Source: Streptomyces aquilus
GTDB taxonomy: Bacteria > Actinomycetota > Actinomycetes > Streptomycetales > Streptomycetaceae
NCBI RefSeq assembly: GCF_003955715.1
Contig: NZ_CP034463.1
Span: forward strand, 806,001 to 870,000
DNA: 64,000 nucleotides
Direction: 5' to 3'
The translations under genes were made by a program, and so were the position numbers. Shown in pieces: positions 1 to 64,000 of this stretch (the first letter of the stretch is position 1; every line of letters starts with the position of its first letter). The notes beneath the pieces are model-generated. The model was given only the letters and a program-made list of their open reading frames with translations, made no database searches and was not told the DNA's origin.

Positions 1-568
1 CCAGTTCGGCGAGCGGCACGCTGTCGCGCTCCGCCAGCGGATGGCCCACCGGGACGACGAGGTCGAGCACCGAGGAGGCCAGGTCGATCAGGGTGAGGCC
101 GGCCGGCGGCGGACCGGGCAGGGAGACGAAGGCGAGGTCCAGGCGCCGGTCCAGCAAGGCGTCGACCAGGCCCTGGGAGCCGGATTGCGCCGCGGAGGTC
201 TGGAGCAGCACACCGGGGTGCCGTCGGTGGAACTCGCCGAGCAGTGCCGGGAGGTCGATGAGGCGGACCGAGGTCAGCGTGCCCAGGCGGAGCGTGCCCC
301 GTAGTCCGCCGTGGACCTCGGCGACGGCATCGGCGGCCTCGCGCGCGGCGTCGAGGGTGGCGCGGGCCCGCGGCAGCAGGGCGGCGCCGGCGTCGGTGAG
401 CAGCACCCGCTTGGAGTTGCGGTCGAGCAGCGGGGCGCCCAGTTCGCGCTCCAGGGCCTTGATCGTGGCGGAGACCGCGGACTGCACGATGTGCAGCCGG
501 GCGGCGGCGCGGGTGAAGTTCTTCTCCTCGGCGACGGCGACGAAGTACTCGAGCTGGCGCAGTTCCAT
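1..568 (-). CDS. LysR-family transcriptional regulator (cut by window edge)
   Basis: The visible 189 residues begin MELRQLEYFVAVAEEKNFT and contain the N-terminal winged helix-turn-helix typical of LysR regulators (residues about 1-60, with RAAARLHIVQSAVSATIKAL), then the start of the effector-binding domain. The C-terminal third lies outside the window. The ATG at 568 is the natural family start because the HTH follows directly. The gene diverges from an MFS transporter at 692, the usual LysR/target arrangement, and a perfect palindrome lies 11 bp upstream of its start. It probably regulates itself and the transporter. The inducer cannot be told from sequence. The family call is secure; the ligand is unknown. 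Confidence 0.93.
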   Translation of the reverse strand, partial: MELRQLEYFVAVAEEKNFTRAAARLHIVQSAVSATIKALERELGAPLLDRNSKRVLLTDAGAALLPRARATLDAAREAADAVAEVHGGLRGTLRLGTLTSVRLIDLPALLGEFHRRHPGVLLQTSAAQSGSQGLVDALLDRRLDLAFVSLPGPPPAGLTLIDLASSVLDLVVPVGHPLAERDSVPLAEL

Positions 569-578
569 ACGCACAACT

Positions 579-593
579 ATCTCTCAGAGAGAT
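579..593. promoter_or_regulatory. Perfect palindrome, likely LysR operator
   Basis: ATCTCTCAGAGAGAT has 7-bp arms around a single central A. It sits in the 123-bp intergenic region between the divergent LysR and MFS genes and contains the T-N11-A spacing of LysR boxes. Binding is inferred from position and symmetry. Confidence 0.6.
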
Positions 594-691
594 GGTGACT
601 GTCTTCTACTTGCGTTGGACGCGATGATCGGGCCGCGCAACACTGTTGAGCGTTCACCCACCTTCTTCGGTTTCTTCGGTTGGAGGCTCCC

Positions 692-1951
692 ATGAGCCAC
701 ACGGCGTCCACCCAGCACCGGCCCGTCACCCCGGCCCGCCGCACGGCGATGCGGCCCCAGGCCGGCGCCCGGCGCCACGGCATCGGCTTCGGCCTCGTCG
801 CCTTCGCCTTCCTCACCGCGATGGCGTTCTCCACCGTTCCCACCCCGCTGTACCCGCTGTACATGGCACGCGACGGCTTCTCCACCTTCATGGTCACCGT
901 CGTGTTCGCCGTCTACGCGGTCGGCGTCGTCGTCAGTCTGCTGCTGGCCGGACATGTCTCCGACTGGGTGGGCCGCAAGAAGATCCTGCTGCCGGCGCTC
1001 GCGCTGGAACTGCTCGCCGCGGTCCTCTTCCTCACCGGCACCGCGCTTCCGGTACTGCTGGCCGCCCGCTTCATCACCGGGCTGGGGGTCGGGATGATCA
1101 CCGCCACCGCCACCGCCCACCTCCAGGAACTGCACGCCGCTCACCGTCCGCAGGCATCGACCCAGCGCTTCGAGCTGGTGTCGACCGGCGCGAACATCGG
1201 CGGCCTCGGTGTCGGCGCCCTCGTCGCCGGACTCCTCGCCCAGTTCGTCGCCGTGCCCCTGCACACCCCGTACCTCGTCTTCGCCGTCCTGCTGGTGCTC
1301 GCGCTGGTCGCCGTCGCGCTGGCGCCCGAGACGGTCGAGGAGCAGTTCGTGCGGCCCTCCTACCGCCCGCAGCGCATCAGCCTCGACCACGGCGACCGGG
1401 CCGGCTACCTCGTCGCCGCCGCGGGTGCCTTCGCCTCCTTCGCGGTCTTCGGCCTGTTCACCTCCGTCGCCCCCGGTTTCGTGGCCGGCAGCCTGCACCA
1501 CCCCTCCCGGGCGCTGGCCGGAGCGATCGTCTTCATGGTCTTCGGCGGCGCGGCCACCGCGCAGAGCCTGACCTCACGCCTGTCCACCGCGGCGAAGAGC
1601 CGGCTCGGGCAGGCCGCACAGGCGGTCGGCGTGGTGACGCTCGTCGCCGGTATGCACACCGCCGACCTGGCCGCCTTCCTCGCGGGCGGTGTGATCGCCG
1701 GGATCGGGGCAGGCGTGCTGTTCAAGGCCTCCCTCGGCACCGTCGCCGCCCTGGCCGTGCCGGAGCACCGCGGCGAGGCGCTGGCCGGTCTGTTCCTCAT
1801 CGCCTACCTCGGACTGACCCTCCCGGCGATCGGCATCGGGGTGGCCACCCTCGGCTTCTCCTCGGTCACGGTCATGACCTGGTTCGCCGGCATCCTCCTC
1901 GCCGTGCTCGCCGTGCTCGCCCTGTCGGGCCGCCGCGCGAGCGCTCGGTGA
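692..1951 (+). CDS. MFS transporter
   Basis: A 419-residue polytopic membrane protein with about 12 hydrophobic segments. The major facilitator motif A is visible as GHVSDWVGRKKI from about residue 87, between the second and third segments. The ATG at 692 is preferred over an in-frame TTG at 680 because GGAGG at 682-686 gives a 5-nt spacer to it. The gene is divergent from a LysR regulator, so it is probably induced by that regulator's ligand and may export a drug or small metabolite. The family is clear and the substrate is not. Confidence 0.92.
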   Translation: MSHTASTQHRPVTPARRTAMRPQAGARRHGIGFGLVAFAFLTAMAFSTVPTPLYPLYMARDGFSTFMVTVVFAVYAVGVVVSLLLAGHVSDWVGRKKILLPALALELLAAVLFLTGTALPVLLAARFITGLGVGMITATATAHLQELHAAHRPQASTQRFELVSTGANIGGLGVGALVAGLLAQFVAVPLHTPYLVFAVLLVLALVAVALAPETVEEQFVRPSYRPQRISLDHGDRAGYLVAAAGAFASFAVFGLFTSVAPGFVAGSLHHPSRALAGAIVFMVFGGAATAQSLTSRLSTAAKSRLGQAAQAVGVVTLVAGMHTADLAAFLAGGVIAGIGAGVLFKASLGTVAALAVPEHRGEALAGLFLIAYLGLTLPAIGIGVATLGFSSVTVMTWFAGILLAVLAVLALSGRRASAR

Positions 1952-2082
1952 CCCGGGTCGCTCGCAGCGCCTCCGGGGCCGTCCGGCTCCTCCGCATGCC
2001 GGTCCGCCCCGGAGGCACAACACTGGAGCTCTGAGGCCATGCCCGCCGCCGGGGGCGGCGGCCCGGGCGGAGTGAGGTGGCG

Positions 2083-2706
2083 ATGCGGGCGGAAGCGAGG
2101 AAGGTCGCCGTCGTAGGCGACTGTCCGCTCCTCCGCAGCGGCGTGGCCCAGGCGATCGAAGGCGCCGACGGGCTCACGCTCGTCCTCGCCACCCGGTCCG
2201 CCGACGAGGCGGCGCGTGTCCTCACCGCCGGTGACGTCGCTCTCGTGGACCTCCAGCTGACGCCCGTCTGCCTGGCCCAGGTGGTGGGGCGGCTCGCCGG
2301 CGGCGGCGTGGCGGTCCTGGTGTTCTGCTCCGCGCGGGAGAACAACGCCGTGCCCGCGATGCGCGCGGGCGCCCGCGGCTGCCTCAGCCGTCAGGCCGAC
2401 GAGCCCGAACTGCTGGCCGCCGTCCGGCTGGTGGCCGACGGCTGCTCGTACGTCTCCGCTGATCTCGCCGTACGACCGGACACCGAGCCCTCGTGCCATG
2501 TCACGCATCGCGAGCGGCAGATCCTGGAACTGATCGCGCACGGCGAGACCGACCACGCCATCGCCGCCCGGCTCGGCATCAGCGAGCACACCGTCCATTC
2601 CCATCTGGACCGGCTGCGCGACAAGGTCGGCTCCCGGCGCCGGGCCGACCTGACCCGCTTCGCCCTCACGCACGACATCATCCCCGCGGCCTCCTGGCAG
2701 GGGTAA
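2083..2706 (+). CDS. Orphan LuxR/NarL-type regulator with atypical receiver
   Basis: A 207-residue protein with a receiver-like N-terminal half and a clear LuxR-type HTH at the C-terminus (THRERQILELIAHGETDHA, then GISEHTVHSHLDRLRDKV). In the receiver, the usual acidic pair near the N-terminus is reduced to GDCPLL, the phospho-acceptor position is kept as D56 (LVDLQL), and the conserved lysine near the end appears replaced (CLSRQAD). Classical phosphorylation may therefore not operate. No histidine kinase is adjacent. GAGG at 2074-2077 favours ATG 2083; GTG 2077 is an alternative. A strong terminator overlaps the stop, so it is transcriptionally separate from the hydrolase run downstream, although it could control that run. 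Confidence 0.85.
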   Translation: MRAEARKVAVVGDCPLLRSGVAQAIEGADGLTLVLATRSADEAARVLTAGDVALVDLQLTPVCLAQVVGRLAGGGVAVLVFCSARENNAVPAMRAGARGCLSRQADEPELLAAVRLVADGCSYVSADLAVRPDTEPSCHVTHRERQILELIAHGETDHAIAARLGISEHTVHSHLDRLRDKVGSRRRADLTRFALTHDIIPAASWQG

Positions 2707-2719
2707 CGCTACCCCTGCC
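2696..2719 (+). terminator. Hairpin terminator overlapping the LuxR stop codon
   Basis: GGCAGGGGTA (2696-2705) and TACCCCTGCC (2710-2719) form a perfect 10-bp stem with a 4-nt loop. The stop codon lies in the stem and loop edge. There is no U-tract, as is usual in Streptomyces. Confidence 0.65.
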
Positions 2720-2811
2720 GGATGTGGGTGCTTCTGCCCTGTGGGGCTTCTCCCCCGCGCTCCACACTGAGGTCGAGAACCTTCGTGCGCCGCTTCGGGA
2801 GGTCTTGTGCG

Positions 2812-4710
2812 ATGAGTGGCATCTTCGGTGACACGCTCACCTTCCACCAGGAGGAGGGCGGCGCCGTCGAGCTCGTCGCCTTCGGTGACGACAAGTACGC
2901 GCGGTACGAGACCGTCGACGGCTACTCGGTCGTCTACGACGCCGACCGGGGCGCCTACTGCTACGCGGAGACCGACAGCGCCGGCCCCGGACGCCGGTTC
3001 GTCTCCAGCGGCGTTCCGCTGTCCCAGCCCCCGCCCGAGGGCCTGCCCCGGCATCTGCGGGAGGGCCAGGTCTACCGGCGGGAGGTCTTCAAGGACCGGG
3101 TGCTGCGGACGATCCCGGAGGAGGAGCGGGCCCACCTCGATCCCGACACCCTGCTCACCTTCGGCCCCGTCAAGGGCCTGCTGCCCGGCGACGCCCTGAC
3201 GGCGGGCGACGTACAGGGCCTGACGATCCTGGTCGACTTCCCGGACACGGCGACGGACGTCACGGTGGACGACGTCTCCGCCCTCCTCAACAGCCCGAAC
3301 TTCACGGCGAACGGCAACCGTTGCTCCGTCAAGGAGTTCTTCCGCACCATGTCGACGGGCAAGCTCCGCTTCACCAACACGGTCGTCGGCCCGTTCCGCA
3401 TGAGCCGGCCGAGGCTGGCGTACGGACTCAAGCAGCACCGGGGCGAACTCGTGCCGGAGGCACTACAGGCGGCCGCGGACGCCGGCGTGGACTTCAGCCG
3501 CTTCGACTCCCTCGACCGCGGCATCGTCGACTCGGTGTGCATCATGTACGCCGGGCAGACGGAGTTCCGCGAGGACCTGTGGCCGCACAACTCCCGCTTC
3601 CCCGCCCAGATCGGCGATGTGCGCACGGACTTCTACACCGTCACCAGCATCGGCGACACGGCCGCCGACCTGAGCATCGGCACCTTCTGCCACGAGAGCG
3701 GACACCTGCTGTGCCGCTGGCCCGACCTCTACGACTACGGAACCGTCGAGCGCGAGGGAGACGACTTCACCAGCGCGGGCATGGGCACCTACTGCGCCAT
3801 GTCGGCCGGGGACCATCTGGGCGACGGGTTCCTGCCGTCCGCGGTCTGCGTGTACCTGCGCCGGCTCGTGGGCTGGACGAAGGACGTCGACATCTCCGCA
3901 CCCGGCGAGTACGAAGCCGTGCAGGGCGAGTACGACAAGGCGCTCATCTACCACAACCCACAGCGCAAGAACGTCGAGTACTACCTGGTCGAGAACCGCA
4001 GCAGGCTCGGCTTCGACTCCCGGCTGACCTCCAGCGGACTCGCGGTCTACCACTGCGACATCAAGGGGTCGAACGAGTTCCAGCAGGGCAACCAGGTACG
4101 CCACTACCAGTGCGCGCTGCTCCAGGCGGACGGCCACCTGGACCTGGAGACCGGGCTGAACTTCGGTGACGGCGGCGACCTGTACGGGCCGATCGCGGGC
4201 ACCGCGCTCTCGCACGGCAGCCACCCCGCGTCCCTGTGGTGGGACGGCAGCGAATCCGGTCTCACCCTCTCCCGGATCGGCGCCCCGGGCGAGGTCATCA
4301 CCTTCAGCACCGGCGAACAGGGCGTCTCGGGCGCGCAGATCACGGGACGGTCGGCCCCGGGCGCCGAGATCCCGGACGAGAACACCGGCGGACTGACCGA
4401 CTCGATCGTCCTGGACGGCGCGGGCACGGTCCGCGACCTGACCGTCTCGATCGACATCGAGCACGCCCGCATCGGCGATCTGCGGGTGGTGCTGCTGGCG
4501 CCGTCGGGCCGCCGGGCCGTGATCCACAACCGTACGGGCGGCGACACCAAGAACCTTCGTCTCACCCTGACCTCACAACCGCCGTCGCTGCTGGCGCCGC
4601 TGATCGGCGACGCCGTGACCGGCAGCTGGCAGCTCAAGGTCACGGACGCGGTCGAGGGCTCCGCGGGCATGCTGCGCAGCTGGGAGATCGGCATCCGCAC
4701 CGGCACCTGA
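2812..4710 (+). CDS. M6-family metalloprotease domain protein with C-terminal P/Homo B domain
   Basis: A 632-residue protein. The central region carries the zinc motif HESGH at residues 294-298, followed by a WPDLYDYG segment typical of M6 (immune inhibitor A-like) peptidases. The last 130 residues (DLTVSIDIEHARIGDLRVVL through GSWQLKVTD) form a proprotein-convertase P/Homo B beta-sandwich. Unlike classical M6 enzymes, there is no N-terminal signal peptide: it opens MSGIFGDTLTFHQEEGG. The start is ATG 2812 behind GGGAGG (2797-2802). It is followed 18 bp later by a subtilase, then an MBL protein and a patatin, and is probably co-transcribed with them. Protease function is inferred from motifs; the substrate is unknown. 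Confidence 0.88.
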   Translation: MSGIFGDTLTFHQEEGGAVELVAFGDDKYARYETVDGYSVVYDADRGAYCYAETDSAGPGRRFVSSGVPLSQPPPEGLPRHLREGQVYRREVFKDRVLRTIPEEERAHLDPDTLLTFGPVKGLLPGDALTAGDVQGLTILVDFPDTATDVTVDDVSALLNSPNFTANGNRCSVKEFFRTMSTGKLRFTNTVVGPFRMSRPRLAYGLKQHRGELVPEALQAAADAGVDFSRFDSLDRGIVDSVCIMYAGQTEFREDLWPHNSRFPAQIGDVRTDFYTVTSIGDTAADLSIGTFCHESGHLLCRWPDLYDYGTVEREGDDFTSAGMGTYCAMSAGDHLGDGFLPSAVCVYLRRLVGWTKDVDISAPGEYEAVQGEYDKALIYHNPQRKNVEYYLVENRSRLGFDSRLTSSGLAVYHCDIKGSNEFQQGNQVRHYQCALLQADGHLDLETGLNFGDGGDLYGPIAGTALSHGSHPASLWWDGSESGLTLSRIGAPGEVITFSTGEQGVSGAQITGRSAPGAEIPDENTGGLTDSIVLDGAGTVRDLTVSIDIEHARIGDLRVVLLAPSGRRAVIHNRTGGDTKNLRLTLTSQPPSLLAPLIGDAVTGSWQLKVTDAVEGSAGMLRSWEIGIRTGT

Positions 4711-4728
4711 CCCCTGGTGAGGCCCCCG

Positions 4729-6552
4729 ATGGACCGAAAGAAGCTCGAAGAGCTCTTCTACGGCAAAGGTCCCCGGCCCGTTCCCTGGGCGACGGACTGT
4801 CCCATAAGGTTCGACGCCCTGCTGGCCCTCGCGCACCCGCCCGAGGACGCGACGGAGCCACGCGAGGACCTGATCCTCGCCATCAACGAGGAACACGGTG
4901 TCCAGCAGATCCTTCAGAGCTTCCGGGACCTGCACATCATGGGCGACACCCAGCCGATCGCGTCCGGCAGCTTCATCGCGGCGAAGCTGACGCTGCGCGA
5001 GGTCGTCCAGACCGTGCTGCCGAAGACCAACCTCAACCGTGTCATCCGCGATGTGAACAAGCTGGCGAGGAAGCTGGGCGGCGCCGGCGTCGCGGACGCG
5101 CTGCGGGAGGACGACCCGGGCACCGCAGGGCCCGGCGCGGTCCGGCAGCGGGCCAGCGACGTGCACGACAACTCTGCCAGGCGCCAGGAGCGCACCCGGC
5201 ACCAGCGGTGGTTCCTCAGGCTGCTGGCCGCCATCGTCGCGGAGTCGAACCCGGCGCTGGTCGGCAAACGGCCGTCGGACAAGGCGGTCTGCGCCGAAGT
5301 GGCCGGGATGCTGACCGGCGTCCGTCTGGAGGAGGCGGACACCGAACCCTCCGTGGACCCGGGGGCCCACGGCGTCCTCGACCGCCGGCAGCGGTATCCC
5401 ATCCTCTCCGTGACGGCCAACCGGCAGGCGTCCTCGGCCGTCGTGCGCTCCCGGGCCACCATCAAGGCCGACGCCGCCGAGCAGGTCTTCTCCGTGGACT
5501 GCAGCGCGATCGGCTGGGCCGTCGTCGACAGCGGCATCGACGCCAGGCACCCCGCCTTCTACGACTGGGACACCACGACCAAGCCGGAGCCGATGCCGCT
5601 GCGCTCCCGCATCCCGCGCGCCTTCAACTTCGTCGGCGTCCGCAGGACCCTGTCCCTCGACGCGTTGAACGACGGACGGATCGACTGGCCCGAGGCCCTG
5701 CCGTACGCCGAGATCGACCTCGCCCAGGTCACCGCCACGGCACAGCCTTCCGTGGTGCCGCGCTACCAGCAGTACACGACCCCGGTCGACCCGCACGGCA
5801 CCCACATCGCCGGGATCATCGGCGGCTGGTGGCCGCGTCCCGAGGAGGAGTTCCGCGGCATCTGCCCGAGGATCCAGCTGTACGACTTCCGGGTCCTGGG
5901 CGATACGGGGACGGGGGACGAGTTCTCCATCGTGACGGCCCTTCAGGCCGTGCGGTACATCAACGAACAGGCCGGAAGGTTCGTCATCGCGGGGGTCAAT
6001 CTCAGCCTGTCGGTGCCGCACGACGTGGCGAGCCACTCCACCGGCTGGACCCCGGTGTGCATCGAGTGCGACCGCCTGGTCCGCTCCGGTGTCGTGGTCG
6101 TCGCCGCGGCCGGCAACTCCGGATACGCGGGAGCCGTGCACACCCTGGGCAAGGACTACCGCGGTGCCAGCATCTCCGATCCCGGGAACGCCGAGTCCGT
6201 CATCACGGTCGGCTCCACGCACCGCAGCAATCCGCACCGCCACGGCGTCAGTTACTTCTCCAGCCGCGGCCCCACCGGCGACGGCCGCCCGAAGCCCGAC
6301 CTGCTGGCGCCGGGCGAGGACATCGACGGGCCCGTGCCCGACCAGGGCATCGCCGCGCTGCACGGCACCAGTCAGGCGGCGGCCCATGTGAGCGGGGCGG
6401 CCGCGATGCTGCTGGCCCGCAACCGGGAGCTGATCGGGCGCCCGGAGCAGGTCAAGCGGATCCTGTGCGGGACGGCGACGGACCTGGGCCGGGAACGGCA
6501 CTACCAGGGGTCCGGCCTGGTCGACGTCCTGCGTGCCATGCAGTCCGTCTGA
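4729..6552 (+). CDS. S8 subtilisin-like serine protease with unusual N-terminal region
   Basis: A 607-residue protein. The C-terminal 350 residues hold the subtilase triad: D267 in AVVDSGID, H356 in DPHGTHIAG, S548 in LHGTSQAAAHVSG, with the oxyanion Asn in VVAAAGNSGYAG. The first 260 residues match no domain I recognise; they are hydrophilic and helical-looking, with no signal peptide. The enzyme therefore looks cytosolic, unlike most Streptomyces subtilases. ATG 4729 is chosen because GGTGAGG at 4716-4722 is well placed; GTG 4717 is possible. It lies between the M6 protease and an MBL protein in the same run. The N-terminal part may be a sensor, adaptor or propeptide. Confidence 0.9.
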   Translation: MDRKKLEELFYGKGPRPVPWATDCPIRFDALLALAHPPEDATEPREDLILAINEEHGVQQILQSFRDLHIMGDTQPIASGSFIAAKLTLREVVQTVLPKTNLNRVIRDVNKLARKLGGAGVADALREDDPGTAGPGAVRQRASDVHDNSARRQERTRHQRWFLRLLAAIVAESNPALVGKRPSDKAVCAEVAGMLTGVRLEEADTEPSVDPGAHGVLDRRQRYPILSVTANRQASSAVVRSRATIKADAAEQVFSVDCSAIGWAVVDSGIDARHPAFYDWDTTTKPEPMPLRSRIPRAFNFVGVRRTLSLDALNDGRIDWPEALPYAEIDLAQVTATAQPSVVPRYQQYTTPVDPHGTHIAGIIGGWWPRPEEEFRGICPRIQLYDFRVLGDTGTGDEFSIVTALQAVRYINEQAGRFVIAGVNLSLSVPHDVASHSTGWTPVCIECDRLVRSGVVVVAAAGNSGYAGAVHTLGKDYRGASISDPGNAESVITVGSTHRSNPHRHGVSYFSSRGPTGDGRPKPDLLAPGEDIDGPVPDQGIAALHGTSQAAAHVSGAAAMLLARNRELIGRPEQVKRILCGTATDLGRERHYQGSGLVDVLRAMQSV

Positions 6553-6580
6553 GACGGCCGAACCCCCAAGGAAGGACGCC

Positions 6581-7657
6581 ATGTTCACCTTCGACTTCCT
6601 CAACGCCCGGCACGGCGACTCCTTCCTGGTCCGGTGGGGGGCGAACGAGCGGGTCATGCTCGTCGACGGCGGGCCGAGCCAGGTCTACGAGACGTCCCTG
6701 CGCGACCGTCTGACACACCTGCCGCCGGACGGCGCGGGCGCCCCGCGCATCGACGTCGTCTGCCTCTCCCACGTCGACGACGACCACGCGGTCGGGCTGC
6801 TCAAGCTGCTCGGTCAGATCCAGCACGCCCGCGAGGACCAGGAACCCGATCCCTTCGCCGTGCAGCGGGTCTGGTTCAACTCCGTGGAGGAACTGGTCGA
6901 CCGGGACGAGCCGGGGCTCAGCGCCTCCGCCCAGGAACTCGTCGACCGCGCTAGCACCGAGAGCAGCGCGGTGCGGGCCAGCTACAACCAGGGCCGGGCG
7001 CTGCGGGACGCGGCGGCCAAGCTGGGCCTTGCGGGCAACCGGCCCATCGACGGCCCCCTGATCACCGGCGAGGAGACGACCCTCGACCACCTGCACGTCA
7101 CCGTGGTCGCCCCGGACGCGACCGCACTGGAGGAGCTGACGGAACGCTGGCTCAAGGCACGCGAGCTCCAGGACCCGGGTGTCATCACCTCGGCCTACTC
7201 CGACGGCTCCATACCCAACCTCTCCAGCATCGTCCTGCTGCTGACACACCAGGGCCGGACGGCCCTGCTCACCGGGGACGCCCGCGGCGACCGCATCCTC
7301 GACGGGCTGCGCGCCACCGGACTCCTGGACGACACGGGTCCGCTCCATGTGGACCTGCTGAAACTCCCCCACCACGGCAGCGACCGCAACGTGGAGAGCG
7401 ACTTCTTCGAGCAGATCCACGCCGACCACTACGTGATCTCGGCCGACGGCGTGAAACACCATCACCCCAGCGAGGACACCCTGCGCATGCTGGTCGACTC
7501 CCGCGACCGCGACGACCCGTACACCATCCATCTGACGAACCGGATCGGCTTCGCCGACGACACCCTCGCGGAGCTGCACGCCCACCGGAGCTTCACGGTC
7601 AACGAGCGCTCGCCGGAGGACCCGGCCCTGGTCATAGAGATCGGTGATGAGCCATGA
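6581..7657 (+). CDS. Metallo-beta-lactamase-fold hydrolase (ComEC/Rec2-like class)
   Basis: A 358-residue soluble protein. It starts with the beta-strand pattern FLNARHGDSFLVRW common to ComEC-like MBL domains and has the metal motif SHVDDDH, a later LLTGDARGDR and KLPHHGSDRN. There are no membrane segments, so it is the stand-alone hydrolase domain rather than a DNA-uptake channel. ATG 6581 sits behind AAGGAAGGA (6568-6576). Its stop overlaps the next start as ATGA, implying translational coupling to the patatin. The fold is secure; possible substrates (nucleotide, phosphodiester, lactone) cannot be told apart. Confidence 0.88.
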   Translation: MFTFDFLNARHGDSFLVRWGANERVMLVDGGPSQVYETSLRDRLTHLPPDGAGAPRIDVVCLSHVDDDHAVGLLKLLGQIQHAREDQEPDPFAVQRVWFNSVEELVDRDEPGLSASAQELVDRASTESSAVRASYNQGRALRDAAAKLGLAGNRPIDGPLITGEETTLDHLHVTVVAPDATALEELTERWLKARELQDPGVITSAYSDGSIPNLSSIVLLLTHQGRTALLTGDARGDRILDGLRATGLLDDTGPLHVDLLKLPHHGSDRNVESDFFEQIHADHYVISADGVKHHHPSEDTLRMLVDSRDRDDPYTIHLTNRIGFADDTLAELHAHRSFTVNERSPEDPALVIEIGDEP

Positions 7658-8892
7658 CCCCGTCGCACGACCGGAAGGACCACCGCTGGGCCGTGGACTC
7701 ACCCGCCCTCGGCACCGGCCTCCAGGCCCGGCCCTGCGGCGACACCCTGCGCCCCGCGGCACCCGCGCCCGCCGCCGGCCCGGTCGCCCTCGCCCTGTCC
7801 GGAGGCGGCTTCCGGGCCACGCTGTCCGCACTGGGCGTGATCCGGCTCCTCGCCGACGCGGGGATGCTGCGGGAGCTCAGATACGCCTCCTCGGTGTCCG
7901 GCGGCTCGATTGCCAACGGCCTGCTCGCCACCCAGTGGCCCGCCCTGCGCCAACAGGGCTTCACGACCACGGCCGTTGACGAACTCCTCGTCGAACCCAC
8001 CCTCGACAGGATCACCTCGCACTCGCTCAAGAAGGCGCTCCTGCGAGGCCTGTGGCGCACCCTGGGCCCCTCGACCCGCACCGACCTGCTCGCCCGGCGC
8101 CTGGACGAGTGGTTCTTCCACGGCACCGGGCTCGCCGACCTGGACCCGCAGGTCCGCTGGATCCTCAATGCCGCCAACCTGACGACCGGCACCCGGTTCA
8201 CCTTCGAACGGGACGTGTACGGCGACTACGCCATCGGTCTCGCGCCCACGCCCGGCACAGGGCTGAAGCTGTGCGTCGCGGTCGCCGCCTCCGCCGCGGT
8301 GCCGGGCGCCTTCCCGCCCCTGGTCCTCAAACGGACGAACTTCCCGTGCGGCACCGACGCACCCGCCCTGCTGGACGGCGGCGTCTACGACAACACCGGC
8401 ACCGAGTCCGTCGACGGCGAGCGCTACCGCGACGTCTTCCTGCTCGTCCTCAACTCCGGCGGCCTGCTGCGCCCCGGCCCGTACCGCGGCATACCCGTCG
8501 TCCGCGACCTGGCGCGCGCCAACTCCCTGCTGTACCGGCAGAGCACGGCCCTGCGCACCCGGTTGATCGTCGAGCGGTTCGAGCGGGGTCACGCGGCGGG
8601 CCCCGACGGCATCCTGCCTCCCGGCACCCGCAGGGGCGTCCTGGTGGCCCTGGCCACCGACTTCGCCGAGCACGGCGCCGGACAGCTGGACAAGTGGCGG
8701 GCGGCCTTCCCCGAGCACCGCACCTACGACGGCCGTGACCTGGCCCTCGTCCCGACCGTCTTCGACCGGTTGCCGCAGCCCCTGTGCCGCGCCCTGGTGT
8801 ACCGCGGCTGGTGGCTCGCCGGCGCGGGCCTGGCCGCCCACCACCCGCACCGCCTCCCGAACCTCACCGCGCTCACTCCCCCACCCCTGTGA
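7654..8892 (+). CDS. Patatin/cPLA2-like phospholipase
   Basis: A 412-residue protein with the patatin glycine-rich oxyanion motif ALSGGGFRAT, a nucleophile motif SSVSGGS (catalytic Ser82) and the catalytic Asp241 in LLDGGVYDN. These are the Ser-Asp dyad elements of patatin-like and cPLA2-like acyl hydrolases, which cleave acyl chains from membrane phospholipids. No signal peptide is seen. The start ATG overlaps the stop of the MBL gene (ATGA), so it is translated as the last member of the four-gene run. Its 3' end overlaps the convergent PCu(A)C-like gene by 20 bp. A membrane-damaging effector role is an inference from context only. Confidence 0.88.
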   Translation: MTPSHDRKDHRWAVDSPALGTGLQARPCGDTLRPAAPAPAAGPVALALSGGGFRATLSALGVIRLLADAGMLRELRYASSVSGGSIANGLLATQWPALRQQGFTTTAVDELLVEPTLDRITSHSLKKALLRGLWRTLGPSTRTDLLARRLDEWFFHGTGLADLDPQVRWILNAANLTTGTRFTFERDVYGDYAIGLAPTPGTGLKLCVAVAASAAVPGAFPPLVLKRTNFPCGTDAPALLDGGVYDNTGTESVDGERYRDVFLLVLNSGGLLRPGPYRGIPVVRDLARANSLLYRQSTALRTRLIVERFERGHAAGPDGILPPGTRRGVLVALATDFAEHGAGQLDKWRAAFPEHRTYDGRDLALVPTVFDRLPQPLCRALVYRGWWLAGAGLAAHHPHRLPNLTALTPPPL

Positions 8893-9415
8893 CCGCGCGG
8901 GAGCGGCTTCCCGGGCGGACCACCAGGGCGAGGGTCCTGACCGCCCCGCTGTGCTCGAAGTGGAGGGTGAAGGCGATGAGTTCGCCTTCCCGCCATCCCG
9001 CCTTCGGCCGCAGGGTGACAGCCACGTCCTGCGGCGACATGGACAGCGCGCCGCCCGCCCGGACGGCGACCGAGGTCACCGTCTGCCGGGAGGCGGCCGC
9101 CTTCCCGGTCATGACGTGGCGGCTGAGCTCCAGGTCTCCCCCGGTCTCGGCGGACGTCACCCGGAGCAGCCGGTCGTCCGCGTCGCCGGTGTTGGCGATG
9201 TCGAAGAAGGCCGCGGTCCGTGTCGTGTCGCCGTACGGCAGGAGGACCCGCCCGGGGGACACGGCGATCCGGGGCGGGTCGCCCGCCTTCCCCGCCGTGA
9301 CCCAGGTCGTCAGTCCGCCGAGGGCGAGGCTGCACGCGGCGATGGGCGCGAGCGCGGAGTTCAGGGTGTCGGTGAGGCGGCGTCGGGTCGGTCGCCACGG
9401 GTTCGGTGCGGTCAT
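8873..9415 (-). CDS. PCu(A)C-type copper chaperone-like protein (DUF461)
   Basis: A 180-residue protein with one hydrophobic N-terminal segment (ALAPIAACSLALGG), then a cupredoxin-like beta domain resembling PCu(A)C periplasmic copper chaperones: FDIANTGDADDRLLRVTS, later ELSRHVMTG and a final TFERAG-like strand (TLHFEHSG). The first His/Met ligand region (RHVM) is present, but the second half of the usual H(M)-X10-M-X21-HXM signature is poor (SMSPQDVAV), so metal binding may be altered. Its ATG overlaps the CopA stop (ATGA at 9415-9412), so it is the last gene of the copper operon. Copper delivery is inferred from fold and neighbours. Confidence 0.75.
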   Translation of the reverse strand: MTAPNPWRPTRRRLTDTLNSALAPIAACSLALGGLTTWVTAGKAGDPPRIAVSPGRVLLPYGDTTRTAAFFDIANTGDADDRLLRVTSAETGGDLELSRHVMTGKAAASRQTVTSVAVRAGGALSMSPQDVAVTLRPKAGWREGELIAFTLHFEHSGAVRTLALVVRPGSRSRAVTGVGE

Positions 9416-11679
9416 CGGGTGCGGCTCCGGGCGGACGGGGAGGGGTGCGCGGGTGAGGGCTGCCAGGCGCGCAGCCGCAGGCTGTTGGCGACCACCAGGA
9501 CCGAGCTGGCCGACATCGCCGCGGCGGCGAGCATGGGGTTCAGCAGACCGACCATGGCCAGCGGGACGGTGACGGCGTTGTAGCCGAACGCCCAGACGAG
9601 GTTGGCGCGGATCGTGCCGAGGGTGCGCCGGGCGAGCCGGACGGCGTCCGCGAGGGCCTCGATGTCGCCGCGTACGAGGGTGACGTCGGCGGCACCGATG
9701 GCCACGTCGGTGCCGGTGCCCATGGCGATGCCGAGGTCGGCGACCGCGAGGGCGGCGGCGTCGTTCACGCCGTCGCCGATGACGGCGACCCGGTGGCCCT
9801 CGCCCTGGAGACCGCGCACGAGGTCGGCCTTCTCCTCGGGGGTGCAGCGGGCGTACGCCTCGTCGATGCCGAGCGCCCGGGCGACGGCCCGGGCGGGGGC
9901 CTCGCGGTCGCCGGTGGCGAGCACGGGTCGTACGCCGAGACGCCGCAGCCGGTCCACGGCACGGTAGCTGCCGGGCCGTACGACGTCCCCGACCTCGACG
10001 ACCGCCTGGGCGACGTCGTCCACGGTCACGAGGACCGGCGTGTGGGCGGCGCCTTCCGTGACGGCGAGCCCGGCGGGCAACTCCTCGTCGGGGGCCCGGA
10101 CTTCGACGAGGTGCCCCTCGACCCGTCCGCACACCCCGCGGCCCGGGAGCGCCCTGAACTCACCCACTGCTGGGAGCCGCTCCCCCAGCTCCCGCCGGGC
10201 CTGTGCGGCGATCGCCCGTCCCACCGGATGCTCCGACCCCTGCTCCACCGCGCCCGCCAGCCGCAGTACGGCGTCGCGGCCGAGACCTCCGGGTACGGCC
10301 GTGACGCGGGCGACGGTCATATGGCCGGTGGTGAGGGTGCCGGTCTTGTCGAGGACCACGGCGTCCAGGCGCCGGAGGCCTTCCAGGGCCTGTGGACCGG
10401 TGACGAGGACGCCCAGTTGGGCCCCGCGCCCGGTGGCGGCCATCAACGCGGTCGGCGTCGCGAGGCCGAGCGCGCACGGACAGGCCACCACCAGGACGGC
10501 CACGCACGCGGTGATCGCCGCCTGGGGGTCGGCTCCGGCGCCGAGCCAGAAGCCGAGCGTGGTCACGGCCAGCGCCAGCACGACCGGTACGAAGACCCCG
10601 GCCACCGAGTCGGCGAGCCGCTGCGCCTTCGCCTTGCCCGCCTGCGCCTCGGTCACCAGCCTTGTGATCCGGGCGAGTTGGGTGTCAGCGCCGACCGCGG
10701 TGGCGCGTACGAGGAGCAGCCCGCCCGCGTTGACGGCCCCGCCGACGACGGCCGAGCCGGGCCCGACCTCCACGGGCTCGCTCTCCCCGGTGACCAGGGA
10801 CAGGTCGACGGCCGAACTCCCCTCCGTCACCTCCCCGTCAGTGGCGACCCGCTCGCCGGGTCGCACGACGAAGACCTGCCCCACCCTCAACTCCTCGACG
10901 GAGACGAGCCGTTCGGCGCCACCCTCCCGTACGGCGACTTCCTTGGCGGCGAGTCGCGCGAGCGAGCGCAGCGCCGCCCCGGTCCCACGGCGGGCCCGCG
11001 TCTCCAGGAAGCGTCCGGCCAGCACGAACAGGGGTACGCCGACGGCCGCTTCGAGGTAGACGTGCACCACGCCGTCATCCGCGGCGGAGGGCACCAGGCT
11101 GAACGGCATCCGCATGCCGGGGTCGCCCGCACCGCCGAGGAACAGCGCGTACGCCGACCAGGAGAAGGAGGCGATGACCCCCAGCGAGACGAGGGTGTCC
11201 ATGGTGGCCGCCGAGTGCCGCAACCCCCGTGCCGCCCGCGTGTGGAACGGCCAGGCACCCCACACGGCGACGGGCGCGGCGAGGACGAAGCACAGCCACT
11301 GCCAGTTGCGGAACTGCAGATCCGGCACCATCGACAGCACGAGCACCGGCGCCGCGAGCAGCGCGGTGGTCAGCAGCCGTTGACGCTCCTCGCGGAACGC
11401 GTCGGCCTCGCGCAGCTGCCCCTTCGGTGGCTCGGGGTGCGGTGGCTCGGGGAGCGCGGCCGTGTAGCCGGCTTTCTCGACGGTCTCGACGAGTTCCCGT
11501 GGGCTGATCCACGCCGGATGGCTGACGCGGGCGCGGCCGGTGGCGAGGTTGACGGTCGCCGTGACGCCGTCCAGCCTGCCGAGCTTCTTCTCCACGCGTT
11601 TCACGCAGGCCGCGCAGGTCATGCCGCCGACGGTGAGGTCGGTGGTGACGAGGGCGGTCACGGAATCCGTGCCCGTCAC
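9412..11679 (-). CDS. copA: Copper-translocating P1B-type ATPase
   Basis: A 755-residue P-type ATPase. It has one N-terminal heavy-metal domain with GGMTCAAC (Cys22, Cys25), transmembrane helices, the actuator motif SLVTGESEP, the transport motif CPC (Cys400-Pro401-Cys402 in VACPCALGL), the phosphorylation motif DKTGT (Asp444) and the hinge GDGVNDAAAL. CPC with a CXXC metal domain marks monovalent copper export. Start GTG 11679 overlaps the stop of the small gene upstream (GTGA), and its own stop overlaps the PCu(A)C start, so three genes are coupled. Regulation is probably by a CsoR- or CueR-type repressor elsewhere; no convincing operator was seen in 11922-12029. Confidence 0.95.
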   Translation of the reverse strand: MTGTDSVTALVTTDLTVGGMTCAACVKRVEKKLGRLDGVTATVNLATGRARVSHPAWISPRELVETVEKAGYTAALPEPPHPEPPKGQLREADAFREERQRLLTTALLAAPVLVLSMVPDLQFRNWQWLCFVLAAPVAVWGAWPFHTRAARGLRHSAATMDTLVSLGVIASFSWSAYALFLGGAGDPGMRMPFSLVPSAADDGVVHVYLEAAVGVPLFVLAGRFLETRARRGTGAALRSLARLAAKEVAVREGGAERLVSVEELRVGQVFVVRPGERVATDGEVTEGSSAVDLSLVTGESEPVEVGPGSAVVGGAVNAGGLLLVRATAVGADTQLARITRLVTEAQAGKAKAQRLADSVAGVFVPVVLALAVTTLGFWLGAGADPQAAITACVAVLVVACPCALGLATPTALMAATGRGAQLGVLVTGPQALEGLRRLDAVVLDKTGTLTTGHMTVARVTAVPGGLGRDAVLRLAGAVEQGSEHPVGRAIAAQARRELGERLPAVGEFRALPGRGVCGRVEGHLVEVRAPDEELPAGLAVTEGAAHTPVLVTVDDVAQAVVEVGDVVRPGSYRAVDRLRRLGVRPVLATGDREAPARAVARALGIDEAYARCTPEEKADLVRGLQGEGHRVAVIGDGVNDAAALAVADLGIAMGTGTDVAIGAADVTLVRGDIEALADAVRLARRTLGTIRANLVWAFGYNAVTVPLAMVGLLNPMLAAAAMSASSVLVVANSLRLRAWQPSPAHPSPSARSRTR

Positions 11680-11921
11680 CGGTCGCCCCCGTGTGGACCG
11701 CCGTCCATGTCCATGTCGTCCAGGTCCGAGCCGCCCGCGCCTGCGCGACCCGTGCCGGTGCCGTGCATGCCGGGCGCCACCGGGCCCGAGGCCGCGCCGA
11801 CGGCGTACGACACGGTGAACATCAGCGCCAGCAGCAGGAGGAAGCCGCAGAGCGCGGGCGGCGGCACGCATCTCCGCAGCACCGCGCCCACGCCGGAGGA
11901 GGAATGCCGGAACTCGTCCAT
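11676..11921 (-). CDS. Small membrane protein with Met/His-rich tail
   Basis: An 81-residue protein with one strong transmembrane segment (FLLLLALMFTVSYAVG) and a C-terminal tail rich in Gly, Met, Asp and His (APGMHGTG, DDMDMDGGPHGG). ATG 11921 has GGAG nine bases upstream; an earlier in-frame start at 11972 would only add 17 residues. The stop overlaps the CopA GTG start. Position and the possible soft/intermediate metal ligands suggest a copper-binding accessory to CopA. I do not recognise a named family, so the function is inferred from context. Confidence 0.65.
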   Translation of the reverse strand: MDEFRHSSSGVGAVLRRCVPPPALCGFLLLLALMFTVSYAVGAASGPVAPGMHGTGTGRAGAGGSDLDDMDMDGGPHGGDR

Positions 11922-12029
11922 CAACCGCGACTCCAGATCACATCGCACGGCGCCGGTCGGATCGGGCCGCACCGGTTCAGGAGTCGGGTCGACGGGGCGT
12001 CAAGTTCCGCAGTCCCCGTGTGATTCACC

Positions 12030-12758
12030 TCACTGGCGCTGCGATGGAGCGCGCCGCACGGCGAACACCGCCGCCGCCAGTCCGAGCACGCCCACGACGA
12101 GCCCGGCGATGCCGAGTCCGCGGGCGGTCGAGTCGCTGTTCGACGCCGTGGACTCCGTGCTCGCGGGGCTCTTGGCGCCTGCCGCCGTACCGGAGGTCTC
12201 GGTGCCCTCGGCGCCTTCGGCGCCTTCGGCGGTGAGCTTGAGGGCCGGTGCCGGGTTCTCCGGTTCCTCGTCGCCCTGCGTGGCCTTCTCGATCCAGCGG
12301 ACGGTCTTGCCGTCGGAGTACGTCTGTAGCGTCTTGAAGGTCAACTGGCCGGTGTCGTCGGGCAGTTGACCGAAGGCCACGTCGAAGTCCTCGTACTGCC
12401 CGGCCGTGATCTTCCCCCCCGTCCAGGTGATCTCGGAGACGGCGTCGGTGATCGTCCCGTCGTCGGTCTTCACCGGCGTCTTGAGCTTGGTGGTGGTGAC
12501 CTTGGCGGTCCAGCCGTCGTGCGGGGAGACGAGGACGCCGAGGACGGGGTGGTCGGTGGGCAGGAAGACCTGCACCTCCGTGGTGCTCGCGGTGTCCTCC
12601 TCGTTGGGGACACGGAACGTCAGGACGCCGTCCGTGGCGCCCTTGGCGTAGCTCTCGGGGTGGACGGTGACGTGCGCGGAGGCGACGCCCGCGGCGGCCA
12701 GGACGCCCACGGCGGCAAGGGTGGTGACGGCGCCGACGCGGCGCAGGGTGGTGGACAT
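12030..12758 (-). CDS. YcnI/DUF1775-family copper-binding membrane-anchored protein
   Basis: A 242-residue protein with an N-terminal signal peptide cleaved after VASA, leaving mature N-terminus HVTVHPESY (His29). That N-terminal His is the copper ligand of the YcnI monohistidine-brace fold, and a Trp occurs in SPHDGW. After a beta-sandwich domain comes a low-complexity linker (EGAEGAEG) and a C-terminal transmembrane helix (GLGIAGLVVGVLGLAAAVFA) with a basic tail. Location beside CopA and a PCu(A)C-like protein fits a copper-acquisition or buffering role outside the membrane. The family call is firm; the direction of copper flow is not known. Confidence 0.9.
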   Translation of the reverse strand: MSTTLRRVGAVTTLAAVGVLAAAGVASAHVTVHPESYAKGATDGVLTFRVPNEEDTASTTEVQVFLPTDHPVLGVLVSPHDGWTAKVTTTKLKTPVKTDDGTITDAVSEITWTGGKITAGQYEDFDVAFGQLPDDTGQLTFKTLQTYSDGKTVRWIEKATQGDEEPENPAPALKLTAEGAEGAEGTETSGTAAGAKSPASTESTASNSDSTARGLGIAGLVVGVLGLAAAVFAVRRAPSQRQ

Positions 12759-12798
12759 GGCTGAGTGAATCTCCGTACTGCGGAAGGGATGTCGGGGT

Positions 12799-13395
12799 TC
12801 AGACGGCGTACGGCATCCCGGTCGGCGGCCCGCGTCGACGTACGGCGTACCGCAACCGCGCGCCCCTCAGCGACCGGGACGCCACCCGGGTCCGCGGTCC
12901 GGGCAGCGGCCTGTCCGGCACTCCCCCGTCCGCCCGCCACCACGCGACGAGCCCCGGCACGAACGCGACGGCCCAGCGCAGCAGCGACCACAGCGCGGCC
13001 TCGCCCCGCCGCAGCCACCAGGTGAGGGTGAGCGCCGCTCCGACGTGGACGGCGGTGGCGTGCGGGGTCAGGGCGTGGGAGTGGGCGGTCATCCGCATGC
13101 CGTGCAGGGCCATCGCGGTGTGCTGCGGACGGACGGAGTGGAAGGCGACGTGCAGGGCGCCCTGGGCGGTGAGCGTCACCGTGCCGATGCCGGTCAGCGA
13201 GCGTTCCCGGCCGCCGAGCAGACAGCCGACCGCGAAGACGGGAACGGCCGCGGCGATCTGGACCCACACCGGCGGTGCCTCACCCGTGGCCAGCGCATGC
13301 CCTCCGGTGGCGAGCAGCACGCACAGCACGGCGAACACCGCCGCGCGCACACTCCGGACCGCCACCGACCCTCTCATCGCACCCGATGCTGTCAT
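12799..13395 (-). CDS. His/Met-containing integral membrane protein of the copper block
   Basis: A 198-residue protein with about four hydrophobic segments and a His/Met-dense middle (MALHGMRMTAHSHALTPHA, then HVGAALTLTWW). It lies 40 bp downstream of nothing but upstream of the YcnI-like gene on the same strand and probably forms an operon with it. The start is uncertain: ATG 13395 is chosen, but ATG 13377 and 13455 are in frame and none has a strong ribosome site. The histidines could bind copper, which is speculation. I recognise it only as a membrane protein often placed next to ycnI-like genes. Confidence 0.7.
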   Translation of the reverse strand: MTASGAMRGSVAVRSVRAAVFAVLCVLLATGGHALATGEAPPVWVQIAAAVPVFAVGCLLGGRERSLTGIGTVTLTAQGALHVAFHSVRPQHTAMALHGMRMTAHSHALTPHATAVHVGAALTLTWWLRRGEAALWSLLRWAVAFVPGLVAWWRADGGVPDRPLPGPRTRVASRSLRGARLRYAVRRRGPPTGMPYAV

Positions 13396-13451
13396 GCCGC
13401 CGGTAGGCCGCTCCCTCCGCCCGGGAATACGGCCGCAAGCATCCCCGGCGA

Positions 13452-14408
13452 TCACGACTTGGGCAGCGACCGGGCGATCGTGACGGAGGACGAGGCGAGG
13501 GCGGTCCGACCGTCCTCGATGTCCCAGAGCGAGTTCTGCAGCAGTCGCCCGAGTGTCCAGCCGGTCGCGCGTGCCCGGTCCAGACAGAGGACCTCGGTGA
13601 GAAGGTCGAAGCGGCGCCGCACCACGCGCGGGGCGTCGCCCTTGGCCACGACGTCGTCCCAGCCGCTGTCCAGAGCGGGCCAGAGGTCGAAGCCGGGGTC
13701 CCCGGCGAGCGGCTCGGGGTCGATGGCGAGCCAGGGTTCACGCTGCGCGGCCAGCACGTTGCCGTAGTGCAGATCCCAGTGCAGCAGCCGGTCCCCGGGT
13801 TCTGCGACCAACTCGGCCACCGCCGCCGCCCAGCCGCGCAGGAGCTGCCGTTGCGCGGGGTCGGCCAGCGCCGTGACCGCCTGGGGAACCTGCTCCAGCA
13901 TCTCGGTGGCGATGTCCCCGAGGCCGCGCAGTCCGGGTGGGGCGGGGACGCTCACCAGCCGGGCCTGCACGTCGGCGAGGATGCCGATCGCCACGTCGTC
14001 GTCCTCGACCGAGGTCAGAGTGCGGGTGGCGTCCAGCCGCTCCAGCACCATGCCGCCGCTGTCGGGATCGTGGCCGAGGAGCCGCACCGTCCCCACGCCG
14101 TTCCAGGTGCGCAGCCCGATGAGCGCGGCGGTGGTCTCCTCCCTGGGCAGGTGCAGCTTGAGCACCGCGCGCGTGCCGTCCCTGCGCAGCACCGGCAGCA
14201 CCAGGGAGGCTTCTCCGGCTGCCACCGCGCCGTCCCGCCGCAGCTCCCAGCGCTCCAGGAGTTCCGCGGCCAGGGCGGGCAGTCCGGCGATCCAGGCCCG
14301 TCCTTCCGCACCGAAGGCTCTGTCGTACGAAGCCACCAAGGACGTCGGGATCTCGACCGCTTCCAATGGACTCAAGTAGTGGGCCCTTCGGCGTGGATGG
14401 TGTGACAT
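13452..14408 (-). CDS. Aminoglycoside/hydroxyurea kinase-like phosphotransferase (APH(6) type)
   Basis: About 318 residues with a kinase-like fold. The catalytic loop is LLHWDLHYGNVL (HxDxxxxN pattern), followed by the metal site AIDPEPLAGDPGFDLWP, which is the arrangement of the APH_6_hur family. Upstream, AVLKLHLPREE carries the ATP-binding Lys. Family members phosphorylate streptomycin or hydroxyurea; many Streptomyces copies have no proven drug. The start is unsure: ATG 14408 is used, GTG 14426 is in frame, and neither has a clear ribosome site. Neighbours do not suggest an antibiotic cluster, so it is likely an intrinsic gene of unknown substrate. Confidence 0.85.
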   Translation of the reverse strand: MSHHPRRRAHYLSPLEAVEIPTSLVASYDRAFGAEGRAWIAGLPALAAELLERWELRRDGAVAAGEASLVLPVLRRDGTRAVLKLHLPREETTAALIGLRTWNGVGTVRLLGHDPDSGGMVLERLDATRTLTSVEDDDVAIGILADVQARLVSVPAPPGLRGLGDIATEMLEQVPQAVTALADPAQRQLLRGWAAAVAELVAEPGDRLLHWDLHYGNVLAAQREPWLAIDPEPLAGDPGFDLWPALDSGWDDVVAKGDAPRVVRRRFDLLTEVLCLDRARATGWTLGRLLQNSLWDIEDGRTALASSSVTIARSLPKS

Positions 14409-14455
14409 GCCCCGGTCGTCGTCCACGAAACAAACGGTACCCGGGGACGCGGACG

Positions 14456-15334
14456 CTACCGCTCGCCGTCGGTCCGGGCCCGCAGCGCGTGCAGTACGGC
14501 CACCATGTCCTCGGCGCCATGCCCCTGCGCCACGGTCTCGTCGTAGAGGGCGTGGCAGACGTCGAGGAGCGGGGAAGCCAGGTCGGCCTTGCGGGCGGCC
14601 TGCGCGATGAGCCGGTTGTTCTTGAGGACGTCCGCGGCGCCGGCCTGCACACCGAAGTCACCGGCCACCAGCTTGGCCGCCTTCACCCGGGAGACGGCAC
14701 TGGCCATCGGGCCGGCGTCCAGCACGTCCCGCAGCAGCCGCCGATCGAGCCCGTGCCGGTCGGCGAAGTGGAACGCCTCGGCGAGGCCGGTGACCAGGGT
14801 GATCAGGAAGAGGTTCACCGAGAACTTCATCAGCAGCGCCCCGGGTACGGGACCGCAGCCGAACGTCTCCCGGCACAGGGGCGCGAGCAGCGGACGTACG
14901 GCCTCCACTGTCTCCTCGTCCCCGGCCAGCATGCCGACCAACTCGCCCTGTTCCGCGGGCACTCGGGAGCCGGAGACCGGGGCCTCGACGTATCGTCCGC
15001 CCGCGCCGCGGACGGCGTCCTCCAGGCCGGCCGAGTACTCGGGCGAGGTGGTGCCCATGTGGACGAGGGTGCGGTCGGCGACGCGGGGGGCGAAGGCCGC
15101 GGTGCCGCGGCCGAGGACCTCGTCCATGGCGTGCTCGTCGGCCAGCATGAGGATCACGGTCCGTGCCCGGGCGAAGAGCTCGTCCGGGCTTGCCGCGACC
15201 TCCGCTCCGGCGGCACGCACGGGATCGCAGCGGTCCGGGGTGCGGTTCCAGACGACGAGGGGGGTGCCGGCGCGGGCGAGGTTGAGCGCCATGGGCTGCC
15301 CCATGACCCCGAGGCCGACGAAACCGACGTACAC
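14456..15334 (-). CDS. Beta-hydroxyacid dehydrogenase-family NAD(P) oxidoreductase
   Basis: A 292-residue protein starting with a Rossmann motif ([20 protein letters not shown]) and containing EAPVSGSR (substrate-binding GGxxG-like region) and the catalytic Lys in [10 protein letters not shown]. This is the order seen in 3-hydroxyisobutyrate, tartronate-semialdehyde and glyoxylate reductases. The start is GTG 15334, preceded by a GGTGG-type site. It is divergent from a TetR gene, and two near-identical palindromes lie in the shared 150-bp region, so it is very likely the TetR target. Substrate is unknown; reductive detoxification is possible. Confidence 0.9.
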
Positions 15335-15387
15335 GAGGCACCACCACCCAGGTCGGCGAGGGACTGCCCAGGACGGCGGGCATGCCC

Positions 15388-15407
15388 ATTATGACAGCGG
15401 TCATAAT
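15388..15407. promoter_or_regulatory. TetR operator 1 (20-bp palindrome)
   Basis: ATTATGACAGCGGTCATAAT has perfect 8-bp arms around AGCG. It shares the core TATGAC-N4-GTCATA with a second site 37 bp away. The pair lies between the divergent dehydrogenase and TetR genes. Confidence 0.75.
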
Positions 15408-15425
15408 AGCCGTGGCAACCGACTT

Positions 15426-15443
15426 CTATGACCGCCGTCATAG
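15426..15443. promoter_or_regulatory. TetR operator 2 (18-bp palindrome)
   Basis: CTATGACCGCCGTCATAG has perfect 7-bp arms around CGCC, the same core as operator 1. It lies 41 bp upstream of the TetR start and would allow autoregulation. Confidence 0.75.
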
Positions 15444-15484
15444 GATGGCGTGCGGCGTGAGGCTCGACGACCCAGGAGGCCGGG

Positions 15485-16072
15485 ATGTCCGAACGAGGAC
15501 CGCGTGAGCGGATGGTCTTCAGCGCGGCCCAGCTCATCCGGCGCGACGGAGTCGCCTCCACCGGCATGCGCGAGGTCGCCGCCCACGCCGAGGCGCCGCG
15601 CGGCTCGTTGCAGCACTACTTCCCCGGCGGCAAGGAACAGTTGGTCAACGAGGCGGTGGCCTGGGCGGGCAGCTACGCGGGCAACCGTGTCGCCCGTTTC
15701 CTGGCCGCGCTTCCCGAGCCGACACCCGGCGGGCTGTTCGCCGCAATGGTGCGCCAATGGACCGACGAGTACGAACGCGTCGGCTTCGCGGGCGGCTGCC
15801 CCGTGGCCGCCGCCACGGTGGACTGCGCGGAGTCCACCACGTCCACACGCGAGGCGGCAGCGGCGGCGTTCGCCGCCTGGACCGGCCCGGTGGCCCGGGC
15901 CCTGGCCGACCTGGGCGTACCCGAGGAGCGGACCACCGACCTGGCCACGCTCATGATCAGCACCCTGGAAGGAGCGCTCCTCATCGCCCGCGCCGAACAG
16001 GACGTACGGGCCTTGACGACCGCGGCCCGGGAACTGGCCCCGCTGCTCGACGCCGCCGCGCGCACACGATGA
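15485..16072 (+). CDS. TetR-family repressor (LmrA/YxaF-type C-terminus)
   Basis: A 195-residue regulator with an N-terminal TetR HTH (GVASTGMREVAAHAEAPRGS, LQHYFPGGKEQL) and a C-terminal ligand domain with FAGGCPVAAATVD, typical of the LmrA/YxaF group. ATG 15485 is placed behind AGGAGG. It diverges from the dehydrogenase at 15334 and faces two palindromes sharing a TATGAC-N4-GTCATA core. It most likely represses both genes until a small lipophilic ligand binds. The ligand cannot be predicted. Confidence 0.93.
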   Translation: MSERGPRERMVFSAAQLIRRDGVASTGMREVAAHAEAPRGSLQHYFPGGKEQLVNEAVAWAGSYAGNRVARFLAALPEPTPGGLFAAMVRQWTDEYERVGFAGGCPVAAATVDCAESTTSTREAAAAAFAAWTGPVARALADLGVPEERTTDLATLMISTLEGALLIARAEQDVRALTTAARELAPLLDAAARTR

Positions 16073-16099
16073 ACTCTGTTTCCCCGCTGGAGGTCGCCC

Positions 16100-17206
16100 T
16101 TGTTCGTTTTCGTCTGTGCACGGTGTGACGCCGCGCTGACCGCTCCCTTGTCGCAGGTCGCCCTCCCGCTCCATGCCCGGCAGACGTACGGGAACGGGGC
16201 CCAGCTCCCGGTCCTCATGGAGGCGGGGACGTTCGCCGTGGACCCGGAGCCCTGGGGAGGGCCGTGGCGCGGGTGGGACGAGGTCGATCCGGGTGAGGCG
16301 GAAGCGCGCGGCATCTACGCGCCGGTCCCCAGAGTGTCCGACGGGACGCCCGGGGCGGTCGTCATCGCGCCCGGCGACATCCGCGGCACCCGGCTCATCC
16401 CTGAGAAGCGCGGCGGTTCCTGTTGTGGTCTCGACGGGGCCGACGGGCCCAACACGGCCTGCGCGACGTGCGATCTGCCCGTGGCGACGAGAGTCGACGA
16501 CTGCTCCCTCTGGCAGACGACGCGGCTCGGTTCGGACGCGGTACGCCAGGTGCTCGTCGGCGGTGCCGACGCGGAGCCGTTGTCCTGGACCGAGTTGGTC
16601 CAGAGCGCGGAGGGCATGTCTCCGTTCGAGCCGGTGGCCACCTGGGGCGGGCGGTCCGGATCGGGGCACTACTGGTCGTGGAGTCCACGCTGGGAGGCGG
16701 CGGCCGGCCATGCGCTCGCCCACCTGCTGGTGGCTTCCGAAGGGCATCCGGTTCAGGTTCCCGAAGGGCTGACCGCGGACGTCTTCCAACGCGCGCTCGA
16801 CACCCTGCTGCCCGCAGGCCCACCACGTCGACACGCCGTCCTGGCCGGCCCCGGACGACCAGCCCCCGGCACCGGCGTCGACATCCTCCTCGTACCGATC
16901 CACCCCCAGACGGGCCAGATCTGGACCCCCACGGGCCCGGCGGCATCGGCACACCTGGTGCCGCTCCCGCTGGGTGTGTGGTGGTGGCTGGTCTCTCCTC
17001 GGACGTACCTGCCGGTCCCCGCCTCGGGCGGCATCCCGCGGGACGTCCTCCGCGACCACCCGGTCCCGCCCCGCCCCGACCGCCTGTTCCGGGCCGACCG
17101 GGGAACGTTCCTGAACACCTTGGTCCGGCTGCCCGCTGTGCGCAGGCCGTGGATGAGGGGCGTTCTCGAGAACGCCATGCGCGCCGGACGGGCCGACATC
17201 TTCTGA
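16100..17206 (+). CDS. Unknown protein with paired cysteines (possible zinc site)
   Basis: A 368-residue soluble protein that I cannot assign to a named family. It begins MFVFVCARCDAAL (CxxC at Cys6/Cys9) and has a second cysteine group SCCGLDG and CATC around residues 108-123, so it may bind zinc. The rest is rich in Trp and Pro (PLGVWWWLVSPRTYLPVP). The TTG start at 16100 is supported by GGAGG at 16089-16093 with a 6-nt spacer; no ATG fits as well. It lies 27 bp after the TetR gene on the same strand and may be co-transcribed. Its 3' end converges on a PfkB kinase. Confidence 0.75.
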   Translation: MFVFVCARCDAALTAPLSQVALPLHARQTYGNGAQLPVLMEAGTFAVDPEPWGGPWRGWDEVDPGEAEARGIYAPVPRVSDGTPGAVVIAPGDIRGTRLIPEKRGGSCCGLDGADGPNTACATCDLPVATRVDDCSLWQTTRLGSDAVRQVLVGGADAEPLSWTELVQSAEGMSPFEPVATWGGRSGSGHYWSWSPRWEAAAGHALAHLLVASEGHPVQVPEGLTADVFQRALDTLLPAGPPRRHAVLAGPGRPAPGTGVDILLVPIHPQTGQIWTPTGPAASAHLVPLPLGVWWWLVSPRTYLPVPASGGIPRDVLRDHPVPPRPDRLFRADRGTFLNTLVRLPAVRRPWMRGVLENAMRAGRADIF

Positions 17207-17226
17207 CGGGCCCCGGGCCGACCCGG

Positions 17227-18105
17227 CTACTTCATCCAGTCCCGCGTGCCGAACGACGTGCACGCCCGTGACGCCCACTCCGTCGCCGCCCGCAGCGCCC
17301 CGGCGAATGCCGGCTCGGTCAACTCGGTCTGTAGGGACAATCGGTGAGCGAGCGTGCCGTGCAGTACGTCGCCCGCGCCGAGCGTGTCCACCACCCGTAC
17401 GGCCGGGACGTCCACCGTGCCGCCGCCGTGCGGCCCCTCCCACACGAGGGGCCGCCCGCCCCGGCTCACCGCTCTCCACGGGACGTGATGGTCGCGCAGG
17501 AACCGCAGGACCTCCTCGGGACCCGTGGTGCCGGGTGGGCGGAAGGAGTCGGCGCAGACGGCCACGTCGATGGAGGGCAGCAGTTGTTCCGTTCCCGCCT
17601 TCCAGCTGCCGCCGTCGAGGACGGTCCGGCATCCGGCGTCCCGTGCGGCGCGTGCGACGGCCAGCGCGAGGTCCATGTGATGTCCGTCGAACTCGACGAC
17701 GTCGTAGCCCGCCACCAGAGCGGTCAGGTCGGCGGGCAGCGCGATCCGGCGTCCCACCGCGTTGGTCGACGCCACGGCCCGGTCACCGCTGGACGCGGTC
17801 ACCAGGATCGAGGACACGGAGGGTGGCTCGGTCGAGTCGGCCGACAGGTCCCGCACCGTCACGCCGAGCCCTTCCAGGTCCGCCGCGGCCGCGACGCCCA
17901 GCGGATGGGAGCCGATCGACGTGAGCAGCGTGGCGGCGCCGCCGAGGTGGGCGAATGCCGCGGCCGCGTTGGCGGCCGGACCGCCCGCGGCCACCGTCTG
18001 CCGACGGGCCGTCACCTTCTCGTCCGGGCCCGGCAGGTGGTCGACGAGTTGGACGACGTCGAACGTGCACAGGCCGACGAACAGTCCCTCAGGGCGTTGT
18101 GACAC
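17227..18105 (-). CDS. PfkB-family carbohydrate kinase
   Basis: A 292-residue ribokinase-fold protein. The N-terminal motif AAGGPAANAAAAFAHLG and the C-terminal catalytic signature DTLGAGD (catalytic Asp246) are both present, so ATP-dependent phosphorylation of a sugar or sugar-like alcohol is likely. Start GTG 18105 lacks a strong ribosome site. It converges with the Cys-containing unknown gene and diverges from the DEAD-box helicase. No sugar transporter is next to it, so the substrate cannot be inferred; several PfkB members act on nucleosides. Confidence 0.9.
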   Translation of the reverse strand: MSQRPEGLFVGLCTFDVVQLVDHLPGPDEKVTARRQTVAAGGPAANAAAAFAHLGGAATLLTSIGSHPLGVAAAADLEGLGVTVRDLSADSTEPPSVSSILVTASSGDRAVASTNAVGRRIALPADLTALVAGYDVVEFDGHHMDLALAVARAARDAGCRTVLDGGSWKAGTEQLLPSIDVAVCADSFRPPGTTGPEEVLRFLRDHHVPWRAVSRGGRPLVWEGPHGGGTVDVPAVRVVDTLGAGDVLHGTLAHRLSLQTELTEPAFAGALRAATEWASRACTSFGTRDWMK

Positions 18106-18240
18106 GTCAGTCGACCGTCCCGATGTGTGCGGTGGCGCAGTGGCACGGGCACCTTACCCAGCAACCCGGCACCTGATCGCGTGGGCAGCCACCTCCTGAT
18201 CATCTGGCGGCGAGCAGCGGGGCGTGCGCGTGTCCGCTGA

Positions 18241-18246
18241 TAAAAT
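18241..18246 (+). promoter_or_regulatory. Possible -10 element of the helicase gene
   Basis: TAAAAT in an AT-rich pocket (TGATAAAATG) of an otherwise GC-rich region, about 90 bp before the helicase start and just before the leader hairpin. No convincing -35 is seen, so this is tentative. Confidence 0.4.
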
Positions 18247-18266
18247 GTCCGCACGCTTCGACTTCG

Positions 18267-18298
18267 CCGGGGCCCGTACCGAGGGGTACGGGCCCCGG
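18267..18298 (+). promoter_or_regulatory. Strong hairpin in the helicase mRNA leader
   Basis: CCGGGGCCCGTACC (18267-18280) pairs perfectly with GGTACGGGCCCCGG (18285-18298), giving a 14-bp stem with a GAGG loop. It lies 36 bp upstream of the helicase ATG, between the likely promoter and the ribosome site. It could act as an attenuator, an RNA-stability element or a substrate for helicase autoregulation. Confidence 0.6.
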
Positions 18299-18334
18299 GC
18301 CGTTCCGGGGCGCCTGATCAGGAAGGTTCTCCCG

Positions 18335-19714
18335 ATGAACGCGAAGCCGTCGAACCCCGGACACTCCGATGCCGGTGCGCCTCAGCCGGTCTCCCCCGGC
18401 CTGCCTCCGGCCGTGTCCTTCGACGCGCTCGGGCTGCCGTCGGAGCTGGTGACGGCGATGACGGCGCTCGGGGTGACCGAGCCGTTCCCGATCCAGGCCG
18501 CCACCCTTCCCAACGCGCTGGCCGGCCGCGACGTCCTGGGCCGTGCGCGGACCGGCTCCGGCAAGACGCTGGCCTTCGGGCTGGCGCTCCTCGTCCGGAC
18601 CGCGGGTCTGCGGGCGGACTCCAAGCGGCCGCTCGCGCTGGTGCTGGTGCCGACCCGGGAACTCGCGCAGCAGGTGAGCGACGCGCTCACCCCGTACGCG
18701 CAGACGCTGAAGGTGCGGCTGGCGACGGTGGTCGGCGGGCTGTCGATCAACCGGCAGCAGGCGGCGCTGCGGGCCGGCGTCGAGGTGCTCATCGCGACGC
18801 CGGGCCGGCTGACCGACCTCGTGGAGCGCCGGGACTGCCACCTCGACCAGGTGCGGATCACGGTGCTGGACGAGGCGGACCAGATGTGCGACCTGGGTTT
18901 CCTGCCGCAGGTGACACAGACCCTGGACCAGGTGCGCCCGGACGGTCAGCGGCTGCTGTTCTCCGCCACGCTGGACAAGAACGTGGACCAATTGGTGCAG
19001 GGCTATCTGCACGACCCGGTACTCGCGTCGGTCGACCCGGCGGCGGGCTCGGTCACCACGATGGAACACCACGTGCTGAACATCCACGCCGCCGACAAGT
19101 ACGCGACCGCGACCGAGATCGCCGCGCGCGACGGGCGGGTCCTGATGTTCCTCGACACCAAGGCCGGCGTGGACCAGTTCACCCGCCATCTGCGGGCCAG
19201 TGGCATCCGGGCCGGTGCCCTGCACAGCGGGAAGTCGCAACCGCAGCGCACGCACACCCTGGGCCAGTTCAAGGACGGTGAGATCACCGTGCTGGTGGCC
19301 ACCAACGTCGCCGCCCGGGGCATTCACATCGACACGCTCGACCTCGTCGTCAACGTCGACCCGCCGGCCGACGCCAAGGACTACCTGCACCGCGGTGGAC
19401 GTACGGCACGCGCCGGGGAGTCCGGGACCGTGGTCACCCTGGTCACGCCCAACCAGCGGCGCGACGTGAACCGGATGATGTCCGAGGCCGGGATCCGCCC
19501 CACCGTCACCCAGGTGCGTTCCGGCGAGGCGCAGCTGACCGCCATCACCGGCGCGCGGCGCCCGCCGGCCGGGACGAAGACGTCCGGCGGCAACGCCCCC
19601 TTCCGCGGCCTCGGCTCCCGCACCGGCCGCCCCGCGAAGGAGTCCCGCAAGACGACCGAGGCCCGCAAGATCGCGGAGGCCCGCGCGGCCGCCCGAGTGC
19701 GCAAGGGGCGCTGA
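18335..19714 (+). CDS. DEAD-box ATP-dependent RNA helicase (RhlE-like)
   Basis: A 459-residue helicase core with all main motifs: Q motif region (PFPIQAATLP), I (ARTGSGKT), Ia (PTRELAQQ), TPGRL, II (DEAD at 179-182), III (SAT), the HSGKSQPQR segment, VATNVAARGIHI and VI (HRGGRTARAGESG). A basic tail (ARAAARVRKGR) may bind RNA. ATG 18335 with GGAAGG at 18321-18326 is preferred to an earlier in-frame GTG at 18224. It probably unwinds structured RNA in ribosome assembly or mRNA decay. A long GC hairpin in the leader suggests post-transcriptional control, perhaps cold-responsive. Confidence 0.95.
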   Translation: MNAKPSNPGHSDAGAPQPVSPGLPPAVSFDALGLPSELVTAMTALGVTEPFPIQAATLPNALAGRDVLGRARTGSGKTLAFGLALLVRTAGLRADSKRPLALVLVPTRELAQQVSDALTPYAQTLKVRLATVVGGLSINRQQAALRAGVEVLIATPGRLTDLVERRDCHLDQVRITVLDEADQMCDLGFLPQVTQTLDQVRPDGQRLLFSATLDKNVDQLVQGYLHDPVLASVDPAAGSVTTMEHHVLNIHAADKYATATEIAARDGRVLMFLDTKAGVDQFTRHLRASGIRAGALHSGKSQPQRTHTLGQFKDGEITVLVATNVAARGIHIDTLDLVVNVDPPADAKDYLHRGGRTARAGESGTVVTLVTPNQRRDVNRMMSEAGIRPTVTQVRSGEAQLTAITGARRPPAGTKTSGGNAPFRGLGSRTGRPAKESRKTTEARKIAEARAAARVRKGR

Positions 19715-19762
19715 AGGCGGAGTCCGGCGGCAAGCGGGGAGAGGCTGCCGAGAGGCTGATCC

Positions 19763-20695
19763 TCACACCCCGAACAACGCCGCCGCGTTGTCGTGGCACA
19801 CACCGCGCAGCCACTCCGCTCCGAGGCCCAGCCGCTCCAGGGCGTGCAGCTGATGGACGTACGGGTAGGGGATGTTGGGGAAGTCGGAGCCCAGCAGGAC
19901 GCGGTCGCCGAGCCCGGCGAGCCGGGGCAGGGCACCGCGCGGGAACGGCATGAAGGCCTCGGTGAAGTCGGTGAACGCCATGGTGGTGTCCAGCCGCACC
20001 TCCGGATACCGCTCGGCGAGGCTCAGGAAGTCCTCGTGCTCGGGCATCCCCATGTGCGCCACGATCAGCCGCAGCCCCGGGTGGCGCGCCAGCACCCGTG
20101 CGATCGGCTCGGGGCCGGTGTGCTTGCCCGGCGCGGGCCCGGAGCCGCAGTGGATCACCACCGGGATCCGGGCCTCGGCCAGCACGCCCCACGCGGGCCG
20201 GAGCAGCTCGTCGGCCGGGTCGTACGCCCCTACCTGCACATGCGCCTTGAACACGCGCGCGCCCGCTTCGACCGCCTCGCGGACGTAGGCCTCGACGCCC
20301 GGCTCGGGATACAGGGTGGCGGTGTGCAGGCACTCCGGGGTGCGGTGGGCGAAGTCGGCCGCCCAGCCGTTCAGCCACCGGGCCATGCCGGGCTTGTGCG
20401 GGTAGAGCATCGAGGTGAACGCCCGCACGCCGAACCGGCGCAGCACATCCGCCCGTTCCGCCTCCTGCCGCCGGTAGGTGATCGGCCACTCCAGGCCGCC
20501 GGTCAGGTCCCCCTGGGCGTCGAAGTACGCCCAGACCTTGTCGAGGACGCGTTCGGGCATGAAGTGCGTGTGGACGTCGACCAGTCCCGGAAGGCCGAGC
20601 CCCTCCCAGAAACGGCGGACCTCGGCGGCTTCCGCCTCCCAGGACGCGTCACCGGCGGTTCGCGGACGGTCGGGGGCCGGACGGTGATCGTTCAC
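19763..20695 (-). CDS. Amidohydrolase (metal-dependent, TIM-barrel)
   Basis: About 310 residues of the amidohydrolase-2 type. Metal ligands are visible in order: DVHTHFMPE (His-x-His), FKAHVQ, VIHCGSG, VAHMGMPEHEDF and GSDFPN (final Asp). Members hydrolyse or decarboxylate small carboxylic or aromatic substrates. GTG 20695 is chosen, with GGGAG just upstream; a longer GTG start at 20767 would overlap the stop of the tripeptidyl-aminopeptidase-like gene as GTGA and may instead be used for coupling. It is the last of three minus-strand genes. Substrate is unknown. Confidence 0.87.
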   Translation of the reverse strand: MNDHRPAPDRPRTAGDASWEAEAAEVRRFWEGLGLPGLVDVHTHFMPERVLDKVWAYFDAQGDLTGGLEWPITYRRQEAERADVLRRFGVRAFTSMLYPHKPGMARWLNGWAADFAHRTPECLHTATLYPEPGVEAYVREAVEAGARVFKAHVQVGAYDPADELLRPAWGVLAEARIPVVIHCGSGPAPGKHTGPEPIARVLARHPGLRLIVAHMGMPEHEDFLSLAERYPEVRLDTTMAFTDFTEAFMPFPRGALPRLAGLGDRVLLGSDFPNIPYPYVHQLHALERLGLGAEWLRGVCHDNAAALFGV

Positions 20696-20763
20696 GTCTC
20701 CCACGATCGGCCCTGGCGCGGGGCGGGTCCAGCCGTTTGACGCCGGGTCGTGTGAGTGATCCG

Positions 20764-22332
20764 TCACGGCACCCGCGCGGCGCAGGTGATGTCCGTGGCC
20801 GGAAGGCGGCCGGTGGCGAGGTAGGCGTTGACCGTGTCGTCGACGCACGGGGTGCCGTAGACGCCGTAGACCGCGTGCTGGTCGGCGCCTCGCAGGGTGA
20901 CCAGGCGGGAGGAGGGCCATGCCCGGCGTACCGCGGCGGCGCCCTCGTAGGTGCTGCGCGGGTCTCCGGTGGCGTTGACGAGGAGGGCGGGGAGGTCGTC
21001 CCTGACGGTGGTCGGGCGCTCGCGGGGCGGGTCCCAGAAGGCGCAGGGGTTCAGGTTGTTCGTGACGGGGGCCAGCAGCGGGTCCCGCGCGCGGGCCTTC
21101 TGGATGTCACGCCAGTAGACCTCCGGGTCCCGCGGTGCGGCGACGTCCCCGCACAGGATCGCCGTCTGGACGCTGCCGTAGGGGGAGTCGTTCCCGGTGA
21201 GCAGGAACGCGAGGGCGTCGGCCAGCCACGGGGACGCGGTGACCCGGTGTCCGTCCGCCGCGCGCGACAGGTCGCGCATCGCCTGGGCGAAGTCGCCGTA
21301 GGCGGAGTCGTTGTCCTGCGAGAGGCCGTTGAAGACGATGAGGGGGACGACGTGCTCGTCCACCCGGTGGTCCCCGATACGGAGAGGGGTGCGGGCCGCT
21401 GCCGCCTGGACGCGGTCCACGGCCGCCAGCACCGCCCCACGACTGCGGCCCAGGCCGTACGTCGCGTCCCGGGCGGCGGCCCACGAGGCCCAGCCCTTCA
21501 GTGCGTGCCGGTTGGCCTGCTCGGTGCCCCGCAGCAGCCGGGGGCTGTACCGGTCCGGGTCGATGACACCGTCCAGGACGACCCGGTCGACGCGGGTGGG
21601 GAACATCGTCGTGTACACCTCGCCCAGGTAACTGCCGTAGGAGTAGCCCAGGTAGGAGATCCGCCGCTCACCGAGCGCGGCACGGATGACGTCCATGTCG
21701 CGGGCGGTGTTGCGGGTGGTGGCGTACGGCAGCACGTCCGCCGCGTGTTGGCGGCAGCGCTGGGCGAGGTCCGCGGAGAAGGCCGTCATGCGGTCGAAGC
21801 CGGCGCGGTCGAAGCCGGGGCTGCGGAAGGCGGAGCCGGTCGGCCAGTGGCAGTCCAGCGGGGTGCTGCGGCCGACGAAGCGGGGGTCCACGCCCACCAC
21901 GTCGTAGCGTGCGCCGACGTCCTTCATCGCCTGGCGCACCCACGGCGGGTCGCCGAGGGTCTGCCCGCCGGGGCCGCCGCCGTTGAGGAGCAGCGGGCCG
22001 ACGCGGTGGGCGGTGTCGGTGGCGCGGATCCGGGAGATCGCGACGGTGATCGTCCGGCCGTCGGGGGCTGTGTAGTCCAACGGCACGGTCACGTCGGCGC
22101 ATTGGGCGCCCGCCTGCTCCAACTCCTTGCCGGTCGTGTCGTCCTGACCGCGCACACAGCTCTTCCAGTCGAGGTGCTGGTGGTGATAGCGGGCGAGGGG
22201 GTCGGAGGCCGCCTGGGCCGGGAGGGCGGTGGCGGGCAGCGCGCTGACGGCGAGAGCGGTGGCGGCCAGGCCGAGGGCGGCCTTTCTCGTCGTACGCGAA
22301 GCGCCCTGCGGCGAGCGGACTGAGCGGATCAC
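20764..22332 (-). CDS. Secreted alpha/beta hydrolase, tripeptidyl aminopeptidase-like (S33)
   Basis: A 522-residue exported protein with a long signal peptide ending near ALPAQAAS. The nucleophile motif is GYSYGSYLG (Ser231), the oxyanion segment LLNGGGPGGQ, and the C-terminal TAP domain contains LLVNATGDPRS (Asp) and GADQHAVYG (His). This is the layout of the Streptomyces mycelial tripeptidyl aminopeptidases (SlpD/E/Tap), which trim N-terminal tripeptides outside the cell. GTG 22332 overlaps the stop of the serine hydrolase upstream (GTGA), indicating translational coupling. Some relatives are esterases, so peptidase activity is probable rather than proven. Confidence 0.92.
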   Translation of the reverse strand: MIRSVRSPQGASRTTRKAALGLAATALAVSALPATALPAQAASDPLARYHHQHLDWKSCVRGQDDTTGKELEQAGAQCADVTVPLDYTAPDGRTITVAISRIRATDTAHRVGPLLLNGGGPGGQTLGDPPWVRQAMKDVGARYDVVGVDPRFVGRSTPLDCHWPTGSAFRSPGFDRAGFDRMTAFSADLAQRCRQHAADVLPYATTRNTARDMDVIRAALGERRISYLGYSYGSYLGEVYTTMFPTRVDRVVLDGVIDPDRYSPRLLRGTEQANRHALKGWASWAAARDATYGLGRSRGAVLAAVDRVQAAAARTPLRIGDHRVDEHVVPLIVFNGLSQDNDSAYGDFAQAMRDLSRAADGHRVTASPWLADALAFLLTGNDSPYGSVQTAILCGDVAAPRDPEVYWRDIQKARARDPLLAPVTNNLNPCAFWDPPRERPTTVRDDLPALLVNATGDPRSTYEGAAAVRRAWPSSRLVTLRGADQHAVYGVYGTPCVDDTVNAYLATGRLPATDITCAARVP

Positions 22333-23552
22333 TTGGGGGTCCCTTCTGTTCGTGCTGTTCCTTCGGCAGGCCGCTCTTCGCAGAAGGCGGTCTGCACCGT
22401 GGCCAGGAAGTCCTCTTCGGCTTGCAGGGTGTCGGGCACCTTGTTGAGCGCGACGGCCACGCTCCGCCCGCCGGGGCCGACGGCGGTCAGCGCCCGGTGG
22501 CCACCCGGCACGGTCCCCGCGTGGCCCCACCACTCCCCGCCGCAGCGCAGCGGGGAGGCGATCAGGCCGAGCCCGTAGCGGGCGCCGGGCCACAGCCGGT
22601 CCGGGTCGGCGGCCACCGTCCGCCGCATCTCGGCGAGTTGGCCCGCGGGCAGCAGCCGGCCGCCGAACAGCGCGGTGATGAACCGGGTCAGGTCGGCGGG
22701 GGTGGAGACCAGGGCGCCGCCGACGCCCCCGAAGGTCATGTTCCAGTCGGTGCCGTCGACGAGGCCGCCACCCTCGGTGCTGACGTAGCTGCGCGAGTGC
22801 GGTCCGTGGATGCGGGTGTCGTCGCCGGGCCAGTACGTGTCGCGCAGCCCGAGAGGCCGGATCACGCGCCGGGTGATCTCCTCCTCCGGGGAGCGGCCGG
22901 TGACCTTGCCGATGATCAGGCCCGCGAGAAGGTAGTTGGTGGTCGCGTAGTGCCAGGGGTTTGTCGGTCCTGGCAGGTCGAGGGCGCGGGCGACGAGTTC
23001 GCGCGGCTCGAAGTGCCGGTGGCGCAGGCGTTCGGGGTGTTCCCATTCGGGGGCGTCGAGGTAGTCGGGCAACCCGCTGGTGTGGCGCAGCAGTTGGCGT
23101 ACGGTGATGTGTCGGCCGTCGTAGCCGCCCCGCCGGATCAGCCCGGGCAGGTAGTGGTCGACGGGAGCGTCGAGCGCGATCCGTCGCTCGGCGGCGAGTT
23201 GGAGCACGACGGTCGCGGTGAACGTCTTGGTGACGCTGCCGACGCGCAAGCGGTCGGTGGCGTTCATGGCGCGGCCCGTGCGCAGGTCCGCCGTCCCCGC
23301 GGTCTCGGCCCAACTCCCGCAGGGCGCCCCCGCGGTGGGGTCGGTCACGAGGACCGCGGCGCCGGTGATCCGGTCGCGATCGGTGAGCGTGCGCAGCGCC
23401 TGGCGCAGTTCGCCGTGGGGTCCGCACACGGCGTCGTGCCCCGTGGGGAGTTGGCGCGCGGCGGCGGGTGCCGCCGGTACGACCATGGCCGCCAACAGAG
23501 CCGCCACGCCTGCGCGTCTGCCCAGCGTCGAAGTGGTGCGGAAGGATGCCAT
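22329..23552 (-). CDS. Secreted serine hydrolase of the beta-lactamase/DD-carboxypeptidase class C family
   Basis: A 407-residue protein with a signal peptide ending near APAAARQ. The SxxK motif is GSVTKTF (Ser106, Lys109), the YxN motif appears as HYATTNYL and the third motif as WGHAGTVPGG (HxG). This is the DD-peptidase/beta-lactamase class C fold; Streptomyces have many such D-Ala-D-Ala carboxypeptidase or esterase-like copies. ATG 23552. It precedes and overlaps the tripeptidyl-aminopeptidase-like gene by 4 bp, so both secreted enzymes are made together. A drug-resistance role is not implied. Confidence 0.92.
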   Translation of the reverse strand: MASFRTTSTLGRRAGVAALLAAMVVPAAPAAARQLPTGHDAVCGPHGELRQALRTLTDRDRITGAAVLVTDPTAGAPCGSWAETAGTADLRTGRAMNATDRLRVGSVTKTFTATVVLQLAAERRIALDAPVDHYLPGLIRRGGYDGRHITVRQLLRHTSGLPDYLDAPEWEHPERLRHRHFEPRELVARALDLPGPTNPWHYATTNYLLAGLIIGKVTGRSPEEEITRRVIRPLGLRDTYWPGDDTRIHGPHSRSYVSTEGGGLVDGTDWNMTFGGVGGALVSTPADLTRFITALFGGRLLPAGQLAEMRRTVAADPDRLWPGARYGLGLIASPLRCGGEWWGHAGTVPGGHRALTAVGPGGRSVAVALNKVPDTLQAEEDFLATVQTAFCEERPAEGTARTEGTPK

Positions 23553-23812
23553 GCGCCACCACGCTAGGCAGGCGCCGAGGCCGGGTCACTCGGGCTGACC
23601 GCCGGATCACGGGTGGGGGCAGCCCCAGCGGGCGGCGGGGGCCTTCCCCCCTTGTAGTGCGTCGGCACCAGGCGACCCCGGCTACTGGTCCAGGTGCACC
23701 AGAGGCGGACGGCAGCGGGGGACGATGTCCGGCGCGGCACCGGAAGGAAGGGTGGAAGGCGCGTGAGATCCGCGTGTTTCCCCTTGCCTAGCGGTGTCTG
23801 GAGTGATCAGAA

Positions 23813-26053
23813 GTGGCTGTGTTGCTGTACCGGATCGGACGGTGGGCCTTCCGGCGGCGTCGGCTCGTGGGCGGTGTGTGGCTGGGTGCCCTGGTGCTGG
23901 CCGTCGCCGCCGCCGCGCTGGCGCCGGCCGGAGAGGAGGAGGACCTCTCCATGCCCGGCACCGAGTCGCAGAAGGCGTTCGATTTGCTGGACGAACGGTT
24001 CCCGCAGAGCAACTCCCAGGGGGCGGAGGCCCGTCTGGTGTTCCGGGCGCCGGACGGCGAGCGGGTGACGGCCAGGGACAACAGGGCGGCGGTCGAGGAC
24101 GCGGTCGGCTCACTGGACCGGGGCGCTCAGGTCGCGTCGGCCACCGATCCCTACGAGAGCGGCGCCGTCAGCGAGGACGGCACCATCGCCTACTCCACGA
24201 TCACGTACACCGCGGACGCCGTGGACCTCACCGAGGCGTCGAAGGACGACCTGGCGAACGCCGCGCGAGGGGCCCGGGAGACGGGGCTGACCGTGGAGAT
24301 CGGTGGCTCCGCGCTGGACGCGGAGGAGGAGCCGGGCGGTACGACGGAGCTCGTCGGCGTGGCGGTCGCGGCGGTGGTGCTGGTGCTCGCCCTCGGGTCG
24401 CTGGTCGCGGCCGGGCTGTCGCTGCTGACCGCCTTCGTGGGCGTGGCCATCGCCTTCGGCCTGGTCTCGGCGCTCGCCGCGCCGCTGGGGCTGACCTCCA
24501 CCGTCGCGATCCTCGCCCTGATGCTGGGGCTGGCGGTCGGCATCGACTACGCGCTGTTCATCACCTCCCGCTTCCGCCACGAGTCCGCCCTGGGCCGGGC
24601 ACCCGAGGAGGCCGCGGGACGGGCCGTGGGCACGGCCGGCTCCGCCGTCGTCTTCGCCGGCGCGACCGTCTTCATCGCCCTGGTCGGCCTGGGGGTGGTC
24701 GGCATCCCCGAACTCACCAAGATGGGTCTGGGCGGCGCGGGCGCCGTGGCCCTCGCCGTCCTCGTCGCCCTCACCCTGGTCCCCGCGCTGTTCGGGTTCT
24801 TCGGCCGGCGGATGCTGCCCCGCGCCGTCCGCAAGGCGATGCGGTCGGGCGACGTGTCCCCGCGTCCGGTGCCCGACACCGGCCGGCCCGGACTCGGCGC
24901 CCGCTGGGCGCGGTTCGTGCTGCGCCGTCCGGTGCCCGTGCTGATGATCGCCGGGCTCGGTCTCGGGGCCGTGGCTCTTCCCGCCCTCAGCCTCGAACTC
25001 GGGCTGCCCGGAGACGAGTCGAAGTCGGTGGAGACCACGCAGCGCCGCGCCTACGACCTGTTGTCGGAAGGCTTCGGCCCCGGTTTCAACGGCCCGTTGA
25101 CCGTGGTCGTCGACACGGCGGGGTCCGGGGACGTGCGGGCCACCACCGACCTGGTCGTCAAGACCGTACGCGACGTCGACGGGGTCGCGTCGGTCGGCGA
25201 TCCGGTGCTCAGCCGGGGCGCGGACACGGCCGTCCTGACCGCCGTCCCGGAGACCGCGCCCAACAGCGGTACGACTAAGGACCTCGTGCACACGATCCGC
25301 AGCGCGGCCTCCGATGTCGAGGCCGACACGGGGGCCGACGTCCTGGTGACCGGCAGCACCGCGATGAACATCGACATCTCCCAGGCCATGTCCGACGCCT
25401 TGCTCCCTTACCTGACCGTCGTCATCGGCCTGGCCGTGCTCCTGTTGACGGTGGTCTTCCGCTCGGTCCTGGTCCCGGTCAAGGCGGCGCTCGGGTTCCT
25501 GCTGTCGGTGGGTGCCGCCTTCGGCGTCCTCGTGGCCGTCTTCCAGTGGGGGTGGGCGGCGGACCTGATCGGCATCGAACAGACCGGGCCGGTCATGTCG
25601 TTGATGCCGATTCTGATCATCGGCATCGTCTTCGGTCTCGCCATGGACTACGAGGTCTTCCTCCTGACCCGTATGCGGGAGGCGTACGTCCATGGCGCCG
25701 CGCCCGGCGACGCGGTCGTCAACGGCTTCCGGCACAGCGGCCGGGTGGTGGCCGCCGCCGCGATCATCATGATCAGCGTGTTCGCCGGATTCATCGGGAT
25801 GAGCAGCCCGACGATCCAGACGATGGGCGTCGGACTGGCCGCCGCCGTCGCCTTCGACGCCTTCGTGGTGCGGATGGCGATCGCGCCCGCGGTCCTGGCG
25901 CTGCTCGGCCGCCGGGCCTGGTGGCTGCCCCGTATCCTCGACCGTGTGCTGCCGAACGTGGACATCGAGGGGGAGGCTCTGAGCCGTCAAGTCCCGGACC
26001 GCGCAACCGAGTCGGACCCCGCGGTACGGCGACTCCCGGTCGGCCGGGACTGA
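23813..26053 (+). CDS. MMPL-family RND transporter
   Basis: A 746-residue membrane protein with the duplicated MMPL layout: TM1, an extracytoplasmic loop (about residues 40-180), a block of five or six helices with GLAVGIDYALFITSRFRHE, a second loop, and a second helix block with FGLAMDYEVFLLTRMREAY. The two conserved intramembrane GxxxDY segments are the proton-relay sites of the family. GTG 23813 has GGAG at 23800-23803. It is followed after 6 bp by a histidine kinase and response regulator, so a three-gene operon is likely. Family members export lipids or hydrophobic compounds. It is not adjacent to the mycolate-like cluster, so a link is only a possibility. Confidence 0.94.
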   Translation: MAVLLYRIGRWAFRRRRLVGGVWLGALVLAVAAAALAPAGEEEDLSMPGTESQKAFDLLDERFPQSNSQGAEARLVFRAPDGERVTARDNRAAVEDAVGSLDRGAQVASATDPYESGAVSEDGTIAYSTITYTADAVDLTEASKDDLANAARGARETGLTVEIGGSALDAEEEPGGTTELVGVAVAAVVLVLALGSLVAAGLSLLTAFVGVAIAFGLVSALAAPLGLTSTVAILALMLGLAVGIDYALFITSRFRHESALGRAPEEAAGRAVGTAGSAVVFAGATVFIALVGLGVVGIPELTKMGLGGAGAVALAVLVALTLVPALFGFFGRRMLPRAVRKAMRSGDVSPRPVPDTGRPGLGARWARFVLRRPVPVLMIAGLGLGAVALPALSLELGLPGDESKSVETTQRRAYDLLSEGFGPGFNGPLTVVVDTAGSGDVRATTDLVVKTVRDVDGVASVGDPVLSRGADTAVLTAVPETAPNSGTTKDLVHTIRSAASDVEADTGADVLVTGSTAMNIDISQAMSDALLPYLTVVIGLAVLLLTVVFRSVLVPVKAALGFLLSVGAAFGVLVAVFQWGWAADLIGIEQTGPVMSLMPILIIGIVFGLAMDYEVFLLTRMREAYVHGAAPGDAVVNGFRHSGRVVAAAAIIMISVFAGFIGMSSPTIQTMGVGLAAAVAFDAFVVRMAIAPAVLALLGRRAWWLPRILDRVLPNVDIEGEALSRQVPDRATESDPAVRRLPVGRD

Positions 26054-26059
26054 ACGGTC

Positions 26060-27325
26060 ATGACGCACAGGGGTGTTGAGGGACCGCGTCCACCCGGCAC
26101 GGGGTGGCGGGAAGCGGCGATCACGGGGACGGCGTTCGCGCTCTGTCTGCTCGGCGGCGTCCTCCACGACGACGGCCGCACCCTGGCGGCGCCGTCCGCC
26201 GCCGCCTACGTCGTCGCCGTGGTGTCCTGTGCCGTACTGCCGCTGCGGCACCGGGCACCCCTGGCCGCCATGGCGGTCACGACGGCGGCCGGCGTGCTCG
26301 CGCCGGCCCTGGGCCTCCTGTTGAGCCCGCTCATCGTGGCCCCCGCCGTGATCACCGCCCACTCGCTCACCGCGCGCACCGAACGGCACGCGGTGAGCGC
26401 GGTGTCGCTCACCTCCGTGGCCCTGCTGGTCGCCTCCACCCCGCTGCTCGGAGCCCTGTCCTGGAAGGACGCGAGCAGGATCGGGGTGGTGGCGGCGTTC
26501 CCCCTGGTGGCCGGCGTGCTCGGCCACTCGGCGCACAACCGGCGGGCCTATCTGGCGGCCGTGGAGGAGCGGGCCAAGCGCGCCGAGGAGAGCCGGGAGG
26601 GCGAGGCGCGCCGGAGGGTGGCCGAGGAACGGGTGCGCATCGCCCGGGAGTTGCACGACCTCGTGGCCCATCAGATCACCCTGGCCAACGCGCAGGCCAC
26701 GGTCGCCGCCCACCTCTTCGACGCCCGCCCGGAGCAGACTCGTAAGAGCCTGAAGGAGCTTGTGGAGACCACCGCCCACGCGCTCGACGAACTGCGCGCC
26801 ACCGTAGGGCTGTTGCGCCAGAGCGGGGACGCGGCGGCGCCCGCGGAACCGGCGCCGGGGCTGGCCCGGCTTCCGGCGCTCCTGGAGTCCTTCGGCCGCG
26901 CGGGGCTTCAGGTGACGGCACATCAGCAGGGCATTGTCCGGCCGCTGCCGCCAGGGGTGGACCTCACCGCCTACCGCATCATCCAGGAGGCCCTGACCAA
27001 CGTGACCAAGCACGCCGGCACCTCCGACGCCAGGGTCCAACTCACCTGGGACACCGACTACTTGACCGTCACCGTCGCCGACGACGGACGGGGCAATCCC
27101 ACGACGCCGGAGCCGTCCGCCGGACCGGGTGCGTCCACGCGGGCCGACCGGCCGCCCGGCTACGGTCTGATCGGGATGCGCGAACGGGCCACCGCGGTCG
27201 GCGGGCACCTGTCCGCGGGCAGACGCCCCGAGGGCGGCTTCCTCGTTTCCGCCCGGTTGCCCCTGCCGCCCGCCAAGGACACGGCGCACAGCACGGACCA
27301 CCAGGAAGCCGGGGAGGCGTCATGA
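26060..27325 (+). CDS. NarL-type sensor histidine kinase
   Basis: A 421-residue kinase with four or five N-terminal membrane helices, a short coiled-coil linker (EERAKRAEESREGEARRR) and a HisKA_3 dimerisation domain in which His199 lies in RELHDLVAHQ. The C-terminal HATPase_c has the N box (EALTNVTKHA) and a glycine-rich VADDGRGNP. There is no large extracytoplasmic sensor, so it probably reads a membrane or envelope signal. It starts 6 bp after the MMPL gene and overlaps the response regulator as ATGA, implying that the pair regulates the exporter operon. Confidence 0.94.
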   Translation: MTHRGVEGPRPPGTGWREAAITGTAFALCLLGGVLHDDGRTLAAPSAAAYVVAVVSCAVLPLRHRAPLAAMAVTTAAGVLAPALGLLLSPLIVAPAVITAHSLTARTERHAVSAVSLTSVALLVASTPLLGALSWKDASRIGVVAAFPLVAGVLGHSAHNRRAYLAAVEERAKRAEESREGEARRRVAEERVRIARELHDLVAHQITLANAQATVAAHLFDARPEQTRKSLKELVETTAHALDELRATVGLLRQSGDAAAPAEPAPGLARLPALLESFGRAGLQVTAHQQGIVRPLPPGVDLTAYRIIQEALTNVTKHAGTSDARVQLTWDTDYLTVTVADDGRGNPTTPEPSAGPGASTRADRPPGYGLIGMRERATAVGGHLSAGRRPEGGFLVSARLPLPPAKDTAHSTDHQEAGEAS

Positions 27326-28002
27326 CGCTCCGGGTACTGCTCGCCGACGACCAGGCGCTGCTGCGTCAGGCCTTCCGCCTGCTGCTCGACTCCGCCGACG
27401 ACATCACCGTGGTCGGCGAGGCCGGCGACGGCAGAGAGGCGGTGCGGCTCACCCGGGAGCTGCGCCCGGACGTGGTCATCATGGACATCCGCATGCCCGA
27501 GATGGACGGCCTCGCCGCCACGACGGAGATCTGCGCGGACCCGGACCTGCGCGCGAGCCGCATCCTCGTCCTGACCACCTACGAGACCGACGAATACGTC
27601 GCCCAGGCGCTGCGCGCGGGAGCCGGCGGGTTCATCGGCAAGGGCATCGGGGCCGACGACCTGCTCAACGCCGTGCGGACGATCGCCGACGGCGACACGC
27701 TCCTGTCCCCCGCCGCCACGCGCTCCCTGGTCGCCCGTTTCCTCGCCACGCCGGACACCGTCCCGCCGCAGCACCCCGAGCGGCTCGACCGGCTCACGCC
27801 GCGCGAACGCGAGATGGTGGCCCTCGTCGCGACCGGCCTGTCCAACCAGGAGATCGCCGAGCGGCTGTTCCTCAGCCCGTTCACCGTCCGCGCCCATGTG
27901 CAGCGCGCCATGACGAAGCTGGAGGCCCGTGACCGGGCCCAACTCGTCGTCATCGCCTACCGGACGGGACTGGCCCGGCCCACCCAGGACGAGCAGCCGT
28001 AA
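27322..28002 (+). CDS. NarL/LuxR-type response regulator
   Basis: A 226-residue regulator with a complete receiver: acidic pair in LLADDQALLRQ, phospho-acceptor Asp55 in VVIMDIRMPEMDG, and Lys in GFIGKGIGADDLL. The C-terminus has a LuxR HTH (LTPREREMVALVATGLSNQE, then SPFTVRAHVQRAMTKL). Its ATG overlaps the kinase stop, so the two are coupled. Likely target is the MMPL operon itself. A 15-bp sequence that includes its stop region is repeated 40 bp downstream. Confidence 0.95.
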   Translation: MTLRVLLADDQALLRQAFRLLLDSADDITVVGEAGDGREAVRLTRELRPDVVIMDIRMPEMDGLAATTEICADPDLRASRILVLTTYETDEYVAQALRAGAGGFIGKGIGADDLLNAVRTIADGDTLLSPAATRSLVARFLATPDTVPPQHPERLDRLTPREREMVALVATGLSNQEIAERLFLSPFTVRAHVQRAMTKLEARDRAQLVVIAYRTGLARPTQDEQP

Positions 28003-28062
28003 CCGAACGTCAGCCTGGCCCACCCCTGACAGACAGCCGTAACCGAACCCGCGCCCCCGCGC

Positions 28063-29124
28063 TCACTGCGCGCCCGGCGGCGCCGCGCTCTCCCGGATGA
28101 TCAGACGCGTCGGCACCAGCGTCGTGCCGTGCGGAGTGTCGTCATGGCGCAGCTTGCGCAGCACCGCCTGGACGCAGAGCCGGCCGACCTCGGCGAAGTC
28201 CTGGTGGACCGTGGTCAAGGGCGGCAGGAAGGACGACGCCTCGGCGATGTCGTCGAAGCCGATGACGCTGACGTCCTGCGGGACGCGTCGGCCGCTCTCG
28301 TGCAGGGCGCGCAGCAGGCCCAGGGCCATCTGGTCGTTGGCCGTGAAGACCGCCGTGCACTCCTCCCGCGCGGCCAGTTCCAGGCCCGCCCGGTAGCCGG
28401 ACTCCGCCGACCAGTCGCCGCGCACCAGCGGCGGCACCGGACGGCCCGCCTCGGTGAGCGTGGCCTGCCAGGCGTCGCTGCGGCGCTGGGCCGCGTAGGA
28501 GTCCTCCGGGCCGGCGAGGTGCCAGACGGTGTGGTGGCCGAGCCCGAGGAGGTGCTCGACGGCGGTACGGGACCCGCCGGCCTGGTCGGTGTCGACGACC
28601 GTGTACCGGTCCCCCGCGTCGGAGTCGGCGACGACCACCTGGACGCGGGGCGGCATGTTGATGGTGGCCGCGTCCAGGAGGTGCACCTCCATGATGACGA
28701 TCACCGCGTCGACGGCGAGTTCCTGAAGCCGGGAGAAGGCGCCGCGCACCTCGTCCTGGGTGGGGACGGCGAGGGGCAGCAGGGTCACGGCGTAGCCCTC
28801 GGCGGCCGCCGCGGTGGCGATCGCCTCCAGGGTGCGGACGTTGCCGGTCGTGGAGAGGGAGAAGGTGATGACGCCGAGGGTGCGGAACTCGCCGCGTTTG
28901 AGGGCGCGGGCGGCGCTGTTGGGGCGGTAGCCCAGCTCGCGCATGGCGTCGAGGACCTGGCGGCGGGTCTCCTCGTTGACGCCCGCGTAGCCGTTCGACA
29001 CGCGGGAGACGGTCTGGGAGGACACTCCGGCCAGCCGTGCCACGTCGGCCATCGAGGCCGAGGAACGGCTCACGCGGCGACCCCGGCGCGGCGCCTGCGG
29101 CGGCGAGTCGTGTGTCGCGTCCAT
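28063..29124 (-). CDS. LacI-family transcriptional regulator of the galactan locus
   Basis: A 353-residue regulator. The N-terminal LacI HTH (MADVARLAGVSSQTVSRVSN) is followed by hinge helix NSAARALKRG and a periplasmic-binding-protein-like ligand domain. ATG 29124 sits behind AGGAGG. It diverges from the sugar ABC operon at 29355, and two TGTTTACG-type palindromes lie between them. It most likely represses the transporter and glycosidase genes and is released by a galactose-containing oligosaccharide. The ligand is inferred from the GH42 and GH30 enzymes of the operon. Confidence 0.95.
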   Translation of the reverse strand: MDATHDSPPQAPRRGRRVSRSSASMADVARLAGVSSQTVSRVSNGYAGVNEETRRQVLDAMRELGYRPNSAARALKRGEFRTLGVITFSLSTTGNVRTLEAIATAAAAEGYAVTLLPLAVPTQDEVRGAFSRLQELAVDAVIVIMEVHLLDAATINMPPRVQVVVADSDAGDRYTVVDTDQAGGSRTAVEHLLGLGHHTVWHLAGPEDSYAAQRRSDAWQATLTEAGRPVPPLVRGDWSAESGYRAGLELAAREECTAVFTANDQMALGLLRALHESGRRVPQDVSVIGFDDIAEASSFLPPLTTVHQDFAEVGRLCVQAVLRKLRHDDTPHGTTLVPTRLIIRESAAPPGAQ

Positions 29125-29222
29125 TTGCTACCTCCTGCCTCTCCTTGCATCGCTTTGATCACGATCCTCCGGGGAGACCCTTGACCTGTGTCATCGGAGG
29201 AGTGTAGACATGCCGCCATCGG

Positions 29223-29238
29223 ATGTTTACGTAAACAT
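29223..29238. promoter_or_regulatory. LacI operator A
   Basis: ATGTTTACGTAAACAT is a perfect 16-bp palindrome with the central CpG typical of LacI/GalR operators. It lies about 100 bp upstream of LacI and 117 bp upstream of the first permease. Confidence 0.85.
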
Positions 29239-29268
29239 AACAGCTCAAGTCACTTTTTCTGCTGATCG

Positions 29269-29284
29269 GTGTTTACGCAAACAT
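29269..29284. promoter_or_regulatory. LacI operator B
   Basis: GTGTTTACGCAAACAT shares 14 of 16 bases with operator A; its centre is 46 bp away. The two sites could be bridged by a LacI tetramer or each cover one of the two divergent promoters. Confidence 0.8.
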
Positions 29285-29354
29285 CCCGGCCGCCCTGTGC
29301 CCGGGAAACCGGTGCGGGGCGGGGGTTCCATGAGTGAACGAGCGAGGAACGATC

Positions 29355-30281
29355 ATGACAACGTTGCAACCGCCGGCAGCCGCCGAGCCGCGCCCGGCAC
29401 CGCCTCCGGCGAAACGGGACCGACGCTCGTGGACGGGATGGGGCTTCATCGGCCCGTTCGTGGCGGTCTTCGCACTGGTCTTCCTCGCGCCCATCGCGTA
29501 CTCGATCTACCTGAGCCTCTTCCGCGACCAGCTCATCGGCGGCAACCACTTCGTCGGCCTGGACAACTACTCCCAGGCCCTCAAGGACGACCAGTTCTGG
29601 CAGGCCGTCGCCCGGGTGGGGCTCTTCCTGGCCATCCAGGTGCCGATCATGCTGGGCATCGCCCTGCTGGTGGCGCTGGCCCTGGACAGCGGCCGGCTCT
29701 ACGGCAAGAGCTTCTTCCGGATCACGATCTTCCTGCCGTACGCCGTGCCCGCCGTGGTCGCCACCCTGATGTGGGGCTTCATGTACGGCACCAAGTACGG
29801 CCTGGTCGGCGACATCAACGAGGCGTTCGGCACCTCGCTGCCCGACCTGCTCTCCCCCGACTGGGTCCTCGCCTCCATCGGCAACATCGTGACCTGGGAG
29901 TTCGTCGGCTACAACATGCTGATCTTCTACTCCGCGCTGCGGGTCATCCCGACCTCGCTGTACGAGGCGGCGGAGATCGACGGCGCCGGTCAGTGGCGGA
30001 TCATCAGCTCGATCAAGCTGCCCGCGATCCGGGGCGCGATCGTCATCGCGACGATCTTCTCGATCATCGGCAGCTTCCAGCTCTTCAACGAGCCGAACAT
30101 CCTGCGCCCGCTGGCGCGCAACGCCATCACCACCGACTACACGCCGAACTTCTACACGTACTCGCTGTCCTTCAACGGCCAGCAGCACAACTACTCCGCG
30201 ACGGTGGCCATCATCATGGGCGTCATCACGATGATCGTGGCCTACGCCGTCCAGCTGCGCGGCATGCGCAAGGGAGCGTGA
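29355..30281 (+). CDS. Sugar ABC transporter permease 1
   Basis: A 308-residue MalF-type permease with six membrane helices and the ATPase-contact loop EAAEIDGAGQWRIISSI (EAA motif). ATG 29355 is chosen over an earlier in-frame GTG/ATG because GAGG at 29344-29347 is 7 nt away. It is the first gene of the LacI-controlled operon, 4 bp from the second permease. No ATP-binding subunit is in the locus, so the shared Streptomyces ATPase MsiK is the expected partner. Predicted cargo is a galacto-oligosaccharide. Confidence 0.94.
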   Translation: MTTLQPPAAAEPRPAPPPAKRDRRSWTGWGFIGPFVAVFALVFLAPIAYSIYLSLFRDQLIGGNHFVGLDNYSQALKDDQFWQAVARVGLFLAIQVPIMLGIALLVALALDSGRLYGKSFFRITIFLPYAVPAVVATLMWGFMYGTKYGLVGDINEAFGTSLPDLLSPDWVLASIGNIVTWEFVGYNMLIFYSALRVIPTSLYEAAEIDGAGQWRIISSIKLPAIRGAIVIATIFSIIGSFQLFNEPNILRPLARNAITTDYTPNFYTYSLSFNGQQHNYSATVAIIMGVITMIVAYAVQLRGMRKGA

Positions 30282-30285
30282 CCCG

Positions 30286-31206
30286 ATGAGCACCTCTGTC
30301 GCCGCTCCCCCCGCCAAGAGCGCGTCCCCGCTGCGCACTCCGCGCAAGAAGCACACCCCGGGCAAGCCGAAGCGCAGCCTGCTGCTCACGGGGCTGATGG
30401 CCCTGATGGTCCTCTACACCGTGGCGCCGCTGATCTGGCTGGTCATCAACTCCACCAAGACCCAGGCGGGTCTGGGCTCCTCCAACGGGCTGTGGTTCGC
30501 CCACGACTTCGCCCTGTGGGACAACATCCGGACCACCTTCACCTACCACGACGGCATCTTCGTCCGCTGGCTGCTCAACACCCTGCTGTACGTGGTGCTC
30601 GGCGCGGGCGGCGCGACGCTCCTTGCGGTGCTCGGCGGGTACGCGCTGGCGAAGTTCGACTTCCCCGGCAAGCGCGGGATCTTCGCCGTCGTCATCGGCG
30701 CGGTGGCCGTGCCGGGTACGGCCCTCGCGGTGCCGACCTTCCTGATGTTCAGCAAGATGGGGCTCACCGACACCCCCTGGGCCGTGATCATCCCGTCGCT
30801 GGTCTCGCCCTTCGGCCTCTATCTGATGTGGGTGTTCGCCGCCGAGGCGATCCCGACCGAGCTGCTGGAAGCGGCCCGGATGGACGGGGCGAACGAGGTG
30901 CGCACCTTCTTCCAGGTCGCGCTGCCGCTGCTGGCCCCGGGCATCGTCACCGTGCTGCTGTTCACCACGGTCGCCACCTGGAACAACTACTTCCTGCCGC
31001 TGATCATGCTCAAGGATCCGAACTGGTACCCGCTGACCCTGGGGCTCAGCGCCTGGAACTCCCAGGCGGAGACCATCGGCGGAGACGTGATCTTCAACCT
31101 GGTCATCACCGGCTCCCTGATCACGATCATCCCCCTCATCGCCGCCTTCCTGTTCCTCCAGAAGTACTGGCAGTCCGGCCTCGCCGCCGGAAGCGTCAAG
31201 GAGTGA
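30286..31206 (+). CDS. Sugar ABC transporter permease 2
   Basis: A 306-residue MalG-type permease with six helices and the EAA loop EAARMDGANEVRTFFQVALP. It starts 4 bp after permease 1 and uses the ribosome site at the end of that gene. The N-terminal 30 residues are basic and cytoplasmic. With permease 1 it forms the channel for the lipoprotein binding protein encoded next. Confidence 0.94.
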   Translation: MSTSVAAPPAKSASPLRTPRKKHTPGKPKRSLLLTGLMALMVLYTVAPLIWLVINSTKTQAGLGSSNGLWFAHDFALWDNIRTTFTYHDGIFVRWLLNTLLYVVLGAGGATLLAVLGGYALAKFDFPGKRGIFAVVIGAVAVPGTALAVPTFLMFSKMGLTDTPWAVIIPSLVSPFGLYLMWVFAAEAIPTELLEAARMDGANEVRTFFQVALPLLAPGIVTVLLFTTVATWNNYFLPLIMLKDPNWYPLTLGLSAWNSQAETIGGDVIFNLVITGSLITIIPLIAAFLFLQKYWQSGLAAGSVKE

Positions 31207-31308
31207 CCTCGGCGACGCCCCCGAACCCCCCAATGCAGCACCCCTGAAACACCCGTCGAAGCACCACCACCCTCACTGTCCCACCCACGAAGAAGTGGAA
31301 GCACCTCC

Positions 31309-32646
31309 ATGCGCAGAACAACGAGCCGCATCCTGCGCGGCATCGCCCTCGTCTCCACCCTCGCCCTCGGCGCCACCGCGTGCGGAAGCTCGGACGACGA
31401 CTCCGACACCAAGGCCGTCTCCGCCGCCGACATCAAGGCGGCCCTGGACAAGGGCGGCTCCATCACGGTCTGGGCCTGGGAGCCCACCCTGAAGACCGTG
31501 GCCGCCGACTTCCAGAAGAAGTACCCGAAGGTCAAGGTCAACCTGGTCAGCGAGCGCTCCGGCGACAAGCACTACACCGCGCTGTCCAACGCGATCTCGG
31601 CCGGCAAGGGCGTCCCGGACGTCGCCCAGGTCGAGTACTTCGCGCTCGGTCAGTACTCCCTCACCAAGGGCCTGACCAACCTGGCCCCGTACGGCGCCGA
31701 CAAGCTCGCCTCGAAGTACACGCCCGGTCCGTGGAACGCGGTCAGCGACGGCGACAAGGTCTACGGCCTGCCGATGGACTCGGGCCCGATGGCGCTGTTC
31801 TACAACAAGAAGGTCTTCGACAAGTACAAGATCGCCGTCCCCACCACCTGGGACGAGTACCTGGACGCGGCCCGCAAGCTCCACAAGGCCGACCCGAAGG
31901 TCTACATCGCCAACGACGCCGGTGACGCGGGCTTCACCACCTCCATGCTGTGGCAGGCCGGTTCGCGCCCGTACAAGGTCGACGGCACCAAGGTCGGCAT
32001 CAACTTCGACGACGCGGGCGCCAAGAAGTTCGAGACCGTCTGGCAGAAGCTGATCGACGAGAAGCTGCTCGCCCCGATCAACGGCTGGACCGACGACTGG
32101 TACAAGGGCCTCGGCGACGGCAGCATCGCCACCCTGGCCAGCGGCGCCTGGATGCCCGCCAACTTCGAGACCGGTGTCCCCGGCGCCAAGGGTCAGTGGC
32201 GTGCCGCGCCGCTCCCGGCCTGGACCAAGGGTGACAAGGCGAGCGCGGAGAACGGCGGCTCCTCGCTGACCGTCCCGGAGCTGGCCAAGAACAAGGAACT
32301 CGCCTACGCCTTCACCGAGTACGCCAACTCCGGCGCCGGTGTCGCCACCCGCGTCTCCGAGGGCGCCTTCCCGGCCACCAAGGCGCAGCTGGAGGACCCC
32401 GCGTTCCAGAGCAAGAAGTTCGACTACTTCGACGGCCAGGAGGCGAACAAGATCTTCGCCGAGTCCGCGGCGAACGTGGCGAGCGACTGGTCCTACCTGC
32501 CGTTCCAGCAGTACGCGAACTCGATCTTCAACGACACGGTCGGCAAGGCGTACGTCTCCAGCACCACGCTGGCGGACGGCCTGAAGGCCTGGCAGGACGC
32601 CTCGGTCAAGTACGGCGAGGAGCAGGGCTTCACCATCGAGAAGTAG
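31309..32646 (+). CDS. Extracellular sugar-binding lipoprotein
   Basis: A 445-residue solute-binding protein of the family-1 (maltose-type) class. The signal peptide ends in the lipobox-like LGATACGSS, so the mature protein is lipid-anchored at Cys25 or thereabouts. SITVWAWEPTLKTVAADFQK is the usual first strand and helix. It sits 102 bp after the permeases and is followed by a hairpin at 32670-32699, which could raise its mRNA relative to downstream genes, as is common for binding proteins. It most likely captures beta-galactan oligosaccharides released by the GH30 enzyme. Confidence 0.93.
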   Translation: MRRTTSRILRGIALVSTLALGATACGSSDDDSDTKAVSAADIKAALDKGGSITVWAWEPTLKTVAADFQKKYPKVKVNLVSERSGDKHYTALSNAISAGKGVPDVAQVEYFALGQYSLTKGLTNLAPYGADKLASKYTPGPWNAVSDGDKVYGLPMDSGPMALFYNKKVFDKYKIAVPTTWDEYLDAARKLHKADPKVYIANDAGDAGFTTSMLWQAGSRPYKVDGTKVGINFDDAGAKKFETVWQKLIDEKLLAPINGWTDDWYKGLGDGSIATLASGAWMPANFETGVPGAKGQWRAAPLPAWTKGDKASAENGGSSLTVPELAKNKELAYAFTEYANSGAGVATRVSEGAFPATKAQLEDPAFQSKKFDYFDGQEANKIFAESAANVASDWSYLPFQQYANSIFNDTVGKAYVSSTTLADGLKAWQDASVKYGEEQGFTIEK

Positions 32647-32669
32647 TTCTCGCGGAAGCAACGAACGCC

Positions 32670-32699
32670 GGGCGGCACGGCTCCCGGGCCGCGCCGCCC
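32670..32699 (+). terminator. Intercistronic hairpin after the binding-protein gene
   Basis: GGGCGGC (32670-32676) and GCCGCCC (32693-32699) can pair with a 16-nt GC-rich loop. It is likely an attenuator or mRNA-stabilising element rather than a full stop, since the GH42 gene follows. Confidence 0.45.
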
Positions 32700-32728
32700 C
32701 CGTGCACCACCCCTTCGGAAGGACCGCC

Positions 32729-34768
32729 ATGATCTCCACCCTCCACTCCCGCCGCCGCGGGGCGGACGGTGACCTCACCCCGCGTCTCGCCTTCGGCGCC
32801 GACTACAACCCCGAGCAGTGGCCACGGGAGGTGTGGGAGGAGGACGTCCGGCTGATGCGGGAGGCCGGTGTCACCGTCGTCTCGGTGGCGATCTTCTCCT
32901 GGGCGCGCCTGCAACCGACCGCCGACACCTGGGACTTCGGCTGGCTCGACGAGGTCATGGACCTGCTGCACGCGGGCGGCATAGGCGTCGACCTCGCGAC
33001 CGCCACCGCCTCCCCGCCGCCGTGGCTGACCACGGCCCACCCGGAGATCCTGCCGGTCACCGCGACCGGCGAGACCCTGTGGCCGGGCGCCCGCCAGCAC
33101 TGGCGGCCCACCTCCCCCGTCTTCCGCGAGCACGCCCTGCGCCTGGTCCGCGAGATGGCCACCCGCTACGCCGACCACCCCGCGCTGGTCGCCTGGCACG
33201 TCTCCAACGAGCTGGGCTGCCACAACGTCTACGACTACTCCGACGACGCGGCCCGCGCCTTCCGCGACTGGCTGCGCGCCCGCTACGGCACGCTGGAGGC
33301 CCTCAACCACGCCTGGGGCACGGCCTTCTGGTCGCAGCGCTACAGCGACTGGGAGCAGATCCTGCCCCCGCGGCTGGCGGCCTCGCACCCGAACCCGACG
33401 CAGCAGCTGGACTTCAAGCGGTTCTCCTCCGACGTCCTCAAGGACTATCTGCGGGCCGAGCGGGACCTGCTGAAGGAGATCACCCCCAACGTCCCGGTCA
33501 CCACCAACTTCATGGTGATGGGCGAGACGAAGGGCATGAACTACGCGGACTGGGCCGAGGAGATCGACTTCGTCTCCAACGACCACTACGTCCACCCCGG
33601 CCCGCAGTCCCGCGACGAGCTCTCCTTCTCCGCGAACCTCACCAGCGGCATCGCGAGCGGCCGGCCCTGGTTCCTGATGGAGCACTCCACCAGCGCGGTC
33701 AACTGGCAGCCGGTGAACGTGGCCAAGCGGCCCGGCGAGCTGGCCCGTGACGCGCTGCTGCACGTGGCGCACGGCGCCGACGCCGTCTGCTACTTCCAGT
33801 GGCGGCAGTCGGCGGCCGGCGCCGAGAAGTACCACTCGGCGATGGTCCCGCACGCCGGCGCCGACAGCGAGCTGTTCCGCGCGGTCGTCGAACTCGGCGC
33901 CACCCTCAAGACGCTGGCCCCGGTGGCCGGTTCGACCCGGGAGAGCGCCAAGGTCGGCATCGTCTTCGACTGGGACTCCTGGTGGGCGAGCGAGCAGGAC
34001 TCCCACCCCACCTCGCTGCTCAACTACCGCCAGGAGGGCCTGGACTGGTACTCCGCGCTCCTCGCGCTCGGCGTGCGCGCCGACCTGATCACCACCAAGA
34101 GCGACTTCACGCGCTACGACGTGCTGATCGCGCCGGTCCTGCACGTGGTCCCGGCGGAGCTCGCCAAGGAGCTGACCCGCTACGCCGAACAGGGCGGCCA
34201 CCTGGTCACCACCTACTTCTCCGGCGTCGTCGACCAGAACGACCACATCTGGCTCGGCGGCTACCCCGGCGCCCTGCGCGAGCTGCTCGGCATCCGGGTC
34301 GAGGAGTTCGGCCCGCTGCTCGCCGACGAGTCGGTGTCCCTGGACGACGGCTCGACCGGCACCCTGTGGACCGACCGCATCACCCTGGCCGACGACCGGA
34401 CCGAGGTCCTCGCCCGCTACGACTCCGGCGACCAGGCCGGGCGGCCCGCCGTGACCCGCCGTACGGCGGCGGCCGGTTCGGCGTCGTACGTCTCCACGCG
34501 CCTCGGCGTCGCGGGGCTCACCGCGCTGCTGCCCCGCCTCCTGGAGCCGGCGGGCGTGCACAGCGAACTCCCCGCCGAGGCGCGCGGACGGGTCGAGCTG
34601 GCCGTCCGCAGGAACGACGACGAACAGTTCCTGTTCCTGGTCAACCGCACCGACGACACGGTGCCGCTGCCGGGATTCGCCGGTGACGTGCTGTACGGCA
34701 CGAGCGGCGACGGCGGGCTCGTCCTCGGCCCGCGCGAGGTCGGCGTGGTGCGCCGGCCGTCGGCCTGA
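32729..34768 (+). CDS. GH42 beta-galactosidase
   Basis: A 679-residue cytoplasmic enzyme, the usual GH42 length. The TIM barrel starts with FGADYNPEQWPREVWEED. The acid/base is Glu161 in SNELGCHN and the nucleophile Glu318 in LMEHSTS. A trimerisation domain and a short C-terminal beta domain follow. There is no signal peptide, so it works on imported oligosaccharides. ATG 32729 with GGAAGGA at 32717-32723. Neighbouring permeases and GH30 indicate that it removes terminal beta-galactose from galactan fragments. Confidence 0.95.
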   Translation: MISTLHSRRRGADGDLTPRLAFGADYNPEQWPREVWEEDVRLMREAGVTVVSVAIFSWARLQPTADTWDFGWLDEVMDLLHAGGIGVDLATATASPPPWLTTAHPEILPVTATGETLWPGARQHWRPTSPVFREHALRLVREMATRYADHPALVAWHVSNELGCHNVYDYSDDAARAFRDWLRARYGTLEALNHAWGTAFWSQRYSDWEQILPPRLAASHPNPTQQLDFKRFSSDVLKDYLRAERDLLKEITPNVPVTTNFMVMGETKGMNYADWAEEIDFVSNDHYVHPGPQSRDELSFSANLTSGIASGRPWFLMEHSTSAVNWQPVNVAKRPGELARDALLHVAHGADAVCYFQWRQSAAGAEKYHSAMVPHAGADSELFRAVVELGATLKTLAPVAGSTRESAKVGIVFDWDSWWASEQDSHPTSLLNYRQEGLDWYSALLALGVRADLITTKSDFTRYDVLIAPVLHVVPAELAKELTRYAEQGGHLVTTYFSGVVDQNDHIWLGGYPGALRELLGIRVEEFGPLLADESVSLDDGSTGTLWTDRITLADDRTEVLARYDSGDQAGRPAVTRRTAAAGSASYVSTRLGVAGLTALLPRLLEPAGVHSELPAEARGRVELAVRRNDDEQFLFLVNRTDDTVPLPGFAGDVLYGTSGDGGLVLGPREVGVVRRPSA

Positions 34769-34779
34769 CCGCAGTTGTC

Positions 34780-34810
34780 CCCCCGGGCGGCACATGGCCC
34801 CGCCCGGGGG
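34780..34810 (+). terminator. Hairpin between GH42 and GH30 genes
   Basis: CCCCCGGGCGG (34780-34790) pairs with CCGCCCGGGGG (34800-34810), an 11-bp stem with a 9-nt loop. It may terminate most transcripts, so the GH30 gene could have its own promoter in the AT-richer 34850-34870 stretch. Confidence 0.55.
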
Positions 34811-34882
34811 CACCCCCCTCCCCGAAGGTCCGGCGGGAGGGACCACCGCAGCGTTTCCACCTATGAAAGCTGGGAGCACACG

Positions 34883-36922
34883 ATGGCAGGACTCACCCGC
34901 AGCAGACGGCTCCTCGGGGCCGCGTCGATGACCGCGCTGGCGACCGGAGCGGCACTGCTCTCGGGGCCCGCGCCGCTCGCGCAGGCCGACACGGTCACCG
35001 CGTCGGTCACCGTGCAGCCCGATCCGTCGTACAAGCAGGACAAGTTCGAGGGCTGGGGCACCAGCCTGGTCTGGTTCGCCAACGCCACCGGCGACTACCC
35101 CAAGGAGATCCGCGAGAAGCTCGCCGACCTGCTCTTCGGGGACGACGGTCTGGCGCTGAACATCGCGCGCTACAACATCGGCGGCGGCAACGCCCCCGAC
35201 GTGAAGGACTACCTGCGCGCCGGTGGCGCGGTCGAGGGCTGGTGGAAGGCTCCGGCGGGCACGACCCGTACCGACACCGACTGGTGGAGCGCCGACGACC
35301 CCGCCGACTGGAACCCGGACGCGGACGCCACACAGCGCTGGTGGGTCGAGCGGATCAAGCACGACATCGACCACTGGGAGACGTTCTCCAACTCCCCGCC
35401 CTGGTTCATGACCGAGAGCGGCTACGTCTCGGGCGGGTTCAACGCCAACGCCGAGCAGCTGAAGGAGAGTTCGGTCGGCGACTTCGCCGCCTACCTCGCC
35501 GGGGCGACGAAGCGGCTGGAGAAGTCCGAGGGCATCGAGGTCGACACCGTCGACCCGTTCAACGAGCCCAACACCGGCTACTGGGGCACCCGTCTGGACG
35601 CGAACGGCCAGCCGGTGGGCGGCCGTCAGGAGGGTGCGCACATCGGGCCCGCGATGCAGGAGAAGGTGCTGGCCGCGCTCGCGCCCGCGCTGAAGAAGGC
35701 CAAGGTCAAGGCCGGCATATCGGCGATGGACGAGACCAACCCCGGTCTGTTCGCGACCAACTGGAACTCCTACTCCCAGGCGTCCAAGGACCTCGTCGGC
35801 CAGATGAACGTCCACACCTACGGCACCGGTCAGCGCACCACGGTCCGCGACCTGGCCAAGGCGGCCGACAAGCCGCTGTGGATGAGCGAGGTCGAGGGCG
35901 ACTGGGGCGACGGACAGAGCTTCACCGACATGCGCCCCGGTCTGGGCCTGGCCCAGCAGATGGTGAACGACCTGCGCGAACTGGAGCCCAAGGCCTGGGT
36001 GTTCTGGCAGCCGGTCGAGGACTACGACAACATGAAGCCGGGCGGCGAGTCCGCCAAGGGCGGCAACTGGGGTTCCGTCCAGCTCCCGTTCAGCTGCACC
36101 TCGACGGACACCCTGAAGTCCTGCCCGATCTACACCAACACCAAGTTCGACACGGCCCGTAACTTCACGCACTTCATCAAGCCCGGCGACCGCCTGATCA
36201 AGGTGAACGACACCTCCAGCGCCGCCGCGGTCACCAAGGACGGCAAGGGCGCCTCGCTGGTCCACGTCAACTCCACGACCGCGCCTCGCGCGGTGACGAT
36301 CGACCTGTCCAAGTTCGGGAAGATCAAGGACAACGCGACCGTCACCCCGACCGTGACCGACGCGGCCGGCAAGCTGGTGCAGCAGGCCCCGGTCGAGGTC
36401 GTCGACGGCAAGGCGACGTACACCGTCCCCGCGCAGTCCGTGACCTCCTTCACCGTCAAGGGCGTCTCCGGTGTCGCCAAGGACGCGAGCCTGTTCAGCA
36501 AGGGCGCGTCCTACACGCTGACCGGTGTGCAGAGCGGCAAGGCGGTGACCGTCGGCGCGAACGGCACGAACCTGGTCATCAACTCGGCGAACGGCACGGT
36601 CGCGCAGGAGTGGCGCCTTGAGGCCAAGTACGGCAAGAAGGGCAGCAACCGGGCCCGCTACGTCTTCGCCAACCCGGCCGAGGGCAAGCGGCTCGCCGTA
36701 CGGGACAACGTGCCGGTGATCGAGCCCGACACCGGCGACCGCGACCCGGCGACGGAGTGGATCCTCTCGACCACGGGCGACGGCACCTGGACGCTGGTGA
36801 ACCAGGCGACCGGGCGCCTCCTCGAGGTCGGCGGCCAGGCGACGAACGAGGGCGCGGCCGTCACGACATGGCAGGCCAACTCCGGTTCCAACCAGCGCTG
36901 GCGGATCACCGAGGTGAGCTGA
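34883..36922 (+). CDS. Secreted GH30 glycanase, probable endo-beta-1,6-galactanase, with ricin-type C-terminal domain
   Basis: A 679-residue secreted enzyme with a Tat-like signal (TRSRRLLGAAS, cleaved near LAQADT). The GH30 barrel has the acid/base Glu228 in DPFNEPN and the nucleophile Glu336 in WMSEVEGD, then a beta-sandwich that ends near residue 530. The last 150 residues are a ricin-B/CBM13-like trefoil ending SNQRWRITEVS (QxW motif). Overall layout resembles Streptomyces endo-beta-1,6-galactanases that attack arabinogalactan side chains; beta-xylanase or glucanase activity is less likely given the GH42 partner. ATG 34883 with GGGAG at 34872-34876. Confidence 0.88.
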   Translation: MAGLTRSRRLLGAASMTALATGAALLSGPAPLAQADTVTASVTVQPDPSYKQDKFEGWGTSLVWFANATGDYPKEIREKLADLLFGDDGLALNIARYNIGGGNAPDVKDYLRAGGAVEGWWKAPAGTTRTDTDWWSADDPADWNPDADATQRWWVERIKHDIDHWETFSNSPPWFMTESGYVSGGFNANAEQLKESSVGDFAAYLAGATKRLEKSEGIEVDTVDPFNEPNTGYWGTRLDANGQPVGGRQEGAHIGPAMQEKVLAALAPALKKAKVKAGISAMDETNPGLFATNWNSYSQASKDLVGQMNVHTYGTGQRTTVRDLAKAADKPLWMSEVEGDWGDGQSFTDMRPGLGLAQQMVNDLRELEPKAWVFWQPVEDYDNMKPGGESAKGGNWGSVQLPFSCTSTDTLKSCPIYTNTKFDTARNFTHFIKPGDRLIKVNDTSSAAAVTKDGKGASLVHVNSTTAPRAVTIDLSKFGKIKDNATVTPTVTDAAGKLVQQAPVEVVDGKATYTVPAQSVTSFTVKGVSGVAKDASLFSKGASYTLTGVQSGKAVTVGANGTNLVINSANGTVAQEWRLEAKYGKKGSNRARYVFANPAEGKRLAVRDNVPVIEPDTGDRDPATEWILSTTGDGTWTLVNQATGRLLEVGGQATNEGAAVTTWQANSGSNQRWRITEVS

Positions 36923-37388
36923 TCAGCCCCTGATCGGGATCGGACCCAACGCCCGGCCGGGCCTCCCCGGCCGGGCGTTCGGCTGTCCCCACACCGCTCA
37001 CCCAGACGCGGAGCGGCCCCGGCTCCGGCTCCCCGTCCGCCAAGAACTCCTCGATGATCGGCTCGAGATCTCCGGACGGGAGGTGGGCGCCGAGGAACGG
37101 CAGCTGGTCCGCGGTCACGGACCCGGTCGAGCACCTGAGCTGCCCCGCCTGCGCGTCGTGCCACACATAGAACGTCACCGGACCGGAGAACCCCAGCTCA
37201 CGGATTCGGGCCCGGATCACCGCAGCCGTCCGTTCGAACGCGGCGACCACCGCGGAGACGGAAAGCGACTCCCTGTCCCCGTCGGCCGCCCCCAGCCACC
37301 AGGTGTTGGTGTCGCACTCCGCCCGCCGGTCGGCGGGGTCCAGCACCAGCGGTTCGTCCGCCACTTCGGCGATCCATGTCAGCAGCAC
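36906..37388 (-). CDS. Hypothetical protein, 160 residues
   Basis: Starts GTG 37388 (MLLTWIAEVADEPL). It is soluble, mixed alpha/beta and acidic, with no family I recognise; the body (FSGPVTFYVWHDAQAGQLRC) looks like a real folded protein. The last 17 bp overlap the end of the convergent GH30 gene, and the final 25 codons run through the GH30 terminator hairpin, so the C-terminal tail is probably not conserved. It diverges from an FAD monooxygenase across a region of phased TGTCGG repeats. Confidence 0.6.
   Translation of the reverse strand: MLLTWIAEVADEPLVLDPADRRAECDTNTWWLGAADGDRESLSVSAVVAAFERTAAVIRARIRELGFSGPVTFYVWHDAQAGQLRCSTGSVTADQLPFLGAHLPSGDLEPIIEEFLADGEPEPGPLRVWVSGVGTAERPAGEARPGVGSDPDQGLISSPR
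36948..36979 (+). terminator. Terminator of the galactan operon
   Basis: AACGCCCGGCCGGG (36948-36961) pairs perfectly with CCCGGCCGGGCGTT (36966-36979), a 14-bp stem with a 4-nt loop, 26 bp after the GH30 stop. Confidence 0.8.
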
Positions 37389-37403
37389 CGCTCAAGTGTC
37401 CCG

Positions 37404-37451
37404 TGTCGGTGTCCTGTCGGGACTGTCGGTGCGGTGTCGGGGGTCTGTCGG
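37404..37451. promoter_or_regulatory. Five phased TGTCGG direct repeats
   Basis: TGTCGG occurs at 37404, 37415, 37424, 37435 and 37446, spaced 11, 9, 11 and 11 bp, close to one helical turn. It lies between the divergent 160-residue unknown (start 37388) and the FAD monooxygenase (start 37523). The pattern looks like a tandem binding site for an OmpR- or SARP-type regulator; the binder is not known. Confidence 0.5.
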
Positions 37452-37522
37452 CGGGGGACCGGAGGCTTTCCGGAGGTCCTGCCGGCGCCCGGTCGGCAGG
37501 CGTACGGCAGCAAGGAGTCGTC

Positions 37523-38656
37523 ATGACCACGCATGTCACGATCATCGGCGCCGGCCTCGGCGGGCTGACCCTCGCCCGTGTCCTGCATGTCCACGGCATC
37601 CCGGCCACGGTCCACGAGGCGGAGGCCTCCCCCGCCGCGCGGGCGCAGGGCGGGATGCTCGACATCCATGACCACGACGGCCAGGCGGCTCTGGAGGCGG
37701 CGGGGCTGATGGACGAGTTCCGCGCTCTCGTCCTGGAGGGCCGGCAGGCGATGCGGCTCCTCGACGAGGGTGGGGCCGTCCTGTTCGAGGAGGCCGACGA
37801 CGGTTCGGGTGGGCGCCCCGAGGTGCTGCGCGGCGAGCTGCGCCGGACGCTGCTCGACTCGCTCCCGGCCGGGACCGTCCGGTGGGGTCACAAGGTGACG
37901 GGCACGCGTGCCCTGGGCGAGGGCCGGCACGAGGTGACCTTCGCCGACGGCGACACCGTCATCACCAGCCTGCTGGTCGGCGCTGACGGCGCCTGGTCCC
38001 GGGTGCGGCCGCTGCTGTCGGGTGCCGAGCCCCGCTACATCGGCATGTCGTTCGTGGAGACGTATCTCTTCGACGCCGACACCCGGCACCCGGCCGCGGC
38101 GAAAGCGGTCGGCGGGGGTTCGCTGCTCGCGCTCGCCCCCGGCAAGGGCATCCAGGCCCACCGGGAGAAGGGCGACACCCTGCACACGTACGTGGCGCTG
38201 ACGCGGCCGCAGGAGTGGTTCGCCGCCGTCGACTTCGGTGATCCCGTCGCGGCCACCGCACGGATCGTACGAGAGTTCGACGGCTGGGCGCCGGAGCTCA
38301 CCGCCCTTCTCACGGACAGCGACACCGCTCCCCTCCTGCGCCCCCTGCACGCGCTGCCCGTCGACCACCGGTGGGAGCGCGTGCCCGGGGTCACTCTGCT
38401 CGGCGACGCGGCCCACCTCTCGGCCCCGAACGGCGAGGGCGCCAACCTCGCCATGTACGACGGCGCCGAACTCGGCAAGGCCCTCGCCGCGCACCCCGAC
38501 GACGTCGAGGCCGCCCTCGCCGAGTACGAGCGGTCCCTGTTCCCCCGCAGCGCCCGGGCCGCCGCCGACGGCACCCGCCTCCATGAGCTCCTCTTCGGCG
38601 ACACCACACCCCACGGCCTGATCAGCGCGTTCACCGAGGACGAGCCGACCAGGTGA
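37523..38656 (+). CDS. FAD-dependent monooxygenase (PHBH/TetX-like)
   Basis: A 377-residue flavoprotein with GAGLGG at the N-terminal Rossmann motif (HVTIIGAGLGGLTLARVL) and GDAAHLSAPNGEGANLAMYD, the DG/GD region that contacts FAD. This is the group A single-component aromatic hydroxylase fold. Some relatives oxidise tetracyclines. ATG 37523 with AAGGAG at 37512-37517. It lies 107 bp before a DGPF/ECF42 pair on the same strand, and upstream lie five TGTCGG repeats. The substrate is unknown. Confidence 0.92.
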   Translation: MTTHVTIIGAGLGGLTLARVLHVHGIPATVHEAEASPAARAQGGMLDIHDHDGQAALEAAGLMDEFRALVLEGRQAMRLLDEGGAVLFEEADDGSGGRPEVLRGELRRTLLDSLPAGTVRWGHKVTGTRALGEGRHEVTFADGDTVITSLLVGADGAWSRVRPLLSGAEPRYIGMSFVETYLFDADTRHPAAAKAVGGGSLLALAPGKGIQAHREKGDTLHTYVALTRPQEWFAAVDFGDPVAATARIVREFDGWAPELTALLTDSDTAPLLRPLHALPVDHRWERVPGVTLLGDAAHLSAPNGEGANLAMYDGAELGKALAAHPDDVEAALAEYERSLFPRSARAAADGTRLHELLFGDTTPHGLISAFTEDEPTR

Positions 38657-38763
38657 GACCGAGAAGAAAACGTCCTGCCGGTGATGTCGAGATCCCGCGT
38701 CCGGCTCCGTCCCCGGGGTGTACGCGGCCACAATGGGCCGCACCAGCACCGAGGAGAGCGATC

Positions 38764-39171
38764 ATGGCCAAGTACCTGCTGCTCAAGCACTACCGCGGCG
38801 CCCCTGCGGCGGTGAACGACGTGCCGATGGACCAGTGGACGCCGGAGGAGATCTCGGCGCACATGCAGTACATGAACGACTTCGCGGAACGGCTGGAGAA
38901 GTCCGGCGAGTACGTCGACGGTCAGGCGCTCGCCCCGGAGGGGTCGTGGGTCCGCTACGGCGGTGAAGGGCGCCCGCCGGTCACCGACGGACCGTTCGCC
39001 GAGACCAAGGACCTCATCGCCGGCTGGACGATCATCGACGTCGACAGTCACGAGCGGGCCCTGGAGCTGGCCGCGGAGCTGTCCGCCGCGCCGGGGGCGG
39101 GCGGCAGGCCGATCCACGAGTGGCTGGAGGTCCGGCCGGTCATGAGCGCGCACTGCACGGTCACGGAGTGA
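38764..39171 (+). CDS. YCII/DGPF-domain protein, partner of ECF42 sigma factor
   Basis: A 135-residue protein with the family signature TDGPFAETKDLIAGW and a C-terminal EVRPVM strand. DGPF (YCII-related) proteins are encoded next to ECF42-group sigma factors and are their usual targets or partners. ATG 38764 follows GAGGAGAG. Its stop overlaps a possible GTG start of the sigma gene, so the two are coupled. The biochemical role of DGPF proteins is not known. Confidence 0.9.
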   Translation: MAKYLLLKHYRGAPAAVNDVPMDQWTPEEISAHMQYMNDFAERLEKSGEYVDGQALAPEGSWVRYGGEGRPPVTDGPFAETKDLIAGWTIIDVDSHERALELAAELSAAPGAGGRPIHEWLEVRPVMSAHCTVTE

Positions 39172-39179
39172 CCCCACCG

Positions 39180-40325
<1,146 letters not shown>

Positions 40326-40398
40326 CGGGGCCGCCGCATACGACCAGGCCGAGACGACCGACACAACCAACGGGCCGTACCGACAGGGGGAGACAGGC

Positions 40399-40785
40399 AT
40401 GGAAGCAGGGTCAGCGGGGCCTTCGGGCCCTCGGCTCACGGGAGTCGGCGTCGGGGTCATCCTCGGCGGGGTGACCGCGGTGGTGTCCGTCACCGCGATC
40501 GGGAGGGCCTGGGCCACGTGCGACACCGGCAACGGTGCGGCGGCCAACGCCATGACCTTGCTGTTCCTGACTCCTCTCCTCTGGATCGCCGCCGCCGTTC
40601 CGTGGATCGCCGTACGGAACACGCTCGGAAGACGGCACCGCAAGAGCGCCCGGGCCGCGGGGCTCGTCCTCACCCTGTGCCTGGCCTGGTACCTGGTGAC
40701 GTGGCTCGGCATGCCGGACTCCTATCCCGACCCGCTGTGCCCGGGAAACGTGCCGCCCTGGTGGCCGGGCTTCATCCCCGCATGA
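40399..40785 (+). CDS. Small integral membrane protein
   Basis: A 128-residue protein with three hydrophobic helices (GVGVILGGVTAVVSVTAIG, LLFLTPLLWIAAAVPWIAV, AGLVLTLCLAWYLVTWLGM) and a Pro/Trp-rich tail with two Cys. ATG 40399 sits behind GGGGGAGA. It follows the sigma factor by 73 bp and converges on a RibD-like gene. I do not recognise a family and cannot infer a function. Confidence 0.75.
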   Translation: MEAGSAGPSGPRLTGVGVGVILGGVTAVVSVTAIGRAWATCDTGNGAAANAMTLLFLTPLLWIAAAVPWIAVRNTLGRRHRKSARAAGLVLTLCLAWYLVTWLGMPDSYPDPLCPGNVPPWWPGFIPA

Positions 40786-40812
40786 CCGGGGCTGAAGGCC
40801 TCTGGGCGAGGG

Positions 40813-41394
40813 CTACGTCGCGGCGCCGCGGACCACGCGGTGGCGCAGGTAGACGAACTTCGACCTGAAGGTGCGGGTCTCGACCAGTTCGAGGTCCACG
40901 CGCTGCTCATGCCGGGGAAAGAACGGGTTTCCGCCGCCGACCAGCACCGGGTGGACGATGCTCCGGTACTCGTCGATCAGTCCCGCCGCGGACGCCTGGG
41001 CGGCGAGCGTCGCGCCGCCGATCGCGATCTCACCGTCCCCCGGCTCGGCCCGCAACCGCTCGATCTCCTCCACCAGATCCCCGGAGACGAGCCGGACGTT
41101 CTTCCCCTGGACCGACGACAGCGTCCGGGAGAAGACCACCTTCGGGAGCGGATTCCACAGCGCGGTCCACTCACGCGTCGCCTCGTCGAGGGTCGGGTCG
41201 TCCGGGTCGACGGTCTCCCAGTACAGCATCGTCTCGTACAGCCGGCGTCCGAGCACATGGACGTCGACCCCGCGGATCTCGTCGATCCAGAACCGGAAGA
41301 CCTCGTCGTCCGGCTCCGACCACGCGAAGTCACCGCCAGGTCCGGCGATGTAGCCGTCAAGTGAGACGTTCATCGAGTACGTCACGCTGCGCAT
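40813..41394 (-). CDS. Dihydrofolate reductase-like protein (RibD C-terminal family)
   Basis: A 193-residue protein with the family N-terminus SMNVSLDGYIAGPGGDFAW and the NADPH-binding segment IGGATLAAQASAAGLIDEY. These proteins resemble RibD reductase and DHFR folds; most are of unknown substrate. ATG 41394 is chosen because GAGGAGG lies 7 nt upstream, whereas the TTG at 41400 would touch the ribosome site. It diverges from the M48 peptidase. Confidence 0.9.
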   Translation of the reverse strand: MRSVTYSMNVSLDGYIAGPGGDFAWSEPDDEVFRFWIDEIRGVDVHVLGRRLYETMLYWETVDPDDPTLDEATREWTALWNPLPKVVFSRTLSSVQGKNVRLVSGDLVEEIERLRAEPGDGEIAIGGATLAAQASAAGLIDEYRSIVHPVLVGGGNPFFPRHEQRVDLELVETRTFRSKFVYLRHRVVRGAAT

Positions 41395-41582
41395 CAGCAA
41401 TCCTCCTCGGGGCGGCTTCGACAGTACGACTGCCGCACACCGCCGAACTCATCGCGACGCGCGGGAACGAGGCCTCCTTCGTCGAGGGGGCGCCGCGGAG
41501 CCGCCACGCACCCTGTGGGTAAGATCCGCGCACACTTTGTGAACTTCTCGTGCAGTCGCGGCACGTGGGTGGGGGTTTCTCG

Positions 41583-43187
41583 ATGTCGTTCCGACTGCGC
41601 GCAGTCCGCGCGTTCGTGCTCCTGGTCGGTTTCTTCCTCATGGGCGGAGTCCTGCTGTCGGCCATGGTGGTGTTCGACTGGCTGGTGATCACACGGCTGG
41701 TCACCGAGAAGGCGGCCTGGATCGAGCCCACGGCCGTGTCCGTCACCTTCCTGCTGGCGGTGGCGATCCTGCGCGGCATGTTCGCCTTCCTGCGGGCCGG
41801 CCGGCTGGGGCCGGTGACCGACGCGGTGGCGGTCACCCCTGACGACCAGCCCGAGCTGTGGGAACAGGTGCGGGCCGCGGCCGAAGTGACGGGGCAGCGG
41901 CCGCCGGACGAGCTGTATCTGAACGCCGAGGTCAACGCGGGCGTGGCCGAGCAGAGCCGGCTGCTGGGACTGCTGCGGGGCCGACGCCGGATGTTCCTGG
42001 GCCTGCCGCTGCTCGCCGGGCTGACGGTCCCGCAGCTGCAGTCCGTCCTCGCCCACGAGTTCGGGCACTACGGCAACCGCGACACCCGGCTCGGCGGCGT
42101 CACGACGCGCGGCCGGCAGGCGCTGATCCACACGGTGGAGGCCTTCCAGGAGGGCGGCACCCGGCTGCACTACGTCATCGGTGTCCTGTACGTCGGCTAC
42201 GCCAGGATGTTCCTGCGCATCACCCAGTCCGCAGCCCGGCACCAGGAACTCGCCGCGGACCGGACGGCCGCCCGGTACGCCGGCCGTGACGTGACGGCCG
42301 CCGCACTGCGGACGCTGCCGGTGCTCGACGCCGCGCACACCCACTACATGGAGACGTACGCCGCGATGGGCAGCGCGTGGAAAGCGCTGCCGCCGGTCGG
42401 CGAGGTCCACGGCGGTTTCCGCCGGTTGCTGGCCGCCCGGAGCGGGGAGCAGCTCGCCGCGCTGCGCGCCGGTCAGCGGCCGCCGCGGCCACACCCGTAC
42501 GACTCCCACCCCCCGCTGGCGGAGCGGATCGCGCTGATCGAGGGGTTGCCCGCCGATGACCGGCCCGAGCAGTCGCCCGCTGACCCGACCGACGAGCCGG
42601 CTTCCCTGACGCTGCTGCGGAACGCGGACCGGGTGTTCGCCGAGCTGGAGACGCGCACGTCGGCGCCGGAGGCGGCACTGCTGCGGCGCATGAGCTGGGA
42701 CGACCTCACCATGGCCCGAGCGGTCGCCGACGCCGAGGAATGGTCCGGGCCGTTGCGGCTCGCCGTGGCCAGAACGCTGCGCTCGGAGGCGGACGCAGTC
42801 CGTGAGACCACGTCCGGGGAGACGGCCGACGGCCTGCTGCCCGGCCTGGAGGAGATACTCGACGCCTTCGACCGCGGTCTGCTGTGGATGGAGATCGCCG
42901 ACCGCATGCCCAAGCCGTATCAGGCGGCTCGGCTGACCGGGCAGTCGGCCCGCAACTTCATCCGGCCCAGGATCTTCGACGGCATCGCGGGCCTGATCCA
43001 CCTGCGGCTCGCCGAGTCCGGTGACGCCGTACCGGACATCGCCTGGTCGGGGCAGCCGGGGCTGATCCTGCCCGAGTCGTGGGAGAAGGGCATGGACGAC
43101 GCCATCGACGCGGCCGTCGCCGACACACCCGACACCGCTCCCCTGCGCACCCTGCTCGCGGAAGGGTCCGGGTCCGGGACCGGATGA
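41583..43187 (+). CDS. M48-family membrane metalloprotease (HtpX-like)
   Basis: A 534-residue protein with two N-terminal membrane helices (AFVLLVGFFLMGGVLLSAMV and a second near residue 50). The zinc motif is HEFGH at 158-162 (SVLAHEFGHYGN) and the third ligand Glu is in HQELAADRTAARYAG. The extra 250-residue C-terminal region has no recognised domain. ATG 41583 with GGGTGGGGG upstream. HtpX-like enzymes degrade misfolded membrane proteins; that role is inferred. It converges with an AadA-like gene. Confidence 0.9.
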   Translation: MSFRLRAVRAFVLLVGFFLMGGVLLSAMVVFDWLVITRLVTEKAAWIEPTAVSVTFLLAVAILRGMFAFLRAGRLGPVTDAVAVTPDDQPELWEQVRAAAEVTGQRPPDELYLNAEVNAGVAEQSRLLGLLRGRRRMFLGLPLLAGLTVPQLQSVLAHEFGHYGNRDTRLGGVTTRGRQALIHTVEAFQEGGTRLHYVIGVLYVGYARMFLRITQSAARHQELAADRTAARYAGRDVTAAALRTLPVLDAAHTHYMETYAAMGSAWKALPPVGEVHGGFRRLLAARSGEQLAALRAGQRPPRPHPYDSHPPLAERIALIEGLPADDRPEQSPADPTDEPASLTLLRNADRVFAELETRTSAPEAALLRRMSWDDLTMARAVADAEEWSGPLRLAVARTLRSEADAVRETTSGETADGLLPGLEEILDAFDRGLLWMEIADRMPKPYQAARLTGQSARNFIRPRIFDGIAGLIHLRLAESGDAVPDIAWSGQPGLILPESWEKGMDDAIDAAVADTPDTAPLRTLLAEGSGSGTG

Positions 43188-43214
43188 TCGATACGTCGAT
43201 CCCCCTGGGCACGG

Positions 43215-43985
43215 TCAAGGCGCCGGCCCCGCCGTTCGCAGCCGGTCGATCTCGGCGAGCACGCGGTCCACGTGCGGACGTACCCGCGCCCGCAAGGCGG
43301 TGCTCCAACTCTCCTCTGAGTAGGGGGCGTTGAGATAGAGGTGCCTGGCGTGTTCGAGGACGGGGCGGTGGTCCGGCGGGAGTCGGGGGAGGGCCCAGTC
43401 GGCGGCCGTGTCCTTGGAGCTGATCCGGCCGGTGGCGAGCGTGGTCCAGATTCGGGCGAGGGTCAGCAGGACGTTGCGGGTGTCGCCGTCCAGGTCGGCG
43501 AGCAGGGCGGGGATGCCCGCCAGGCTCGCCCGGGCCAGGTCCGTCGGCGGCACCGGGTCGAGGAGCTGCGCCGGGCGCGGGCCGGTCAGCGGGTGGTCGC
43601 CGGTCAGTGTGGTGGTGATGAGCAGGCTCAGGTCGGGCATCGGCTCCGGCCGGGGGACCTCCCCGGCCTCGTAGGCGGCGCGCAGCCATTCGCCGTAGAG
43701 GAAGTCGCCGGTCGGCGGGTACCGCCAGGGCCGGACCTGGGACTGGACGACGGCGGTGAGCTCGACGGGGCGGGTGCCGTTCCCGGTGCCGGAGATCCGT
43801 AGCAGGCCGTCGAGGAGTGACCGGCGCTGTCCTTCCTCCATGGGCTGCCGGATGACGACCAGGATGTCCACGTCGCTGGCCGGTCGGAGGCCGCCCAGCA
43901 CGGCCGAGCCGTGGAGATAGCTGCCGAGGGCGTCTCGCCCCAGCACACGGTCCACCAGCGCCACGATCTCCCGCACCTGATCCAC
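43215..43985 (-). CDS. AadA-like aminoglycoside nucleotidyltransferase family protein
   Basis: A 256-residue nucleotidyltransferase. HGSAVLGGLRPASDVDILVV carries the GS-x9-DxD catalytic motif seen in ANT(3'') enzymes, followed by PVELTAVVQSQ, which supplies the third carboxylate, and a C-terminal helical DUF4111 domain. Start GTG 43985 behind GGAGAGG. The family adenylylates streptomycin and spectinomycin, but chromosomal Streptomyces copies vary in substrate, so resistance is a possibility only. No biosynthetic cluster is adjacent. Confidence 0.87.
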   Translation of the reverse strand: MDQVREIVALVDRVLGRDALGSYLHGSAVLGGLRPASDVDILVVIRQPMEEGQRRSLLDGLLRISGTGNGTRPVELTAVVQSQVRPWRYPPTGDFLYGEWLRAAYEAGEVPRPEPMPDLSLLITTTLTGDHPLTGPRPAQLLDPVPPTDLARASLAGIPALLADLDGDTRNVLLTLARIWTTLATGRISSKDTAADWALPRLPPDHRPVLEHARHLYLNAPYSEESWSTALRARVRPHVDRVLAEIDRLRTAGPAP

Positions 43986-44080
43986 CGCCCCAGCCTCTCC
44001 CCCGGCCCCGCGCCGCGCCCAGCGATTTACCGCTGCGACCGGCGCAGGTGCCGAGGTCGGACCCCACGTAATCTCTCCCT

Positions 44081-45037
44081 GTGCCCGCCTCCCGCCTGCA
44101 TCGCGTCGCCGTCCTCGTGCTCGAGGGTGCGAAGCCGCTCGACGTCGGAATCCCGGCGCAGGTCTTCACGACCCGCGCGAGCATGCCGTACGAGGTGCGG
44201 GTGTGCGGGGCGACGCCGGGGCTCGTGACCGGCGGCGACGGCCTCGCGTACTACGTCGAACACGGCCTCGACGCCCTCGCGTGGGCCGACGTCGTCTTCG
44301 TCCCCGGCTACCGGCACCCGGACCGCGACGACCCGCCGCCGACCGTCGTCGACGCGCTGGTCGCCGCCCACGACCGGGGCGCGCGGCTCGCCGCCATCTC
44401 GACCGGCGCCTTCGCGCTCGCCGCGACGGGCCTGCTCGACGGCCGGCGCGCCACGACGCACTGGCACTACACACGCGCCCTCGCCGCCAGGCACCCCCTC
44501 GTCCAGGTCGACGAGAACGTGCTGTTCGTCGACGAGGGCAGCGTGCTCACCTCCGCCGGTGCCGCCTCCGGGATCGACCTGTGCCTGCACATCCTGCGCG
44601 GGGACCTCGGAGTGGCCGCCTCGAACCATGCGGCCCGACGGCTCGTGGCCGCCCCCTACCGCAGCGGCGGCCAGGCCCAGTACGTGCCGCGCAGCGTGCC
44701 CGAGCCGCTCGGTGAGCGGTTCGCCGAGACGCGCGAGTGGGCGCTGCACCGGCTCGGCGAACCCCTCACCCTCGACACGCTGGCCGCGCAGGCCGGGGTC
44801 TCGGCGCGCACGTTCTCCCGGCGCTTCGTCGAGGAGACCGGGTACACGCCGATGCAGTGGGTGATGCGCGCCCGCATCGACCTGGCCCGCGAGCTGCTGG
44901 AACGCTCCGAGCGCAGCGTCGAGCAGATCGCCGCCGACGTGGGGCTCGGCACGGGTGCGAATCTGCGCCTGCACTTCCAGCGCATCCTCGGGACGACCCC
45001 GAGCGAGTACCGGCGCACCTTCACCAAGGGCGAGTGA
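44081..45037 (+). CDS. GlxA-family AraC transcriptional regulator
   Basis: A 318-residue protein with an N-terminal DJ-1/PfpI-like domain (RLHRVAVLVLEGAKPLDVGI) in which the usual nucleophile-elbow Cys is replaced by Ser/Thr (AISTGAFALAATGLL), so it is a non-enzymatic sensor. The C-terminal AraC HTH pair is LDTLAAQAGVSARTFSRRF and SVEQIAADVGLGTGANLRL. GTG 44081. GlxA-type regulators often respond to small polar metabolites. It precedes GAPDH in the same direction, separated by a hairpin. Confidence 0.92.
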   Translation: MPASRLHRVAVLVLEGAKPLDVGIPAQVFTTRASMPYEVRVCGATPGLVTGGDGLAYYVEHGLDALAWADVVFVPGYRHPDRDDPPPTVVDALVAAHDRGARLAAISTGAFALAATGLLDGRRATTHWHYTRALAARHPLVQVDENVLFVDEGSVLTSAGAASGIDLCLHILRGDLGVAASNHAARRLVAAPYRSGGQAQYVPRSVPEPLGERFAETREWALHRLGEPLTLDTLAAQAGVSARTFSRRFVEETGYTPMQWVMRARIDLARELLERSERSVEQIAADVGLGTGANLRLHFQRILGTTPSEYRRTFTKGE

Positions 45038-45045
45038 CCCGCCCC

Positions 45046-45084
45046 TCAAAAGCATCCCTCAAGGGCCTGGCGGGATCCTTTTGA
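45046..45084. terminator. Inverted repeat between the GlxA-type regulator and gap
   Basis: TCAAAAGCATCCC (45046-45058) and GGGATCCTTTTGA (45072-45084) pair at 12 of 13 positions, with a 13-nt loop. Lying 9 bp after the regulator stop and with a T-rich end, it fits a terminator; an operator or leader for gap is an alternative. Confidence 0.55.
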
Positions 45085-45158
45085 ACCATGGCGATCACGC
45101 CACTGTCCGCGGGCCGTGCCGCGCGCGAACCTGGGGGCAAAGGGAAGGGACCCCACAC

Positions 45159-46157
45159 ATGACTCGCATCGCCATCAACGGATTCGGCCGCATCGGACGC
45201 AACGTGCTGCGCGCACTGCTGGAGCGCGACAGTGACCTCGAGGTCGTCGCCGTCAACGACCTCACCGAGCCCGCCACGCTCGCCCGACTCCTCGCCTACG
45301 ACAGCACGGCCGGCCGGCTCGGACGCCCGGTCACCGTCGACGGGGACACCCTCGTCGTCGACGGCCGGCGCATCAAGGTGACGGCCGAGCGGGAGCCGGC
45401 GCAGCTGCCCTGGGCCGAACTCGGCGTCGACATCGTCCTGGAGGCCACCGGCCGCTTCACCTCGGCCAAGGCGGCCGCCGCCCACCTCGACGCGGGCGCG
45501 AAGAAGGTGCTCGTCAGCGCGCCGTCCGACGGTGCCGACGTCACGCTCGCGTACGGGGTCAACACCGACGCCTACGACCCGGCCGTGCACACGATCGTCT
45601 CGAACGCCTCGTGCACCACCAACGCGCTCGCGCCGCTCGCCTCGGTCCTGGACGAACTCGCCGGTATCGAGCACGGGTTCATGACGACGGTGCACGCCTA
45701 TACGCAGGAGCAGAACCTCCAGGACGGGCCGCACCGCGACGCCCGGCGTGCCCGGGCCGCCGGTGTCAACATCGTGCCGACCACGACCGGTGCCGCCAAG
45801 GCGATCGGCCTGGTGCTGCCGAACCTCGACGGCAAGCTGTCGGGCGACTCGATCCGCGTACCGGTGCCGGTGGGTTCGATCGTCGAGCTGAACACGACCG
45901 TCGCCCGTGACGTGACGCGCGACGAGGTGCTGGCGGCGTACCGCGCCGCGGCGGAGGGGCCGCTCGCCGGCGTCCTGGAGTACTCGGAGGACGCGCTGGT
46001 CTCGTCCGACATCGTGGGCAACCCCGCCTCGTCGATCTTCGACTCGGCTCTCACCCGCGTCGACGGCCGCCATGTGAAGGTGGTCGCCTGGTACGACAAC
46101 GAGTGGGGCTTCTCCCACCGCGTGATCGACACCCTCACGCTGCTCGCGGCCAGTTGA
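45159..46157 (+). CDS. gap: Type I glyceraldehyde-3-phosphate dehydrogenase
   Basis: A 332-residue enzyme of normal length. The N-terminal INGFGRIGRNVLRALLE binds NAD, the catalytic Cys152 is in SNASCTTNAL, and the downstream VHAYTQEQNLQDGPHRDARR and WYDNEWGFSHR are the usual family blocks. It converts glyceraldehyde 3-phosphate plus phosphate and NAD+ to 1,3-bisphosphoglycerate in glycolysis. ATG 45159 behind AAGGGAAGGGA. It stands alone, not with pgk/tpi, so it may be a secondary paralog; the main gap gene would lie elsewhere. Transcription ends at a hairpin after the stop. Confidence 0.95.
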   Translation: MTRIAINGFGRIGRNVLRALLERDSDLEVVAVNDLTEPATLARLLAYDSTAGRLGRPVTVDGDTLVVDGRRIKVTAEREPAQLPWAELGVDIVLEATGRFTSAKAAAAHLDAGAKKVLVSAPSDGADVTLAYGVNTDAYDPAVHTIVSNASCTTNALAPLASVLDELAGIEHGFMTTVHAYTQEQNLQDGPHRDARRARAAGVNIVPTTTGAAKAIGLVLPNLDGKLSGDSIRVPVPVGSIVELNTTVARDVTRDEVLAAYRAAAEGPLAGVLEYSEDALVSSDIVGNPASSIFDSALTRVDGRHVKVVAWYDNEWGFSHRVIDTLTLLAAS

Positions 46158-46163
46158 CCGGTC

Positions 46164-46200
46164 GCCGGGGCGGTACAGGCCGAGCCGCGACCGCCCCGGC
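46164..46200 (+). terminator. Terminator after gap
   Basis: GCCGGGGCGGT (46164-46174) pairs with ACCGCCCCGGC (46190-46200), an 11-bp stem and 15-nt loop 6 bp after the stop. Confidence 0.6.
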
Positions 46201-46355
46201 CGGCTTCGCCGCCTGACCGGCCGGCGGCCCACCGCCCCTTGTCACGCGGGGATGAATTCGGGATCCGGAGGACTCAACTCCCCCACAGCCGAAGGTGATT
46301 CGCTCAAACATTCGTCGCCGGACTGCCATATTCGACAACCACTTCGGAGGTGGTT

Positions 46356-47933
46356 GTGACTCAAGAGGCGACGACATCCGGCCCGCCGCAGGCGGGTGCG
46401 CACGTGCCCCGGCGCAGCACCGCGGAACGCATCGACGACCTGCACCGGCGCCGTGAGCAGGCGCTGACGGCGGGCGGGCCGCGCGGACGGGGGGAGTTCG
46501 GGGCCCGGGAGCGGGTCGAGCGGCTGGTGGACAAGGGGTCCTTCACCGAGACCGGGCTGTTCGTGCGGGCCCGGGCCGACGGGAGCGGTGGCCGACGCCC
46601 CCACGGCGACGGCGTGGTCACCGGCTTCGGTACGGTCGACGGCCGCCGGGTCTGCGTGTTCGCCCAGGACTCCACGGTCTTCGGCGGCAGCATGGGCGAG
46701 GCGTTCGGCGAGAAGACCGTCGCGCTGATGGACCTCGCCCTGAAGACCGGCTGCCCGGTCGTCGGGCTCAACGACTCCGGCGGTGCCCGCATCCAGGAGG
46801 GCGTCGCCTCTCTCGCCCTCTACGCCGAACTGGTACGCCGCAACGTCCAGGCGTCCGGCGTGATCCCACAGCTCTCCGTCGTGCTGGGCCCCTGCGCCGG
46901 CGGGGCCGCCTACTCCCCCGCGATCACCGACTTCACGGTGATGGTCGACGGCGCCTCGCACATGTTCGTCACCGGCCCCGACGTCATCGAGGCCGTCACC
47001 GGCGAGCGGGCCACCGCCGAGGAGCTGGGCGGCGCCCGCACCAGCAACGCCGTCAACGGCAACGCACACTTCCTCGCCGCCGACGAGGAGGACGCCCTGG
47101 ACGTCGTACGCGAGCTGCTGTCGTATCTGCCGGCCAACAACCTGGAACCGCCACCGGAGTACGCCCCCGGCGACGCCCCGGCCGGAGACGTTCTGGACGC
47201 CGTCGTACCGGACCGGCTCGGGCAGGCCTACGACATGCGGGAGATCCTGCGCGCGGTCGTCGACGACGGTGAACTGCTCTACGTCCAGGAGCTGTTCGCG
47301 CCGAACATCCTCTGCGCCCTGGGGCGTGTCGAAGGCCGGTCGGTCGGGGTCGTCGCCAACCAGCCGCTGCACGCCGCCGGAGTCCTCGACATCGACGCGT
47401 CCGAGAAGGCCGCGCGATTCGTACGGTTCTGCGACGCGTTCGGCATTCCGCTGCTGACGTTCGCCGACGTCCCCGGCTATCTGTCCGGCGTACGGCAGGA
47501 GCGGGGCGGCATCATCCGCCGCGGCGCCAAGCTGCTGTACGCCTACGCCGAGGCCACCGTCCCCAAGGTCACGGTCGTGGTCCGCAAGGCGTACGGCGGC
47601 GGGTACGCGGTGATGGGGTCCAAGCACCTCGGCGCCGACATCAACCTCGCCTGGCCCAGCGCCCGTATCGCCGTGATGGGCGCCGAGGGTGCGGTGGGGG
47701 TCCTGCACCGACGCGAACTGGCCGCCGCCGACGATCCCGTCGCGCTGCGCGCCCGCCTGGTCGCCGCGTACGAGCGCACCCACGGCACGCCCTATCTCGC
47801 CGCCGAACGCGGATACGTCGACGCCGTCATCGCCCCGCGCGACACCCGCGACCACATCCGCCGCGCCCTGGCCGCCCTGCGCGGCAAACGCGCGCCGCTG
47901 CCGCAGCGCAGGCACGGCAACATCCCGCTCTGA
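46356..47933 (+). CDS. Acyl-CoA carboxylase carboxyltransferase (beta) subunit, AccD4-like
   Basis: A 525-residue carboxyltransferase with both crotonase-like halves. Biotin/acyl-CoA pocket features include LNDSGGARIQEGVASLALYA and LGPCAGGAAYSPAITDF in the first half, and FADVPGYLSGVRQE, RKAYGGGYAVMGSKHL in the second. It transfers CO2 from biotin to an acyl-CoA to make malonyl-, methylmalonyl- or long-chain carboxyacyl-CoA. No biotin-carrying alpha subunit is in the window. Start GTG 46356 is set by GGAGG at 46346-46350; the GTG at 46350 overlaps the ribosome site. Beside an AMP ligase and a condensing PKS it matches the AccD4 role of supplying the extender of mycolate condensation; this is inferred. 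Confidence 0.93.
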   Translation: MTQEATTSGPPQAGAHVPRRSTAERIDDLHRRREQALTAGGPRGRGEFGARERVERLVDKGSFTETGLFVRARADGSGGRRPHGDGVVTGFGTVDGRRVCVFAQDSTVFGGSMGEAFGEKTVALMDLALKTGCPVVGLNDSGGARIQEGVASLALYAELVRRNVQASGVIPQLSVVLGPCAGGAAYSPAITDFTVMVDGASHMFVTGPDVIEAVTGERATAEELGGARTSNAVNGNAHFLAADEEDALDVVRELLSYLPANNLEPPPEYAPGDAPAGDVLDAVVPDRLGQAYDMREILRAVVDDGELLYVQELFAPNILCALGRVEGRSVGVVANQPLHAAGVLDIDASEKAARFVRFCDAFGIPLLTFADVPGYLSGVRQERGGIIRRGAKLLYAYAEATVPKVTVVVRKAYGGGYAVMGSKHLGADINLAWPSARIAVMGAEGAVGVLHRRELAAADDPVALRARLVAAYERTHGTPYLAAERGYVDAVIAPRDTRDHIRRALAALRGKRAPLPQRRHGNIPL

Positions 47934-48002
47934 GCCCTGAGGCCCTCCCAGCGATCCGCACCGAGGCACATCCCTCCCCCGCGACGTCAGGAGCCACATC
48001 CC

Positions 48003-49871
48003 ATGGACCGCCGCCACCCCCCGCTCTCCCCCGCGTGCCGGACCCTGCCCCAGTACGTACGGCACTGGGCCGACACCATCCCCGACCGGCGCGCCCTCAC
48101 CTTCGTCGACTTCCCGGCGCCGGGCTCCCGCGGCGTCCACCGGACGCTGACCTGGCGGCGCCTGGACCTGCGGGTGCGGGCGATCGCCGCCCGGCTCGCC
48201 GCACAGGCCGAACCGGGTTCGCGCGTCGTGGTGTTGTGCCCGCAGGGCACGGAGTACGTCACCGGGTTCCTGGCCGCGCTCACCGCGGGACTGGTCGCCG
48301 TACCGCTGTATCCGCCCGGCCTGCCCGGGCACGGCGACCGGCTCTCGGCTGTCCTGGCCGACGCCCGTCCCACGGCCGTCGTGACCACGAGCCGGGTGGC
48401 GAACGAGGTGCGGGAACTGGTGGCCGGGAGCGGGACGCGGATCGTCTGCGCCGACGAGGTGCCCGACGACGAGGCCGGCGACCGGCCGCCGGTCGACGTG
48501 GACGCCGAAGCGCTCGCCTACCTCCAGTACACGTCCGGTTCGACACGTGCCCCGGCGGGCGTGGAGATCACCCACGCGAACGTCGTCGCCAACGCCGGGC
48601 AGGCCCTGGCGGCGTACGGCGCCGACACCGGTCCGGTGACCTGTGTGGGCTGGCTGCCGCTCTACCACGACATGGGGCTGGTGCTCAGTGTCGCCGCGCC
48701 CGTGGTGCGCGGGGCGCTGTCGGTGCTGATGGACCCGGCCGCCTTCCTCACCGAGCCCGCACGGTGGCTGCGGCTGCTCGCCGCCCATCCGCGGGCCATC
48801 GGGGCCGCGCCGAACTTCGCGTACGACTACTGCGCCGGCGCCGTCACCGACGGCCAGAAGGCGGACCTGCGTCTCGACGGGGTCATCGCGCTGATCAACG
48901 GGAGCGAACCGGTGCGCCCGGGCACCGTCGACCGTTTCCAGGCGGCCTTCGCCGACCGGGGTCTGCCGGTCACCGCGCACTGCCCCTCGTACGGGCTCGC
49001 CGAGGCCACGGTCTTCGTCAGCGCCGCCCGGCCCGGGCAGCCGCTCGGCCGGTTCGCGCTCGACCGGGACGCGCTCGCCGCCGGGAAGGCCCTGCCCGCA
49101 CGGCCCGACGACCCGAGAGCCGTCCTGCTGGCGGGCTGCGGCACCCCGGCGGGTCAGCGGGTACGGATCGCCGACCCCGTCAGCCGGACCGTCCTGCCCG
49201 AGGGGGAGGTCGGGGAGGTCTGGGTGCAGGGGCCCAACGTCGGGCGCGGCTACTGGAACCGGCGGGAGGAGAGCGAGCGGGTCTTCGGCGCCGCCTTCGC
49301 CGGTGGGGCCGACGCACCGGACGGGCGGTGGCTGCGCACCGGCGACCTGGGGGCGGTGCTGGACGGGCAGTTGATCGTCACGGGGCGGCTGAAGGATCTC
49401 GTCATCGTCGACGGCCGCAACCACTATCCGCAGGACCTGGAGGCCACCGCCCAGGACGCGCATCCGGCGGTGCGGCGCGACCGGCTCGCGGCGTTCGCCG
49501 TGCCGGGCGGGACGAGTGGGACGGGCGAACGGGTGGTCCTGGTGGCCGAGCACGTACGGGCCACCTCCCTCGCCTCGCTCGATGTACCGGCCGTGGTACG
49601 GGCGGTGCGCGGCGCGGTCTCCACACGGCACGGGCTGCGGCTCGCCGAAGTCGTGCTGGTGCCACCGGGGGCGGTCGCCCGCACGTCCAGCGGGAAGGTG
49701 TCCCGGGCGCTTACTCGGGCGCGGTATTTGGAGGGGGCGTACGGGCGGGAGGGCGGAGGGGAGACGGGCAGCGGGTCAGGGGGTGGCGCCGCGTCTGATG
49801 ACGCGGCCGGCGACACCCCGGGTGCGGCCCCCGGTGCCTCGGCCCACATCACGTCGAGGGCCGTCGGGTGA
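48003..49871 (+). CDS. Fatty acyl-AMP ligase, FadD32-like
   Basis: A 622-residue adenylating enzyme. It has the P-loop YTSGSTRAPAGV at about residues 176-187, the Y-G-x-x-E motif (SYGLAEATVFVS), RTGDLGAVLDGQL, and the catalytic-Lys region (ARTSSGKVSRA). The N-terminal opening (TLPQYVRHWADTIPDRRALT) and SYGLAEATVF fit the FAAL subfamily that loads fatty acids directly on an ACP instead of CoA. A Gly/Ser/Ala-rich 35-residue tail follows the last domain and overlaps the PKS start (GTGA), so the two proteins are made in stoichiometry. It would charge the N-terminal ACP of the PKS. Confidence 0.93.
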   Translation: MDRRHPPLSPACRTLPQYVRHWADTIPDRRALTFVDFPAPGSRGVHRTLTWRRLDLRVRAIAARLAAQAEPGSRVVVLCPQGTEYVTGFLAALTAGLVAVPLYPPGLPGHGDRLSAVLADARPTAVVTTSRVANEVRELVAGSGTRIVCADEVPDDEAGDRPPVDVDAEALAYLQYTSGSTRAPAGVEITHANVVANAGQALAAYGADTGPVTCVGWLPLYHDMGLVLSVAAPVVRGALSVLMDPAAFLTEPARWLRLLAAHPRAIGAAPNFAYDYCAGAVTDGQKADLRLDGVIALINGSEPVRPGTVDRFQAAFADRGLPVTAHCPSYGLAEATVFVSAARPGQPLGRFALDRDALAAGKALPARPDDPRAVLLAGCGTPAGQRVRIADPVSRTVLPEGEVGEVWVQGPNVGRGYWNRREESERVFGAAFAGGADAPDGRWLRTGDLGAVLDGQLIVTGRLKDLVIVDGRNHYPQDLEATAQDAHPAVRRDRLAAFAVPGGTSGTGERVVLVAEHVRATSLASLDVPAVVRAVRGAVSTRHGLRLAEVVLVPPGAVARTSSGKVSRALTRARYLEGAYGREGGGETGSGSGGGAASDDAAGDTPGAAPGASAHITSRAVG

Positions 49872-52800
49872 GGGGCGTCGACGCGGCGGTGTTGCGGCGG
49901 CTCATCGCCGAGCGGGTGGCTTCCTGGCTCGGCACCGCCCCGGAGGACGTGCCGATGGACCGGCAGCTCGCGGAGCTCGGCATGTCGTCGCGGGACGCGA
50001 TCGCCCTGACCGCGGAGTTGTCCCGGGTCACGGGCTGCGAACTGCCCCCGACCCTGCTGTGGGAGGCACCGACCGGGCAGGCGCTGGTGGCGCGGCTGTG
50101 CGGCACGGCTCCCGGTCCCGCGCCGCTGATGCGGGCGCCGGGCGCCCCTGGTGAGCCGGTGGCGGTCATCGGCGTCGGCTGCCGGCTGCCCGGCGGAGTG
50201 CACGGCCCGGAGGACTACTGGCGGCTGCTCTGCGAGGGCGGGGACGCGATCCGGCGGGTGCCCGAGGACCGGTGGCGGGACTTCACCGCGTTCCCGCCCG
50301 CCGACGCCCACCCTTACGGCGGTTATCTCGACGACATCGCCGGGTTCGACGCGGACTTCTTCCGTATCACGCCGCGCGAGGCCGCCGTGATGGACCCGCA
50401 GCAGCGGATGCTGCTGGAGGTCGCCCACGAGGCACTCGACCACGCCGCCGTCCCGGCCTCCTCCCTCGCCGGCACCGCCACGGGTGTCTTCGTCGGCGTC
50501 TCCGCCCCGGAGTACGGGCAGTTGACCGGCGCGGACCCCGACGCCGTCGATCCCTGGGCGCCGGCCGGTGCGGCGCTGAGCGTCACGGCAGGTCGGTTGG
50601 CGTACGTCCTGGACACGCGCGGGCCGAGCCTGGCGGTGGACACCGCCTGTTCGTCCTCGCTGGTCGCGGTGCACCACGCGTGTGTCAGTCTGCGGGCGGG
50701 CGAGAGCGACATGGCGATCGCCGCCGGGGTCAACCTGCTGCTGTCGCCCGCCGTCACCGTCGCCTTCCGGCGGGCGGGCGCCCTCGCGCCGGACGGCCGG
50801 TGCAAACCGTTCTCCACGGCGGCCGACGGCATCGGACGCGCCGAGGGCTGCGCGGCCGTGGTCCTCAAGCGGCTGTCGCACGCCGAGCGGGACGGCGACC
50901 GGGTGCTGGCGGTGATCCGTACGACGGCCGTCAACTCCGACGGACGGTCCAACGGCCTCATGGCCCCCAACCCGGCCGCCCAGCGCGCCCTGTTGGAGAC
51001 GGCCTACGCGCGAGCCGGGATCGCCCCCGCACACGTGGACCTCGTCGAGGCGCACGGCACCGGCACCCCGCTCGGCGACCCGATCGAGGCGGCCGCGCTC
51101 GACGCGGTCCTCGGACAGGGTCGCGATCCCGATCAGCCGCTGCTGCTGGGCTCGGTGAAAGGCAACCTCGGCCATCTGGAAGCCGCCGCGGGGGTCGCCG
51201 GGCTGGTGAAGACCGTGCTCGCCCTGCACCACGACCTGATCCCTCCGTCCCTGCACTGCGCGGACGGCAGCACCCTGCCCGGCCCCCGGCTGCGGGTCGT
51301 GAGCGAACCCGAGCCGTGGCCCCGCTACAGCGGCACGGCCACCGCCGGAGTCTCCGGATTCGGCTTCGGCGGGACCAACGCCCATGCGGTGCTGGAGGAA
51401 TGGCGAACCCCGCTGCCCGCGCCGCACGACGATCCCGCCGCCCGTCTGCACCTCCTCTCCGACACCGACCCCGAGCGCCTCCGCGACACCGCGGGCCGCC
51501 TCGCCACCTGGTTGCGCATGCCAGAGGGAGGCGCGGCGCACCCCGCCGACGTGGCGCGGACACTCGCCGGACGTACCGGCCGCGGCCCGGTGCGGGCCGC
51601 GATCGTGGCCCGCGACCGCGACGAACTCGCCACCTCCCTCGACGAGTTGGCCGCCGGCCGCCCGGACGGGCGCGTCACGATCGGCGACCGGGACCTCGTC
51701 GGGCCCGGCACCGTGTGGGTCTTCTCCGGATACGGCACCCAGTGGCCCGGCATGGGACGCCGGCTGCTCGCCGAGGAACCGGCGTTCGCCGCGGCGGTGG
51801 AGAAGCTCGACCCGCAACTCGCGGCCGAGTGCGACGGCCTGTCCCTGTACGACCACCTCGCGGCCGGCACCGGCCTGGACCGTCTCGACACCGCGCAACC
51901 CCTGCTGTTCGGCATGCAGTTGGCGCTCGCCGAACTGTGGCGCGCGTACGGCGTGGAACCGGCGGCCGTGATCGGTCACTCCATGGGCGAGGTGGCGGCA
52001 AGTGTGTGCGCCGGCGCCCTGGACGTGGCGGACGGGGCGCGGGTCATCGCCGTACGGGCTCGGTTGCTGAGCGGACTGCGGGGCGGCGCGATGGCCGTCG
52101 TGGATCTGGAGGACCGGCAACTCGCCGACCTGGAAAGGGACTTCCCGGACGTGCGGGTGGCTGTTCACTCCTCGCCGCGGCAGAAGGTCGTCACGGGGAC
52201 GGAGGCGGCGGTGGGCCGTCTGGTCGACCGTCTGCGGGAGGAGGGCCGGGTGGCGCGGGCGATGCGGGTCGTGGGCGCCGGGCACTCCCCGCAGGTCGAC
52301 CCGCTGCTGCCGGGGCTGACCGAGGCGCTGGCCGGGGTGCGGGGGCGGCGGGCACGCGTGCCCGTGTACTCCACCGTCCTCGACGACCCGCGCGGCACCA
52401 GCGCGTTCGACGCCGCGCACTGGGCGGCCAACCTGCGCAGACCCGTCCGCCTCGACCGGGCCGTCGCCGCGGCGGCCGCCGACGGTCACACCGCGTTCGT
52501 CGAGATCTCACCCCATCCGGTGCTCACGGGCGCCGTCGCCGACACCGTGCCGGACGCGCTCGCGTCGGCCACGCTGCGGCGTGACGCGGACGGACCGGCC
52601 GCGTTCTTGGGCCAGTTGGGCGCCCTGTACGCGGCGGGCCAACGACTGCCGCTGCCACCCGGCCGGGTCATCGACCTGCCGAGGCCGCGGTGGCGGCATG
52701 TGCGGCACTGGTGGACGGACGGAAGGGCCGGGGACTCAGCCCGACGGCACGCGACTGCCGACGCGGGTCCGGTCGAACATGGCCGAGGCCAGGGGCAGTT

Positions 52801-53905
52801 CGCCGCCGCCCCGGCCGCCGGAGGCCAGGCGCACCCGCCCGAGCACTCCCCCGTCCTGGCCCGCCTGAGCCACCACATCGCCACGGTGTCCGGCCACTCC
52901 CCGACCCGCGTGGTCCCCACGGCCGCGCTCGCCGATCTCGGCCTGGACTCCCTCATGGCGGTCCGTGTCCGTACGGCCGTCGAGCGGGAGTTCGGCGTCG
53001 AACTGCCGCTGCGTGACCTGCTCGGTGCCGGCACCGTCGCCGACGCGGCCGTCCGCATCGAGCGGGCCCTCCCTCGGTCGGCCGGTGGCGCGACCCCGCG
53101 TCCCTTGCGCGCCACCGGCTCCCGGCCACCGCTGTTCCTCGTGCACGCGGCCGGCGGTCGGAGCACCGTGTATCAGCCACTCGCCGAACGACTCGGCGCC
53201 GACCAACCGGTGTTCGGCCTCGACCGGCTCGACGAGTCCCGCACGGTCACGGACAAGGCCCGCCGCTACGCCGACGCGATCCGTTCCAGCCACCCCACCG
53301 GGCCGCTCCTGCTGGGTGGTTGGTCCTTCGGCGGCTTCGTCGCCCAGGAGACGGCACGGCAACTGGCCGCCACGGGACGGGACATACCGCTCGTGGTGCT
53401 CATCGACTCCGTACGACCCCTCCCCCGGCCCGGGCAGACACCGGGCGATCGGATACGGGCCCACTTCGAGGGCTTCGCGCGCTACGTCGCCGAAACCTAC
53501 GGCGTACGCCTTGAGTTGCCGTACGACGAGCTGGTGGCGATGGACGACGACAGGGACCGTATCGACGCCGTGCTGGCCACCGTACGGGAGGCCGCCGACG
53601 TGCCGCGTGCCGCCCTGGAGCACCAGCGGGCCTCCTACCTGGACCTGAGGATCGGCGAGGCGCATCGGCCGGAACGGTACGACGGCCGCGTGCTGCTCTG
53701 CCGCGCCACCGAACCCGCGCCGCACACGGTCCGCGATCCGGCGTACGAACGCGACGACGAGGCGCTGGGCTGGGACGAGGTGTGCCCGCGGCTGGAGGTC
53801 GTCCGGGTGCCCGGCCATCATCTGGCGCTGCTCGACCCGCCGTACGTCGACGAGATCGCCGCCCGCCTCGGCCGAGCGCTCGCCGCACGCGTCCCCGCTC
53901 CCTGA
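49868..53905 (+). CDS. Type I polyketide synthase with ACP-KS-AT-ACP-TE layout (Pks13-like)
   Basis: A 1345-residue condensing enzyme. ACP1: residues about 10-78, phosphopantetheine Ser41 in LGMSSRD. KS: about 96-515, with Cys261 in TACSSSLVA, His396 in HGTGTPLGD and His436 in GNLGHLEA. AT: about 613-900, with Ser705 in GHSMGEVAAS. ACP2: about 992-1060, Ser1028 in LGLDSLMAV. TE: about 1095-1345, Ser1153 in GGWSFGGF. There is no KR, DH, ER or MT. This order equals mycobacterial Pks13 but is shorter (Pks13 is about 1730 residues). It should join a fatty acyl starter with a carboxyacyl extender once and release a beta-keto acid. GTG start overlaps the ligase stop. Confidence 0.95.
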   Translation: MRGVDAAVLRRLIAERVASWLGTAPEDVPMDRQLAELGMSSRDAIALTAELSRVTGCELPPTLLWEAPTGQALVARLCGTAPGPAPLMRAPGAPGEPVAVIGVGCRLPGGVHGPEDYWRLLCEGGDAIRRVPEDRWRDFTAFPPADAHPYGGYLDDIAGFDADFFRITPREAAVMDPQQRMLLEVAHEALDHAAVPASSLAGTATGVFVGVSAPEYGQLTGADPDAVDPWAPAGAALSVTAGRLAYVLDTRGPSLAVDTACSSSLVAVHHACVSLRAGESDMAIAAGVNLLLSPAVTVAFRRAGALAPDGRCKPFSTAADGIGRAEGCAAVVLKRLSHAERDGDRVLAVIRTTAVNSDGRSNGLMAPNPAAQRALLETAYARAGIAPAHVDLVEAHGTGTPLGDPIEAAALDAVLGQGRDPDQPLLLGSVKGNLGHLEAAAGVAGLVKTVLALHHDLIPPSLHCADGSTLPGPRLRVVSEPEPWPRYSGTATAGVSGFGFGGTNAHAVLEEWRTPLPAPHDDPAARLHLLSDTDPERLRDTAGRLATWLRMPEGGAAHPADVARTLAGRTGRGPVRAAIVARDRDELATSLDELAAGRPDGRVTIGDRDLVGPGTVWVFSGYGTQWPGMGRRLLAEEPAFAAAVEKLDPQLAAECDGLSLYDHLAAGTGLDRLDTAQPLLFGMQLALAELWRAYGVEPAAVIGHSMGEVAASVCAGALDVADGARVIAVRARLLSGLRGGAMAVVDLEDRQLADLERDFPDVRVAVHSSPRQKVVTGTEAAVGRLVDRLREEGRVARAMRVVGAGHSPQVDPLLPGLTEALAGVRGRRARVPVYSTVLDDPRGTSAFDAAHWAANLRRPVRLDRAVAAAAADGHTAFVEISPHPVLTGAVADTVPDALASATLRRDADGPAAFLGQLGALYAAGQRLPLPPGRVIDLPRPRWRHVRHWWTDGRAGDSARRHATADAGPVEHGRGQGQFAAAPAAGGQAHPPEHSPVLARLSHHIATVSGHSPTRVVPTAALADLGLDSLMAVRVRTAVEREFGVELPLRDLLGAGTVADAAVRIERALPRSAGGATPRPLRATGSRPPLFLVHAAGGRSTVYQPLAERLGADQPVFGLDRLDESRTVTDKARRYADAIRSSHPTGPLLLGGWSFGGFVAQETARQLAATGRDIPLVVLIDSVRPLPRPGQTPGDRIRAHFEGFARYVAETYGVRLELPYDELVAMDDDRDRIDAVLATVREAADVPRAALEHQRASYLDLRIGEAHRPERYDGRVLLCRATEPAPHTVRDPAYERDDEALGWDEVCPRLEVVRVPGHHLALLDPPYVDEIAARLGRALAARVPAP

Positions 53906-53930
53906 ACCGACCCGACCGCGAGGAGCCGCC

Positions 53931-54875
53931 ATGCCCGACCGCATCACCAGAATGTCCCGGCGCACTGTCGCCAAGGCGGCGACCGCCGCCGGTCTGGCCG
54001 CGCTGTTCGGCACCGCCACCGGCGTCGGCCGTGCCCGGGCGGCGACGCGGGTGGGGGCGCGCACGTTCGACGTGTCCGTGGCCTCGGCCGCCCTGCGCCG
54101 CAGCGCGCCGGTGCGGCTGATCCTGCCGACGAGCTTCGACGCGACGCCGACCCGGAGGTATCCGGTGCTGTGCCTGCTGCACGGCGCCCACGACGACTAC
54201 ACGTCCTGGACGCGTGAGACGGACATCGAGGCCTTCACGGCGGGCCGCGACCTGATCGTGGCGATGCCGGACGCGGGGCCGACCGGGATTCCCAGCGTCT
54301 GGCGCGACGGCGTCGACTACGAGACGTTCCAGGTGAGAGAGGTCCCCGCGCTGCTGGCCCGGGACTACCGGGCCTCCGGCGTCATGGCCGTCGCCGGGGT
54401 GTCGACCGGGGGGTACGGGGCGATGGCGCACGCGGCCCGGCATCCGGGCGTGTTCGCCGCCGCGGCCTCCTACAGCGGGGTCCTGGACACCACGGCGCTC
54501 GGCGTGCCCGCCATCGTGGACGCGATCGTGGCCCGGGAGAACCTGCCCCCCGGCTCCCTGTGGGGCCATCCGATCCTGAACCTCCTCACCTGGCGGGAGT
54601 TCAATCCCCGGGCCCGGGCCGAGGGGTTGCGCGGCACACCGTTGTACGTCTCCCAGGGCAGCGGTCTGCTCGGGGGCGGCGGCGATCCGCTGCCCGGGGT
54701 GCTGGAGAGCGCGCTGTGGCCCTCCGCGCACGGGTTCACCGACGCGCTCGCGCGCCTCGGCATCTCCGTGGACAGCCACTTCTACGCGGGAGGAGGGCAC
54801 AACTGGGCTTACTGGAAAGGCGAGTTCGCCCGGTCGTGGCCGATGCTCGCCCGTGCCCTGGGCGTACCGGAGTGA
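53931..54875 (+). CDS. Tat-exported antigen-85-like esterase/acyltransferase
   Basis: A 314-residue alpha/beta hydrolase exported by a Tat signal (RMSRRTVAKAATAAGLAALF, cleaved near ARAAT). The nucleophile is Ser158 in GVSTGGYGAMA, and the catalytic His290 is in GGGHNWAYWKGEF; this latter stretch resembles the HSWxYW region of mycobacterial antigen 85 mycolyltransferases and the FrmB/esterase D group. It begins 25 bp after the PKS and has GAGGAG as its ribosome site. Position suggests transfer or hydrolysis of the PKS product outside the membrane. True mycolyltransferase activity is unproven; a plain esterase is the main alternative. Confidence 0.9.
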   Translation: MPDRITRMSRRTVAKAATAAGLAALFGTATGVGRARAATRVGARTFDVSVASAALRRSAPVRLILPTSFDATPTRRYPVLCLLHGAHDDYTSWTRETDIEAFTAGRDLIVAMPDAGPTGIPSVWRDGVDYETFQVREVPALLARDYRASGVMAVAGVSTGGYGAMAHAARHPGVFAAAASYSGVLDTTALGVPAIVDAIVARENLPPGSLWGHPILNLLTWREFNPRARAEGLRGTPLYVSQGSGLLGGGGDPLPGVLESALWPSAHGFTDALARLGISVDSHFYAGGGHNWAYWKGEFARSWPMLARALGVPE

Positions 54876-54997
54876 CGTCGGTGCCGTGGGGGCACGGAAC
54901 GGAGCGGAGGGGACGCCCGTCCAACCAGGGACGCCCCACCCGCCCCACGGGCAACCCCGCGCGGGCGAGCCGACTCCGGGCGAAAGGAGTGTCCGCG

Positions 54998-56218
54998 ATG
55001 GCGTTCCCCACTCCGCGCGGTCTGACCGGCGGCCCCGGACCCACCACGGTCCCGGCCGAACTGGCCGAGCTGCTGCGCGCCCAACTCGCCGCCGTCGCCG
55101 ACCAGGTGGAGGAGGAGGTCCGCCGCCAGGTGCCCGAGTACGCCGTGCCGCGCGACGGTCCGTACGGCAGGAATCTCCGGGCCGGTGTGGTGCAGGCGCT
55201 GACCCTGTTCGTGGACCACATCGCCGACCCGGGCGACGACGGGGAGTCGATCGCCGCGACGTACTACGCCCTCGGGCGCGGCGTGGCCCAGGAGGGCCGC
55301 AGCCTGGAGGTGCTCCAGTCCGCGCTGCGGGTGGGCGGCATGCACGCCTGGCGGTGCATGGGCCGCACCGCGGAGACGCTCGGGCTGGACTCGACGGTCG
55401 TGGCCGCCCTGGGCGAACTGGCGTTCCAGACGGTGCACGAGGTCGCCGAGGCCGCTGCCGCCGGGTACGCGGAAGCGCAGCTGCGCAGCTCCGACGAGCT
55501 GGAGCGGCGCCGTCGCCGGCTGCTCGACCTGCTGCTGGGTGCGGACCCGCCGGCTCCGGAGGCGGTGCGGAAGCTGGCACACGGCGCACGGTGGACGGTG
55601 CCGCGGCAGGTCGCCGTCGTCGCCCTCGCGGGCGGCCCCGACCGGGGTGAGGAGGACCGGCCGCTGGCCTCGTCGGGGGCGCTGGTGGACATGGAGTCCC
55701 GGCCGCCCCGCATGCTGGTGCCCGATCCCGACGGCTCCGGGCGGTGGGCCGGGCGCAGCTTCACGCTCGCGTTGCGGGGCCGGCCGGCCGCGATCGGGCC
55801 GACGGTGCCGCTCGCCGAGGCGGCGCAGTCCCTGCGGTGGGCCACGCGAGCCCTGGGCCTGATGGGGCGCGGTGTCCTTCCCCGGCAGGAGGTGGTGCGG
55901 TGCGCCGATCATCTGTCGACGCTGCTGCTCCACGCGGACGAGCCGCTGCTCGGCCGGTTGCGGGCCCGCGCCCTCGCCCCGCTCGACGCGGTGTCGGCGG
56001 GGCAGCGCGCCCGGCTCACCGAGACCCTGCTGGTCTGGCTGCTCAACGGCAGCAACGTCCCGGACGTCGCCGCCCGGCTGCACCTCCATCCGCAGACCGT
56101 CCGCTACCGACTCCGGCAGCTGGAGAAGCTGTTCGGCGACGCGCTGCGCGATCCGGACGCCCGTCTGGAGATGATCCTGGCGCTGCGCGCGGAATCCGCG
56201 CAGCCACAACAGGAATGA
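54998..56218 (+). CDS. PucR/CdaR-type transcriptional regulator
   Basis: A 406-residue regulator. The N-terminal two-thirds is a helical sensor plus a GGDEF-like fold (AAAAGYAEAQLRSSDELE, then LPRQEVVRCADHLSTLLL), and the C-terminal 60 residues are the PucR HTH (LLNGSNVPDVAARLHLHPQ, TVRYRLRQLEKLFGD). ATG 54998 is set by AAAGGAG at 54983-54989. It is placed between the antigen-85-like esterase and the cutinase on the same strand, so it probably controls the lipid cluster, the cutinase or both. The inducer is unknown. Confidence 0.92.
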   Translation: MAFPTPRGLTGGPGPTTVPAELAELLRAQLAAVADQVEEEVRRQVPEYAVPRDGPYGRNLRAGVVQALTLFVDHIADPGDDGESIAATYYALGRGVAQEGRSLEVLQSALRVGGMHAWRCMGRTAETLGLDSTVVAALGELAFQTVHEVAEAAAAGYAEAQLRSSDELERRRRRLLDLLLGADPPAPEAVRKLAHGARWTVPRQVAVVALAGGPDRGEEDRPLASSGALVDMESRPPRMLVPDPDGSGRWAGRSFTLALRGRPAAIGPTVPLAEAAQSLRWATRALGLMGRGVLPRQEVVRCADHLSTLLLHADEPLLGRLRARALAPLDAVSAGQRARLTETLLVWLLNGSNVPDVAARLHLHPQTVRYRLRQLEKLFGDALRDPDARLEMILALRAESAQPQQE

Positions 56219-56353
56219 CATCGGCACTCACCACAGAACGAAAAAGCGCGGCATTTCCATCATCGCGTTCATAACACCCCTTCAGGCATCGCGAATACGT
56301 TGACGAAGTCCCCTTTCGCAGGCGCTTCCCGCGCCCCCATCGCGGAGGATTCC

Positions 56354-56995
56354 ATGCGTATCCGTTTATGCCTGGCCGCGCTCTCGCTCGTCGGCGGAGC
56401 CGGCGTCGCCACCCTCGCCACACCCACGGCGTCCGCCGCGGCCTGCACGGACGTAGACGTCGTCGCGGCCCGCGGCACGTTCGAACCGGGCACGCTCGGT
56501 TTCATCGTCGGAGACCCCGTGTATTCGGCACTCCAGCGGAAAATCAGCGGAAAGACCCTCTCCAGCTACAAGGTGAACTACCCGGCCGACCTCTCCCTGA
56601 CGTCGGCCGCGCAGGGCAACGCGGATCTGGTGAATCACGTCAATCAGCAGGCCGCCGCCTGCCCGAACCAGCGTTTCATTCTGGTCGGCTATTCGCAGGG
56701 GGCGAACGTCGTCGACAACTCCCTCGGCATCAGCAGCGAGGGCGCGGTGGTCGGCAGTCCCATCGTCGCCACCCTGCCGGCCGCGGTCGAACCGCGCGTC
56801 GCGGCCGTGCTGCTGTTCGGCAATCCGATCCGGGCCCTCGGCAAGAGCGTCACCGGCGTGTACCAGAGCCGCACCATCGACTTCTGCGCCACGGGCGACC
56901 CCGTCTGCCAGAGCGGCGGAACCGACGTGGGGGCGCACCTCGGCTACACGGCGAACGCCGACGCGGCGGCCGCTTTCGCCGCGGGCAAGGTCTGA
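56354..56995 (+). CDS. Secreted cutinase/serine esterase
   Basis: A 213-residue secreted enzyme. The signal peptide ends near TASAA, leaving Cys31 as the first disulphide residue. The catalytic triad is Ser114 (LVGYSQGAN), Asp182 (CATGDPVCQS) and His195 (DVGAHLGYT). This is the cutinase fold, cleaving polyester or lipid esters. ATG 56354 behind GGAGG (56344-56348). In mycobacteria the cutinase Culp6/Rv3802c lies next to fadD32 and pks13, and the same grouping is seen here. A role in remodelling envelope lipids is inferred; cutin degradation is the alternative. Strong terminator follows. Confidence 0.95.
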   Translation: MRIRLCLAALSLVGGAGVATLATPTASAAACTDVDVVAARGTFEPGTLGFIVGDPVYSALQRKISGKTLSSYKVNYPADLSLTSAAQGNADLVNHVNQQAAACPNQRFILVGYSQGANVVDNSLGISSEGAVVGSPIVATLPAAVEPRVAAVLLFGNPIRALGKSVTGVYQSRTIDFCATGDPVCQSGGTDVGAHLGYTANADAAAAFAAGKV

Positions 56996-57015
56996 GTGCG
57001 CGAAGGGCTGTTCCG

Positions 57016-57054
57016 GCGAGCGGCTCCGTGGCGGCCGGCCACGGAGCCGCTCGC
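57016..57054 (+). terminator. Terminator of the cutinase gene
   Basis: A 17-bp stem, CGAGCGGCTCCGTGGC (57017-57032) with GCCACGGAGCCGCTCG (57038-57053) plus one flanking G-C pair, and a 5-nt loop. AAAACCC follows. It lies 21 bp after the stop. Confidence 0.8.
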
Positions 57055-57131
57055 GGAAAACCCGTTGGCGAGGCTCCGCGGCCGCTGCTAGCTTTCCGGA
57101 GGCCGTGCGAGAGAACGAGGAGGTGGTACCC

Positions 57132-57182
57132 GTGAACGTATCGACGTGGGTGCTCTCCTCCGGGGTCACGGTCGGGCGATAG
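57132..57182 (+). CDS. Possible 16-codon leader peptide upstream of the hydrolase
   Basis: GTG at 57132 opens a reading frame MNVSTWVLSSGVTVGR that stops with TAG at 57180-57182. A strong GAGGAGGT ribosome site (57116-57124) lies 7 bp before it. It ends 45 bp before the alpha/beta hydrolase ATG. A leader with two Trp/Ser positions could couple translation to downstream expression, but a chance frame or a remnant of a lost gene is also possible. Confidence 0.35.
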   Translation: MNVSTWVLSSGVTVGR

Positions 57183-57227
57183 GTCGTCCGGGAGCGCCGT
57201 TCCAGCGCACTCCCGAAAGGCACGACC

Positions 57228-57968
57228 ATGGCCCTTCGCTTCACTTCCGAACAGCGTCTCGACGACCGTGTCCTCGAACGCGGATTCACCCTTGGCGAGA
57301 TCCCCGGCTTCCTCTGGACGCCCTCCTCCGCGGCCGCACCGACGCCGCTCATCCTGCTCGGCCACCCTCCGATCGGACTGCACACGATGTACCCCCGGTT
57401 GGTGGCGCGAGCCCGGCACGCCGCCGCCGACGGCTTCGCCACGGCCACCATCGAACTGCCCGGGAACGGCGACCGCCCCCTCTGGCCCGCCCTCGAAGAG
57501 GCCCGCGCCGAGCTGCGCCGGGCCCTGCGAGCCGGCGAGCCGGTCGGCCCGGAGATCATCGATCCCCTCGTCCTCCCCCTCGTCGACACAGCGGTCCCGG
57601 AATGGCGGGCCGCCCTGGACGCCCTCCTGGCACTGCCCGAGATCGACGGCCCGGTCGGGTACTCGGGCGGGATCATCTCCATCGGCGTCCGCCTCGCGGT
57701 CGTCGAGCCGCGCATCGTGGCCGCCGCTCTCTTCGCCGGGAGCTTCGTGCCCCGGGCGATCTTCGAGGAGGCCCGCCAGGTCACCATTCCGCTGCACGTC
57801 CTGTTGCAGTGGGACGACGAAGGAAACGACCGGCAGGCGGCCCTGGACCTGTTCGACGCCTTCGCCTCCAAGGAGAAGTCCCTGCACGCCAACATGGGCG
57901 GACACGCCGGCGTCCCGCAGCACGCGGCGGACGCGGCGGGCCAGTTCTTCACCCGGCACCTGAAGTGA
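57228..57968 (+). CDS. Cytoplasmic alpha/beta hydrolase
   Basis: A 246-residue alpha/beta hydrolase with LLGHPPIGLH (oxyanion region), the nucleophile elbow VGYSGGIIS and a late GGHAGVP His segment. No signal peptide. ATG 57228. It resembles dienelactone-hydrolase-type or small esterase proteins. A 16-codon reading frame with a better ribosome site precedes it. A bidirectional terminator separates it from the convergent nuclease-like gene. Substrate is unknown. Confidence 0.85.
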   Translation: MALRFTSEQRLDDRVLERGFTLGEIPGFLWTPSSAAAPTPLILLGHPPIGLHTMYPRLVARARHAAADGFATATIELPGNGDRPLWPALEEARAELRRALRAGEPVGPEIIDPLVLPLVDTAVPEWRAALDALLALPEIDGPVGYSGGIISIGVRLAVVEPRIVAAALFAGSFVPRAIFEEARQVTIPLHVLLQWDDEGNDRQAALDLFDAFASKEKSLHANMGGHAGVPQHAADAAGQFFTRHLK

Positions 57969-57972
57969 GCCC

Positions 57973-58002
57973 GAGCCCGCCCCGAGCCATCGGGGCGGGC
58001 TC
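57973..58002. terminator. Bidirectional terminator between convergent genes
   Basis: GAGCCCGCCCCGA (57973-57985) pairs perfectly with TCGGGGCGGGCTC (57990-58002), a 13-bp stem with a 4-nt loop, between the hydrolase stop (57968) and the stop of the minus-strand gene (58013). Confidence 0.85.
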
Positions 58003-58012
58003 CCCGGGCGCC

Positions 58013-58849
58013 CTAGGTCAGATCGACGTCGGCCTGGAGCAGGTCGTGGTCCGAGTACGCGGTGGGGTGCACCTGGTGGCGGAGCGAGGCGATGCCTCGC
58101 AGGAAGACGTAGTCGAACTTGCTGTACCAGTCGGTGGTCGTGTCGCAGGTGCCGGAGGTCTGGGGGTGGCACTGCGGGTCGGTGTCCGCGGCCAGGGCCC
58201 ACATCGGGGCCAGTTCGGGGGTTTCCGGCGTGGCGTTGAAGTCGCCGATCACGATCGCGCGGTCGTACTCGGCGACCGCCGCCGCGAGCACCCGCACCTG
58301 ACCGACGCGCACCGATTCCTGCTGTCGCTGGGCGAGATGGGTGTTGAAGACCCGGACCCTCCGGCCGTCCACCGTGGTGGTGACCGCCAGATATCCGCGG
58401 TCCTCGGAGCCGCCGTCGGGATACTCCACCAGGACCCGGTCGGTCATCGGCGCAGCAGAGAGCAGCGCCTGACCGAAGCCTCCCGGACTCCACGGCACTC
58501 CCCCGCAGCGGCCCCAGTTCTGCAGAACCGCCCCGTACTCGACGTGGTACACCAGCCCGTACAGGCTCTCCAGAAGGTCCCGGATCCGCTTCACGTCACC
58601 GGTGCACGCCTCCTGCAACCCGATCACCTGGGGCGCGTAGGTGGCGATCTCCGCCGCCCGGTCGACGTTGCTCTTCTCGCAGGGGTTGCAGAGGTTCCAG
58701 GTCATCACCCGGTTCGGCACCACCTCCGCGGCGGCGCCCGCCGGCAGCGGCCTGCCGACGAGGGCATCGCCCGGTGTACTGGGGCCGAGGAGCAGCACGC
58801 TGACCACGATCATCGCGCTCGCCCCCAGCCGCGCGCCCCTTCCGAACAC
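58013..58849 (-). CDS. Secreted endonuclease/exonuclease/phosphatase-family protein
   Basis: A 278-residue exported protein with a hydrophobic signal (ASAMIVVSVLLLGPS). The EEP fold blocks are RVMTWNLCNPCEK, GLQEACTGD (metal Glu), FNTHLAQRQ, VIGDFNATPE and the C-terminal SDHDLLQADV (catalytic Asp-His). The Cys pairs (CNPC, RCGG, CHPQTSGTC) suggest disulphides. GTG 58849 is backed by GGGGAGG. Relatives are DNases, sphingomyelinases or phosphatases; the exact activity is open. Confidence 0.9.
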   Translation of the reverse strand: MFGRGARLGASAMIVVSVLLLGPSTPGDALVGRPLPAGAAAEVVPNRVMTWNLCNPCEKSNVDRAAEIATYAPQVIGLQEACTGDVKRIRDLLESLYGLVYHVEYGAVLQNWGRCGGVPWSPGGFGQALLSAAPMTDRVLVEYPDGGSEDRGYLAVTTTVDGRRVRVFNTHLAQRQQESVRVGQVRVLAAAVAEYDRAIVIGDFNATPETPELAPMWALAADTDPQCHPQTSGTCDTTTDWYSKFDYVFLRGIASLRHQVHPTAYSDHDLLQADVDLT

Positions 58850-58995
58850 CGACGCCTCCCCGCACGAGCTACGAACACTCCGTACCAGAGGCTATGCGAC
58901 GCTCCTGTCGGCAACCTGTCGGCGACGCCTGGCGCCGACGCTCCCTGCGCCTTCACGGCCCGCCCTCGCCTGCCGGGCAGGGCGGGCCGCCGGGG

Positions 58996-61020
58996 TCATC
59001 CGACGAGGTCGGTCTGTTCCAGGAGCAAGCGGTCCTCGGCCAGTTCGGCAGCGCCCTTGTCGGCCAGGGCGTTGACGGCCGAGTTGAAGCGTTCCATGGA
59101 GGTGGGGTGGTCCGGGCCCAGGACGTACTCCTTCAGGGTGCGGCGGTACGGTGCCATCAGATCGTTCGCCGGCGTGCGCACCGAACCGAGGATCTCCGGC
59201 AGGCGGGTGCAGTCACGGTCGAGGAGATAGGCGCCCCCGGCCGTGGTGTAGGCGGCGCGGAACTCGTCGTCGGGCAGGTCGTGGGCGTTGGTCAGGACGT
59301 ACGGCTTGAGGCTGGCGACGAAGTCGGCGACCACCGAGGAGACGTCGCTGACGAGGATGTCCGCCTGGTTGAAGCACTCGTACAGCGTGGGCAGTTGCTC
59401 CAGGATGACGTGGTGGCGGCTGGTGCCGTGGCTCTCCCAGAACAGGCGGTGCCACTCGGCGTGCAGGCTGCGCCACTCGCCCGCGTCGTCGTGCTCGGGC
59501 AGCCGCGCCTCGCGGGTCTGCTGGGCGTCGTCGCCCTTGAGCCGTCCGGCCAACTCGTCCAGCCGGGACCGGATCTCCGTCAGCCGCGGGCGGACGGCGG
59601 CGAGGTCGGACTGCGTCCGGACGGCCTGGCGGCGTTCGTTGTCGGCGTGCAGCAGGTCGCGGATGGCCTGGTCGGCGGCCGCGGCCTCGGCCGAGCGCTT
59701 GCCGGTGAGCGGGTGCGGCTTGTAGATGATCCGTACGTCCTCGGTCAGGAGCTTCTCGATCAGCCGCGTGCCCATCGGGATGAGGGACGTGTGGCAGTCG
59801 TCGTCGCTCCACCCCTCCCAGGTGGGGGCGTACATGACGACCGGACGCGGGCCGGGCAGGCGGTCGGCGTGGAGCTGGATCGGCGCCAGCTGCGGTCGGC
59901 CCACCTCGACGATGGCCGCGTCGCTGATGGCGTGCCGCACCCGGCGGTAGCGGTCGCGCCCGGCCCGCCCGGCCACCCAGATCTCGTCGTGGACCTTGCT
60001 GACCCGGTTGCTGCTGGCCAGTTTGTCGCTGTCGCCGTGTCCGATGAAGACGTGCTTGGCCTCGGCGATGCGCAGCATGTGCACGTTCTTGCCGGCGTTG
60101 CCCGGGTAGAGGACGACCCGTACGCCGGACAGGTCCAGCTCCGCCAGGTCGTCGGCCTTGGGCACGCACAGGACGGGCAGCCGGGTGCGGCTGAGGTGAC
60201 GGAACGAGGCCCGCTCGCGCAGGATGATCAGCGGACGCCGCTCCAGCCGCTCCAGCGTCTCGATCCACATGTTCACCTGGTACATGAAGTCCCGCGACAC
60301 CGCGGCGAAGCTGAAGTAGAGCGCCACCTCGGGCCCGTACGCGGCCAGTTGACGATTGACCTCGGCGAACACGTCCTCCCGCGCGGGCATGCCACGTGCC
60401 CTCAGGTACTGCACCGCCAGCGCGAGCACCGCCAGGGCGGTGCTGCCGACGGTCAGCGCGAAGCCGGCGTACGCCCACGCCCGGGTCCCGGTGGCCAGCG
60501 CCACCAGGAAGCCCGCGTGGGCCAGGAGGTCGAGGTGCAGGAGCTTGCGCAGAAAGCGCCGGAACAGCAGCGCCGGCGGCTGCTGCGGGAGCGGCAGCGC
60601 GCTCATGTCCAGGTTGCGCACCACCAGCGGCAGCACCCGGCGGCGCCGTATCGCGTGATGCAGCGCGGTGTACAGCATCACCAGCGCGAAGTGGACGCTG
60701 AACACGGCGAGCGCGGCGACCAGCATCGCATCCGGCGCGTCCATCCGCTCGGCCAGGGCCAGCAGCATCACCGTCCGGACGGCGAACCGCAGCGTGCGGT
60801 CCAGCTGAAGCGTCGCCAGCCGGCGCACGAACCCCGGCGAGCGGACATGCAGCGCCTCGTCCGCGACGTAACTCACCAAGGACGCCACCGCGAAGCCCCC
60901 CAGCCACGGCAGCAGAGCGAACACCGGCAGCGCCACGAAACCCGCCGCCAGCAACAGAGCAAGAAACAGGTCAGTCGTCCCGCGCACTCTCAGAGCACCA
61001 CACAACTGACGCACCATCAT
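58996..61020 (-). CDS. TagF/CDP-glycerol glycerophosphotransferase-like membrane protein
   Basis: A 674-residue protein. The first 230 residues hold several membrane helices; the rest is a Glyphos_transf (TagF) domain with VVLYPGNAGKNVHMLR, HVFIGHGDSDKLASSN, VVMYAPTWEGW, IIYKPHPLTG and ILVSDVSSVVADFVAS. Such enzymes polymerise glycerol-phosphate units of teichoic acids or sugar-phosphate polymers of the cell surface. ATG 61020 (or 61017) follows GGGGGG. The membrane part is unusual, since TagF is normally peripheral, so it may be a polymer-specific variant. It lies near an NlpC/P60 protein, both on the minus strand. Confidence 0.88.
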   Translation of the reverse strand: MMVRQLCGALRVRGTTDLFLALLLAAGFVALPVFALLPWLGGFAVASLVSYVADEALHVRSPGFVRRLATLQLDRTLRFAVRTVMLLALAERMDAPDAMLVAALAVFSVHFALVMLYTALHHAIRRRRVLPLVVRNLDMSALPLPQQPPALLFRRFLRKLLHLDLLAHAGFLVALATGTRAWAYAGFALTVGSTALAVLALAVQYLRARGMPAREDVFAEVNRQLAAYGPEVALYFSFAAVSRDFMYQVNMWIETLERLERRPLIILRERASFRHLSRTRLPVLCVPKADDLAELDLSGVRVVLYPGNAGKNVHMLRIAEAKHVFIGHGDSDKLASSNRVSKVHDEIWVAGRAGRDRYRRVRHAISDAAIVEVGRPQLAPIQLHADRLPGPRPVVMYAPTWEGWSDDDCHTSLIPMGTRLIEKLLTEDVRIIYKPHPLTGKRSAEAAAADQAIRDLLHADNERRQAVRTQSDLAAVRPRLTEIRSRLDELAGRLKGDDAQQTREARLPEHDDAGEWRSLHAEWHRLFWESHGTSRHHVILEQLPTLYECFNQADILVSDVSSVVADFVASLKPYVLTNAHDLPDDEFRAAYTTAGGAYLLDRDCTRLPEILGSVRTPANDLMAPYRRTLKEYVLGPDHPTSMERFNSAVNALADKGAAELAEDRLLLEQTDLVG

Positions 61021-61126
61021 CGACAAGGTTCCCCCCACGGAACTGTGCACGGCTGTATCACCGTTGGTCGCCAGTTCGACCCGGGAGGGCCTCGCATGGT
61101 TGCGCACCCTGAGATCACAAAATGTT

Positions 61127-61138
61127 CAACTGTGATTC
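61127..61138. promoter_or_regulatory. CAACTGTGATTC motif, shared with the NlpC/P60 upstream region
   Basis: CAAC-TGTGATTC lies about 110 bp upstream of the TagF-like start. Nearly the same sequence (CAACTTGTGATTC, 63054-63066) lies about 90 bp upstream of the NlpC/P60 start. It may be a common regulator site for both envelope genes. Confidence 0.35.
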
Positions 61139-61182
61139 ATCAGAGGTTTGAGAAGTCGTGGCACACGACGGGGCGAGATGGG

Positions 61183-62973
61183 TCAGGCCGGACGGATCGC
61201 TCCCTTGATCGCCGACTGACCGGCGAAGAACACCGACTCCTCGCGGACCGCCGCTCCCGGACCCGGCGCGTGGATCATCATGCCGTTGCCGGTCCAGATA
61301 CCGACGTGGCCGAGGTCGTCGTGGAAGAAGACCAGGTCCCCCGCCTCCACTTCGGCGAGGGCGACCGGCGTGCCGACCCCGGCCTGTTCCTGAGCGGTTC
61401 GCGGGAGCGTCACCCCGGCCACCTTCCAGGCGGCCTGGGAGAGACCGGGCGCGTCGAACGACCCCGGCCCGGCCGCTCCCCACACGCACGGGCGGCCGAT
61501 CTGCGCACGGGCGAAGGCGATCACGCGCTCGGCCTTGGTGGTGTGCCCCGCACCGACCGCGCCGGTGAACGCCGGTGCGGCGCCCGTCGGTTGAGGGGGC
61601 AGGGCCACCGGCGGTTGAGGGGATTGGGCGATCGGCAGCGGCGTGACCGGCGGTTCAGCGACCGGCAGTTGCGTGACCGGCGGTTCAGTGACGGGCAGTT
61701 GCGTGACCGGCGATTCAGCGGCCGGCGGCGCGGCGACCGACGGCAGTCCGGCGCCATAGGTCGCCGTGGTCGTGCCGGTCGGCCAGTCGGTGGCGTAGGA
61801 GGCGGTCGGATCGGTGGGCACACCGGTGAGATACGGGGCGATCGGGCCGGTTGCCGGTGCGGCGCCGTAAGGCGTGGCCACGGTCACGGGGAGGCCCGCG
61901 TCGTACGAACCGGCGAGCGGGTCCTGAGCGGTCGGCGGTGTCGCCGCAGCGGGCTCAGGGTCGGGGAACGCCATGGGCTCGGTGAGCGGCCACTGGGCCC
62001 GGTTGTCACCGAGGACCGGCAGCGGCCCTGTGCGCCAGACCTCTTCCTCCGCCCGGGTCCCGAAGGCCTCGACGGCCTCGACCGGCGGGAAGGGCGCGGC
62101 GGGCCCGCCGGCCAGCTCGGGAGCCGGCCCGGCGTTCCACTCCGTGACGGCACCGGCGGCCGGCTCCGGCGAGCCCCCGGCGTTCCACTCGGGAACAGGC
62201 GCGGCGTTCCATGGCGGGACGGACGCCACGGGCAGCTCCGGAACGGGCGCGGCGGTCGGCTGCGGGGCGGGCCATGCGGTGGCCTCCGGAACAGGCCATG
62301 CAGTGGTCTCCGGAACAGCCCCGGACACCCGCTCCGCGACAGGCCACGCGGTGGTCTCCGAGACAGGCCCGCCCGCCCGCTCCGGAACAGGCCATGCAGT
62401 GGTCTCCGGAACAGCCCCGGACACTCGCTCCGGGGCAGGCCATGCAGTGGTCTCCGGGACAGGTCCGGTCGGCGGCTCCGGGACTGGTCCGGCGGTCAAC
62501 TCGGCTACCGGCCTGGCGGATCGCGCGGCGGACGGCAGGGCGGCCGGCGTCGAGGACGCTCCCGCGGCAGCCGCAGGCGCCTCAAGGGCCCGCGGCTCGA
62601 CAGGGCGTTCCACGGGGCGGGCGGATTGCGGCGCGCGGGCCGGGCGGCTCGGGCGGTCGAGGCGGTCCGGCCCACGCCCCTCCGGCTGGGTCGCCGGCAC
62701 GGTCGGGCCCAACTTGGCCCGGGCCACGTCGAACCACTGGCGGGTCAGATCCCGCAGCGCGGGTTCCGCGGGCCCCTGGGACCGCCCCCGGCCGGCCGTG
62801 CCCCGTTGCCGCGGAATCGCCGCCGCGCGGGTCGCGTTGAAGGTGCCCGTGTCGCTCTCGGCCCTGTCGTAAAGGCTGTTGATCCGCCGGCGGACCTCGT
62901 CACGGCTCGGCGCCTCGCCCCCGTCTGTCGACGCACCACCTGGGGACTGCGAGAGCAGGGGTTCCGGCGACAT
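61183..62973 (-). CDS. NlpC/P60-fold protein with repetitive linker and altered active site
   Basis: A 596-residue protein. Residues 1-100 contain a short helical region (EVRRRINSLYDRAES), then about 370 residues of low-complexity Pro/Ala/Thr linker with tandem repeats, then a C-terminal NlpC/P60 domain. In that domain the usual DCSGL catalytic Cys is replaced: SFDAPGLSQAAWK has Ala508. A Cys appears 12 residues earlier (GRPCVWGAA, Cys496), and the His is kept in LGHVGIW. It may be an inactive or re-wired peptidoglycan binder. No clear signal peptide is seen. ATG 62973 behind GGAAGGAG. Confidence 0.85.
   Translation of the reverse strand: MSPEPLLSQSPGGASTDGGEAPSRDEVRRRINSLYDRAESDTGTFNATRAAAIPRQRGTAGRGRSQGPAEPALRDLTRQWFDVARAKLGPTVPATQPEGRGPDRLDRPSRPARAPQSARPVERPVEPRALEAPAAAAGASSTPAALPSAARSARPVAELTAGPVPEPPTGPVPETTAWPAPERVSGAVPETTAWPVPERAGGPVSETTAWPVAERVSGAVPETTAWPVPEATAWPAPQPTAAPVPELPVASVPPWNAAPVPEWNAGGSPEPAAGAVTEWNAGPAPELAGGPAAPFPPVEAVEAFGTRAEEEVWRTGPLPVLGDNRAQWPLTEPMAFPDPEPAAATPPTAQDPLAGSYDAGLPVTVATPYGAAPATGPIAPYLTGVPTDPTASYATDWPTGTTTATYGAGLPSVAAPPAAESPVTQLPVTEPPVTQLPVAEPPVTPLPIAQSPQPPVALPPQPTGAAPAFTGAVGAGHTTKAERVIAFARAQIGRPCVWGAAGPGSFDAPGLSQAAWKVAGVTLPRTAQEQAGVGTPVALAEVEAGDLVFFHDDLGHVGIWTGNGMMIHAPGPGAAVREESVFFAGQSAIKGAIRPA
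61640..61729. repeat. Three 30-bp tandem repeats in the NlpC/P60 linker
   Basis: Three consecutive units of about 30 bp, starting TGCGTGACCGGCGGTTCAG (units begin near 61640, 61670 and 61700), encode PVTEPPVTQL-type peptides on the minus strand. Confidence 0.7.
62270..62483. repeat. Imperfect 48-bp tandem repeats in the NlpC/P60 linker
   Basis: Copies start near 62294, 62342, 62390 and 62438, with a half copy at 62270. Each begins GGCCATGCAGTGGTCTCCGG or a variant and encodes a 16-residue ETTAWPVPERVSGAVP-like unit. Confidence 0.8.
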
Positions 62974-63053
62974 GGGACGGGCTCCTTCCGTACGAGAGCG
63001 CACGAGACGGCCTGCCTTGCGGAGGAAGTCGTGCGGGCAGCGACCAACCTAAC

Positions 63054-63066
63054 CAACTTGTGATTC
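63054..63066. promoter_or_regulatory. CAACTTGTGATTC motif upstream of NlpC/P60 gene
   Basis: A 13-bp sequence matching the motif at 61127-61138 except for one inserted T. Its role is unknown; it sits in an AT-rich stretch between the NlpC/P60 and AMP-ligase-like genes. Confidence 0.35.
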
Positions 63067-63085
63067 TTTAGTGAAGGTTGAAGGG

Positions 63086-64000
63086 TTAAATGCCCGATAC
63101 GCTTCTGTGACCTTCGTCCCTTCCCGGCGTGAGGCGCGCGACGACTCCCGTACGGAAGTAGCCGTCGTCGGTGAAGGAACGCGCGTCGAGGTCCGGTGCC
63201 CGATAGTAGCCGCGCACCGTGTACGGCCCACGGACCAGGAGTTCACCGGGCTCGCCCTCGGGTACGCCCTTGCCCTCGGCGTCGACGATCCGGACCTCGT
63301 CGTCGGGCGAGAGCGGCCGGCCGTGCGGCTCGGACGCCGAGGTGAGGATGAGCGGCCCCTCCGGCATGGCCTGGACCCGCTGCACGCGGCAGGCCGATGC
63401 CGTCCCCAGCTCTTCCGCGGTGGCCCCCTCCGCGGGCCCGACGCCCAGCTGGACGAGTCGCAGGCTTCCCAAGTCGGCTCCGTTTGCGGGGAGTTCACGG
63501 AGCCAGTGCCGGGCGTCAGCGGGGGCGAGCGAAGCGTGGGTGACCCGCTCCCGTTCGATGAGCGTGAGGCATTCCGCCGGTGTCCCGGTCTCGGCCTGGA
63601 CGACGGTGCCGCCGGCCATGAGGGTGCCGATGATGCCGGGGCAGCCGAGCGTGAGGGTGAATTCGGCGGACGGCGCCGCCAGATACACGTCGTCCTCGGC
63701 GAGCGCTGCCGCCTCGGCGGCCGCCCGCGCCTGGCAGGCGTAGTCGTCGTGGGTGCGGGGGACGAGTCGGGGCGTGTCGGTGGTGTCGGCGGCGAGCAGG
63801 AAGAACGCCACCTCGTCGGCGCTCCGCACGAGGGGGCGGTCGGGCGGGGCGTCGACGGAGGCCAGCGGGAAGTAGTGGCAGCCTGACGCATCGGTCGCCA
63901 GGCCGCCGTAAGGGGAGGCGGTACCGGGCGGCTCGTAGCTGAACACCCGCCGCAGGAAGGGCCATCGGGCGGCGATGTCCGCGGCCAGGCCCCGGTGGTC
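63086..64000 (-). CDS. Truncated, degenerate aryl-AMP-ligase-like protein (cut at window edge)
   Basis: 304 residues are visible; the frame is open to the window edge. The sequence resembles 2,3-dihydroxybenzoate-AMP ligases (DhbE/EntE): RLVPRTHDDYACQARA, CPGIIGTLMAGGTVV, GRPLSPDDEVRIVDAEG, VRGPYTVRGYYRAPDLDARS and DDGYFRTGVVARLTP. The nucleotide P-loop region is degraded (LAADTTDTPRL instead of SGGTTGxPKL), and the protein stops right after the N-terminal domain, so the C-terminal catalytic-Lys domain is missing. It is probably inactive as an adenylase, either a pseudogene or a repurposed domain. The 5' end is outside the window. Confidence 0.75.
   Translation of the reverse strand, partial: DHRGLAADIAARWPFLRRVFSYEPPGTASPYGGLATDASGCHYFPLASVDAPPDRPLVRSADEVAFFLLAADTTDTPRLVPRTHDDYACQARAAAEAAALAEDDVYLAAPSAEFTLTLGCPGIIGTLMAGGTVVQAETGTPAECLTLIERERVTHASLAPADARHWLRELPANGADLGSLRLVQLGVGPAEGATAEELGTASACRVQRVQAMPEGPLILTSASEPHGRPLSPDDEVRIVDAEGKGVPEGEPGELLVRGPYTVRGYYRAPDLDARSFTDDGYFRTGVVARLTPGRDEGHRSVSGI

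Follow-up and report, generated by a model that had tools for sequence, protein, structure and literature searches.

A conserved six-gene block in Streptomyces with a Pks13-type condensase and a probable alpha-alkyl beta-ketoacyl product

We describe a block of six genes in Streptomyces aquilus whose products, judged from their sequences, probably make up a stand-alone Pks13-type machine for Claisen condensation that would yield an alpha-alkyl beta-ketoacyl product, a reading to which we give a probability of roughly two in three. The block lies within the window, a 64,000-nucleotide stretch covering positions 806001-870000 of a 10.39-Mb single-contig genome, and all six genes are encoded on the + strand between window positions 46356 and 56995. 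An AccD-type acyl-CoA carboxylase beta subunit (46356-47933; PF01039, 598 bits; the reading frame is also open from 46350) is followed by a fatty acyl-AMP ligase (FAAL; 48003-49871; PF00501, with FAAL families as its top NCBIfam models) and by a polyketide synthase (PKS) of 1345 amino acids (49868-53905; identified by its Pfam domains), the start of which overlaps the FAAL stop by four bases (49868-49871). These are succeeded by a PF00756 acyl hydrolase/acyltransferase (53931-54875), which has an export leader that reads by eye as twin-arginine-like, by a PucR-type transcription regulator of 406 amino acids with a Pfam HTH_30 domain (54998-56218), and by a cutinase-family protein with a secretion-type leader that spans 213 amino acids from the ATG at 56354 (56354-56995; PF01083, 140.5 bits). 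An earlier note on this DNA had described this gene set on a single strand, and every one of its members is present there. A promoter and terminator scan of the block returned nothing above chance.

To place the block among its relatives, we used a contig scan with one genome per species, in which Streptomyces antibioticus (94% identity in the PKS) and S. justiciae (93%) came closest to the window. The scan confirmed 126 relatives, from the best 80 of which 79 loci were retained, comprising 65 same-type loci from Streptomyces and 14 more distant ones. Among the 65 Streptomyces loci, 54 carry the complete six-gene block in identical order and on the same strand, and the remaining 11 are truncated by contig ends. 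The neighbours are thus conserved together, as the proposal of a functional gene set had anticipated, and the six-gene block is a real conserved unit rather than a chance arrangement. High-identity copies of the two genes that flank it in the window, g44955 and g57228, occur in loci L003 and L004 alone, and therefore the surroundings of the block vary. Six loci considered as block members (L063, L068, L069, L073, L077 and L081) were rejected, each having two to three PKS modules without accD or the acyltransferase. In a separate survey of 121 Streptomyces genomes, 16 gave an acyltransferase match at E <= 1e-60; 13 of these carriers, our own genome included, have 73-100% identity and three have 56-57%, and the two 73-100% carriers that we opened both contain all six genes. 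We found no virus relatives of the block, leaving viral carriage unsupported, and plasmid carriage was rejected because not one plasmid record reached 80% coverage of the block at a single place and the best ones stopped at 12%. A search of the open-licence PMC literature found no account of the Streptomyces six-gene block. Elsewhere in the window we noted an MMPL-family transporter (23813-27322, +) beside a histidine kinase, approximately 20 kb upstream of the block, as well as AadA_C aminoglycoside adenylyltransferase-like and APH_6_hur kinase-like genes (43218-43985, -, and 13455-14426, -).

Evidence that bears on the proposed chemistry comes from the PKS. Its Pfam domain order is PP-binding, KS, AT, PP-binding and thioesterase, no KR, DH or ER domain is found in it by Pfam, and its catalytic motifs are intact; it therefore has the ACP-KS-AT-ACP-TE arrangement, free of reductive domains, that we used to define a Pks13-like enzyme. 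Among solved structures Pks13 is its best match (826 bits), ahead of mycocerosic acid synthase (659 bits). Phylogenies of thinned sequence sets place it accordingly. A KS-AT tree of 59 rows recovers a Pks13-type clade of 36 rows that includes the block PKS, with support of 100/100 and with modular PKSs outside it, and a KS tree of 84 of the 114 KS sequences unites the block, Pks13 and sister PKSs with six further rows in a clade of 42 rows (100/96). The earlier note had asked whether the KS and AT would group with Pks13 rather than with unrelated modular PKSs, and both trees answer in favour of Pks13. An unusual SRD-type motif in the N-terminal ACP and a GWS[FL]GG motif in the TE are likewise common to the block PKS, Pks13 and the sister PKSs.

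Membership of this clade does not make the enzyme a Pks13 orthologue. The top NCBIfam model for the block PKS is mycolic_Pks13 (NF040607, an equivalog model), but its score of 1161.8 bits falls under the cut-off of 2100, whereas a mycolate-locus Pks13, that of L129, scores 2691.8 with the same model. We consequently rejected orthology. The best KS-AT tree puts Pks13 closest not to the block PKS but to the PKSs of Herbihabitans and of family f46 (96/92), while the KS tree weakly joins the block PKS, Pks13 and L112 (81/57), and the AU test does not reject a single clade that unites the block PKS with Pks13 (p-AU 0.248). As the sisters that lie nearer to Pks13 in the best KS-AT tree bear DH and KR domains, that topology would mean that DH-KR was lost in parallel. 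Three Nocardia relatives (L075, L078 and L080) were rejected as true Pks13 enzymes, for they group with modular PKSs in both the KS and KS-AT trees. Separately, the PKSs of L143, L144 and L148, which belong to family f4 as do the Pks13 genomes, make up a separate basal branch of the Pks13-type clade in the KS tree.

What the condensase joins to its starter chain would depend on the AT and on the carboxylase that supplies it. At the AT position where usual modules carry YASH or HAFH, all 17 block PKS rows have GAGH, and all 38 Pks13 rows, which come from 33 genomes, have GA[GS]H. Among the 11 sister PKS rows, seven have GAGH and four have GAAH or GGAH instead. Elsewhere GA[GS]H is found in three of 46 other PKS rows, two of which (L145 and L147) fall inside the Pks13-type clade. 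For the AccD, plain similarity suggests an alternative, in which the protein, as a copy of propionyl-CoA carboxylase, supplies methylmalonyl-CoA to a PKS whose product would be a plain 2-methyl-3-oxo fatty acid: its closest solved structure is a propionyl-CoA carboxylase (694 bits, compared with 658 bits for the MccB structure 5inf), and a paralogue in the same genome is 64% identical. The AccD tree, however, groups block, sister and AccD4 proteins together (93/89), apart from PccB- and AccD5-like rows, and the residues that govern chain length also differ from those of short-chain enzymes. PMC5187497 reports that Asp421/422 of PccB is replaced by Ala in the medium-chain enzyme MccB, and that MccB has Gly161 where every short-chain enzyme in that comparison has Phe. 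The window AccD has Ala at the PccB Asp422 position, aligned with the Ala of 3ibb, the D422A PccB structure, and Val at the Phe gate. Ala occupies the first position in 59 of 60 block AccDs, the other being unread, and Val the second in 58 of 60, the exceptions being one Ala and one residue read as E that is probably a parsing error. All four sister AccDs and all eight AccD4 proteins also have Ala at the Asp422 position and lack the Phe gate, whereas the other AccD paralogues keep the Phe in 18 of 18 cases and have Ala at the Asp422 position in none of 18 (20 rows minus two copies of L112 and L123). With neither Asp at 422 nor the Phe gate, the block AccDs would class as medium- or long-chain carboxylases. 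MccB resembles the block AccD in having Ala at PccB Asp421/422 and in having lost the Phe gate, and differs in that its gate is Gly161 rather than Val; the partner of the block AccD is a Pks13-type condensase. Because both chain-length residues are changed as in AccD4 and in MccB, and the AT has the GAGH of Pks13 in place of YASH or HAFH, we regard the short-extender alternative as improbable. Overall, both the AccD and the AT show sequence features that would suit long alkyl extender units.

The ligase, cutinase and acyltransferase genes resemble those of the mycolate system, but orthology to them is not supported. The fadD32-pks13-accD4 mycolate locus of Mycobacteriales, like the block, sets a FAAL, a Pks13-type PKS and an AccD with long-chain residues side by side, the KS-AT regions of the two belong to one clade, and PF00756 enzymes are present in the eight mycolate loci that we compared, as they are in the block. 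The mycolate condensation locus also has culp6 and PS1/Ag85-type genes nearby. Unlike the mycolate locus, the block encloses a PucR gene and has a different gene order, in addition to a PKS that scores below the Pks13 cut-off. Its FAAL matches an acyl-CoA synthase (444 bits), FadD23 (421) and FadD32 (412) among solved structures and scores 574 bits with the NCBIfam FAAL subfamily, below the cut-off of 922. In the FAAL tree, which holds five true block rows including that of the window (L005_3094 and L057_858, also labelled as block rows, being other adenylation proteins), the block FAAL joins the sister FAALs and some additional ones with modest support, and the mycolate-locus FAALs form a separate clade (99/98); the ligase thus falls outside the FadD32 clade. 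No second FAAL-like match above 52 bits turned up in the same genome, the next best reaching 51.9 bits. Part of an AMP-binding (adenylation) gene lies close to the window edge (63089-63946, -). The cutinase scores 24 bits with the Culp6 model against a cut-off of 570, and its best matches are cutinase-like proteins of families f4, f18 and f46 at 42-50% identity.

The best solved-structure match of the exported acyltransferase is Protein PS1, a corynebacterial mycoloyltransferase, aligned over residues 44-312 with an E value of 5.9e-37, followed by the esterase 4rgy (3.3e-21) and then Cmt1 (1.1e-18). The PF00756 tree unites the block enzymes with their sisters, the mycoloyltransferases and a small number of additional rows, at 86/95 support relative to other PF00756 proteins. 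Within this group the mycoloyltransferases (PS1/Ag85) form their own 100/100 clade, and the block acyltransferase lies in a separate clade beside it, not inside. The earlier description of an antigen-85-like exported hydrolase therefore stands as to relatedness and fails as to membership. Collectively, with a PKS below its cut-off, a FAAL outside the FadD32 clade, a cutinase that is not Culp6 and an acyltransferase beside the mycoloyltransferases, the data do not support orthology of the block to the mycolate locus. The same genome encodes a second acyltransferase of this kind at C1:882762-883664 (-; L206), approximately 12.8 kb past the window end and 41% identical.

A further gene of possible extracellular function recurs at the edge of the block. 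Among the best 80 of 126 relatives, 53 of the 65 Streptomyces loci have a seventh gene that is convergent beyond the cutinase (for example, L005 17247-18968, -), and the encoded protein has a secretion leader, a length of mostly 570-599 amino acids, a GGHSLGG motif and no Pfam match. Of the 12 loci that lack it, four offer enough space (L017, L042 and the window's nearest relatives, L003 and L004) and eight lie in stretches that by their lengths end too soon; it is absent from the window, and a search of the window's genome, run without a positive control, did not find it. The predicted structure of a 573-amino-acid example was uninformative (mean pLDDT 30), and comparison with two sister-locus proteins gave no likeness worth naming.

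Two further accounts of the block were considered. One holds that the product is a secreted small molecule and not an envelope lipid: the TE would hydrolyse the thioester, the resulting alpha-alkyl beta-keto acid would either decarboxylate to a long-chain ketone or cyclise, the outcome serving as a signal or antibiotic, and the exported enzymes would tailor it or shield the producer. Transporter and glycan genes are missing among the six, carriage is patchy at 16 of 121 genomes, three sister loci contain MFS transporters, and in the eight single-contig genomes among the 16 carriers the acyltransferase lies within the outer fifth of the chromosome, a region where specialised metabolism is usually encoded. 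We nonetheless think this account unlikely, since leader-bearing acyltransferase and cutinase genes are both kept in all 54 complete loci, a further hydrolase-like protein accompanies 53 of 65, and PS1 is the closest solved structure of the acyltransferase. The other account makes the block a scavenging set: the cutinase and esterase would break down plant cutin or suberin to fatty acids, which PucR would sense and the FAAL and PKS would modify, and the resemblance to the mycolate locus would be fortuitous. A cutinase-family protein and a PucR regulator are indeed in the block, and some carriers are plant-associated, S. turgidiscabies among them; the Pks13-type KS-AT clade and the long-chain AccD residues indicate synthesis instead, and none of 11 sister loci has a cutinase match above 45 bits in the stretch compared, such that we hold scavenging to be very improbable.

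The sister loci themselves come from Herbihabitans (Pseudonocardiaceae) and from families f17 and f18, with the f46 PKS placed beside them. They share the Pks13-type KS-AT with the block, and in the stretch compared (n = 11) we found a FAAL in eight, a related acyltransferase in 10, an AccD in four and a PucR in four. PucR, which is present in all 54 complete Streptomyces loci, also stands close to the PKSs of L116, L118, L119 and L121 among the sister loci. Unlike the block, all four sister PKSs scanned by Pfam have the order ACP-KS-AT-DH-KR-ACP-TE, and the three sister loci examined for them (L060, L265 and L268) have MFS transporters. Given DH and KR in the nearest non-Streptomyces relatives scanned, the product of those loci need not equal that of the block. 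PMC5187497 mentions a cryptic cluster, widely conserved in Amycolatopsis, that has a single module and an MccB homologue, and this cluster may correspond to the sister loci. Closer to the block are the three Streptomyces loci with 56-57% identical acyltransferases (L303, L304 and L305), which we call type B. They have a FAAL-PKS-acyltransferase arrangement, a PucR in two of them and the AT motif AAGH in all three, and their PKSs join those of the block, type A, in one KS-AT clade (100/100). No accD or cutinase matches were found in the fetched type-B stretches, that of L303 ending approximately 0.9 kb past the FAAL, so accD and the cutinase appear dispensable to the wider system.

From these comparisons a route for the block can be proposed. 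The FAAL would activate a fatty acid as acyl-AMP and pass it to the N-terminal ACP and thence to the KS. The AccD, working with a biotin carboxylase encoded elsewhere, would add a carboxyl group to another acyl-CoA of medium or long chain length, giving the 2-carboxyacyl unit that the AT would load onto the C-terminal ACP. The KS would then condense both chains into an alpha-alkyl beta-ketoacyl thioester, which the TE would release to a hydroxyl acceptor, by analogy with Pks13, or else by hydrolysis. Outside the cell the mycoloyltransferase-like enzyme may shift the acyl group between acceptors and the cutinase may hydrolyse or remodel the ester, with PucR controlling the gene set. For Pks13 itself, PMC9210659 describes condensation of a FAAL-loaded chain with a 2-carboxyacyl-CoA and TE release onto polyols, trehalose being preferred. 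We infer the substrate lengths, condensation product, extracellular transfer, regulation and role, and indeed most steps of this pathway, from sequence comparison, and the release mode, acceptor and export from the presence of the exported acyltransferase and cutinase.

The alpha-branched beta-keto product is a well-founded part of this scheme because the KS-AT shares a clade with Pks13, its neighbours are conserved and the AccD and AT have long-extender features. Neither an exporter nor a reductase is encoded among the six genes, and with no reductase in the set the immediate product is expected to be of the beta-keto kind. As regards an Rv2509/CmrA-type reductase, no SDR or ketoreductase Pfam match was obtained in 42 window stretches (7 + 5 + 30, the last 30 at E <= 1e-8), some of them off-frame and together a subset of the open reading frames. 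Twelve of the 65 loci have a PF00248 aldo/keto reductase gene close to the block (for example, L007 19481-20425, -), the product of which could act in trans as a reductase in those 12 strains. Of the alpha-branched lipid outside the mycolate lineage that the earlier note envisaged, the beta-keto form is thus favoured, and the beta-hydroxy form finds no reductase among the six genes and a candidate near few of the loci.

A broader picture can be sketched more tentatively, and we see the odds as being somewhat against it in full: about one tenth of Streptomyces species might use a Pks13-type condensase to produce an alpha-alkyl beta-keto lipid, either exported or bound to the cell surface, which a mycoloyltransferase-like enzyme would fix in place, as a mycolate-like system outside the mycolate lineage whose DH-KR domains were lost in parallel with those of Pks13. 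Mycolic-acid-type condensation is usually regarded as a hallmark of one bacterial order, and PMC13324839 calls Pks13 conserved across Corynebacteriales. Conservation of the same enzyme roles in Streptomyces, and the presence in other families of sister PKSs that carry DH-KR, would have consequences for ideas on the origin of Pks13. The Streptomyces block would also offer tractable hosts for mycolate-type chemistry and would predict a class of Streptomyces lipids that can be searched for.
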